A stretch of DNA of 35,523 bases. It comes from Campylobacteraceae bacterium. GTDB lineage: Bacteria > Campylobacterota > Campylobacteria > Campylobacterales > Sulfurovaceae. Position 1 is the first letter of the stretch. Every line of letters starts with the position of its first letter. The stretch is from the NCBI GenBank assembly GCA_027076905.1, contig JALTGP010000065.1, positions 1 through 35,523 on the forward strand, given 5' to 3'. Made by a program: the position numbers and the translations under genes. This document shows, in pieces, positions 1 through 35,523 of this stretch. A model generated the notes under the pieces. The model was not told the DNA's origin and made no database searches. It worked only from the letters and a program-made list of their open reading frames with translations.

Positions 1-1002
1 GTTAAAGTTCTTGATGCACTTTCTGCTAATCTTGGCTTTAATTTAGAGTATCATGAGATGCTTATGGGTGGCTCTGCTATTGATGAGACGGGTGTTCCTT
101 TGCCTGATGAGACAATACAGGGTGTAAAAACTTGTGATGCTATACTTTTTGGTGCTATTGGTGGACCAAAATGGGACAACCTAGAGCGTCATCTTCGTCC
201 AGAATCTGGTCTTTTAGCACTTAGAAAAGAGATGGGAACATTTGCAAACTTGCGTCCTGCTATTGTTTATGATGAGTTAGTCAACGCCTCAACCCTAAAG
301 TCTGACGTGGTTAAAGGTGTAGATATTATGGTGGTTCGTGAGCTTACAGGGGGAATTTATTTTGGTCAACCAAGAGAGCTTCTTGCAGATAGAGCCTACA
401 ACACAATGGTCTATACCCGTGAAGAGGTTGAGAGAATCGCACATGTTGCTTTTGAGATTGCAATGAAGCGTGACAAACGTATCTGCTCAGTAGACAAAGC
501 CAATGTACTTGAAGTGAGTCAATTTTGGAGAGAGACGGTCATAGAAGTTGCCAAAGAGTACCCAGAAGTTGAGTTAACACATATGTACGTGGATAACGCA
601 GCAATGCAACTTATCCGAAATCCAAAACAGTTTGATGTGATTTTGACAGGAAATATCTTTGGAGATATCCTTTCGGATGCTGCTAGTATGTTAAGTGGTT
701 CTATTGGTCTACTTCCTAGTGCCAGTACAGGAAAAGGGGTAGGACTCTATGAACCAATCCACGGCTCTGCTCCTGATATCGCAGGTCAAGGGATAGCCAA
801 TCCATTAGCAACCATATCAAGTGCTTCTATGATGCTAAGATATGCACTAGGAGAGAATGAAGCATCGGATAAGATAGATGAGGCTGTGAAGAAATCCCTT
901 AAGCAGGGTTATAGAACAGGAGACTTAGGTGCATATGATGCCAAAGAGATTTGTTCTTGTTCGGAGATTGGTGATATTATCGCTCGGTATGTTTCTAAAT
1001 AA
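1..1002 (+). CDS. leuB: 3-isopropylmalate dehydrogenase, 5'-truncated by window edge
   Basis: Cytoplasmic enzyme of leucine biosynthesis that oxidises and decarboxylates 3-isopropylmalate with NAD+. The frame is open from base 1 (reads [13 protein letters not shown]) into the segment [19 protein letters not shown], so the Met codon at 58 is internal and roughly the first 20 residues are missing. Family motifs are clear: [10 protein letters not shown], the arginine-rich substrate loop ([18 protein letters not shown]), [11 protein letters not shown], the YVDNAAMQL segment and the metal-binding [10 protein letters not shown], followed by the NAD-binding [15 protein letters not shown] stretch. 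It ends in front of a hairpin shared with the convergent small gene. No frameshift is visible. The identification is firm; the leu operon context lies outside the window. Confidence 0.95.
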
Positions 1003-1017
1003 TTTTAAAAATATAAT

Positions 1018-1046
1018 GTTGTAACGAATTTAAAATTCGTTACAAC
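1018..1046. terminator. Perfect 13-bp inverted repeat between convergent genes, likely terminator
   Basis: GTTGTAACGAATT (1018-1030), loop TAA, then AATTCGTTACAAC (1034-1046). It sits between the leuB stop and the stop of the minus-strand small gene. Read on the minus strand it is followed by a T-rich tract (ATTATATTTTT), which fits an intrinsic terminator for that gene. On the plus strand no T run follows, so termination of leuB here is less certain. Confidence 0.6.
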
Positions 1047-1048
1047 AG

Positions 1049-1354
1049 CTACTCTTCTATAATTTCCTCTTTAAGAGGTTTATCAACTGCTTTGGCAATC
1101 ACCTCTACATAACATTCATGCCAACCATCAGCAACAACAGAGTTTAATTGAGTTGAAATCTCCTCAAAGGTACACTCTGTAGCCAAGTCTGCTGTTTTTC
1201 CAAATTTACATTCAAAATCCCAATACATGGTTTTCTTGTTAGGTAAATCTTTTTTCTTTTCACGCTTTGCATATTTTCGAAGCTCATTTTTAATCGCATC
1301 AACTGCTCTATCTGGTTTAAGTCTATCTTGTTCTATTTTGAACACTTTTTTCAT
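1049..1354 (-). CDS. Small conserved protein, DUF6172-like
   Basis: A 101-residue soluble, charged protein without signal peptide or membrane segment. It has a lysine-rich middle (KYAKREKKKDLP) followed by an aromatic/acidic patch (YWDFECKFG), then FEEISTQL and GWHECYVEVIAKA, and an acidic tail. This pattern recalls the short DUF6172 family of proteobacteria, which has no known function; the family call is from memory of the motif, not from a search. The start has a good ribosome site (AGAGG about seven bases upstream) and a TATAAT box lies 28 bases upstream on the minus strand. It is divergent from the patatin gene and convergent with leuB, so it is probably monocistronic. Confidence 0.6.
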   Translation of the reverse strand: MKKVFKIEQDRLKPDRAVDAIKNELRKYAKREKKKDLPNKKTMYWDFECKFGKTADLATECTFEEISTQLNSVVADGWHECYVEVIAKAVDKPLKEEIIEE

Positions 1355-1382
1355 TTTATACCTCTGTGGGTTAATTTTTGAT

Positions 1383-1388
1383 ATTATA
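1383..1388 (-). promoter_or_regulatory. Predicted -10 box for the DUF6172-like gene
   Basis: TATAAT on the minus strand, 28 bases upstream of the small gene's ATG, in the 53-base gap to the divergent patatin gene. The overlapping plus-strand sequence GATATTATATC could serve the patatin gene in the other direction. No clear -35 box, as is usual in Campylobacterota. Confidence 0.4.
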
Positions 1389-1407
1389 TCTAAAAAGGCT
1401 ATATTTA

Positions 1408-2163
1408 ATGAAAATTACACTCAGTTTAAGTGGTGGAGGATTACGAGGAGCAGCTCATGTTGGGGTTATTAAATTTTTAGAGGAGCAAGGGGTTGAGGTG
1501 ACAGCTGTTGCAGGAAGTAGTGCAGGGGCAATTGTGGGACTTTTTTTAGCATATGGACTAAAGAGTAAGGATATGCTTGAGTTTCTAAATAATTTAGAGA
1601 AAAAAGAACTTTTTGTTTGGGCTAGTGATTCTGTTGGGATTTTTAGCATGAAAAAATTAGAAAATAAACTAAGAGGGATAATCGAAATAGATGACTATCG
1701 TAACCTAAAAATTCCACTCTATACCTGTGTTACAGATATAGATACAGGAGAGAAATGCTATATAAAAGAGGGAGACCCCATCGAGTACACCATTGCCTCA
1801 TCAACCATAACACCACTTTTTGAAGCAAAGAAAATAGGAAAAAATACCTATATAGATGGTGGTTTTTCGGATAATCTTCCCGTTAAACCTCTAAAAATCT
1901 ATGATGAAAAAAACCTAGCTATCAACATAAACCCCCTTAGAGGTGAGGATTTAGATAGTTTTAAATCTCTTCTAATTCGTTCAATTCTTATTATGATTCG
2001 TTCAAATTCCATGCCGTCTAAAAAATTAACTGATGCCTACTTAGAGATAAAAGGGGTCTCTCATATGCATCTTTTTAACTTCTCAGAGATAGATATGGCA
2101 TATAAAGCAGGGTATGATGAGATAAAAGCCAATTGGGGGGAATTGTCTAAAAAGTTGCTATAA
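1408..2163 (+). CDS. Patatin-like phospholipase family protein
   Basis: A 251-residue serine acyl hydrolase of the bacterial patatin/RssA-like type, expected to act on acyl esters such as phospholipids; the real substrate is unknown. The glycine-rich oxyanion-hole motif GGGLRG is at residues 9-14, the nucleophile elbow GSSAG at 36-40 (Ser38) and the catalytic aspartate in DGGFSDNLPV at Asp150, so the Ser-Asp dyad is complete. There is no signal peptide, so it is probably cytoplasmic. I chose the ATG at 1408 because the family N-terminus begins a few residues before GGG and AAAAAGG lies upstream; an upstream in-frame ATG at 1378 would only add ten residues from the promoter region. Its 3' end contains a likely promoter for purU. 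Confidence 0.85.
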   Translation: MKITLSLSGGGLRGAAHVGVIKFLEEQGVEVTAVAGSSAGAIVGLFLAYGLKSKDMLEFLNNLEKKELFVWASDSVGIFSMKKLENKLRGIIEIDDYRNLKIPLYTCVTDIDTGEKCYIKEGDPIEYTIASSTITPLFEAKKIGKNTYIDGGFSDNLPVKPLKIYDEKNLAININPLRGEDLDSFKSLLIRSILIMIRSNSMPSKKLTDAYLEIKGVSHMHLFNFSEIDMAYKAGYDEIKANWGELSKKLL

Positions 2164-2164
2164 T
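2159..2164 (+). promoter_or_regulatory. Predicted -10 box of purU
   Basis: GCTATAATTCCC overlaps the stop codon of the patatin gene, 29 bases before the purU ATG. The same GCTATAATCCC arrangement occurs on the minus strand in front of ileS, which supports it as a genome-typical promoter. Confidence 0.45.
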
Positions 2165-2192
2165 TCCCATAAATATAACCGAGAGGAAAAAA

Positions 2193-3029
2193 ATGGAACT
2201 AAGAGCAAGAGTACTAATAGATTGTGAAGATAACAAAGGGTTGGTGTATAAAATCTCAAAAGTTTTTTACGATAGAGATTTAAATATAGAGAACAACAGA
2301 GAGTTTGTGGACAAAGAGCATGGTAGGTTTTTTATGCGTACTGTGGTAACAGGTGATTTTGATAGCAATGAGTTAAAAGAAGCTTTAAAAGAGGTTATTC
2401 CCTCTTTAGCAAATTTACAATTTATCGAACCAAAACGTAAAAAAATAGTTATTTTAGCAACAAAAGAGTCTCACGCTTTGGGGGATATCCTTATCCGTCA
2501 TGAGGCTGGTGAGTTGGATGCTGATATTGAAGCAGTGATTGCCAATCATGATACACTAGAGGGGTTAGTAAAACGTTTTGATATTCCTTTCTTTAAAGTG
2601 AGTGCTGATGGTTTAAGTCGTGAAGAGCATGAGGTTGAAGTTATGAAGATAATAGACCAATATCAGTTTGATTATATTGTTTTAGCGAAATATATGCGTA
2701 TTTTAACCCCTATTTTTGTCTCCACTTATAGTAAAAAAATAATCAATATACACCATTCGTTTCTACCTGCTTTTATAGGTGCAAACCCATATAAACAAGC
2801 TCATAAACGAGGTGTTAAAATTATTGGAGCAACGGCTCACTTTGTTACCGATGACCTAGATGAAGGTCCAATTATCGCCCAAGAGGTTATCCCTGTTAAC
2901 CACCGTTTGGAGTGGAGAGATATGCAAAGAGCAGGGCGTGATGTGGAGAAGATTGTTCTATCTCGGGCATTGAGTTTGGTCTTAAATGATAGGGTCTTTG
3001 TTCATGGAAATAAGACAATAATTTTTTAA
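2193..3029 (+). CDS. purU: Formyltetrahydrofolate deformylase
   Basis: Cytoplasmic enzyme that hydrolyses 10-formyl-tetrahydrofolate to tetrahydrofolate and formate, balancing one-carbon pools and supplying formate. At 278 residues it has the family length. An N-terminal ACT domain (about 3-85, starting with RVLIDCEDNKGLVYKIS) is followed by a formyltransferase-fold domain with the catalytic region NIHHSFLPAFIGANPYKQA and the DDLDEGPIIAQ aspartate motif. GAGAGGAAAAAA precedes the ATG and gives a good ribosome site. Its stop codon overlaps that of the convergent nth gene by four bases, with no room for a dedicated terminator. A related amidotransferase or GART is unlikely because of the ACT domain. 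Confidence 0.93.
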   Translation: MELRARVLIDCEDNKGLVYKISKVFYDRDLNIENNREFVDKEHGRFFMRTVVTGDFDSNELKEALKEVIPSLANLQFIEPKRKKIVILATKESHALGDILIRHEAGELDADIEAVIANHDTLEGLVKRFDIPFFKVSADGLSREEHEVEVMKIIDQYQFDYIVLAKYMRILTPIFVSTYSKKIINIHHSFLPAFIGANPYKQAHKRGVKIIGATAHFVTDDLDEGPIIAQEVIPVNHRLEWRDMQRAGRDVEKIVLSRALSLVLNDRVFVHGNKTIIF

Positions 3030-3682
3030 ACTCTAAAAGTTTCACTGGTACGACAATAATCCGTTAAAAAACAGCCATCACATTCGGGTTTGATAGCTTT
3101 GCACTTATATCGTCCAAAGAGAACTATCGCTTGATGGAGTAGATGGAGGTCTGTTTTAAACTTTTTACTAAGAGTCTCTTCTGTTTTTATGGCTGTTTTA
3201 TCATCAGATAGTCCTAAGCGATGAGCAACCCGAAAAACATGGGTATCTACTGCCATAAGGTTTGCTCCTGTGTATTCAATAAGCACGACATTGGCAGTCT
3301 TTTGTCCTACTCCTGCTAGTTTGACCAACTCATCTCTGACTTTTGGAATTTCTCCTTTATAATTCTCAATAACAGATTGAGCCATTTTGATGAGATTTTT
3401 AGATTTGTTGTTATAAAAAGAGCAGGTATTAAGATAGCTTTTTACTTCATCTAAATCAGCATTGGCAAGTGCAATAGGAGTAGGATAGGCTTCAAAGAGG
3501 GCAGGGGTGATTATGTTAACCCTCTTGTCAGTGCATTGTGCTGAGAGCATGACGGCGATAAGAAGCTCATAAATATTATTGTAGTTTAGCTCTGTAATAG
3601 AGTTTGGATAGTGTTGGAGAAATAGGACTTTAATTGTCTCTATCTCTTTTTTTGTTGCTTTTTTTATAGCTGTTTTTCTCAT
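3026..3682 (-). CDS. nth: Endonuclease III, DNA glycosylase/AP lyase
   Basis: Base-excision repair enzyme that removes oxidised pyrimidines and cleaves at abasic sites. The helix-hairpin-helix LAGVGQKTANVV carries catalytic Lys128, and Asp146 lies in VDTHVFRVAHRLGL. The C-terminal [4Fe-4S] cluster is complete: C194-x6-C201-x2-C204-x5-C210. Length (218) is normal. The N-terminal ten residues are unusually lysine-rich (MRKTAIKKATKKE). It is convergent with purU and divergent from the chaperone gene; nth-(peb4)-fba adjacency matches the order I recall from Campylobacter jejuni (Cj0595c-Cj0597), which supports phylum placement. Confidence 0.95.
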   Translation of the reverse strand: MRKTAIKKATKKEIETIKVLFLQHYPNSITELNYNNIYELLIAVMLSAQCTDKRVNIITPALFEAYPTPIALANADLDEVKSYLNTCSFYNNKSKNLIKMAQSVIENYKGEIPKVRDELVKLAGVGQKTANVVLIEYTGANLMAVDTHVFRVAHRLGLSDDKTAIKTEETLSKKFKTDLHLLHQAIVLFGRYKCKAIKPECDGCFLTDYCRTSETFRV

Positions 3683-3750
3683 CTAAAAATATTAGGGTTT
3701 TTTTCTTAAATTAAGATAAATTTGTTTACTAATCGTTTATTATTTTAAGA

Positions 3751-3756
3751 TATAAT
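3751..3756 (+). promoter_or_regulatory. Predicted -10 box of the peb4-fbaA unit
   Basis: TATAAT in a T-rich upstream context (TTTACTAATCGTTTATTATTTTAAGA), 53 bases before the peb4 ATG. No -35 consensus, but runs of T with helical spacing upstream are typical for sigma70 promoters in this phylum. Confidence 0.5.
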
Positions 3757-3809
3757 GGTTGAAATATGTTTATGTTAATATTAGTTTAAGATAAGGAACT
3801 ACCTTTGTT

Positions 3810-4619
3810 ATGAAAAGTATATTTAATTTTTTAATCCTATTAGCACTTTTTAGTTTAACTCTATTTGCAGAAATTATTGCTTCTATTAATCACAAAAATG
3901 TAACTCGTGAAGATGTTGACTATTTTCTTATCAAGAGTATTCCTGGAACAAAGTATGAACTGATGAGTGCTATGGATAAACGAAAAGTTGTTAATCAACT
4001 TGTGGATAGGGTATTGTATTTAGATGTGGCAAAAAGAGAGCATATAGAAGAGGATTCCGAGTATCAACAGATATTAAAAAGAGAATCTGAAAATCTTATG
4101 TTGACGGTGTGGATGAAGAGACGAGCAGAGCGTATACCTGTTAGTGATGCAGAGGTTAGAGAGTATTATAATACTCATCCTCATGAGTTTAGGCAAGTAG
4201 CTGCAGCTTCTGCTCGGCATATTTTGGTGCAGACTCTCTCTGAGGCAAGAGATATCATCTCTCAACTTGAAAAGAGTAAAAACTTAGAAAAAAGATTTAT
4301 TGCATTAGCAAAACAAAAATCTACGGGACCTAGCTCTATCAATGGGGGAGACCTAGGATGGTTTAATCACGACCAGATGGTCAAAGAGTTTTCTGATGCG
4401 GCAATGCAACTAAACGTAGGAGAGATAAGTAGAGTTCCTGTAAAAACACATTTTGGATACCATATTATCTATCTAACTGCCAAGCGTCCAGCAGGTAAAA
4501 TAGAGCTTGAAAAGGTGCAAAAAACCATTAAAAAAGTGATTCGAGCTAAAAAGTTTAAAAAATATTTAGAACAGTTACGTGAAAAGTTGAAGAAATCTGC
4601 CAAAATTAGTGTAAAATAG
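3810..4619 (+). CDS. peb4: Periplasmic peptidyl-prolyl isomerase/chaperone, Peb4 (Cbf2)/SurA-like
   Basis: A 269-residue secreted folding factor expected to help outer-membrane proteins through the periplasm. The first 20 residues form a signal peptide (basic MK, then FLILLALFSLTLFA). A SurA-like N-terminal chaperone region follows, then one parvulin domain (about 132-230) with the typical ARHILV start, GGDLGWF and THFGYHIIYL motifs, and a basic C-terminal helix rich in lysine. Only one parvulin domain is present, as in Peb4 and unlike E. coli SurA. It is followed 26 bases later by fbaA in the same direction, the arrangement seen in Campylobacter. Start chosen because it gives an intact signal peptide. 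Confidence 0.85.
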   Translation: MKSIFNFLILLALFSLTLFAEIIASINHKNVTREDVDYFLIKSIPGTKYELMSAMDKRKVVNQLVDRVLYLDVAKREHIEEDSEYQQILKRESENLMLTVWMKRRAERIPVSDAEVREYYNTHPHEFRQVAAASARHILVQTLSEARDIISQLEKSKNLEKRFIALAKQKSTGPSSINGGDLGWFNHDQMVKEFSDAAMQLNVGEISRVPVKTHFGYHIIYLTAKRPAGKIELEKVQKTIKKVIRAKKFKKYLEQLREKLKKSAKISVK

Positions 4620-4645
4620 CAAAAAAAATATAAGGTGTTTAAAAT

Positions 4646-5722
4646 ATGGCGAAAAAAATATTAGATTTCTTACCCAGTGGTGTACTAAGTGGCGATGAGG
4701 TTCAAGAACTATTTTCTATAGCAAAAAGTGAAGGTTTCGCTATTCCAGCTGTTAATGTAGTGGGAACATCTTCTGTTAATGCGACGTTGGAGGCAGCATC
4801 AAAAGTGAACTCTCCTATTATTATTCAGTTCTCTAATGGTGGTGGAGACTTTTATGCAGGAAAAGGATTAAATTCTGACCAACGTGCTATCTTGGGAACA
4901 ATATCAGGTGCAAAACATGTTCATACCGTAGCAAAAGCGTATGGTGTTCCTGTGTTGCTACATACTGACCATGCAGCTAGAAAACTGCTTCCTTGGATAG
5001 ATGCACTGCTTGATGCAAGTGAAGAGCATTTTAACGCATATGGAAAACCTCTTTTCTCCTCTCATATGATTGACCTCTCAGAAGAGCCTATTGAGAAGAA
5101 TATTGCTACGTGTAAAGCTTATTTAGAGAGAATGTCAAAGATTGGTATTACATTAGAGATAGAGTTGGGAGTAACAGGTGGAGAAGAGGATGGTGTGGAC
5201 AATACTGATGTTGACAATGCTCTATTGTATACCCAACCAGAAGAGGTAGCCTATGCTTATGAGGAGCTTAAAAAGGTATCTGATGGTGGTTTTACCATTG
5301 CTGCTTCATTTGGAAATGTTCATGGTGTCTATAAACCTGGAAATGTTGTGCTAACCCCAACTATATTGGACAACTCTCAAAAGTATATTCAAGAGAAGTT
5401 TAATACCGATGAGAAGCCTGTTAATTTTGTATTTCATGGGGGGTCAGGCTCAACACTAGAAGAGATAAGAGAGGGCATCTCGTATGGGGTTATTAAAATG
5501 AACATTGACACTGATACACAGTGGGCATATTGGGATGGTATTAGAGGTTATATTGAGCAATATCATGCTTATTTACAAGGACAAATTGGAAATCCAGAGG
5601 GTGAAGATAAGCCAAATAAGAAGTATTATGACCCTAGAAAATGGCTACGAGAGGGAGAACTTTCTGTTGTTAAAAGATTGGAACAAGCCTATTCTGACTT
5701 GAATTGCTTGAATAGAAATTAA
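4646..5722 (+). CDS. fbaA: Class II fructose-1,6-bisphosphate aldolase
   Basis: Zinc-dependent aldolase of glycolysis and gluconeogenesis, cytoplasmic, interconverting fructose-1,6-bisphosphate with dihydroxyacetone phosphate and glyceraldehyde-3-phosphate. At 358 residues it has the class IIA length. Asp108 and His109 lie in HTDHAARK, and the other two zinc-ligand histidines are His226 (GNVHGVYKPG) and His264 (FHGGSGST); the last two have the same numbers as I recall for E. coli FbaA. The NIDTDTQWAYW segment near the end is the phosphate/substrate region. It probably shares a transcript with peb4. In an autotrophic relative it would mainly serve gluconeogenesis, which is inference. Confidence 0.96.
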   Translation: MAKKILDFLPSGVLSGDEVQELFSIAKSEGFAIPAVNVVGTSSVNATLEAASKVNSPIIIQFSNGGGDFYAGKGLNSDQRAILGTISGAKHVHTVAKAYGVPVLLHTDHAARKLLPWIDALLDASEEHFNAYGKPLFSSHMIDLSEEPIEKNIATCKAYLERMSKIGITLEIELGVTGGEEDGVDNTDVDNALLYTQPEEVAYAYEELKKVSDGGFTIAASFGNVHGVYKPGNVVLTPTILDNSQKYIQEKFNTDEKPVNFVFHGGSGSTLEEIREGISYGVIKMNIDTDTQWAYWDGIRGYIEQYHAYLQGQIGNPEGEDKPNKKYYDPRKWLREGELSVVKRLEQAYSDLNCLNRN

Positions 5723-5848
5723 AGTAAAAAATTTGTTTTATTTTTTAATTTTTATTTTAAAAAGTGTGTGAGAATTTTTCAAAAGAGATAAAAAATTATG
5801 CAAATTAAAATTTTTTTTAAATCTTAACAAAAAAATAATTTTTCATGA

Positions 5849-5854
5849 TATACT
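5849..5854 (+). promoter_or_regulatory. Predicted -10 box of the LysM-protein gene
   Basis: GATATACTCTTG in the very A+T-rich gap after fbaA, 30 bases before the ATG at 5885; a second candidate TATAAA lies at about 5860. AGAAGGA follows as ribosome site. Confidence 0.4.
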
Positions 5855-5884
5855 CTTGTTATAAATATATAAGAAGGAATTTAA

Positions 5885-6565
5885 ATGAATAGAGTAATTT
5901 TAGTTACTGGGTGTATGTTACTATTGAGTAGTGTCTCAAGTATGGCAAATGAGTTGGATGAGATTAATATTATAGATGAGTCACCAAAATCTTCTCTTTA
6001 TAATAAAGGTCCTATTTTGGTATGCAAGAAGCATACCGATAAAAAAGAGGAATCCTGTTCAAAAAAAGCAGAAGATTTAATTTTGGAGGGTCTACCTACT
6101 AGTCAGCAGTTAGAGGAGATTGATATAGAGGATAAAACAGAGAAAAATCTAATTAAAGAACAACTCTCTGATATTTTAAATGAGCTTACAAAACTTAAAA
6201 AGGCACAAAAAGCAGATAGAGAGACCATTAGTGAGTTAAAAAAAGTTATTAAAGTACTCTCTGTCAAAAAGGTAACCAATCCTAAAAAAAAGTTGCATAT
6301 TATTAAAGAGAGTATAAAGAAAATTACGGATAAAAAAGATAAAGTTTATACTAAAACATTAATCAGAAAACCAATTAAAGAGATATCACGAGATGAGAAA
6401 AGGGTTATGATTGAAGTCCAAAATAATGAATCATTGTCAACATATGCACAATACTACTATAATGATAATACCAAATATTATAAAATCTACAAAGCAAACA
6501 AAGACAAAATAAATAAGAATTTTCAAATTACCATTGGAAGTCAATTGAGTATCCCACTACCATAG
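5885..6565 (+). CDS. Secreted LysM-domain protein with coiled coil
   Basis: A 226-residue protein likely bound to peptidoglycan in the periplasm or cell envelope. Residues 1-22 form a signal peptide ending SSMANE. A charged, lysine- and glutamate-rich middle (about 65-165) is predicted to be helical or coiled coil. The C-terminus (about 173-226) fits a LysM fold: VMIEVQNNESLSTYAQYYY, then YKIYKANKDKI and a closing IGSQLSIPLP strand typical of the domain. Two cysteines at about 47 and 58 (VCKK, SCSKK) could form a disulfide. No enzymatic domain is present. It has its own promoter and a hairpin directly behind it, so it is probably monocistronic. I cannot assign a specific role. Confidence 0.7.
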   Translation: MNRVILVTGCMLLLSSVSSMANELDEINIIDESPKSSLYNKGPILVCKKHTDKKEESCSKKAEDLILEGLPTSQQLEEIDIEDKTEKNLIKEQLSDILNELTKLKKAQKADRETISELKKVIKVLSVKKVTNPKKKLHIIKESIKKITDKKDKVYTKTLIRKPIKEISRDEKRVMIEVQNNESLSTYAQYYYNDNTKYYKIYKANKDKINKNFQITIGSQLSIPLP

Positions 6566-6576
6566 GGGAGTGAAGT

Positions 6577-6610
6577 TATGAACTAGCTCTTTAGCTAGAG
6601 CCAGTTCATA
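6577..6610. terminator. Hairpin between convergent LysM gene and small membrane-peptide gene
   Basis: TATGAACTAGCTCT (6577-6590) and AGAGCCAGTTCATA (6597-6610) pair over 14 positions with one mismatch on the plus strand, which becomes a G-U pair on the minus strand. The loop is 6 bases. It lies 12 bases after the LysM stop and 16 bases beyond the stop of the minus-strand peptide gene, so it can end both transcripts. T runs nearby are short, so the strength is uncertain. Confidence 0.55.
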
Positions 6611-6625
6611 GATAGACTTTTAAAA

Positions 6626-6742
6626 CTAAGTTTTTCGTTTATAATACTCCACCACCAAAAGCCCAATCCCAACAACAATCAAGATGAAAACTATAGAGCC
6701 TATAATCACTTCTGATTGAATAGGTTGGCTTAAATTAAACAT
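6626..6742 (-). CDS. Small single-pass membrane peptide (38 aa) downstream of ileS
   Basis: An open frame of 38 codons begins two bases after the ileS stop. It has a well-placed ribosome site inside the end of ileS (TTGAGG, seven bases before ATG). The product starts MFNLSQPIQSEV, then has an uninterrupted hydrophobic stretch of about 20 residues (IIGSIVFILIVVGIGLLVV) and ends with a basic anchor (EYYKRKT), the classic layout of a small N-out single-span protein. The composition, spacing to ileS and terminator behind it argue for a real gene co-transcribed with ileS. It is too short for ordinary gene finders. The family is not recognised; small subunits of respiratory or transport complexes look similar. 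Confidence 0.6.
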   Translation of the reverse strand: MFNLSQPIQSEVIIGSIVFILIVVGIGLLVVEYYKRKT

Positions 6743-6744
6743 GA

Positions 6745-9510
6745 TTAAGCCTCAATTGTGCCAACAACCTCAGCACATCTTTCACAAGGAGATTCTTCAT
6801 CTATTGATGTAAATCTCCAACATCTTGGACACTTGGCTCTTTGTGCTTTATGTACCGTAAATTTCATACCATTAACTTCAAATGAACCAACCTCTTGACC
6901 CTCACAACTTGTTTTAATCTCTGAAACCATAAACCAATCTTCTAAGTTTTTAGCCTCTTTAATATCAAACTCAGAAGTATCTCCTGCTATCTCTAGCTCT
7001 AAAGTAGATTTGATAAGTTTCTCTTTTTTTAGCTTATCAATAGACTCAGAGAATCTACCACGAGCCTCTACAAGAAGTTTATCATCAAAGGCAGTTCCCA
7101 CATCTGGAAGAGCTTGATATACTATATCAAATACACTCTCCATGTCACCTTTTACAATGGTAGGAGCGTAATCTAATACCTCATCTATGGTATAGGTAAG
7201 CACAGGAGCAACCAATGCCATCATAGATTTTGAGATAAGCACCATTGCCGATTGTGTTGACATTCTAGTTGCTGAATTTTGACCATCACAGTAGAGTCTG
7301 TCTTTGGTAATATCCATATAGATACCACTTAGCTCATTAGTTACAAAGTTATTTAACGTTGCAAATCCACGTAAGAAGTCATAATCTTGGAATGAAGCAT
7401 TAACCGAAGCAAATACCTCTGTAGCTTTTGCTAAAATCCATCGGTCTATTTCATTATACTCATTTGGCTCTACAACTCTCTCTAGTCCATCGACATTTGC
7501 CATCAAAAATCTAAAGGTATTTCTTAGTTTTCGGTACTGCTCTGCTGTCTGTTGTAAAATTCCATTAGAGATTTTTAGGTCTGATTGATAATCTGATAAT
7601 GCTACCCAAAGACGCAAAATCTCTGAACCATACTGTTTGATAACCTTTTGAGGTTCTACTCCATTACCCTTAGACTTAGACATTTTTTCCCCTTTACCAT
7701 CAACGGTAAATCCATGAGTAATTAGTCTCTTATAGGGTGATTTTTGATGAAGTGCTGAACTTAAAAGGAGTGAAGTTTGAAACCACCCTCTATGCTGGTC
7801 TGTTCCTTCGATATAGAGTGAGCTTGGATACTCACCAGCATCATAGTTTCCACTCTCTAATACGGCGTTCCATGTCGAACCACTATCAAACCAAACATCT
7901 AAGATATGCTCTATTTTTTCAAGCTCATCAGCTCTGTATTCAGACTCTGGATGAAGTAGTTCACTAATATCCATCTCATACCAAACATCTGTACCTTTCT
8001 CCTCAAATATATCTGCAACAAAGTCTAAAACTTTTTCATCAAAGATAACTTTTTTGGTTGCTTTTACTCTAAAGAATGCGATAGGTACACCCCAGCTTCT
8101 TTGACGAGAGATACACCAGTCGGGTCGTCCCTCTATCATTGGTTTGAGTCTATTTTCTGAACTTTTTGGATAGAACTTGACATCATCTAACGCTTTTAAT
8201 GCACTCTCTCGTAAAGAGTTATCACTATCAACGGGTTTGTCATCTACGGAGATAAACCATTGGTTGGTTGCTCTGTATATAAGTGGTTTTTTGGTTCTCC
8301 AACAGTGTGGATAGGAGTGGGTAAATTTACCAACTTTTAGCAGACTATCACCCAAAAGCTCTAAAATCTTTTCGTTTGCTTTAAAGATGTGCATTCCCAC
8401 AAACTCTTCGGCGTTTGGTAATAGATTTAGTCCTACCACAGATTCATCATAACAACCACGTTCATCAACAGGCATAACCACTTCAAGACCATATTTTAGC
8501 CCTACACGATAATCATCTTCACCATGACCTGGGGCGGTATGGACACACCCCGTACCACCATCCATAAGGACGTGTTCACCCAAGACAATTTTTGAGCTTC
8601 TGCCATTAAGTGGGTTAATGGCTAACATCTTAGCCATTTCATTTGCTGAGATTTTTCTACTGGAATGACCTGAGACCACACCCTCTTCAATCATTGCATC
8701 ATAACGGGCCTCTGCCACGATATGACCGTCATCGGTCAATACATAAATCTCTTCAGGATTCAGTGCAATTCCTGTATTTGATGGAAGTGTCCACGGAGTT
8801 GTAGTCCAGATTACAATTCCTGCTTTACCACTGATATCTAGCTTCTCTTTAGCCATATCTGAAAGCTCAAAGTTTACATACATGGTGTAATCTTCTTTGT
8901 CCTCATACTCCACCTCTGCATCAGCCAATGCAGTTCTCGCAGCCCATGACCAAAAGATAGGTTTGTGACGCTCTACAAGGAGACCTTTTTTTGCTACTTC
9001 ACAAAGCGTTCTGTAGATATTAGCTTCAAATTTGAAATCCATAGTGATATAAGGGTTCTCCCAATCAGCCATAATGCCAAGCTGTTTAAACCCTTTCTTC
9101 TGACCCTCAACTGCTTTTTGTGCTGTAATTCGACAAATCTCACGGAACTTAGAGACAGAGAGAGTCTCTTTTTTAGCTGTACCCATTTTGTCCTCTACTT
9201 TTTGCTCAATTGGAAGTCCATGACAGTCCCATCCTGGGGTCATTCGTACTGATTTACCTTGGAAGTAGTTGTATTTTAAAATAATATCTTTGAGTGTTTT
9301 GTTTAAGGCATGACCGATATGAATATCTCCATTTGCATAGGGAGGACCATCGTGGAGGGTAAATGTTTCAACACCCTCTCTTTTTACTTTCATCTGCTCA
9401 TACATATTAGCATCATACCATGCCTGATATCGTTTTGGCTCATTGTTTGGAAGATTCCCACGCATAGGAAACTTTGTTTTTGGTAGTAGTAGTGTATCTT
9501 TAAATTCCAT
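6745..9510 (-). CDS. ileS: Isoleucyl-tRNA synthetase
   Basis: Class I aminoacyl-tRNA synthetase that charges tRNA-Ile in the cytoplasm. At 921 residues it has the bacterial length. The HIGH motif is at residues 64-67 (PPYANGDIHIGHALNK) and KMSKS at 609-613 (DGKGEKMSKSKGNG). The editing domain lies between them (TTTPWTLPSNTGIALNPEE, GTGCVHTAPGHGEDDY). The C-terminal zinc ribbon is complete with C894, C897, C909 and C912, which marks the eubacterial type. No frameshift or truncation is visible. Its promoter is a TATAAT box about 31 bases upstream. The small membrane-peptide gene follows immediately. Confidence 0.97.
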   Translation of the reverse strand: MEFKDTLLLPKTKFPMRGNLPNNEPKRYQAWYDANMYEQMKVKREGVETFTLHDGPPYANGDIHIGHALNKTLKDIILKYNYFQGKSVRMTPGWDCHGLPIEQKVEDKMGTAKKETLSVSKFREICRITAQKAVEGQKKGFKQLGIMADWENPYITMDFKFEANIYRTLCEVAKKGLLVERHKPIFWSWAARTALADAEVEYEDKEDYTMYVNFELSDMAKEKLDISGKAGIVIWTTTPWTLPSNTGIALNPEEIYVLTDDGHIVAEARYDAMIEEGVVSGHSSRKISANEMAKMLAINPLNGRSSKIVLGEHVLMDGGTGCVHTAPGHGEDDYRVGLKYGLEVVMPVDERGCYDESVVGLNLLPNAEEFVGMHIFKANEKILELLGDSLLKVGKFTHSYPHCWRTKKPLIYRATNQWFISVDDKPVDSDNSLRESALKALDDVKFYPKSSENRLKPMIEGRPDWCISRQRSWGVPIAFFRVKATKKVIFDEKVLDFVADIFEEKGTDVWYEMDISELLHPESEYRADELEKIEHILDVWFDSGSTWNAVLESGNYDAGEYPSSLYIEGTDQHRGWFQTSLLLSSALHQKSPYKRLITHGFTVDGKGEKMSKSKGNGVEPQKVIKQYGSEILRLWVALSDYQSDLKISNGILQQTAEQYRKLRNTFRFLMANVDGLERVVEPNEYNEIDRWILAKATEVFASVNASFQDYDFLRGFATLNNFVTNELSGIYMDITKDRLYCDGQNSATRMSTQSAMVLISKSMMALVAPVLTYTIDEVLDYAPTIVKGDMESVFDIVYQALPDVGTAFDDKLLVEARGRFSESIDKLKKEKLIKSTLELEIAGDTSEFDIKEAKNLEDWFMVSEIKTSCEGQEVGSFEVNGMKFTVHKAQRAKCPRCWRFTSIDEESPCERCAEVVGTIEA

Positions 9511-9540
9511 TAGATTATACCTTATATAATAATTGGTGGG

Positions 9541-9546
9541 ATTATA
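9541..9546 (-). promoter_or_regulatory. Predicted -10 box of ileS
   Basis: On the minus strand GCTATAATCCC lies 31 bases before the ileS ATG, the same core and spacing as the box in front of purU. TAAGG closer to the ATG is the probable ribosome site. Confidence 0.5.
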
Positions 9547-9609
9547 GCTAAAAGATGATTATACTCTGTAGATTTGATTTTTCTTCTTAAGATATATTAT
9601 TTTATGTTC

Positions 9610-9615
9610 TATAAT
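9610..9615 (+). promoter_or_regulatory. Candidate -10 box of the Wzx/Wzy polysaccharide operon
   Basis: GTTCTATAATGTTT in the A+T-rich gap between ileS and the flippase, about 110 bases before the first possible start (9726). A palindrome, CTAAAAT-T-ATTTTAG at 9693-9707, lies between box and start and could be an operator or a weak hairpin. Several other T/A-rich hexamers exist, so the exact promoter is uncertain. Confidence 0.35.
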
Positions 9616-9725
9616 GTTTATATTATGTTATTTCTGCTAAAATGTTAACAACAAAATGAATTAGAAAAAGTTTTTAAATACTAGAATAGTTGCTAAAATT
9701 ATTTTAGGAATTAAAGGAAAAGTTA

Positions 9726-9776
9726 ATGAATAAAATCAAAGTAAAAGATAGTTATGTTAAAAATAGATGTTCTTAA
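9726..9776 (+). other. 16-codon ORF: leader peptide or frameshifted N-terminus of the flippase
   Basis: An ATG at 9726 with a much better ribosome site (AAAGGAAAAG, 3-4 bases upstream) than the flippase ATG at 9754 opens a frame reading MNKIKVKDSYVKNRCS and stopping at 9776. The sequence KVKDSYVKN resembles the usual extreme N-terminus of Wzx/PST flippases, which then continue with a first membrane helix. That continuation (VLKTISLLW) is found in the next frame. Either a one- or two-base indel around 9762-9770 has split the original start from the gene, or this is a short leader peptide whose translation overlaps the flippase start. A sequencing error in an A run (TTAAAAATAG) is possible. Confidence 0.4.
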
Positions 9777-11052
9777 AACTATTTCATTATTGTGGATTAG
9801 CTCTTTAGCTGGTGCTGGATTTGCATTTATTATGCAAGTTATTTTAGCACGCTACCTTACTCCAATTAGTTTTGGAGATTTTGTAGCAGCTTTAGCGACA
9901 ACCACATTATTTGTTCCTCTAGCAGGTTTTGGAATATCTCAGTTTTGGTTAAAGGTGTTTGGTCAAGAAGGTAAAGTGGCTATTCGTTGGTTACCTTCTA
10001 GTTTTAAATTCATTTTACTTAGTACAACTACTGTATTTATTTTATTGATTCTTTGGGCACTATTGGGTCCACATAATATATTTATGAGAAATCTATTGTT
10101 AGCTTTTTCTTTTTATGTATGGGGGCAAGTAGCGATTGAGTTAATAAGTAGCAAATTACAACTTGAAGAGAGATATATGCATCTTGCGTTATGGCAACTT
10201 CTACCACACTTAACAAGATTAGTCCTAATCGTTAGTTTGGTCTTTTTAATGAATGAGATGTTTAATGCCGAAATGGTAGCAGACGTATATGCTGTTGTTG
10301 CAATATTATTTGCAATATCAGGGGGAATACAACTTGTAAATATGGTTAAAGGTAGCTTTGCACTAAAAGGCCACACTATAAATACTACTAAAATAACGTA
10401 TATAAATCCAACTGTATATGAAATAATTACTCAAGCTTGGCCATTTGGATTAGCATCTCTGTTTCATTTAATCTACTTTCAAAGTGATATTATACTCGTA
10501 AAATATCTTAGTGGTAGTGAAGTAGCTGGTTATTATAATGTCTCCTTTACTATTATAGTGGCTATTTATATATTTCCAAGTGTCATCTATCAAAAGTTTT
10601 TACTGCCTAAAATACACCGATGGGCTCATCATGACAGGGAACGTTTTTATACAACATACCGCAAAGGTAACTTTATAATGTTTGTAATTGGTGTCATTGC
10701 AATGGTGCTTATCTGGTTATTATCATCATCGTTAATTCCTATTTTATTTGGAGATAAGTATATTGATGCTGTTGTGTTACTTAATATTTTAGCATTGTCT
10801 ATTCCCATCATTTTTGTTGCTAGTAGTGTTGGAGCAACCTTGGTGACTCAAGAGCATATGAGAAAAAAAGTTAAATATATGGGATTGGTAGCAATTATAA
10901 ACATCATACTAAATATAATACTAATACCTAGTTATGGTGCTATAGGAGCAGCAGTTGCAACAGTAATCAGTAATATCATGCTTTTAATTATTTTTTATTA
11001 TGCCTCCGAAAAAATTGTTTTTAGAGGCATAATAAAAATTAAGGATATTTAA
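9754..11052 (+). CDS. Polysaccharide repeat-unit flippase, Wzx/PST family
   Basis: A 432-residue polytopic inner-membrane protein of the MOP/PST superfamily, expected to flip the lipid-linked repeat unit to the periplasmic face. About 12 hydrophobic helices can be counted. Typical motifs are the N-terminal LARYLTPISFGDF (positively charged loop after helix 1), YFQSDIILVKYLSGSEVAGYYNVSF in the middle, and GAIGAAVATVISNI near the end, all common in RfbX-like proteins. It is the first gene of the operon, one base apart from the next. The start is uncertain: the ATG at 9754 lacks a strong ribosome site and the better one at 9726 is in another frame. Substrate specificity cannot be read from sequence. 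Confidence 0.85.
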   Translation: MLKIDVLKTISLLWISSLAGAGFAFIMQVILARYLTPISFGDFVAALATTTLFVPLAGFGISQFWLKVFGQEGKVAIRWLPSSFKFILLSTTTVFILLILWALLGPHNIFMRNLLLAFSFYVWGQVAIELISSKLQLEERYMHLALWQLLPHLTRLVLIVSLVFLMNEMFNAEMVADVYAVVAILFAISGGIQLVNMVKGSFALKGHTINTTKITYINPTVYEIITQAWPFGLASLFHLIYFQSDIILVKYLSGSEVAGYYNVSFTIIVAIYIFPSVIYQKFLLPKIHRWAHHDRERFYTTYRKGNFIMFVIGVIAMVLIWLLSSSLIPILFGDKYIDAVVLLNILALSIPIIFVASSVGATLVTQEHMRKKVKYMGLVAIINIILNIILIPSYGAIGAAVATVISNIMLLIIFYYASEKIVFRGIIKIKDI

Positions 11053-11053
11053 A

Positions 11054-12052
11054 ATGAATATAATTTGGAAGAGTATAAGACCATATGGAAGAGTATTAAA
11101 AGCCCTAGAAGGGTTCATGTATGATTTAAAACGTTTTTATAAATATGCTGGTTGGCGTATTAATATGAGTGATAAAGATGTTAGAAATTACTATAGTGTT
11201 AAAGTTTATCATAGTCTTGAAAAAAGTTTAAGTTATAAAAATAGGAACATTGGTTCTGGATGGACAGATGCTTTTTTAATTCTAGAAGCGATTGAATATG
11301 CATTAAAAAGTAAAGAGATAGCTTTTCATGATTATTTGGCTTATGAGAGACTTATACAATTTATTAATCATCCTGATAATGCAAATACAGAAAATGCAAA
11401 AAAGATTCGTTCAAGACTAAAAGAGACTAAATATTTTCAAAATAGAGAAACAACACCTGCAACATTTAATTATAAGGAGAGTGACTATCAAAAAGGCATC
11501 TTGTCTAAACCTGAAGATTTTTTCTTTTCTAGATTTTCTTTAAGAGAATTTAAAGATGAAATAGTTGATGAAGACATTATTAAACATGCAGTTAAATTGG
11601 CAATAAAATCTCCATCGGTTTGTAATAGACAGCCTTGGCATATATACCATATCACTGATAAAATTACCAAAGAAAAAGCTTTAAAATATCAAGCTGGTAA
11701 CCGTGGATTTGGAGATAAAATCCCAAATTTGATTATAGTTACTACGGATTTAAGAGCTTTTATTGCAGGGCAAGAGCATTATCAACACTGGATTGATGGT
11801 GGGATGTTCTCTATGTCATTTATTTGGGCCTTGCATTCACTTGGTATTGCATCATGCTGTTTAAATTGGAGTCAATCCCCCTCTAATGATAAGGCATTTA
11901 GAAAATTAATAAATATACATCCAGCACATACTATTAGCATGATGATAGCTGTTGGAAAACCTGATACTGAGAATATTGTATGCTCATCCAAAAGACGACC
12001 TCTACAGGAAGTGTATACCTTTATAGATAGTAATAAAGGAGAAGAAGGATGA
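11054..12052 (+). CDS. Nitroreductase-family protein with N-terminal extension
   Basis: A 332-residue protein in which the C-terminal half is a flavin-dependent nitroreductase fold: SRFSLREFKDE (phosphate-contacting arginine start), SPSVCNRQPWHIY (typical NRQPW FMN-binding segment) and a C-terminal GKPD followed by KRRPLQE. The first 150 residues are charged, mainly helical and not recognised; they hold a second conserved-looking segment (YYSVKVYHSLEKSLSY). Nitroreductase-like proteins of this build recur in polysaccharide loci next to pyruvyl transferases, but I know of no demonstrated role there; an FMN-dependent redox step or a sugar-modifying function is inference. It overlaps the next gene by ATGA, so the two are translationally coupled. 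Confidence 0.75.
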   Translation: MNIIWKSIRPYGRVLKALEGFMYDLKRFYKYAGWRINMSDKDVRNYYSVKVYHSLEKSLSYKNRNIGSGWTDAFLILEAIEYALKSKEIAFHDYLAYERLIQFINHPDNANTENAKKIRSRLKETKYFQNRETTPATFNYKESDYQKGILSKPEDFFFSRFSLREFKDEIVDEDIIKHAVKLAIKSPSVCNRQPWHIYHITDKITKEKALKYQAGNRGFGDKIPNLIIVTTDLRAFIAGQEHYQHWIDGGMFSMSFIWALHSLGIASCCLNWSQSPSNDKAFRKLINIHPAHTISMMIAVGKPDTENIVCSSKRRPLQEVYTFIDSNKGEEG

Positions 12053-13152
12053 AAATAGGATTAATTACAATTCATAATGCAAATAACTATGGTGCAGTAC
12101 TTCAAACCTTTGCTTTGGTCAAAGTTCTTTCTACTTATGGCGATGTAGAGGTTATTAATTATAATAATCGGCATATATCTAGAGATTCTGATCTTATACG
12201 ATTTTATCCGTCAATCCATGGATTATTAGGAACAGGAAAAGATATCTTTCGTATTATACCAAGACGCAAAGCTATTGGAAAGTTTCTAGAATTTATAAGT
12301 ACATATTTAAATACTACAAAACTTTATAGTAAGGTGGAACTCAAACAAAATAAATTAGATAAATTTGACATCTATATATCAGGGAGTGATCAAATTTGGA
12401 ATCCAGTATGTGTGAGTCGTGATAACTTGCTTGATCCAATCTATTTTTGTGATTTTACATCTTCTGGAAAAAAGAAAATATCATACGCCTCTAGTTTGGG
12501 TGCTCATCAGTTTTCTTCATCTGAAAAACGACAGCTAAAAATGTATTTAAAAGATTTTACTCATATTTCTGTACGTGAAAAAGATGCTCAACTATTTTTG
12601 AATGATCTATTGCCTTTGGAAGTTGAATATGTTTTAGATCCTACTCTATTACTATCTAAGCAAGAATGGTTAGATAGTTTTAAAATCAAAAAAAATGACT
12701 CAAGTGAAAAATATATTCTTTTATATTCAGTACCAAAAAGTAAATTATTAGGTAAAACAGTTGATTATATTTCTAAAAAACTAAACATGAAAGTTATTGC
12801 AATTAATCAAAGTCTAACCACTGGTGCAAAAGTTACTCAACAAATAAGAGATGCGGGACCTATTGATTTTTTAACTTATTTTTCATCAGCTTCTTTTGTA
12901 ATTACAGATTCTTTTCATGGAACATGTTTTGCCTTGAATTTTGGTATTCCATTTGTATCTGTCTCTGCTGGAAAAAATATCAATAGAGTTCAAAGTCTTT
13001 TATCTATTGTTGGATTAGAACATATGATATTAAAAGAAGAAAAACAATTAAAAGAGATGAATTTTAAAATAGATTTTAGTTCAGCTCATGAAAAACTAAA
13101 AAAAGCAAAAGAGGAGTCTCAAAACTACCTCTCAAGAGCTGTACAAGGTTAA
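12049..13152 (+). CDS. Polysaccharide pyruvyl transferase family protein (CsaB/WcaK-like)
   Basis: A 367-residue cytoplasmic or membrane-associated enzyme expected to transfer a pyruvate ketal from phosphoenolpyruvate onto a sugar of the repeat unit. The start MKIGLITIHNANNYGAVLQ is the signature of the family (PF04230), and further motifs are YISGSDQIWNP, KKISYASSLG, SVREKDAQ, VLDPTLLL, and the C-terminal TDSFHGTCFALNFGIPFVSV, where a histidine and serine lie in the probable nucleotide/PEP site. Complete length. Coupled by ATGA overlap to the nitroreductase upstream and followed almost directly by the polymerase. Some members act as glycosyltransferases, so the donor is not certain. Confidence 0.85.
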   Translation: MKIGLITIHNANNYGAVLQTFALVKVLSTYGDVEVINYNNRHISRDSDLIRFYPSIHGLLGTGKDIFRIIPRRKAIGKFLEFISTYLNTTKLYSKVELKQNKLDKFDIYISGSDQIWNPVCVSRDNLLDPIYFCDFTSSGKKKISYASSLGAHQFSSSEKRQLKMYLKDFTHISVREKDAQLFLNDLLPLEVEYVLDPTLLLSKQEWLDSFKIKKNDSSEKYILLYSVPKSKLLGKTVDYISKKLNMKVIAINQSLTTGAKVTQQIRDAGPIDFLTYFSSASFVITDSFHGTCFALNFGIPFVSVSAGKNINRVQSLLSIVGLEHMILKEEKQLKEMNFKIDFSSAHEKLKKAKEESQNYLSRAVQG

Positions 13153-13153
13153 T

Positions 13154-14356
13154 ATGATGATTTTCTCTAGCTATTACAAAATAATAATAATAATGCTTAG
13201 TATATTATTCTTACCATCATTTGTTTATGTGGCTTTACAATCTTCATCATTGGCATTAGGTCTTCTTATTGGCTTTGGAATATGTTTAATTTTGGTTGGT
13301 AAGAATAAAATTCCTAAAATTAAAAATGAATTTGCTTATCTTTTATTTTGCTTGTTCCTTCTACAATTTTTATATTCATTATTGATGGGAGAAAGCATAG
13401 CATATGATAAGCAGTTACTTTCATTTGTAATGTTGATATTGATGTTTATTAGTTCTGCTTTTTATTCAATGGAAATACAAAAAGTTTCAGATGAAAATCT
13501 AATATCTTTTTTTAAAATATTATCTTTAAGTATTCTTTTTTTAGGTTTTCTTTCACAGTTTGTAAGTGTATCTTTTTTAAATTATTCAAGTTTCTCAAAA
13601 GCAGTTTTCCCTTATTCTGAACCTAGTCATTATGTTTTGGCGAGTGGAGGAATACTACTTGCTACTGGTTTCTTTGTGAGTTCTATACAAAGAGTATTAT
13701 TATTAATCTCTTTAATATTTTTAACTATAAAATTTCCAAGTACATTATTACTGTTTTTATCAATTATTATGCTAATAACTTATTATTCATCAGATTTAAA
13801 AAAGGTATTTTTTCTTAGCACACTATTAGTGATTTCCTTTTTATTTATCAATAATAATTTTAAAGAGTTTAGCTATTTTTCGGAGAGATTAGATACCTCT
13901 TCTAGTAATCATAATTTGACAACTTTAGTATATTTACAAGGTGCTGATGATGCATACCAAAGTTTAATTGTAACAGATGGAATAGGTTTAGGATTTCAAA
14001 ATATGGGTGCTTTGCCACCTAGTGATATATCTAAACTTATATACTCTTTATCAGGTCATTATAAAAATCGTAATGATGGAGGTTTTTTAGCCGCAAAAAT
14101 TATTGGTGAGTTTGGGATAATAGGTTTGATGCTTATCATACTCTATATTAAAAAATTATATGAGTCTTTTTCCTTTTTAAGAAAAATAGCTTCAACTAAA
14201 TTAGCTATATATCAAACCAGAAGTTGGCTTATACTTGCTCATTCAATAATCGTTGTGTTTTCTATTGAGATGTTTGTTAGAGGCTATGGTCCTTTTTCAC
14301 CTGGTGTATTTTTAGTTATATTCTCATTGTTTCTTACACAAAAAGGAAAATCATGA
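13154..14356 (+). CDS. Wzy-like polysaccharide polymerase (O-antigen ligase/polymerase type)
   Basis: A 400-residue integral membrane protein with about 10-12 hydrophobic helices and one larger periplasmic loop in the second half (about 235-305), which holds EFSYFSERLDTSS and the segment GLGFQNMGALPP followed by NRNDGGFLAAKIIGEFGIIGL. This topology and the context between flippase and glycosyltransferase genes identify it as the Wzy polymerase that joins repeat units in the periplasm. Wzy sequences are poorly conserved, so the assignment rests on topology and position. PYSEPSHY between helices is also typical of this group. It overlaps the next gene by ATGA. Base composition is very A+T-rich, as for most wzy genes. 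Confidence 0.7.
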   Translation: MMIFSSYYKIIIIMLSILFLPSFVYVALQSSSLALGLLIGFGICLILVGKNKIPKIKNEFAYLLFCLFLLQFLYSLLMGESIAYDKQLLSFVMLILMFISSAFYSMEIQKVSDENLISFFKILSLSILFLGFLSQFVSVSFLNYSSFSKAVFPYSEPSHYVLASGGILLATGFFVSSIQRVLLLISLIFLTIKFPSTLLLFLSIIMLITYYSSDLKKVFFLSTLLVISFLFINNNFKEFSYFSERLDTSSSNHNLTTLVYLQGADDAYQSLIVTDGIGLGFQNMGALPPSDISKLIYSLSGHYKNRNDGGFLAAKIIGEFGIIGLMLIILYIKKLYESFSFLRKIASTKLAIYQTRSWLILAHSIIVVFSIEMFVRGYGPFSPGVFLVIFSLFLTQKGKS

Positions 14357-15504
14357 AAATAATTTTAATCAATGCACTAGGTATTCAAGACTCTGGGGGT
14401 ATAACAGTTTTAGAAAAAATGCTTCTAGAGTGCGTGGTCAAAGTTAAGTATAAATATTATATTTTTGTTTATGAACATTCAAATATTGATAATCTCATTT
14501 TAGAATTTACGCATTATAAAAGTCTTGTTTTTATAAAAATACAAAACAGAGGGATCGTTCATAGACTATATGTTGAAAATTTATATTTTAGTACTTTTGT
14601 AAAAGAAAAATCTATCTCTTTAATCTATAACTTTTCGGGGAGTAACCAGTTTATAACAAAAATACCTTCACTGGTGAAAGTTCAAAACCTAATGTTTTAT
14701 TCTAAGAAGCTAGATGAAGTCTATAAAAGCTCTAATCTTCTAAAACTTTGGGTTAAGCAAATCTGGTTGAAAAGAGTTATGTTCCTATCAATGTTAAAAC
14801 GAAGTACTTATATAGAGATTCAATCAGAGCACGTAAAAAATTCTTTGGAAGAGTTTATAAACGTTAAAGATAAAATATTTTACCTCAAAAATGACTTTTC
14901 TGCTGATAAACAAAATTTTAAAATTCCTAAAAATTATGACCTAGGAAAGAAACTTACATTTTTGTATATAGTTGGTCCACATTTCTCTTTTCCACACAAA
15001 AATATTCAAGATTTTGTAAAAGCCATGAGTACCCTTAAAGAGTCAGGTAAGGATTTTAATATTAAAATAACATTAAGCTTTGAAGAGATTAACAGTAGCC
15101 CATTGTGGAAGAGTTCGCTGAATGAGAATACTATTTTTACAGGTTACTTAAAAAATAAATATGAAATTCAAGCACTGTTTCAGGATAATACAGTTCTCGT
15201 TTCTACATCAATAATTGAAACACTTGGGTTACACGTTATAGAAGGTATTCAAAATGGTATTTTGTGTATTGCTCCTAATGAGTTTTATTCTAAGTCAGTT
15301 TATGGTGAGGAGTTATTAAAATATAAATTATTTGATGTAGAGATGTTGAACTATATTATTTCAAACATCTATACAATGACGGAAAAAGAGATACAAGCAA
15401 AAAATCAAAGTATACAAACATATATGATAAAAAATGAAGCTAACAAGTTTTATAATGTTGTAAATATATTTGATAAAATATTAGAGAAAGAAAATAATGT
15501 TTAA
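14353..15504 (+). CDS. Glycosyltransferase, GT4-like
   Basis: A 383-residue GT-B glycosyltransferase acting at the cytoplasmic face on the lipid-linked repeat unit. The N-terminus KIILINALGIQDSGGITVLEK carries the glycine-rich acceptor-side loop. The C-terminal donor domain has FLYIVGPHFSFPHKN and the E-x7-E motif in ETLGLHVIEG, which defines the retaining GT4 class. Sugar and linkage cannot be read from the sequence. It overlaps wzy at its start by four bases and fnlA at its end by eight bases. The protein is rich in lysine and isoleucine, in keeping with the low G+C of this operon. Confidence 0.8.
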   Translation: MKIILINALGIQDSGGITVLEKMLLECVVKVKYKYYIFVYEHSNIDNLILEFTHYKSLVFIKIQNRGIVHRLYVENLYFSTFVKEKSISLIYNFSGSNQFITKIPSLVKVQNLMFYSKKLDEVYKSSNLLKLWVKQIWLKRVMFLSMLKRSTYIEIQSEHVKNSLEEFINVKDKIFYLKNDFSADKQNFKIPKNYDLGKKLTFLYIVGPHFSFPHKNIQDFVKAMSTLKESGKDFNIKITLSFEEINSSPLWKSSLNENTIFTGYLKNKYEIQALFQDNTVLVSTSIIETLGLHVIEGIQNGILCIAPNEFYSKSVYGEELLKYKLFDVEMLNYIISNIYTMTEKEIQAKNQSIQTYMIKNEANKFYNVVNIFDKILEKENNV

Positions 15505-16522
15505 AAATAAAATACTTTTAATTACTGGAGGAACAGGTTCGTTTGGAAATGCTGTTCTAAGAGGTTTTTTAAATACAGATATAAAAGAGATACGAATCTT
15601 TTCTCGTGATGAAAAAAAACAAGATGATATGAGAAAAAGATACAACAATGACAAACTAAAATTTTATCTTGGTGATGTTCGTGATGTGAACTCTGTAAAT
15701 GATGCTGTACGTGGAGTCGATTTTATATTTCATGCGGCTGCTTTAAAACAGGTACCTTCTTGTGAGTTTCATCCTATGCAAGCAGTAAAAACAAATATCA
15801 TAGGTACAGAAAACGTACTTAATACGGCTATAAATGAAAAAGTAAAAAAAGTAATAGTTCTCAGTACTGACAAAGCAGTTTATCCTATAAACGCGATGGG
15901 AATAAGTAAGGCTATGATGGAGAGGGTTGCAGTTGCAAAAAGTCATAATCTTGATGATGGCAAAACAATGATAGCTTGTACTCGCTATGGAAATGTTATG
16001 GCAAGTCGGGGTTCTGTTATACCTCTTTTTATAGAGCAAATACGAGAAGGTAAAACTATTACTATTACAAATCCTGCAATGACTAGATTTATGATGAGTT
16101 TAGACCAAGCTGTTGACTTGGTTATGTTTGCATTTAATAATGGAGTTAATGGTGATATATTTGTTCAAAAAGCACCAGCATCTACTGTAGAACTTTTAGC
16201 AAATAGTTTAAAAAATATGCTCGGTAAACCTGAACATGAAGTAAAAATAATTGGTACACGCCATGGAGAGAAGCTTTATGAAACACTACTTACAAAAGAG
16301 GAGATGGTAAAAGCCATAGATATGAAAGAGTATTACAGAATCCCTGCTGACAATAGGGACTTAAACTATAACAAGTTTGTAGAAGATGGTAAAGAGGTTA
16401 TTACAGAAGCTGGGGAGTATCACTCGCATAATACCCATAGGCTTAACGAAGAAGAGTTAAAAGCAATGCTCCTTGACCTATACGAGATTCAAGATGAGCT
16501 AAAAGAGTTTAGGGTTATTTAG
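15497..16522 (+). CDS. fnlA: UDP-GlcNAc 4,6-dehydratase/5-epimerase (FnlA/CapE/WbjB)
   Basis: First enzyme of UDP-N-acetyl-L-fucosamine synthesis: it converts UDP-GlcNAc to UDP-2-acetamido-2,6-dideoxy-beta-L-arabino-4-hexulose. It is a short-chain dehydrogenase-like protein of the FlaA1/CapE group. The NAD(P)-binding GGTGSFG is at residues 11-17; FHAAALKQVPSCEFHP and LSTDKAVYPINAMGISKAMME form the active site, where Met replaces the usual Tyr of YxxxK, as known in this branch. HNTHRLNEEEL near the C-terminus fits the soluble CapE subtype rather than membrane-bound WbpM. PseB is the main alternative, but the following fnlB and fnlC genes settle the pathway. Confidence 0.92.
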   Translation: MFKNKILLITGGTGSFGNAVLRGFLNTDIKEIRIFSRDEKKQDDMRKRYNNDKLKFYLGDVRDVNSVNDAVRGVDFIFHAAALKQVPSCEFHPMQAVKTNIIGTENVLNTAINEKVKKVIVLSTDKAVYPINAMGISKAMMERVAVAKSHNLDDGKTMIACTRYGNVMASRGSVIPLFIEQIREGKTITITNPAMTRFMMSLDQAVDLVMFAFNNGVNGDIFVQKAPASTVELLANSLKNMLGKPEHEVKIIGTRHGEKLYETLLTKEEMVKAIDMKEYYRIPADNRDLNYNKFVEDGKEVITEAGEYHSHNTHRLNEEELKAMLLDLYEIQDELKEFRVI

Positions 16523-17629
16523 ATGAAGGTGCTTATAACTGGTTCAAATGGATTTATCGCAAAAAACTTGATTGAGCATCTTAAAAGAGATGAAAATATA
16601 AAACTGTATCTCTTTAGTAGAAAAGACTCTTTAAACCTTTTGGATGCTTATATAAAAGAGGTTGATTTTATATTTCATCTTGCTGGGGTAAATAGACCCC
16701 AAAGTGTTCATGAGTTTTATGAGGGTAATAGTGCTTTAACTAAAAGTATTATAAATATTTTAGTAAAAGAAGGAAAAACTACACCTATTGTTTTATCTTC
16801 ATCTACTCAGTCAGCTTTAGATAATAATTATGGTAAAAGTAAATTAGAAGCGGAAAATATACTCTTAGAGTATTCTCAAAAGAGTAAAGCAGATATATAT
16901 ATTTATCAACTTCCAAATATTTTTGGTAAATGGTCAAAGCCAAATTATAATTCTGTTGTCTCAACGTGGTGTCATAATATTGCCAATGATTTAGAGATAA
17001 AAATTAACAATAAAGATACTAAATTAAATTTAGTTTATGTAGATGATGTCGTAGAATCTTTTGTAGAAAAATTAAAAAATAGAAGTGATGATAGATATGT
17101 TAATATAAAAAATATAATTTATAAAAAAACATTGGATGAAATAGCAGAGTTACTTTATCAGTTTAAAAAAAATAGAAAAACTTTGGTTATTCCAAATGTT
17201 GCATCTGGATTTAATAGAGCATTGTATGCTACTTATCTTAGCTATTTACCTACAAATGATTTTTCTTATGAGCTAAAAGGCCACCAAGATGATAGGGGAA
17301 CATTTTATGAGATAATAAAAACAGTTGATAGTGGACAATTTTCACTCTCTACAACAGCACCAGGAATTAAGAGAGGAAGCCATTATCATCATACAAAAAA
17401 TGAGAAGTTTTTAGTTGTTAAAGGTGAAGCGCTTATCGAGTTTAGGCATATTGTTACAAATGAAAAAGTTAGCTATAAAGTTAGTGATAAAAAAATGAAA
17501 GTTGTAGAGATGATACCAGGGTATACACATAATATCAAAAATATTGGTGACGAAGAGATGGTACTCTTTCTTTGGGCAAATGAGAATTATGACAACAGTA
17601 ATCCAGATACATATTTTTTAGAGGTATAA
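16523..17629 (+). CDS. fnlB: Bifunctional epimerase/reductase with C-terminal cupin (FnlB/CapF/WbjC)
   Basis: Second enzyme of UDP-L-FucNAc synthesis: C3 epimerisation by the cupin domain and NADPH-dependent C4 reduction by the Rossmann domain, giving UDP-2-acetamido-2,6-dideoxy-L-talose. The N-terminal part (about 1-245) has GSNGFIAKNL for cofactor binding and SSSTQSALDNNYGKSK with Tyr103 and Lys107 as the reductase pair. The C-terminal cupin (about 250-368) begins KGHQDDRGTF and carries the metal-binding SHYHHTKNEKF motif. This two-domain order is diagnostic for CapF. It starts directly at the fnlA stop, so translation is coupled. Complete, no anomalies. Confidence 0.93.
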   Translation: MKVLITGSNGFIAKNLIEHLKRDENIKLYLFSRKDSLNLLDAYIKEVDFIFHLAGVNRPQSVHEFYEGNSALTKSIINILVKEGKTTPIVLSSSTQSALDNNYGKSKLEAENILLEYSQKSKADIYIYQLPNIFGKWSKPNYNSVVSTWCHNIANDLEIKINNKDTKLNLVYVDDVVESFVEKLKNRSDDRYVNIKNIIYKKTLDEIAELLYQFKKNRKTLVIPNVASGFNRALYATYLSYLPTNDFSYELKGHQDDRGTFYEIIKTVDSGQFSLSTTAPGIKRGSHYHHTKNEKFLVVKGEALIEFRHIVTNEKVSYKVSDKKMKVVEMIPGYTHNIKNIGDEEMVLFLWANENYDNSNPDTYFLEV

Positions 17630-17630
17630 G

Positions 17631-18761
17631 ATGATAAAAAAATTAAAAGTAATGACAATAGTCGGTACGCGTCCCGAAATAATAAGACTCTCATCGGTAA
17701 TCGCAAAATTAGAAGAGTCTACTGCTATTGAGCATATATTGGTACATACTGGACAAAACTATGATTATGAGCTTAATGAAGTTTTTTTTAATGATTTTAA
17801 TTTGAGAAAACCAGATTATTTTTTAAATTCAATTGCTAAAAGCCCAACTGAAACAATAGGTAAAATTCTAATATCAGTTGATTCTATTATGAGCAAAGAG
17901 AATCCTGATTCTGTATTAATTCTTGGTGATACAAACTCTTGCCTTTGTGCGATAGCTGCAAAAAAAAGGCATATACCTATTTTTCATATGGAATCTGGAA
18001 ATCGTTGTTTTGACCAAAGAGTGCCAGAAGAGTCTAATAGAAAAATAGTTGACCATATAGCTGATATCAATATGACCTACAGTGATATAGCTAGAGAGTA
18101 TTTACTTAGAGAAGGTTTACCTGCAGACAGAATAATAAAAACTGGAAGCCCAATGTATGAAGTAATAAATAATAAATTAAAAGATATTGAAGCTTCTACT
18201 ATCGTGAATGATTTAAAACTTTTAAAAGGTCAGTATTTTGTGGTTTCTGCCCATAGAGAAGAGAACATAAGTTCAGATAAAAATTTTTTAGATTTGGTAG
18301 ATACTATTAATACTATTTCAGATATTTATAAATTACCTGTAATAATATCTACTCACCCTCGTACAAGAAAGAAAATAGAAGAGTTTGATATTAAATTTAA
18401 TAGCTTAGTGTCTTTGATGAAACCAATGGGTTTTAATGATTATGTCAAGTTACAAAAAGATTCAAAAGTTGTTTTAAGTGATAGTGGAACGATAAGTGAA
18501 GAGGCATCTATTTTATCTTTTCAGGCATTAAATATAAGAGAAGCACATGAAAGACCAGAAGCTATGGAAGAGGCAAGTGTGATGATGGTAGGACTCCAAA
18601 AAGATAGAATACTACAAGGAGTTGAGATACTAGATACTCAAGAAGATGATACTCTTCAAAATGTAGCTGACTACAGTATGCCAAATGTTTCTGATAAAGT
18701 TTTGAGAATTATCTTATCTTATACAGACTATATTAATAGAACTGTTTGGAAGGAGTTTTAA
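17631..18761 (+). CDS. fnlC: UDP-2-acetamido-2,6-dideoxy-L-talose 2-epimerase (FnlC/CapG/WbjD)
   Basis: Third enzyme of the pathway; it epimerises C2 of the L-talose intermediate to give UDP-N-acetyl-L-fucosamine. It belongs to the non-hydrolysing UDP-GlcNAc 2-epimerase (WecB) family with a GT-B fold. Seen in the sequence: IVGTRPEIIRLSSVI at the N-terminus, HTGQNYD, LGDTNSCLCAIAA, FHMESGNRCFDQRVPEE (WecB itself has HVEAGLRT here), STHPRTRKK and SDSGTISEEASIL. The deviation at HMESGNRCFD is what separates this subgroup from WecB. One base separates it from fnlB. Plain WecB is the alternative, but position and motif favour FnlC. Confidence 0.92.
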   Translation: MIKKLKVMTIVGTRPEIIRLSSVIAKLEESTAIEHILVHTGQNYDYELNEVFFNDFNLRKPDYFLNSIAKSPTETIGKILISVDSIMSKENPDSVLILGDTNSCLCAIAAKKRHIPIFHMESGNRCFDQRVPEESNRKIVDHIADINMTYSDIAREYLLREGLPADRIIKTGSPMYEVINNKLKDIEASTIVNDLKLLKGQYFVVSAHREENISSDKNFLDLVDTINTISDIYKLPVIISTHPRTRKKIEEFDIKFNSLVSLMKPMGFNDYVKLQKDSKVVLSDSGTISEEASILSFQALNIREAHERPEAMEEASVMMVGLQKDRILQGVEILDTQEDDTLQNVADYSMPNVSDKVLRIILSYTDYINRTVWKEF

Positions 18762-18762
18762 C

Positions 18763-19926
18763 ATGAAGATATGCATCATAGTAGATGATTATATGCCTAG
18801 TAGTATAAAAATTGCTGCAAAAATGATGCATGAGTTAGCTTGTGAACTTGTACATTTAGGGCATAAAGTAAGTGTAGTTACTCCTGATATTACTGTTTCT
18901 TCAGTAAGTATTGAAAAATTAGATGGTGTAAACATATATAGATTTCATTCAGGTGAGATTAAAAATGTCTCTAAAGTAAAAAGAGCGATAAATGAGACAT
19001 TGCTATCTTGGAATGCATGGAAAGATACCAAGGATATACTTAAAAATAATCCTCATGATTTAATAATATATTACTCTCCAACTATTTTTTTCGGTCCGTT
19101 GGTTTATTTATTAAAAAAAGAATGGAATGCCAAAAGCTATTTGATACTAAGAGATTTCTTTCCTCAGTGGACAATAGATAATAAAATACTTAACAAACAC
19201 TCTCCTATAACATACTATTTTAAATTTTTTGAAAGAATAAACTATACTGTTGCAGATACAATAGGTATAATGTCAGAGAAAAATTTAGAATGGTTTAGAA
19301 ACTATTATAAAACAGATAAGCCCTTAAAAGTCTTATACAATTGGACTAATTTGCAAATATCTGATAGATATAGAAAAGAGCTGGGAGTAGAAGATAAGGT
19401 TGTGTTTTTTTATGGTGGAAATCTTGGTCATGCTCAAGATATGATGAATATAGTTAGACTCGCTATAAATATGAAATATGAGAAGAACGCTCATTTTATT
19501 TTAGTTGGTGCAGGTGATGAGTATGAACTTATACAAGAGAATATAGAGAGGGAAAATATGAAAAATATTACCCTATTACCTTCGGTTGACCAAGAAGAGT
19601 TTAAACAGATGCTAACAGAGTTTGATGTAGGTCTGTTTACTTTAAATAAAAATCATATCACACATAATTTTCCAGGGAAGCTTTTGGGATATATGGTAAA
19701 AGAGATGCCGATACTTGGAAGCGTTAATCCTAATAATGACCTGAAAAATATTTTAGAAGAGTTTGATGCTGGATTGGTTACAGTTAATGGAGAAGACCAA
19801 CTGTTTTATGAAAATGCAAAAAAACTTTTAGATGAAGGATTTAGGCTACAAATGGGAAGAAATGCCAAAAGACTTTTGGTAGATAGGTTTTCTGTTACTA
19901 ATGCTGTTGAGAAAATAATAGATTGA
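18763..19926 (+). CDS. wbuB: L-fucosamine transferase, WbuB-like glycosyltransferase
   Basis: A 387-residue GT4-type GT-B enzyme expected to transfer FucNAc to the lipid-linked acceptor at the inner face of the membrane. The N-terminus KICIIVDDYMPSSIKIAAKM is typical for WbuB, with VDDY and the basic loop. Donor-domain motifs are FFYGGNLGHAQDMMNI, ILVGAGDEY and FPGKLLGYMVKEMPILG. The fnlABC-wbuB order matches what I recall for E. coli O26-type loci. It ends the operon; the hairpin at 19944-19965 lies behind it and a convergent Wzc-like gene follows. Confidence 0.85.
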   Translation: MKICIIVDDYMPSSIKIAAKMMHELACELVHLGHKVSVVTPDITVSSVSIEKLDGVNIYRFHSGEIKNVSKVKRAINETLLSWNAWKDTKDILKNNPHDLIIYYSPTIFFGPLVYLLKKEWNAKSYLILRDFFPQWTIDNKILNKHSPITYYFKFFERINYTVADTIGIMSEKNLEWFRNYYKTDKPLKVLYNWTNLQISDRYRKELGVEDKVVFFYGGNLGHAQDMMNIVRLAINMKYEKNAHFILVGAGDEYELIQENIERENMKNITLLPSVDQEEFKQMLTEFDVGLFTLNKNHITHNFPGKLLGYMVKEMPILGSVNPNNDLKNILEEFDAGLVTVNGEDQLFYENAKKLLDEGFRLQMGRNAKRLLVDRFSVTNAVEKIID

Positions 19927-19943
19927 CTCTTCTACTAAATCTA

Positions 19944-19965
19944 CTGCTCTTATGCGAGAGAGCAG
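19944..19965. terminator. Hairpin between convergent wbuB and wzc-like genes
   Basis: CTGCTCT (19944-19950), 8-base loop, AGAGCAG (19959-19965). It lies 18 bases after the wbuB stop and about 20 bases beyond the stop of the minus-strand gene. No T run follows on the plus strand; GATTTAGTAG on the minus strand is only weakly T-rich. A role in ending both transcripts is plausible but not strong. Confidence 0.4.
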
Positions 19966-19985
19966 AGATAAAACGTTAATTTAAA

Positions 19986-22253
19986 TCATAATTTTTCCTT
20001 GAATTTATAGGTATTTAAGAGTAGTTGAATATTTTTAAAGCCATAGAGTTCAATACTCTGTTTTAAATTAGTTAAAAATGATTTTTTTGTAAAATTTTCT
20101 TTGATAACAATTAGATTTATATCGGTAAATTGCATAAAATATAAACTCTCTTCCACCATCATTAGTGGTGCAGCATTAATAAAAATATAGTCATAGCTTT
20201 TCTCCAATGTTGATAGCATAAGTGTCAACTTTTGAGACAAAAGAAGCTCTGAAGGGTTTGATATCTCTTTTCCTGTGAAGATAATATCAAGATGTTGATA
20301 CTCTGTTTTAAAAATTATATCTTCAACATTGTCTCTATGGTTTAGATAAGTGCTTATCCCCTTTTTAGACTTTATGTTAAAATATTGATGTAATGTAGGT
20401 TGATATAGGTCTAAATCTACAATAATGGATTTATACCCTGCTAGTTGAAAAAGATGACTTAAATTTAGTATAATCTCTGTTTTTCCTTCATTAGGCATAC
20501 TTGATGTTACAAGTAGACTATTTCCTTTACGTTTATTGGTAATAAGTTGAAGTTTTGTTCGAAGCTTACGAAAATATGTGGTTAAAATAGAGTTAGGATA
20601 TTCAATAACTTCAAAAGCACTGTTTTTTTTCAAAAATAGAGGTATCTCTCCATATATAGGTAAAGAGGTTAACTCTTGTATATCTTTTATGGTTTGTATT
20701 TTTCGACTTAATCTATTTCTAAAATAAGCGATAAAAATACCCAATATTAGACCAATTATTCCAGATACCATAAGAATCTTAGCTTTTTTAGGACTAATAG
20801 GCTTTCTACTTGAATATGCTGAGTCAATAATCTCATAATCGGAGAGGGTTGCAACTTTTTTCAAATCATTTTCAGATTTTTTTTCAAGAAGATAAGCGTA
20901 CATCTTTGCATTAACATCATAGTTTCTTTGAAACTGAATAAGCTGTTTCTCTTTTTTTGGTAGTTTTTCTAATTTTTTCTCATTTCTATTTCTCTGCTTA
21001 TAGAGTCCCTTTTGCTGTTGATTCATATTTTGTTGTAGACTTTTTATATTGCTATAAACTTTATTTTGGTTCTTTCGTATTTGAGTTTCTAGTAGTATTA
21101 AGTCAGGATGTTTTTTAGTAAATTTTATACTTAATGTATCTATGTTCTGTCTCATATCTTCTATTCTTTGAATTAGTTCAATGGTAGGCAGTTCATCTAA
21201 AGCTTTTAAAGTAGGTATCATATCTTCTAAATATTGACTATTTTCTGAAAGTATTAGTAAGTTTTTAATCAAACTTTTTTTGATTTTATTCTCTTCTATT
21301 TTTATCTCTATCGAATTCAATCTCTCAAGCAGTAATCTTGACTGTTTTGTAGGTTCAATAACCTTATTTTTTACTCTATACTCTTGAAGTTGTATCTCTG
21401 ATTTTCCTAATGTCTTCCCTGTTATTTGAAGTTGTTGATTTATAAATTTTAAAACTTTATTGTTTTCTCTATTTTTATTGGTAACGCTCTCTGCTAAATA
21501 GACATCAATCAGTCCATTGATATAGGCATTAGCTCTTTTAATTGAGCTATCCTGATAGGAGAGTTTAATGATAGAGACATCCCTATTAAGTTGAGATATT
21601 TTAAGTCTTTTTTTTACTATATTCTCATAGATATCTCTATTGCCTCCATTGAATTTAAAATATATAGGCGAAGAGAAGTTTGATTCTTTTTTAACTGTAC
21701 ATTTAAAATCTTTAAGCTGAATCTCTTGATTATATTGAAAAAGCTGACTTATCCCACTCTTTTTTTCTTCAATTTTAAATCCATTCTCCTCTGGGTGTAA
21801 AATAAACTTTTTTCCAATTGTTTTATCATTATAAATGGTAATATTTTGAATTTCAATGGGTGAGTTTACAAAAAATTCAACTTGTTTGTAACCCTCTTTT
21901 GCAAAATATTGTACTTCCATATTTAATTTATTGATGGCTTTATCACTGATATAAAAGCTATTTAATATGGCAATCTCCTGCTCTATATTACTAGCACCTG
22001 ATTGAGATAATGCTCTGATTATAGGGTCTTGAAGGGCTAAATTATTTAGACTCTTATCTGTTTTTATTTTTATTGTAGCTGAGGATTCATAGGTTGGAGG
22101 TATAAAATAAAGATAGATGCTAGTCAATGATAAAACCATAAAAATAATAAAAAGAATAGACCATTTATATAGCAAAATTATTTCAACAAAATCTAGAAAA
22201 AATATATAATCCTCATCATCATCTCTTTCTCTCATGCTTTCTATTCTGTTCAT
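19986..22253 (-). CDS. Wzc-like chain-length regulator with degenerate BY-kinase domain
   Basis: A 755-residue inner-membrane protein of the Wzc/Etk family. Residues about 20-55 hold the first membrane helix (WSILFIIFMVLSLTSIYLYF), then a long periplasmic Wzz-like part with coiled coil (about 255-430, rich in Lys/Gln/Glu), the second helix with its PxxP motif (SSRKPISPKKAKILM) at about 480-505, and a cytoplasmic ATPase domain. The kinase motifs are altered: Walker A is SSMPNEGKT (591 Lys present), A' is VDLDLYQP with Tyr in place of Arg, and Walker B is IFINAAP with Asn693 where Asp is expected. No tyrosine cluster at the C-terminus. It may set chain length without kinase activity. Strong ribosome site AAGGAG; own promoter upstream. 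Confidence 0.85.
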   Translation of the reverse strand: MNRIESMRERDDDEDYIFFLDFVEIILLYKWSILFIIFMVLSLTSIYLYFIPPTYESSATIKIKTDKSLNNLALQDPIIRALSQSGASNIEQEIAILNSFYISDKAINKLNMEVQYFAKEGYKQVEFFVNSPIEIQNITIYNDKTIGKKFILHPEENGFKIEEKKSGISQLFQYNQEIQLKDFKCTVKKESNFSSPIYFKFNGGNRDIYENIVKKRLKISQLNRDVSIIKLSYQDSSIKRANAYINGLIDVYLAESVTNKNRENNKVLKFINQQLQITGKTLGKSEIQLQEYRVKNKVIEPTKQSRLLLERLNSIEIKIEENKIKKSLIKNLLILSENSQYLEDMIPTLKALDELPTIELIQRIEDMRQNIDTLSIKFTKKHPDLILLETQIRKNQNKVYSNIKSLQQNMNQQQKGLYKQRNRNEKKLEKLPKKEKQLIQFQRNYDVNAKMYAYLLEKKSENDLKKVATLSDYEIIDSAYSSRKPISPKKAKILMVSGIIGLILGIFIAYFRNRLSRKIQTIKDIQELTSLPIYGEIPLFLKKNSAFEVIEYPNSILTTYFRKLRTKLQLITNKRKGNSLLVTSSMPNEGKTEIILNLSHLFQLAGYKSIIVDLDLYQPTLHQYFNIKSKKGISTYLNHRDNVEDIIFKTEYQHLDIIFTGKEISNPSELLLSQKLTLMLSTLEKSYDYIFINAAPLMMVEESLYFMQFTDINLIVIKENFTKKSFLTNLKQSIELYGFKNIQLLLNTYKFKEKL

Positions 22254-22304
22254 CTCTTAATCTCCTTAATTATATAAAGTAATTTAAATTAAATATATTT
22301 CAAT

Positions 22305-22310
22305 ATTATA
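22305..22310 (-). promoter_or_regulatory. Predicted -10 box of the wzc-like gene
   Basis: GTGGTATAATATTG on the minus strand, 51 bases before the ATG. It is the best TATAAT in the divergent control region between the Wzc-like gene and the pel operon. Confidence 0.4.
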
Positions 22311-22403
22311 CCACTATTTTAAACATAAATAAATTAAAAATATTGTTTTCATATTAAAATCGTGCTATTATTTAACTATTCATATTTTTGATAAAATAGA
22401 TAG

Positions 22404-22421
22404 TTAGTAACATCTTACTAA
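22404..22421. promoter_or_regulatory. Palindrome in the wzc/pel divergent control region
   Basis: TTAGTAA-CATC-TTACTAA, two perfect 7-base arms with a 4-base spacer. The 290-base region 22254-22544 holds no gene; it contains the two predicted promoters and this palindrome, which could bind a dimeric regulator or form a small hairpin in the pel leader. Function is unproven. Confidence 0.3.
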
Positions 22422-22482
22422 TTTAACTAAAAAATGCCCCTATGTAGAACTGTCAAATATTTAAACTATAAGATTAATACTA

Positions 22483-22488
22483 TATACT
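22483..22488 (+). promoter_or_regulatory. Candidate -10 box of the pel operon
   Basis: CTATATACTAGTCC, 56 bases before the chosen pelC start, with TTAAAC about 16 bases upstream as a poor -35. TATAAG at about 22467 is an alternative. A c-di-GMP-responsive activator such as FleQ controls pel in Pseudomonas; I see no recognisable FleQ box here. Confidence 0.35.
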
Positions 22489-22544
22489 AGTCCAATTAAA
22501 AATATCATATGGTCAAATGGCTATATTTCGGGGGCAACATAGAC

Positions 22545-23072
22545 ATGACGCAACATAAAAAACTAATATTAGTATTACTTTTACTCTTTTCTGTTTTAAT
22601 AGCAACAGGGTGCTCTTCAATAGTAAATAAAAAAAATATAAATTTACCTTTAGAGAAAAAATATGCTATTAGCTCTTTTTGGAACTATACAGAGACACCG
22701 ATGGCAGGACTTAGGGCAGCTACTATTATGGAGTCTGTTTTGGCACAAAAAAATATTCATATCATCTCTTTAATTGGGGGAGGAGATGAACTTACACTCT
22801 CTAGTACCAAAAGTAGTTTCTTAGAAAAAAAAAGAGCCAATGCAAAGGCTTTGGGGGCGGATTATCTCATAATTGGAAATGTACAAGAGTGGCGATACAA
22901 GACAGGAATTGATGGTGAGCCTGTGGTGAGTTATGGTATTAAGGTAATTAACCTAGAAGATAACACTACCATTTTTAATGGACTTGGAGCAAAAAGTGCT
23001 TGGGGGTATAAATCAATTAGTATTGTAGCACAAGAGATTGCCAAAGAGTTAACACCTCAATTTGTTAAGTAG
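22545..23072 (+). CDS. pelC: Pel polysaccharide outer-membrane lipoprotein PelC
   Basis: Outer-membrane lipoprotein that, by knowledge of the Pseudomonas protein, forms a periplasmic ring funnelling cationic Pel polymer to the PelB pore. From the ATG at 22545 the product has 175 residues, close to Pseudomonas PelC. A lipoprotein signal (KK, then LILVLLLLFSVLIATGC) places the lipidated Cys at residue 23. After it come YAISSFWNYTETPMAGLRA, the family start of the mature fold, ALGADYLIIGNVQEWRY and a conserved-looking tryptophan in SAWGYKS. The upstream in-frame ATG at 22509 would put 12 extra residues in front of the signal, so I prefer 22545. It is the first gene of the operon, not the third as in Pseudomonas. 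Confidence 0.9.
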   Translation: MTQHKKLILVLLLLFSVLIATGCSSIVNKKNINLPLEKKYAISSFWNYTETPMAGLRAATIMESVLAQKNIHIISLIGGGDELTLSSTKSSFLEKKRANAKALGADYLIIGNVQEWRYKTGIDGEPVVSYGIKVINLEDNTTIFNGLGAKSAWGYKSISIVAQEIAKELTPQFVK

Positions 23073-23087
23073 AAATAGCATTATATC

Positions 23088-24437
23088 ATGACATTACAAA
23101 AACGTTCCGTTATTCTTAAAGCCTTAGAGGTTGGTTTCTTTTCACTTGCTATTATTGCTATTGGATATTTCTTTGATAAGAAAGACCCTCTACTCATTCA
23201 TTATGAGTTCTCTTTTCTTATTTTGTGGTTGGCAATTATAACACTTTTCTATGGTTTAGCAATGGGACTGGTGATGTGGACCTCATTTGTGGCTGTTTCT
23301 ATTTTTTTATATCTTGATGACCTCATTTTTACCACTGTACTTCTTGAAAACTTAGCCTTTGTGTTTCTTTTTGGACTCTTTTTCTCCAGTTTACACAATC
23401 AGATAGATAAATATGAGATTAAGACAAAATATCTACAACTTCGCCTAAAAGAGTTAACTTCGGCATTTTTTACACTGAAAATTTCACATGATAAACTAGA
23501 ATCCATCTATATTACCCAACCTGCCTCTTTTCGATTTGTTATATATGATATCTTGGAAAGTTGTGAACATAATACACCAGAACTTAGTGCTAAAAACACC
23601 CTAAAGGTACTCAAGAAATTCTTTGGGGTTAACTCAGCAATGATTTATAGGGTCAAAAGAGATAAACTACATATACCTCTCTCCTCTATTGGTAATATTG
23701 ATACCACGGTTAGTAGAGAGGATACCCTTATAGAGGAGAGCCTCTCTAAAAAAAAGGCTATCTATCTAAAGGATTTGGAAGATAAAGAGCAGACCAACTA
23801 TATTTATGCTGTGCCTTTTTTAGATAAGCGTGACGATATAGTGGCAATACTTATCGTTAAAGAGATCCCTTTTCTTTTTTATAATGAGGATACACTTCTT
23901 AAAATCAACGTTGTTTTTAATTATATCTGGACAGAGTATAAAAAAAGAGCCTCTCTTGATGCCATTCGCCTAAAAAATAGCACCACCTTTTCATTGGACA
24001 ACAATAATCATGAACGACAAGATATTGTAGATTTTAAACTCGAAGTAGTACGACTTACTAATATTCTTGATGGATTTGGTATAGAGAGTCGCATCTATGC
24101 CATATCAACACAGAGTGAGCATCTTGACAGAGAAATAAAAGATTTTCTCTATCAAAATGATAGCTTAGATATTTTAGACCAACATGTTGACATCAAGTGT
24201 GGGGATAACTATATACATTTTATTCTTTTTCCATTTCTTTCGATTCCCAATATTCATAAGATAGCCAAAAGATTTAATCACGCGTTAGAGGAGATTGAAG
24301 AAAACTCAAGAGTAACACGATTAGAAGAGGAGATAGAGAAGGAGTTGAGTGCGCTTAACTACCAAAAATTACAAAAAAAGCATATTAGTGTAAAAAATTT
24401 CTCTACACTTTTAGAGGAGTACCACTGTGTTAAATAG
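23088..24437 (+). CDS. pelD: PelD, inner-membrane GAF/degenerate-GGDEF regulator of Pel synthesis
   Basis: A 449-residue inner-membrane protein that in Pseudomonas binds c-di-GMP and activates the PelF/E/G synthase. Four hydrophobic helices occupy about residues 10-100, followed by a coiled-coil linker (about 105-145), a GAF domain (about 150-310) and a degenerate GGDEF domain (about 315-430) in which the catalytic signature is reduced to CGDNY. The RxxD inhibitory-site motif that binds c-di-GMP in the Pseudomonas protein should lie just before it, but the segment 357-366 reads NDSLDILDQH, without arginine. Whether the nucleotide is still bound is therefore open. Overlaps pelE by 11 bases. 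Confidence 0.88.
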   Translation: MTLQKRSVILKALEVGFFSLAIIAIGYFFDKKDPLLIHYEFSFLILWLAIITLFYGLAMGLVMWTSFVAVSIFLYLDDLIFTTVLLENLAFVFLFGLFFSSLHNQIDKYEIKTKYLQLRLKELTSAFFTLKISHDKLESIYITQPASFRFVIYDILESCEHNTPELSAKNTLKVLKKFFGVNSAMIYRVKRDKLHIPLSSIGNIDTTVSREDTLIEESLSKKKAIYLKDLEDKEQTNYIYAVPFLDKRDDIVAILIVKEIPFLFYNEDTLLKINVVFNYIWTEYKKRASLDAIRLKNSTTFSLDNNNHERQDIVDFKLEVVRLTNILDGFGIESRIYAISTQSEHLDREIKDFLYQNDSLDILDQHVDIKCGDNYIHFILFPFLSIPNIHKIAKRFNHALEEIEENSRVTRLEEEIEKELSALNYQKLQKKHISVKNFSTLLEEYHCVK

Positions 24438-25410
24438 TTTTGACATTAATAGTTTTGACATTAATAGTTCTCATCTAATAATGCTCCTCCAAGAGACAAA
24501 CTCATGGGAGAAAATCCTATTGTTTATCTTAGTAGAGAGTCTCTTCTGGATAGTTTTTTCTCTTATTTTAATCCAATTTTTACCAAGAAAATATAAAAAA
24601 TACAAAAAAGAGATTTTTCTATTTTTTGTGGTTATCAATGTGGGATTGATGCTTATTGGGGTACTTCTCACCCTAATCATGATACTCTTTGGACTCTCAT
24701 GGGCAACCCATCGGATTAGTCGCCCTAGCTATGAAACCATCTATTTTGAGGAACAGGCATCTGAGTTTCCCATGGTTTACAGTGAGTTTCACGAGGGTAT
24801 ATTGGTACTAAAAAGTGAGCAACAAGACCATATTACCAGTGATGAAAAGATTAAATCATTAAAAATTCTCTATGATAGCAACGCACAGGGAAATATTGGA
24901 CAAATTCAGCACTTTTTATCTGACAGTTCAGATGAAACCAGACTCTATGCTTTTGCACTTATCTCTACCTTTGAGAAGAGCCTAAACCAACAGATAAAAG
25001 AGCTTCAAGAGAAAATCTCATACGCACACAGTCATAAACTTCAAGAGCGATACCAGTTTGAGTTGGCACAGGTCTATTGGCAGTTTATTTTTCATGGGGT
25101 TGCGAATGAACAGCTAACAGGGTTTTATACACAAAAAATAGAGAACATACTCAATACCATTGAATCCAACAGCTCTGCATTTATACTTTTGGGGAAAATT
25201 AAAATCTTTAACAAAGAGTACAACGAGGCTGAGGGTTATTTTTATAAAGCCATAGCCTTAGGTGTACCCAAAGAGGTTCTTTTCACTTTTTTTGCAGAGA
25301 TTAAATATAATCAAAAAAAATACAATGAGATTGCAGAGTATATTTTGCCTGATGAGTTTAATATTGATTTGAGGCTTAAACCACTAATTAACATATGGAG
25401 GAGTACATGA
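24427..25410 (+). CDS. pelE: PelE, inner-membrane TPR component of the Pel synthase
   Basis: A 327-residue protein, near the length of Pseudomonas PelE. Two membrane helices (about 29-50 and 62-90) are followed by a cytoplasmic helical region with TPR-like pairs, clearest at ILLGKIKIFNKEYNEAEGYF followed by YKAIALG (about 250-280). It is expected to scaffold PelD, PelF and PelG. The start is GTG at 24427, inside the end of pelD, with GAGGAG seven bases upstream; this choice keeps the overlap and gives the right length. The N-terminus contains a tandem in-frame 15-base repeat. Its stop overlaps the preferred pelF start as ATGA. Confidence 0.88.
   Translation: MLNSFDINSFDINSSHLIMLLQETNSWEKILLFILVESLFWIVFSLILIQFLPRKYKKYKKEIFLFFVVINVGLMLIGVLLTLIMILFGLSWATHRISRPSYETIYFEEQASEFPMVYSEFHEGILVLKSEQQDHITSDEKIKSLKILYDSNAQGNIGQIQHFLSDSSDETRLYAFALISTFEKSLNQQIKELQEKISYAHSHKLQERYQFELAQVYWQFIFHGVANEQLTGFYTQKIENILNTIESNSSAFILLGKIKIFNKEYNEAEGYFYKAIALGVPKEVLFTFFAEIKYNQKKYNEIAEYILPDEFNIDLRLKPLINIWRST
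24436..24465 (+). repeat. 15-bp tandem repeat (two units) at the 5' end of pelE
   Basis: AGTTTTGACATTAAT occurs twice without a gap and a partial third unit (AGTT) follows. It encodes SFDIN SFDIN at the extreme N-terminus of PelE, ahead of the first membrane helix, and overlaps the last two bases of pelD. Unit length is a multiple of three, so copy-number change would keep the frame. Confidence 0.85.
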
Positions 25411-26972
25411 GAGTTGTAATAGATAAGGATGACGTTGATATTCTTATCCCGTGTGAGGGAACCTATCCCTATGTCAGAGGTGGGGTCTCTTCATGGATAG
25501 CACAGCTGATCACAGGAATGCCCCAATACCGTTTTGGCATCGTTTTTATTGGAAGCATTCAAGCCGATTATTCCCCAAAGCCTCTATTTGAATTTCCCGA
25601 CAACTTAGTCTTTATGGTAGAGCTTTTTATGTTTGAAGAGGAGGAAAAACCTCGTATCAAAGCCAAAAATGGAGAGGTTCAAGATTTTAAAACCTTGGAG
25701 AAACTTCACGATTGGTTCAAGAGTAGCGATAAAACTTTTGAGTTTCCCAAAGAGGTTCAAAAATTAGATTTTTATCTCAATAAAGCAGATGAAACTACCT
25801 TTTTATACAGCCGAGAGGCATGGTACTATATTAATAATAAAAATGAGGAGAACTGTTCTGAAATCTCTTTTTTAGACTATTTTTGGTCAGTAAGAAGTAT
25901 CCATATTCCTATCTGGAAGATGGCAAAACTTGCAAAGTTCTTAAAAGATAAAGGACGAATTATTCACTCTCCCTCTACAGGATATTCAGGGTTTCTATCT
26001 ACACTTATCTCTTATGATACAGGTAAACCTTTTATTTTAACCGAACATGGTATCTATACAAAAGAGCGTAAAATTGACCTTATTTCAAGCTCCTTTAATC
26101 TATACAAAAAACTAGATTTATTTCGAGAATCTGCCGAGGACAATTACATTCAAAGTATGTGGGTAAAGTTTTTTGAGGGAATTGGAAAAATGGCCTATAA
26201 TCGTGCCAATCCTATTTTGTCTCTTTTTTCGGTGGCAAAAGAGACACAAATAGTGTATGGGGCAGAGCGTGAACTCTGTACAGTTATTCCAAATGGTGTT
26301 GATATTAAACGACTTGGAGCAACCTTGCAACATCGTCCTAAAGATATCCCAAAGGTTATTACCCTTATTGGACGGGTGGTTTCCATTAAAGACATTAAAA
26401 CCTTTATTAGAGCCATTAGGGTCACTGCCAACGTGATACCTGAAGTGGAAGCATGGATAGTCGGTCCCGATGATGAGGAGTTGGAGTATGCTGAAGAGTG
26501 TCGAGACCTCATCGAGATACTTGAAGTTAAAGAGAATATTAAATTTTTAGGATTTCAAGATATTAGTAAAATTTTACCTCAAAGTGGACTTCAGACACTG
26601 ACCTCCATTAGTGAGGGGATGCCATTGGTAATTTTAGAAGGATTTGCAGCAGGTGTGCCGTGTGTGAGTACCGATGTGGGGTCATGTAAAGAGCTTATCT
26701 ATGGAGGAGAACAAAAAGGAGACAAAGAGCTGGGAAAAGCAGGGGTTATCTGTCAAATTGCCAATGTCAAACAGCTCTCGGATGCTTATATTGCACTTTT
26801 TAGTGATGAAGATAGATGGTATGAAGCACAAAGGATTGCCCTAGAGAGGGTCAATAGATTTTATACCCAAGAGATATTTTTGGACAACTATAAAAAGGTC
26901 TATGAGGAGACTTTTGAAGCATTAGAAAATAAATTAGAAAGTCAATTCAAAAAGCAAGAGGAAAATAGTTAA
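25407..26972 (+). CDS. pelF: PelF, Pel polymerising glycosyltransferase (GT4)
   Basis: Cytosolic GT4 enzyme that polymerises the Pel backbone from a UDP-sugar, in Pseudomonas UDP-GalNAc. 521 residues from the ATG at 25407. Motifs: PCEGTYPYVRGGVSSWIAQL at the N-terminus, diagnostic for PelF; LTEHGIYTKERKID; IPNGVDI; LIGRVVSIKDIKTFIRA; and the E-x7-E motif SEGMPLVILEG with Glu403 and Glu411, followed by AAGVPCVSTDVGSCKELI. I chose 25407 because it makes an ATGA overlap with pelE and GGAGGAG lies directly before it; the ATG at 25395 is an alternative that adds four residues. Overlaps pelG by one base. Confidence 0.95.
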   Translation: MRVVIDKDDVDILIPCEGTYPYVRGGVSSWIAQLITGMPQYRFGIVFIGSIQADYSPKPLFEFPDNLVFMVELFMFEEEEKPRIKAKNGEVQDFKTLEKLHDWFKSSDKTFEFPKEVQKLDFYLNKADETTFLYSREAWYYINNKNEENCSEISFLDYFWSVRSIHIPIWKMAKLAKFLKDKGRIIHSPSTGYSGFLSTLISYDTGKPFILTEHGIYTKERKIDLISSSFNLYKKLDLFRESAEDNYIQSMWVKFFEGIGKMAYNRANPILSLFSVAKETQIVYGAERELCTVIPNGVDIKRLGATLQHRPKDIPKVITLIGRVVSIKDIKTFIRAIRVTANVIPEVEAWIVGPDDEELEYAEECRDLIEILEVKENIKFLGFQDISKILPQSGLQTLTSISEGMPLVILEGFAAGVPCVSTDVGSCKELIYGGEQKGDKELGKAGVICQIANVKQLSDAYIALFSDEDRWYEAQRIALERVNRFYTQEIFLDNYKKVYEETFEALENKLESQFKKQEENS

Positions 26973-28372
26973 TGGCAGGAATAGGATTTGAACTTAATAA
27001 GATTCTCAAAGAAAGGTCTATCTCAGCTGTTATAAAAACATTTGGATATTCAGCTATTTTAAGTTCGGGTCCATGGGTTATCTCCATGATTATCATCTTG
27101 GCAATTGGACTTAGTAATGTTTACTTTTTTCAGGATGGAACTCCCAAAGAGACCATGCTACAAGCCTCGGTAACCTATGTCTCTGCATTGGCATTAAGCT
27201 CTGTCTTTACAGGGTTTTTTCAACTTCCCTTTACGCGATTTATTGCGGATAGAATCTACGAGGGTCGTTTTTATCTGGTCTTGCCCAATTTCTTAGGGAT
27301 GCTTCTTGTCACTATTGGTACAGGTTTTTTTATAGCTCTTGTTTTGGCAATGTTTCTCTTTGAGACACAAAGTAACCTCTTTATTCTACTCTACACAGCA
27401 CTTTTCGTAGTACTCTCCTGTGTCTGGATGGCAAATATTTTAGCAGCGAGTTTAAAACTCTACAAGCACGTCATTATCTTCTATCTCTTAGGATATATCA
27501 CAATTTATATCTCCTCAATGTTTTTAAAAGAGCAGGAGCTTATTGGATTGCTTATCTCCTTTATTATTGGGAACAGTATCCTTTTTATTTTATTATTTTT
27601 GGGGATTATCTACTACTACCCATCTTTTAATAAAAATAATAAAAAATTTATTCGTTTTGATATGTTCAAGCAGAACTATGGAAAGTTTTACTGGAAACTG
27701 GCATGGTCGGGAATGCTATATAATATCGCCATTTGGATAGATAAAGTCATCTTTTGGTTCTCTCCACTTGTTGGATACATGGTCATTGACAAGCTTCATG
27801 CCTCTATGGTGTATGATTTTCCTATCTTTTTAGCCTACCTCTCGATTATCCCTGGTATGGCTATCTTCTTCTTTCGACTGGAGGTTGATTTTGCAAAATC
27901 CTATGAATACTTCTACCGTGCCATTAACAAGCACGGCACACTCCGACAGATAAAACGTCACAAACAGGGCATGATAGATGCGGTAAAGAGAAGTATTCAT
28001 GAGGTACTCTTTGTCCAAGGTATTTTTAATATATTTCTCTTTTTGGGGGCAGAGCAACTCTTTGAGTTACTGCTTTTACCCAAACTATATCTGCCTCTTT
28101 TTTATGTTGACGTTATAGGGGTACAATTACAGTTAGGATTCATGTCTATTTTGGCATTTTTATACTACCTTGACCGACAAAAAGAGGCACTCTACTATAC
28201 CCTCTTTTTTGTCTTAATCAACGCTGTTTTAACATGGATTAGTATTCAACTCGGTCCTTATTTTTATGGGTATGGCTACAGCATTACCCTACTTATTTTA
28301 TTTGTTTCTAGTATATTAACACTCAATAGAATTTTACAGGAGTTGGATTATGAGACCTTTATGTTGCAGTAA
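26972..28372 (+). CDS. pelG: PelG, inner-membrane Pel transporter (MOP superfamily)
   Basis: A 466-residue polytopic protein with about 12 hydrophobic helices that, with PelD and PelE, moves the nascent Pel chain across the inner membrane. The N-terminus MAGIGFELNKILKERSISAV is the family signature; further motifs are SSGPWVISM, LPFTRFIADRIYE, the central KLAWSGMLYNIAIWIDKVIF and SIIPGMAIFFFRLEVDFA. Pseudomonas PelG is of similar size. The start codon overlaps the pelF stop (TAATG). Near its 3' end an AGGAG followed by ATG at 28350 opens the next frame, so pelA translation could be coupled to it. Its last residues are regular; the palindromic repeats begin 15 bases after its stop. Confidence 0.95.
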   Translation: MAGIGFELNKILKERSISAVIKTFGYSAILSSGPWVISMIIILAIGLSNVYFFQDGTPKETMLQASVTYVSALALSSVFTGFFQLPFTRFIADRIYEGRFYLVLPNFLGMLLVTIGTGFFIALVLAMFLFETQSNLFILLYTALFVVLSCVWMANILAASLKLYKHVIIFYLLGYITIYISSMFLKEQELIGLLISFIIGNSILFILLFLGIIYYYPSFNKNNKKFIRFDMFKQNYGKFYWKLAWSGMLYNIAIWIDKVIFWFSPLVGYMVIDKLHASMVYDFPIFLAYLSIIPGMAIFFFRLEVDFAKSYEYFYRAINKHGTLRQIKRHKQGMIDAVKRSIHEVLFVQGIFNIFLFLGAEQLFELLLLPKLYLPLFYVDVIGVQLQLGFMSILAFLYYLDRQKEALYYTLFFVLINAVLTWISIQLGPYFYGYGYSITLLILFVSSILTLNRILQELDYETFMLQ

Positions 28373-31364
28373 AATAACAGAGCTATTTGGAAACGGAGGC
28401 TTTCGCCCCGAACAATGGAGTCAAAGCCATCCTATTCTAAATCTTTTAAGATATCTATTAGACTTCTTGCAAAACTCTTTGGAATCGGAGACTTTAGTCC
28501 CGAACAAAATGAGGCTAAAGCCATCGGTTCCTAGTTTTGCAAGATATTTATTGATAACCGTGCTATTTCTAGCAACAACGTTAATGGCTAATGAACGTTA
28601 CGCGTTTATTTATAGCAAAAATATAGATGATACCTTTATAAATTTCTATGACAAAGTTATTGTCGAAGCGGACGCGATTGATAATATCTATGCCATTCGT
28701 CACCCTAAAAAGATGGTTGCCTATGTGAGTGTGGGTGAGATAGAGCCGTGGAGAAAAACCAAAACTAAATATAAGAAATCATGGGTTATCTCAAAAAACA
28801 AAACATGGAACTCGTTGGTTGCTGATTTAGAAAAAAAGGCGTATCAGGAGTTTATCTTTGAACGTCTGGAGTCACTTTATAAAAAAGGGTATAGAAACTT
28901 TTTTTTAGATACTATGGATGCGTATCATGTGACAGCAAAAGAGAAAAAACTTTTTAAGAGACAACAAAAAGCACTTATCTCCTTTATCCATAAACTACAT
29001 CAAAAATATCCTGATGCAAAAATTATTATGAACCGTGGATTTGAGCTTTTAAAAGAGGTTCATAATGAGATAGATGCCGTGGTGGCAGAGAGTCTGCTTA
29101 GTCGTTATGACCATGCAAAAAAAGAGTATCTTGAAGTTCCAAAATCCGATAGGGAGTGGCTTCTTGATAGATTTGAAGAGGCAAAGAGGTATGGACTAGA
29201 GGTTATCTCTATTGATTATACGAATAAGAGTACAAAAGAGAGACGTGAAATTGCCAAAAAGATAAAAAAACTAGGAGTTATTCCTTATGTAACCGATGGA
29301 CTTTTACAAGAACAAGGAGAGTGTGAAATAGAGAGGGTAAGAAGAGATGTTTTAATCTTATTTAACTCTTCAATGTTCAAAGATAACAATGCTGTCTATT
29401 CAGATGTACATCTTTTAGCCTCTATGCCATTAGAGTATTGGGGATATATACCTATATTATATGATATCTCTACCAAAGAGCTACCCAAGCGTGTAGAGGA
29501 TAGATATCACTCTGTTATTGTTTGGAGTGAGGGGGCAACAAAAAACAATGAAAAACTATACACTTGGGCAAAATCTCTAAAAGAGAAACAGATTAAAATA
29601 CTATTTTTAAATAGTTTTGTATTTAAGCCAACCCCTACAAGACTCAAAACATTTGGACTTAGTACAAAGGAGAACAGTAATGGTTTTATAGATAAAGTAG
29701 CCATAGAGTACAGACCACCCTATAAAGCATATGAGGTGTCTGCTTCTATTGAGTATGAGGATGAGTTGATTTTGGCAAAGGGTGCTAAAGAGGTGATAAC
29801 AACACACTATAAAGATGGTCAAAAGAGTATGCCCATTGCCATTACTCCTTGGGGGGGATATGCACTCAATGGTGCTTTTTTAGAGAGTATCGTACATGAA
29901 AACTTTTGGACAATCAACCCTTTTATTTTTTTTAAAGATGCACTAAGACTCGATAGCATTCCTGTACCTGACCCCACCACAGAAGCGGGTAGACGAATCC
30001 TATTTATACATATTGATGGTGATGGTTTTATGGAGATAGTGCGTACCGCACCCAAACAGTTGGCATCTGAATTTCTACTAGAACATATCTATAAAAAATA
30101 TCAAGTTCCTCAAACCATCTCATTGGTACAAGGAGAGGTAGATAGCATTGGACTATATCCCAAACTTAGTCCACGTATGAAAAAAATTGCCAGAGAGATT
30201 TATAAAGTCCCTTGGATAGAACCTGCTAGTCACACCCTCTCTCACCCATTTTTTTGGGGTCAAGCTGATAAAAATTTAGAGAAAAAGAAAAATACTTTGG
30301 AATCTGAGACTTTAATCCCAAATAAAGCAAGTCTAAAGCCATCGGTTCCGAAAGATAAAAATATAAGTAAACAATCAGAGGGACACTACCACCTGCCAAT
30401 TCCAAACTATGAGTTTGACCTAAAAAGTGAAACCAAAGATAGTGTTGATTTTGTACTCGGGTTAGCACCTGCATCAAAACAGAAAGAGAGAGTTATTTTT
30501 TGGAGTGGTGATTGTCTGCCAACACGTGTAGTATTGGCATATTGTGAAAGAGATGGTATTTTGGGAATGAACGGGGGAGATACCACCATTAAAAAGAGTG
30601 ACCCATGGCTTAGTCATCTTGCACCTTTTGGGGTACAAAGAGAGGAGTATTGGCAAATCTATACAGGTCAACAGAATGAAAATGTCTATACCAATGATTG
30701 GCTAGGCCCATTTTGGGGATATCGTGATGCCATTGAGACCTTTAAAATAACAGAAGAGCCATACCGAATAAAACCCATTAATATCTATTATCACTTCTAT
30801 TCAGGATCTAAACTCGCCTCCTTTAAAGCCCTAGATGAGGTCTACTCATGGGCAATAGCACAAAAAACCTCAAAACTCTACGCCTCCCAATATATCAAAA
30901 AAGGACGGGGTTTTTATCAAACCTCTATTGCCAAAACCAAAGGTGGTTTTGAAATTAGAAACGCTGGATTTTTACGCACGGTTCGTTTTGATAAGAAGAT
31001 TTATGTTGATATGAAAAAAAGTATTGGCGTGGCAGGATACAACCATCATAAAAACCAAAAGAATAGATACACTACCTATGTAACGTTAGATAGCCGTAAA
31101 AACCATTTTGTTCTCTTAAGTGAGTATCCACAAAATAGCCCCCACCTTATAGATTCTAACGGGTGGGTAGTCACTGCCGAGCAAGAGCAGAATATCTATA
31201 AGTTTGTATTAAAATCCAACATACCCCTAGAGGCAAATTTTTTTATGCCAACAATGTGTAGACTGTTACCTATAGAGGGGTTTAAGATAGACATTTTAGA
31301 TAAAAAAGTATCTATTTTTACAGATAATAAAAATGGAGTATCCCTTGTATTTGAGTGTCAATAA
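28350..31364 (+). CDS. pelA: PelA, periplasmic Pel hydrolase/deacetylase with in-frame palindromic-element peptides
   Basis: Bifunctional periplasmic enzyme: glycoside hydrolase and N-deacetylase of Pel. In this numbering a signal peptide lies at about 62-80 (RYLLITVLFLATTLMA-NE), the hydrolase domain at about 82-320 (YVSVGEIEPWR, FFLDTMDAY, VVAESLL with Glu247 as probable catalytic acid), a Rossmann-like middle, then the deacetylase with Asp556/Asp558 in HIDGDGF, His628/His632 in SHTLSHPF, and WSGDCLP and GMNGGDT. Start is ambiguous. ATG 28350 has AGGAG seven bases upstream and overlaps pelG, but puts 60 residues before the signal peptide. ATG 28509 gives 951 residues, close to Pseudomonas PelA, but lacks a ribosome site and lies within a palindromic repeat. 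Residues 650-667 are encoded by another repeat copy. Confidence 0.92.
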   Translation: MRPLCCSKITELFGNGGFRPEQWSQSHPILNLLRYLLDFLQNSLESETLVPNKMRLKPSVPSFARYLLITVLFLATTLMANERYAFIYSKNIDDTFINFYDKVIVEADAIDNIYAIRHPKKMVAYVSVGEIEPWRKTKTKYKKSWVISKNKTWNSLVADLEKKAYQEFIFERLESLYKKGYRNFFLDTMDAYHVTAKEKKLFKRQQKALISFIHKLHQKYPDAKIIMNRGFELLKEVHNEIDAVVAESLLSRYDHAKKEYLEVPKSDREWLLDRFEEAKRYGLEVISIDYTNKSTKERREIAKKIKKLGVIPYVTDGLLQEQGECEIERVRRDVLILFNSSMFKDNNAVYSDVHLLASMPLEYWGYIPILYDISTKELPKRVEDRYHSVIVWSEGATKNNEKLYTWAKSLKEKQIKILFLNSFVFKPTPTRLKTFGLSTKENSNGFIDKVAIEYRPPYKAYEVSASIEYEDELILAKGAKEVITTHYKDGQKSMPIAITPWGGYALNGAFLESIVHENFWTINPFIFFKDALRLDSIPVPDPTTEAGRRILFIHIDGDGFMEIVRTAPKQLASEFLLEHIYKKYQVPQTISLVQGEVDSIGLYPKLSPRMKKIAREIYKVPWIEPASHTLSHPFFWGQADKNLEKKKNTLESETLIPNKASLKPSVPKDKNISKQSEGHYHLPIPNYEFDLKSETKDSVDFVLGLAPASKQKERVIFWSGDCLPTRVVLAYCERDGILGMNGGDTTIKKSDPWLSHLAPFGVQREEYWQIYTGQQNENVYTNDWLGPFWGYRDAIETFKITEEPYRIKPINIYYHFYSGSKLASFKALDEVYSWAIAQKTSKLYASQYIKKGRGFYQTSIAKTKGGFEIRNAGFLRTVRFDKKIYVDMKKSIGVAGYNHHKNQKNRYTTYVTLDSRKNHFVLLSEYPQNSPHLIDSNGWVVTAEQEQNIYKFVLKSNIPLEANFFMPTMCRLLPIEGFKIDILDKKVSIFTDNKNGVSLVFECQ
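28387..28432 (+). repeat. Palindromic REP-like element, copy 1 (pelG-pelA junction)
   Basis: Begins TTGGAAACGGAGGCTTTCGC, then CCCGAAC as loop, and a right arm AGTCAAAGCCATCC. It aligns with copies 2 and 3 over both arms, with a slightly shorter loop and right end. It lies 15 bases after the pelG stop. In the long pelA frame it is read in a different register from copies 2 and 3, which suggests it is not under selection as peptide. Confidence 0.75.
28466..28543 (+). repeat. Palindromic REP-like element, copy 2, with extended hairpin and internal ATG
   Basis: The 51-base core (28481-28531) has arms GGAATCGGAGACTTTAGTCC and GGCTAAAGCCATCGGTTCC that pair at 17 of 19 positions counting three G-U pairs. 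Directly outside are perfect 11-base inverted flanks, CTTGCAAAACT (28466-28476) and AGTTTTGCAAG (28533-28543), so the whole unit can form a hairpin of nearly 30 pairs. The loop contains the ATG at 28509, in frame with pelA. The core is read in the pelA frame as LESETLVPNKMRLKPSVP. Confidence 0.85.
30299..30349 (+). repeat. Palindromic REP-like element, copy 3, in frame inside pelA
   Basis: Same length as the core of copy 2 and identical at 45 of 53 positions, counting the preceding TT of TTGG. It keeps the GGAATC...ATCGGTTCC ends and the CTTTA/CTAAAGCC arms, with more mismatches near the loop. It encodes LESETLIPNKASLKPSVP (PelA 650-667) in the same reading frame as copy 2, in a linker between the SHTLSHPFFW catalytic segment and the conserved-looking YHLPIPNYEFDL segment of the deacetylase domain. 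Confidence 0.9.
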
Positions 31365-34300
31365 CAAAAATATAAGTGGTTCTATTCTCTCAAAAAGAGA
31401 GATATTGGGGATTATTATAGTTTTCTCTTTTGTGCTATATTTGCTCTTCCCAAAAGATAATATTGACCAAATTCTTGAGGGAAAAGGGAAAAATACCAAC
31501 CTTTCCATCAATTATTTAGAGAGTATGTTGCTCTACTACCCTGATAATAAAAAACTTAAAATTCTTCTTATCCAAAATTATACCCGTGCCCAAAAAAATA
31601 CCAAAGCATTGGAGTTGACAAATCAATTAATTTCCACAACCAAGGATAAGAAGCTTTTAAAAGAACTCTATAAAACACAATATCTTCTAATGAAAGATTT
31701 ATATTTTGAAACAGATAACCAATATCTTTTAAGGAGTCTAAAAGAGAAGCTATTCAAATATTTTCTCTTTACAAAAGGAGAGAGAGACTACACCTTTTTC
31801 TTTATTGAGTCTGCACAACTTGACTTCCAAAAATTAAAATATGTCTCTATGAAAGGGTTTTTAAAAGAGCAACCCGAGATGGTCACCTATCCTTTGGAAA
31901 AAGAGGCATTTACCCAAGCCTTAGCCTTAAATTTCAAAGAGGATGCCTACAATTATCTCCTGAATCTATTAAACTATAAAGAGGTTGAGCCTGAAATAGA
32001 GAACTATGCTCTAAGCCTTATGCTAGAGCGTAAAGAGTATCCAAATGTAGAGAAGTTAGCAACTAAAATTTTTTTAAAAAGTGTGACACGTGAAGAGCAA
32101 ATTAGATATTTCAATATCGCTTTGGGTGCTATTATTCATGAAGCAAGTAGTGATATTAAAGAGAGAATACTCTCTTTAATATCACTATATCAGTCTCGTA
32201 TCCCACTAGAATCTTCAGATATTGTTTTTCTTATCAAAGCATTGTTACAAGTAGGCGATATCAAGGAGGCTTCTCGTTTTTCTATCGTTGCATTTAAAAA
32301 TCATCCCGATAAATTTAACCAAGAAGTAACTAAAGAGGCGGTTAAAACGCTTATTTACAATCAAGAATTGGCTCCTGCCTTAGCAATATCTCTCTTTGCC
32401 AAAGATAAATTTAAGAGCATAGAGTGGTTAGATAAAAGTATTCAACTCTCATTATGGCAAGGGAAAATGAGAGAGATAGTTGCACTTAATATAGAGGGAT
32501 ATCGTCACTATAAAAATCCAAAATATGAACGTTATCTATTGAAATCATGTAACATGAACAGTGCTTATGAGATATTAGGAGAGATATACACCAATAAGTT
32601 AGAGCATGGGGACTACAGCGTCATTAAAAAAGTTGCTGAGTATTATGAGTATACAGGAGAGATTAACCAAGCAGAGAGCTATTTTAATGCCTTACTCCAG
32701 AAGGTTAAACGTCAAGATATACATAAACAAGCCATACTATTCTCCTTTAAAAACAGCCACTATAAAAAAGGTTTAGAGTTATATAGCAGATATAGAGAGT
32801 TTTATGGTATGGATAAAACGTTACAAGAGCAGTCTGTTCAGAAACTCATTGCATTAAAACGCTTTAAAGAGGCGTATGGGTTTGCAAAAGAGTTAAAAGA
32901 GGACAGACGACTTAGCGACTTAGGATGGCTACAGAAAGATTATAAATACATACAAAAAACCCTATGGAAAAAAGAGAGAGCCAACCATCTAAAATATGCC
33001 CAATATGATAGACTCATACGTTTAGATAGTGCATTAAATGAGGGTAAAGAGCTTGAATATCTCTACAAAAAACTCTGGAAAAAAACAAGAAAAAAGAACT
33101 ATCTTACTGCTCTTTTTTATCTCTATTTGGATAAAAAAGAGCTAATAAAAATAAAAACCTTATTAAGCACACTAGAGCCAAAAGAGAGAGGGTATCTTGA
33201 GAGAAATGTCCATTATCAAATTGCTATGGCAAACTACTTTATCCAATGTGAAGATATCCCCTCTGCAATGCGTACCTTTAAAAAGGCACTAGATATCAAT
33301 CAAGCAGATGCCTCCACTCACCAAGCCTATTTGTGGTTCTTGCTGGACAATGAACTAATCTCCCCATTAAAAAAAGAGCTAACCCTACTCAAAAAAAATT
33401 ATAAGCTCCAAAGAGAGGTTGGTTTTCCCTCCGTGGTAACTGCACTAAAACTACAACAAGGTGATTTGGCACTTAAGTGGCTCACTCCCCTTCTCAAAAC
33501 ATCCAATCAGATAGAGTATCAGGTCATTTATGCTGATTTATTGGAGTTTCAAGACCGAGGTGAGGGGGCAAAAAGTATAAGACGGCAACTCTTTAAAAGT
33601 CTAAATAAAAAGATAAAAAATAATCCAAAACTACTCCAAGATAGAGAGTTTGCAAGGGTATATTTAGGATTAATGATGCGTTACACCACGCCCTATGCAA
33701 AACAAGCTCTCTATTTTAAAAAATTCAAATCCCTCTTTAGCGAAGAGGAGTTTATGCAGATAGAGATAGGAAAATATACCTATCGTGGTAACAGTGAGAT
33801 GGTTCGATATTTGTCAGATAAAAATAGGTTAAATATCCCATGGTTAAACCTTTATTTGGCGATGAGCCTAGATAACAATCAAAAAAAACAGAATCTTTTA
33901 GAAAAATATAGTGATATCTTACCTCTTAAAGATAAGATAATTGCATCGGTTGATATTGGGGATAGAGCAGGAGCTTACTCTATGCTCTTTCAAGGATTAG
34001 AGGATAATAGACGAGATATGGGACTCTTTACTATTTATCATAACATGATAAACCGTGACTACCCTAAAGCACTATTCTCTTCAAGTTATAAACGCCTAAC
34101 TCCCAGAATATCAGGAGTAGAGCATCAGCTAAGTTACCGATGGCATATCTATAAAGGAGTATCGGCTAAACTCTCCCTACATCATAATGAGTATCAACAA
34201 AAAGGGGATAAAAATCTAAAAGATAGTTCTCTATCTTTGGCTTTAAGAGATAGTAATAAACGGTTTTCATGGGATTTTTCTCTGGACAGACACAACACCA

Positions 34301-34908
34301 AAAATGATTTTACCTCGGCATCACTAGAGTTAAACTATCATCTAAATAAATTTGAGTTGATGTTGAAATCAAAATATCAAAATACAACAACCCAAACACC
34401 AGAAGTTCAAGTAGAGGGGATGGAGAGTGGTATGGAGATTGGTCTAAAAACACTACTTAGCCAACATATTCAAGTAGCCATAAATTATAAACAGAGTGAA
34501 TTTAAATATCAAAATAGAGATAAAGTGGGCTCAGGAGAACAGCTACAACTTAGTGCTGACTATATGCTTCGTTCGGGGTATCCTGATATAAAATTCAATA
34601 CATATCTCAATCACAATAGCTATAAAAATAGTATGACACACCATTTTTTACCTAAAGATTTTATAGAATTTGGGTCACAACTTAGTCTAGGAACATCATC
34701 AAGAGATACATTTCATCGAACCTGGAAACCTTTTGGAACTCTTGGATTTGCAATTAATAATCATCACGATATTGGGTCAAGTCTCTCTTTGGGGATATCT
34801 GGGGTGCTTAAAGGAGAGGATATTTTAGAGGTAATGCTCGACTACAGTAAAGGAGTAGATACAATAACTTCCCCCTATTATGGATTTCATCTAAATTATA
34901 AATTTTAA
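31333..34908 (+). CDS. pelB: PelB, TPR-beta-barrel outer-membrane Pel exporter
   Basis: A 1191-residue export protein, almost the size of Pseudomonas PelB. An N-terminal membrane helix (about 26-43, LGIIIVFSFVLYLLFP) is followed by a long periplasmic helical region with many TPR-like repeats (about 50-880; for example IHKQAILFSFKNSHYKKGLE and AMRTFKKALDINQADASTHQ). A beta-rich C-terminus (about 905-1191) with alternating polar/hydrophobic strands ends in HLNYKF, a terminal Phe typical for outer-membrane barrels. The TPR part binds PelA in Pseudomonas and the barrel is the exit pore. It overlaps pelA by 32 bases; the ribosome site is weak, so coupling to pelA translation is likely, or a start slightly downstream is used. 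Confidence 0.93.
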   Translation: MEYPLYLSVNNKNISGSILSKREILGIIIVFSFVLYLLFPKDNIDQILEGKGKNTNLSINYLESMLLYYPDNKKLKILLIQNYTRAQKNTKALELTNQLISTTKDKKLLKELYKTQYLLMKDLYFETDNQYLLRSLKEKLFKYFLFTKGERDYTFFFIESAQLDFQKLKYVSMKGFLKEQPEMVTYPLEKEAFTQALALNFKEDAYNYLLNLLNYKEVEPEIENYALSLMLERKEYPNVEKLATKIFLKSVTREEQIRYFNIALGAIIHEASSDIKERILSLISLYQSRIPLESSDIVFLIKALLQVGDIKEASRFSIVAFKNHPDKFNQEVTKEAVKTLIYNQELAPALAISLFAKDKFKSIEWLDKSIQLSLWQGKMREIVALNIEGYRHYKNPKYERYLLKSCNMNSAYEILGEIYTNKLEHGDYSVIKKVAEYYEYTGEINQAESYFNALLQKVKRQDIHKQAILFSFKNSHYKKGLELYSRYREFYGMDKTLQEQSVQKLIALKRFKEAYGFAKELKEDRRLSDLGWLQKDYKYIQKTLWKKERANHLKYAQYDRLIRLDSALNEGKELEYLYKKLWKKTRKKNYLTALFYLYLDKKELIKIKTLLSTLEPKERGYLERNVHYQIAMANYFIQCEDIPSAMRTFKKALDINQADASTHQAYLWFLLDNELISPLKKELTLLKKNYKLQREVGFPSVVTALKLQQGDLALKWLTPLLKTSNQIEYQVIYADLLEFQDRGEGAKSIRRQLFKSLNKKIKNNPKLLQDREFARVYLGLMMRYTTPYAKQALYFKKFKSLFSEEEFMQIEIGKYTYRGNSEMVRYLSDKNRLNIPWLNLYLAMSLDNNQKKQNLLEKYSDILPLKDKIIASVDIGDRAGAYSMLFQGLEDNRRDMGLFTIYHNMINRDYPKALFSSSYKRLTPRISGVEHQLSYRWHIYKGVSAKLSLHHNEYQQKGDKNLKDSSLSLALRDSNKRFSWDFSLDRHNTKNDFTSASLELNYHLNKFELMLKSKYQNTTTQTPEVQVEGMESGMEIGLKTLLSQHIQVAINYKQSEFKYQNRDKVGSGEQLQLSADYMLRSGYPDIKFNTYLNHNSYKNSMTHHFLPKDFIEFGSQLSLGTSSRDTFHRTWKPFGTLGFAINNHHDIGSSLSLGISGVLKGEDILEVMLDYSKGVDTITSPYYGFHLNYKF

Positions 34909-34937
34909 GATTGTTTTAATATAATAAATAAGAAGAA

Positions 34938-34943
34938 TATAAT
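34938..34943 (+). promoter_or_regulatory. Predicted -10 box of the beta-barrel gene
   Basis: GAATATAATTTAA, 20 bases before the ATG at 34964, in the 55-base gap after pelB. TAGGA follows as ribosome site. This argues for expression independent of the pel operon, though read-through is possible because no terminator separates them. Confidence 0.4.
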
Positions 34944-34963
34944 TTAATATTAGGATATAAAGT

Positions 34964-35470
34964 ATGAAAAAAACAGTTTTAGCATTATTAATAGCAACCT
35001 CACTCTCTACAGGAGGTACCTTTGCACAACTGGGTATTGCCTATGCAAAAGGTGACAATGATGGAAATATGGGAACAGGCTTTATTGGGGTTAATGTACT
35101 TAGCTCTATTGGTCTACGACTCGAATATACCAAAAACTTCTCAGAACATTTAGAGTTTACAAAAGAGGATATCAGTAGATACGGTCTTTTTGCTACCTAC
35201 ACCCTTCCTCTAGTATTAGGATTATCAGTTACACCAAAAGCAGGACTTACCAAAACAGATGGAGAGTTTGAAACTGTAGATACCATCAAAACCCTCTCTG
35301 ACTCCTCAACAGAGTTTACCTATGGATTGGAGATAAACTATCAGTTAAACCAAGCTATTTCTATGTTTATAGGATATACAGACTATGGAAGTGAACTTGA
35401 TATTAAAGAGATAGATACCTCGAAAATGGATACCAAAAACTATACCTTTGGGATTAAGATAGATATTTAA
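34964..35470 (+). CDS. Small outer-membrane beta-barrel protein (OmpA-like, 8-strand type)
   Basis: A 168-residue protein with signal peptide (KK, then VLALLIATSLSTGGTFA) followed by short amphipathic strands alternating with turns: LGIAYAKG, GTGFIGVNVL, IGLRLEYTKNF, YGLFATYTLPL, LSVTPKAGLTKT, EFTYGLEINYQL, ISMFIGYTDYG and YTFGIKIDI. Eight strands fit a small OmpA/OmpW-like barrel. It lacks a periplasmic OmpA peptidoglycan domain. Function is unknown; its place behind pelB suggests an envelope role or simply chance neighbourhood, and it seems to have its own promoter. It is not a known Pel component. Confidence 0.7.
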   Translation: MKKTVLALLIATSLSTGGTFAQLGIAYAKGDNDGNMGTGFIGVNVLSSIGLRLEYTKNFSEHLEFTKEDISRYGLFATYTLPLVLGLSVTPKAGLTKTDGEFETVDTIKTLSDSSTEFTYGLEINYQLNQAISMFIGYTDYGSELDIKEIDTSKMDTKNYTFGIKIDI

Positions 35471-35523
35471 AAGAGCCGATATAAGATAAAGAATTCCCTT
35501 ATTACCATCTTTGTTTGTAAAGA

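Follow-up and report, generated by a model that had tools for sequence, protein, structure and literature searches.

How does a palindromic repeat come to lie within the gene of an enzyme while leaving its reading frame open, and is the peptide that it encodes of any use there? The question is raised by pelA in the window, as we call the whole 35,523-nucleotide stretch of Campylobacteraceae DNA that was analysed. An earlier note, made from the letters alone, had placed a 51-base palindrome in frame within the deacetylase domain of this gene and had proposed a process resembling that of the Rickettsia palindromic elements (RPEs).

A palindromic core in the PelA deacetylase loop

Between 22509 and 34908, the ORFs stand in what we take to be the order of a pel cluster, with presumptive names for all but PelA. 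The latter was the sole cluster ORF checked by domain-library comparison, which revealed a GH114 domain. The features that concern the loop are these:

28350 to 31364, + strand: pelA ORF, uninterrupted over 1004 codons, with a GH114 domain and PelA similarity across its C-terminal half; carries all three element copies of the window.
30299 to 30349, + strand: 51-bp element core within the deacetylase loop of PelA; together with flanking bases, it encodes LESETLIPNKASLKPSVP; 84% to the element by BLAST (E=3.2e-12).
30278 to 30298, + strand: candidate eroded left arm of the loop copy, AGAGAAAAAGAAAAATACTTT against AGACTTCTTGCAAAACTCTTT, 12 of 21 positions equal by eye in an A-rich context.

The core reads GGAATCTGAGACTTTAATCCCAAATAAAGCAAGTCTAAAGCCATCGGTTCC on the + strand and, as had been claimed, lies within the intact 1004-codon ORF. 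Its peptide directly follows SHTLSHPFFW, confirming, in sequence terms, the proposed closeness to the active site. The window PelA matches a solved PelA (PDB 9cgy; E=8e-72) whose SHTFSHPFFW aligns with this motif; the insert falls in a stretch omitted by the alignment.

It had been stated beforehand that a peptide common to all Campylobacterota PelA proteins would speak against insertion. In an alignment of 30 PelA proteins, the window PelA alone has the peptide at this site, and the 29 homologues are without it. Between SHPFFW and HLPIPNY, it has 44 residues, whereas most homologues from the same genus have 17, most others 12 or 13 and its nearest relative (genome G010) 30; linkers without the element range from 5 to 30 residues. 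We sought the exact empty site in G010, where the linker is too diverged to set the borders of the insert. The PelA of genome G029 (L199) carries an independent element copy at another place, before PYLIDSNGW. Much of the hairpin of the window's loop core has been lost (-7.2 kcal/mol versus -20.8 for the consensus core), so this copy appears old and decayed; its right arm and target duplication are no longer recognisable.

The core belongs to a dispersed 90-bp hairpin element

The 51-base repeat described from the letters is real, but it is not the unit. Comparison of copies revealed a 90-bp element, AGACTTCTTGCAAAACTCTTT-core-TAGTTTTGCAAGATGTCT, which folds as a single hairpin (-41.7 kcal/mol) and of which the 51 bp are only the conserved core. 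Within the window, a 23-base pattern taken from the left half matched twice, versus 0.00 in shuffles. Genome-wide, a 21-base pattern gave 46 matches when at most three mismatches were allowed, versus none for the reversed control, and BLAST returned 41 places at E<=3.2e-12. We estimate about 40–50 copies in the window genome, well beyond pelA, leaving the insertion of a mobile palindrome unrefuted, and more than 100 occurrences across other genomes of Sulfurovum/Campylobacterota.

When 84,980 species genomes were scanned for the exact pattern, at least 105 stretches matched; among the scan matches listed, all records bear the name Sulfurovum, Campylobacteraceae, Campylobacterales, Campylobacterota or Epsilonproteobacteria. 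Of 248 other sampled genomes of the order, four carried the element, three of them within the same family. Comparison of the window with Rfam returned no match, and no description of the element was found in the open-access literature on MITEs or palindromes of Sulfurovum, Sulfurimonas or Epsilonproteobacteria.

In the window genome, the core is often embedded in longer arms. Other pairs of long inverted ends, TAAGTACTTGACC...GGTAGGTACTTA and GGCATCCTTCATAAGTAGTTTAC...GTAAACTACTTTTCATGAGATATGAAGGATGCC, also enclose the core (L038, L044, L068, L090, L106; L040, L041, L068), an arrangement that suggests shared or nested MITE families. One locus (L126, 5068-5352) has four tandem cores at 78-base spacing, with one frame open over a 280-codon ORF of weak coding score.

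An IS5-family insertion sequence shares ends and target with the element

The flanks of the full-length copies point to a mover. Outside AGAC...GTCT, 46 full-length copies have ANT on the left in 38 cases and on the right in 40. In 33 of the 46, the left and right triplets are the same (shuffle maximum 21), and in 42 they agree in their middle base (shuffle maximum 26). A TA target of the Tc1/IS630 type was dropped, since the flanks read ANT with equal middle base.

Two genomes of the same genus contain a 903-bp insertion sequence (IS), at loci L300 and L301, with the same 17-bp ends as the element, AGAC(A/T)TCTTGCAAAACT, and ACT—the same kind of target—is duplicated around the L301 copy. Its two ORFs match HTH_Tnp_4 (PF13613, 1.6e-12) and DDE_Tnp_4 (PF13359, 1.2e-21). 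The ISL2 group of the IS5 family has ANT as its target. On the basis of this target, the domains, the size and the two-ORF layout, we class the IS as ISL2-like; published ISL2-group examples have two ORFs and about 914 bp (PMC3196728).

Matches to the IS transposase, at least as fragments, were found in 8 of 34 same-genus genomes, many of them at contig ends in one (G019). The genome of the window, an 85% complete draft, yielded neither an intact nor a partial IS copy; the solo ends examined there as candidates for an autonomous element turned out to be composites or decayed copies and contained no transposase. A second, related IS of ~924 bp is present in genome G023 (L305 1285-2209, L307 1259-2182), with ends AGACTTCTTGCATAACC, ATT on both sides and broken transposase frames.

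Having the same 17-bp ends and the same target as the 903-bp IS, the element qualifies as a MITE of that IS. We consider it very probable that the repeat in pelA represents the core of this 90-bp MITE, derived from an IS5-family, ISL2-like IS, moved in trans, inserted without loss of frame and later eroded to its core. The IS transposase would insert the element at ANT sites, duplicating 3 bp, and each insertion would add 90+3=93 bp, that is 31 codons, with the reading frame kept. This sum, and not the divisibility of 51 by three that had been offered as the frame argument, is the relevant one. Selection would preserve those insertions that fall where a protein tolerates them, for example in linkers, loops or the n-regions of signal peptides. 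The arms would then erode via substitutions and in-frame deletions until the 51-bp core alone is recognisable, as in the pelA loop, a step that we infer from the remnants of arms and from net gains that fall short of 31 codons. The core in other terminal contexts lies outside the reach of this explanation, and we count it against it, as we do the lack of an IS match in the draft window genome, the lost right arm and duplication of the pelA loop copy with the diverged linker of G010, and the varying net gains at core-only sites.

In-frame insertions in many genes

The full 90 bp can be read without a stop in one frame of each orientation, +2 (DFLQNSLESETLVPNKTRLKPSVPSFARC) and -0 (RHLAKLGTDGFSLVLFGTKVSDSKEFCKKS), which makes two of the six. 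A TAG adjoining the core shuts one further frame in each orientation. By simple arithmetic, an insertion therefore has a roughly one-in-three chance of yielding a 31-residue peptide rather than a broken gene. Adaptation of the element for coding was considered and rejected, as two of six frames open over 30 codons is about what chance would give. Gene-internal copies are read in frame +2 in about 19 cases and in -0 in seven (duplicates removed by hand; two-sided p=0.03); frame +0 occurs in genes in two cases only, both of them copies without the TAG. None of the gene-internal sites holds the frame-shifting 91-bp variant, an absence that is not significant (p=0.16).

Both core borders were found for 145 copies, the window copies and orthologous pairs included, so that the counts are approximate. 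Of these, 104 lie outside any coding-scored ORF, 14 lie at ORF ends and 27 are internal to ORFs, with sequence of coding character to either side. HMM families with an insert comprise CarB, HypF (two copies), SdhA/FrdA (two proteins), RNase HI, CoaBC, PtsI, PdxR, DnaE, a UvrD-type helicase, type III pantothenate kinase (PanK) and others.

Besides PelA, we aligned insert-free homologues at 12 sites in 11 gene families: CarB, HypF, CoaBC, PtsI, the UvrD-type helicase, RNase HI, a CobB-type protein, SdhA/FrdA (two sites), PdxR, another helicase and PanK. The suggestion that a dispersed palindrome inserts in frame, in the manner of RPEs, in a Campylobacterota lineage is thus borne out by PelA and 12 further sites. 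Where both arms are kept, in PanK (L142) and PdxR (L128), the proteins have gained exactly 31 codons over their homologues, in agreement with the 90+3 prediction.

Some insertions are older than the species that carry them, given that they are shared. L072 (window genome) and L164 have one in common before a lipoprotein-type hydrophobic segment, and agree at 49 of 54 bases across the core stretch and at 115 of 300 in the sequence after it, compared without gaps; L170 and L179 share another.

Two further matches are recorded as side observations. In the DNA polymerase III alpha gene dnaE, an in-frame copy falls within an intein splicing-domain match (L092 aa 281-298; ORF L092:2-3484). The leucyl-tRNA synthetase gene of the window genome has a left-half core match in the usual frame with 3 mismatches in 21 (L071 2532-2552), which may be a remnant or chance and is not counted as a proven insertion.

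Core-only copies: erosion or a mobile core

The arms are poor in 21 of the 27 gene-internal copies, raising the possibility that the 51-bp core is mobile by itself or is copied through template switching, and has entered genes as well as several MITEs; the pelA loop would then be a direct core insertion. The occurrence of the core between at least two other types of ends in the window genome would fit this, as would net gains other than 31 codons in CarB and other proteins (about 7 to 22 codons across core-only sites). We nonetheless regard it as rather unlikely. Remnants of the arms are present at core-only sites, whose flanks match the arms above control windows (left, 44% versus 28%; right, 42% versus 24%). 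The best-dated case, in the UvrD-type helicase, retains TAGTTTTGCAAG from its right arm and is missing a portion of the core, for a net gain of 63 bp; around the site, it shares 94% identity with its empty homologue. Moreover, no duplication or transposase accompanies the bare core.

The arm remnants and the helicase copy lead us to favour erosion of the arms after insertion over a separate mobility of the core, without taking it as proven. At the insertion site, a helicase homologous to that of L154 (L294, G015:C75) has LKSKDLDPK, which might be what erosion has left of a copy common to both, namely its left half.

Copies at the pelA N-terminus and possible use by the cell

The repeat had also been reported upstream of the gene. 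Both further window copies in fact lie inside the N-terminus of the pelA ORF:

28460 to 28549, + strand: full-length copy (90 bp) in the N-terminal part of pelA, with ends AGACTTCTTGCAAAACT and (inverted) AAATATCTTGCAAAACT.
28481 to 28531, + strand: 51-bp core of this full-length copy, encoding LESETLVPNKMRLKPSVP together with flanking bases.
28389 to 28439, + strand: degenerate third core copy in the N-terminal part of pelA, read in frame +0 as GNGGFRPEQWSQ; 4 mismatches in 21 in its left half.
28509 to 28511, + strand: in-frame ATG within the element core (consensus ACG), a predicted start only; would begin MRLKPSVPSFARYLLITVLFLATTLMA (28509-28592), a plausible Sec signal peptide.

The full-length copy is flanked by ATT on both sides (28457-28459 and 28550-28552). 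The PelA of G010 is without an N-terminal block of ~58 residues that contains both copies, and the start region that pelA originally had may have been supplanted by the element. In different genomes, copies just ahead of a signal-peptide hydrophobic segment or lipoprotein leader were also seen, in L072, L073, L113, L122, L162 and L164.

Might the cell use such copies, the peptide having been selected as a functional loop or the N-terminal copies as start codons or signal-peptide n-regions? Speaking for such use are the direct position of copies before signal-peptide hydrophobic segments (pelA, L072/L164, L073, L113, L122, L162), the in-frame ATG of the full-length pelA copy, which the consensus is missing, and two insertions common to different species. 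The sites are scattered, however, and the peptides vary, while a place near the start is the least harmful for an insertion, so that tolerance explains the pattern. We accordingly deem selection for use improbable. The broader proposal—that the palindrome would supply protein parts, with start codons or n-regions in pelA and others, the insertions shared by L072/L164 and L170/L179 kept through use and the core-only state a selected, protein-adapted form—earns equally little credence. Judging from the comparison of letters, the loop peptide of PelA is most likely tolerated rather than functional.

REP-type mobilisation and chance similarity

REP elements moved by RAYT transposases had been mentioned as well, and the element is indeed palindromic and dispersed with an imperfect hairpin; one Y1_Tnp protein is encoded in the window genome. 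That a RAYT/Y1 transposase mobilises it is nevertheless very unlikely. The ends and the 3-bp ANT duplication are of the IS5 type, as in a MITE. There is no GTAG or CGTC tag; the ends read AGAC...GTCT and those of the core GGAATC...GGTTCC. The sole Y1_Tnp gene (C22:1906-2232) has no listed copy adjacent to it, the copies on C22 being at 12.9 and 38.7 kb. For the full-length form, the matching IS5-family element refutes this origin.

PelA linkers do differ in length, but that an ordinary variable linker resembles the intergenic repeat by chance has practically no likelihood and is refuted by the shuffles, which gave no chance matches, by the BLAST match to the element (E=3.2e-12) and by the homologue alignment, the same peptide recurring across many unrelated proteins and being absent in PelA homologues.

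Relation to known systems

The likely IS5-family MITE resembles known elements in part. In the accounts of Ogata 2000 and 2002 given in PMC10969869 and PMC3733652, RPEs are established as dispersed palindromes that lie in frame in enzymes. Like them, the present element is dispersed in and outside genes, inserted in frame in enzymes that have insert-free homologues, and encodes a short hydrophilic peptide. Unlike them, it resides in free-living Campylobacterota, measures 90 bp rather than about 150, and has an identified parent IS, ends and target duplication; the likeness is one of behaviour only. To our knowledge, the mover of the Rickettsia protein-coding palindromes is not established.

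With MITEs of the ISL2 group of the IS5 family, the element has in common 17-bp terminal inverted repeats shared with a two-ORF IS of ~900 bp, its small size, the lack of a transposase and the 3-bp duplication; it differs in its unusually many in-frame gene insertions. As far as our searches reach, the element and its IS are new relative to known IS5-family MITEs.

REPs of the GTAG and CGTC types are established inside ORFs, and Sulfurovum sp. NBC37-1 is listed with both (PMC3733652). They, too, are palindromes in ORFs of several free-living species, including DNA-repair and tRNA-related genes, whereas the present element has AGAC...GTCT ends, a target duplication and a DDE transposase instead of RAYT, and no GTAG/CGTC tag. 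QMITE1/2 of Coxiella burnetii are occasionally found in frame in ORFs or at their ends (PMC5896051). The parallel is that of a MITE sometimes in frame in ORFs; organism and ends are different, and QMITEs affect fewer conserved enzymes. The kind of event is known, best from Rickettsia, and the Sulfurovum element family is, within the reach of these searches, new.

Protein-coding palindromes are mainly known from Rickettsia. Here, one free-living genus presents the whole chain in readable form, from parent IS, ends, target duplication and net size to open frames, empty homologue sites and arm erosion, a system in which the frequency of transposon-added enzyme peptides and their later fate become testable. 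In PelA and further proteins of the group, foreign peptides lie near functional motifs, which matters for their annotation and for structure models.

Follow-up and report, generated by a model that had tools for sequence, protein, structure and literature searches.

The window, a stretch of 35,523 nucleotides, corresponds to contig C65 of a draft genome of 2.37 Mb that is 85% complete (G000). It carries pel genes in the order pelG, pelA and a pelB-like gene; the two genes beside pelA have open frames with matches to their respective families. Relatives collected by means of PelA are Sulfurovum-like and other metagenome-assembled genomes of the Campylobacterota, which points to a host of the same kind, a deep-sea-type Sulfurovum relative. 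The features at the junction of pelG and pelA, together with an internal feature of pelA, are compiled in Table 1.

Table 1 Features of the pelG-pelA region of the window.
Feature	Position	Strand	Remarks
pelG (466 aa)	26972..28372	+	Pfam PelG, 4.4e-124; end falls within the pelA frame
AGGAG, Shine-Dalgarno-like	28338..28342	+	7 nt upstream of ATG 28350; same place in relatives
pelA ORF (1004 aa), carrying in-frame insertions at the N-terminus and internally	28350..31364	+	Glyco_hydro_114, 1.5e-24; solved PelA 9cgy, 7.7e-119
Copy 1, older decayed relative of the element	28378..28456 (limits approximate)	+	Core matched at 78% over 51 nt; right arm decayed
Target duplication ATT, left of copy 2	28457..28459	+	Also right flank of copy 1
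Copy 2, a complete palindromic element of 90 bp	28460..28549	+	ATT on both sides
Copy 2 left arm AGACTTCTTGCAAAACT, terminal inverted repeat	28460..28476	+	Same repeat ends an IS5-family element
Copy 2 hairpin core, encodes SLESETLVPNKMRLKPSVP in the pelA frame	28477..28532	+	
Candidate internal ATG	28509..28511	+	Variant of the element's usual ACG
Copy 2 right arm, left arm inverted	28533..28549	-	
PelA signal peptide, hydrophobic core LLITVLFLATTLMA	28548..28589	+	Alignment with relatives
Target duplication ATT, right of copy 2	28550..28552	+	
Core-only third copy within the PelA deacetylase region (NTLESETLIPNKASLKPSVP)	30289..30349	+	In frame, same frame as copy 2; absent from the initial annotation

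The initial annotation had described a repeat doublet with a long hairpin, located after the pelG stop and ahead of the PelA signal peptide. Both copies indeed lie there in direct orientation, sharing a 38-nt block of 82% identity and an 18-nt block at spacings of 92 and 94. Its reading of the doublet as a mobile element was also correct, as judged from the element family, the arms and the target duplications. The inverted flanks of copy 2 are perfect, as had been noted, over 12 bp (28465-28476 and 28533-28544) rather than 11. The RNA of copy 2 (96 nt) folds with -35.5 kcal/mol (z -6.5; none of 200 shuffles did as well), and copy 1 by itself folds weakly (z -2.3). The A of ATG 28509 falls within the 7-nt loop (28503-28509), which agrees with the earlier placement of this codon. 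Moreover, the 53 codons from 28350 to 28508 contain no stop; only 3% of dinucleotide shuffles of 28353-28508 are stop-free, so that calling this somewhat unexpected was fair.

Aligned copies define a 90-bp unit, in which 17-bp arms (AGACTTCTTGCAAAACT, inverted at the far end) surround a core of ~56 bp, CTTTGGAATCGGAGACTTTAGTCCCGAACAAAACGAGGCTAAAGCCATCGGTTCCT, that forms a hairpin on its own. Armless cores exist as well, sharply delimited among the matches listed, and further palindromes are nested within the core of some copies. We counted 41 element matches in the draft genome and up to ~100 in congeners. A search with the arm, allowing up to 3 mismatches, returned 72 matches in the draft genome against 15 for a reversed control. 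The element was matched at E 1e-3 in 35 of 100 relatives, mostly of the same genus, and a model of its sense-frame peptide gave matches in 20 of 34 congeneric genomes. As to a possible vehicle, no match was obtained in plasmids, phages or a viral collection, the last searched by exact pattern only. Copies are mostly intergenic, both in the draft genome, where 3 of 43 hit rows (four copies) lie inside ORFs of at least 200 aa, and in the congener G029. In a census of the latter that scored 40 of 212 first-look candidates, 15 of 47 sites were covered by an ORF of at least 100 aa, several of them by upstream or short frames only, and 32 lay in none. Other small repeats accompany the element. A second palindromic insert, ending in GGAAT...ATTCC and bordered by TTAG on either side, is present at two loci of the draft genome (L022:162-411 and L034:632-769), nested in both at the same point of the element core, and a third repeat, GGCTACCCCAAGGAAATAAACACACAAATAG, is present in L027 and L139.

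To characterize the insertion sites, we compared the triplet before the AGAC end with the triplet after the GTCT end. Direct repeats of the form ANT flanked 14 of 18 complete copies in the draft genome (shuffled mean 6.4, P 5e-5), a nineteenth (L009) being left out as its right end was unreadable; as the ANT rule was chosen after the flanks had been seen, this count describes the data against a control and does not amount to a prediction. A strict 4-bp duplication performed less well than the 3-bp rule (7/19, P 0.004). An IS630 (DDE_3) partner, sought because of the flanking TA, was absent from the draft genome, and ANT fits IS5 better. In the congener G032, we found a 903-bp element that has the same inverted ends, AGACATCTTGCAAAACT and AGACTTCTTGCAAAACT, and is flanked by ACT on both sides. 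Its two consecutive frames match positions 2-135 (1.6e-12) and 148-283 (4.5e-33) of an IS5-family transposase model, each half scoring under the curated cut-off of the full model. Partial transposase matches with similar ends were also detected in G020. ANT duplications are typical of this IS group, and a tentative assignment to the ISL2 group follows from this feature. No DDE_Tnp_1 transposase was matched in the draft genome at its 85% completeness; a partner in the same genome is not a strict requirement for an old MITE family.

The ACT/ACT flanks in G032 served as one prediction-like test of the ANT rule. The other came from the one exact empty site at the DNA level, with which ATT is consistent. 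Here, a 638-aa gene of G033 (L200) carries the element between MKKFI and FILLSILF, and its orthologs in G030 and G021 (87-88% identical) read ATGAAAAAGTTTATT without interruption, the net gain in G033 being 93 nt. For intergenic copies of the draft genome, four sites were searched with both flanks, and at only one of them (L016) did the two flanks lie near each other in relatives. At this site (L016:308-393), the place is taken by another long palindrome, GGTGTAGTCGGGGACTACACCCTAC, in three relatives (L255, L256 and L258, from G033, G021 and G030), and is empty in G032. A direct duplication of 18 bp, TCTACATTTyCATATAAAA, brackets a left-arm-only copy in an exporter gene of G029 (L186, C354:471-542), in contrast to the 3-bp duplications of other copies. 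Taken together, the element is best read as a MITE, i.e. a miniature, transposase-less transposon, with IS5-type ends around a REP-like hairpin core, and its ends and flanks point to an IS5 transposase that would move it. The core-only copies, including the third copy in pelA, lack arms, and their movement is unexplained by this IS5 model.

We thus interpret the doublet, with a probability of roughly 0.72, as two insertions of a non-autonomous MITE into the 5' end of pelA, with the frame retained and translation from 28350. Copy 1 would have entered pelA in frame and shed its own stop through small changes; copy 2 would then have landed at the right edge of this older copy, duplicating ATT and adding 93 nt. 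Both insertions would fall downstream of the start codon in the pelG overlap and upstream of the signal-peptide core, with the pelA frame kept. The frame stays open because 90 bp and a 3-bp duplication amount to 93 nt, exactly 31 codons, and the sense frame has no stop. In the consensus of the element, 2 of 6 frames are stop-free, one per strand.

Of 39 pelA loci, 21 relative rows entered an alignment of PelA, rows on the minus strand of the locus or below 600 aa being dropped. Some rows represent the same organism from two collections, leaving 17 distinct starts. None of the 21 contains either insertion, and no empty pelA site was found at the DNA level in close relatives. In most relatives of the same genus, the pelA frame opens in the last pelG codons and proceeds directly into a hydrophobic stretch, e.g. 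MKLSCCSKIVFLFSLLFSSVMAEERYAF in L072. This opening coincides with the position of ATG 28350 and lies downstream of a conserved Shine-Dalgarno-like AGGAG, which the initial annotation had correctly placed ahead of this codon. In the window, the start at 28350 is followed by ~57 extra codons and then by LLITVLFLATTLMANERYAF. When copy 2 and one ATT were removed in silico, the frame remained open from 28350 with copy 1 kept, and no in-frame ATG was present between 28350 and the signal peptide. Thus, before copy 2 arrived, either copy 1 was already read through or a weak downstream TTG or GTG was used.

Among the 17 distinct starts of relatives, seven (L073, L075, L084, L130, L131, L132 and L137) have AUC at the position of ATG 28350. 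These seven pelA genes contain no in-frame ATG, GTG or TTG from the upstream stop to the end of the signal peptide; the AUC is often preceded by AUU, and AGGAG or GGGAG lies upstream. By its sequence context, this suggests that AUC may be a conserved pelA start imposed by the overlap with the end of PelG (..DYQTFMLQ).

Two starts had been considered in the initial annotation, and the translated extension from 28350 emerged as the better supported, ATG 28509 less so. Translation probably begins at 28350, which would give PelA an extension of ~57 residues before its signal peptide. The main point against this start is that 66 residues then precede the hydrophobic core, which is unusual for a signal peptide, and a long N-terminal insertion in this place is awkward. 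If the element instead supplied the start through ATG 28509 in its hairpin loop, the upstream frame would be a leftover and the signal peptide would comprise 27 residues (MRLKPSVPSFARYLLITVLFLATTLMA), more ordinary in length and with a basic N-region; AAA directly precedes this ATG. We nevertheless consider this rather unlikely, as ATG 28509 has no Shine-Dalgarno sequence within 15 nt and is buried in the stable hairpin. The same ATG recurs in an unrelated copy between genes, with 100% identity over 87 bp, and ATG at this site is a variant of the element, seen in 4 of 44 alignments from the draft genome versus ACG in 23. Furthermore, the ancestral start at 28350 and its AGGAG are intact and in frame, and two other loci (L179 and L200) share the order of start codon, element and hydrophobic stretch with no ATG in their elements. 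All three element jumps into pelA left its reading frame unbroken, and the inserts are therefore most likely translated as extra protein.

Three insertions could also mean relaxed constraint on a decaying gene with a non-functional product, and pelA does hold two of the three coding insertion places in the census of the draft genome. Such decay appears very unlikely to us, since the frame of 1004 aa is intact, the hydrolase and deacetylase regions align to solved PelA and to relatives (up to 65% identity), including HIDGDGF and HTLSHPFFW, and the genes beside pelA are open and match their families. The pelA gene might be weakly constrained, yet its frame and conserved motifs persist. The alignment to solved PelA breaks at the inserted peptide; an AlphaFold model of PelA (mean pLDDT 49.5) was too poor to place the internal insertion in the fold. 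A different function was envisaged in the initial annotation, namely that folding of the hairpin controls the synthase and hydrolase genes separately. A regulatory RNA that sets expression of pelA-pelB apart from the synthase genes would agree with the very stable fold of copy 2, its location between functional blocks of the pel operon and the mostly intergenic position of copies elsewhere. However, covariation is nearly absent, with compensatory change in 1 of 21 pairs across 24 copies, no T-run follows the stem by reading, and the hairpin is translated under its best reading. The same element is present inside unrelated coding regions as well, and relatives have no structure at the pelG-pelA junction. 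The proposed separate control thus went unsupported, and we regard a regulatory role as highly improbable. A search against Rfam structured RNAs returned only mir-548, whose 22 bits are far under the curated threshold of 90, and an Rfam identity was rejected. As the simplest reading, we infer that the insertions represent selfish DNA that is tolerated and not a means of regulation.

The element also occurs in frame in other genes, inside proteins of known families or at their ends. Hosts of sense-frame copies, as typed by Pfam, include a tRNA methyltransferase-like protein, a copper P-type ATPase, a flavoprotein resembling fumarate reductase/L-aspartate oxidase, RNase H, HrpB, CoaBC (with the DFP domain split in two), HsdR, a polysaccharide exporter, a phage-tail protein, CysNC, a PAP2 protein and a CotH protein. 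The opposite frame is read in a GntR-aminotransferase, a penicillin-binding protein, an MMPL exporter, a hexapeptide transferase and the gene of L200. Because these hosts were selected for long frames, their number is not a rate. In alignments to solved homologs, the inserted peptide appears as extra sequence, most clearly in HrpB, and as a break in CoaBC. At one locus of G020 (L199:1217-2452, C20), a copy links UPF0227 and HD-domain proteins in a single 412-aa frame, possibly a gene fusion.

Most known in-frame palindromic repeats come from Rickettsia and certain REP-rich species. Rickettsia palindromic elements (RPE) are described as short palindromes inserted in frame in many unrelated conserved genes (PMC10969869, PMC3733652). 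Our element resembles them in being an in-frame palindrome in conserved genes with a recurring peptide of 20-30 residues. It differs in phylum, probably in sequence, and in using two frames, and its long form has IS5-type inverted ends, a 3-bp duplication and a candidate autonomous partner. GTAG/CGTC-tagged REPs and REP dimers are mostly intergenic hairpins, although some lie in genes and others within longer palindromes (Di Nocera et al. 2013, PMC3733652). This 2013 survey names Sulfurovum sp. NBC37-1 as carrying both types and describes CGTC repeats as apparently without a dedicated transposase (PMC3733652). The present element shares with these REPs the mostly intergenic hairpin with some copies in genes and some in longer palindromes; it seems to have no clear tag at the published spacing, and its outer palindrome is a transposon end. 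By eye, GACG (CGTC on the other strand) lies at the core centre in many copies, two bases off the stem. A RAYT partner was dismissed: the single Y1_Tnp gene (G000:C22:1906-2232; L068, L144) has no element copy within 10 kb on its contig. ISL2-group elements of 914-916 bp with two frames have been described (PMC3196728). Our element is like IS5-family (ISL2-like) MITEs in its inverted ends, its AT-rich 3-bp duplication and its partner of ~900 bp with two overlapping frames, but unlike them its interior is not derived from the partner, and its hairpin also occurs alone.

A search of the open-licence literature retrieved no account of IS5-ended elements lying in frame in Campylobacterota. What appears to be new is thus a Campylobacterota form of RPE-like protein-coding palindromes with a candidate mobiliser; in-frame palindromes and intragenic REPs are already in print. 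Because this protein-coding palindrome shares its ends and target duplication with a definite IS family, its movement becomes testable. For annotation, our findings are a warning, as the start and length of pelA in the window, as well as many enzymes of relatives, include transposon-derived peptides. It is possible, though we offer the idea tentatively, that the element evolved to be harmless when translated, with a frame-keeping length and a stop-free frame per strand, so that genes absorb it in either orientation. If true, this would be a transposon with coding DNA as a habitat and an identified IS5-type engine, and pelA would be an example of its landing between a start codon and a signal peptide.
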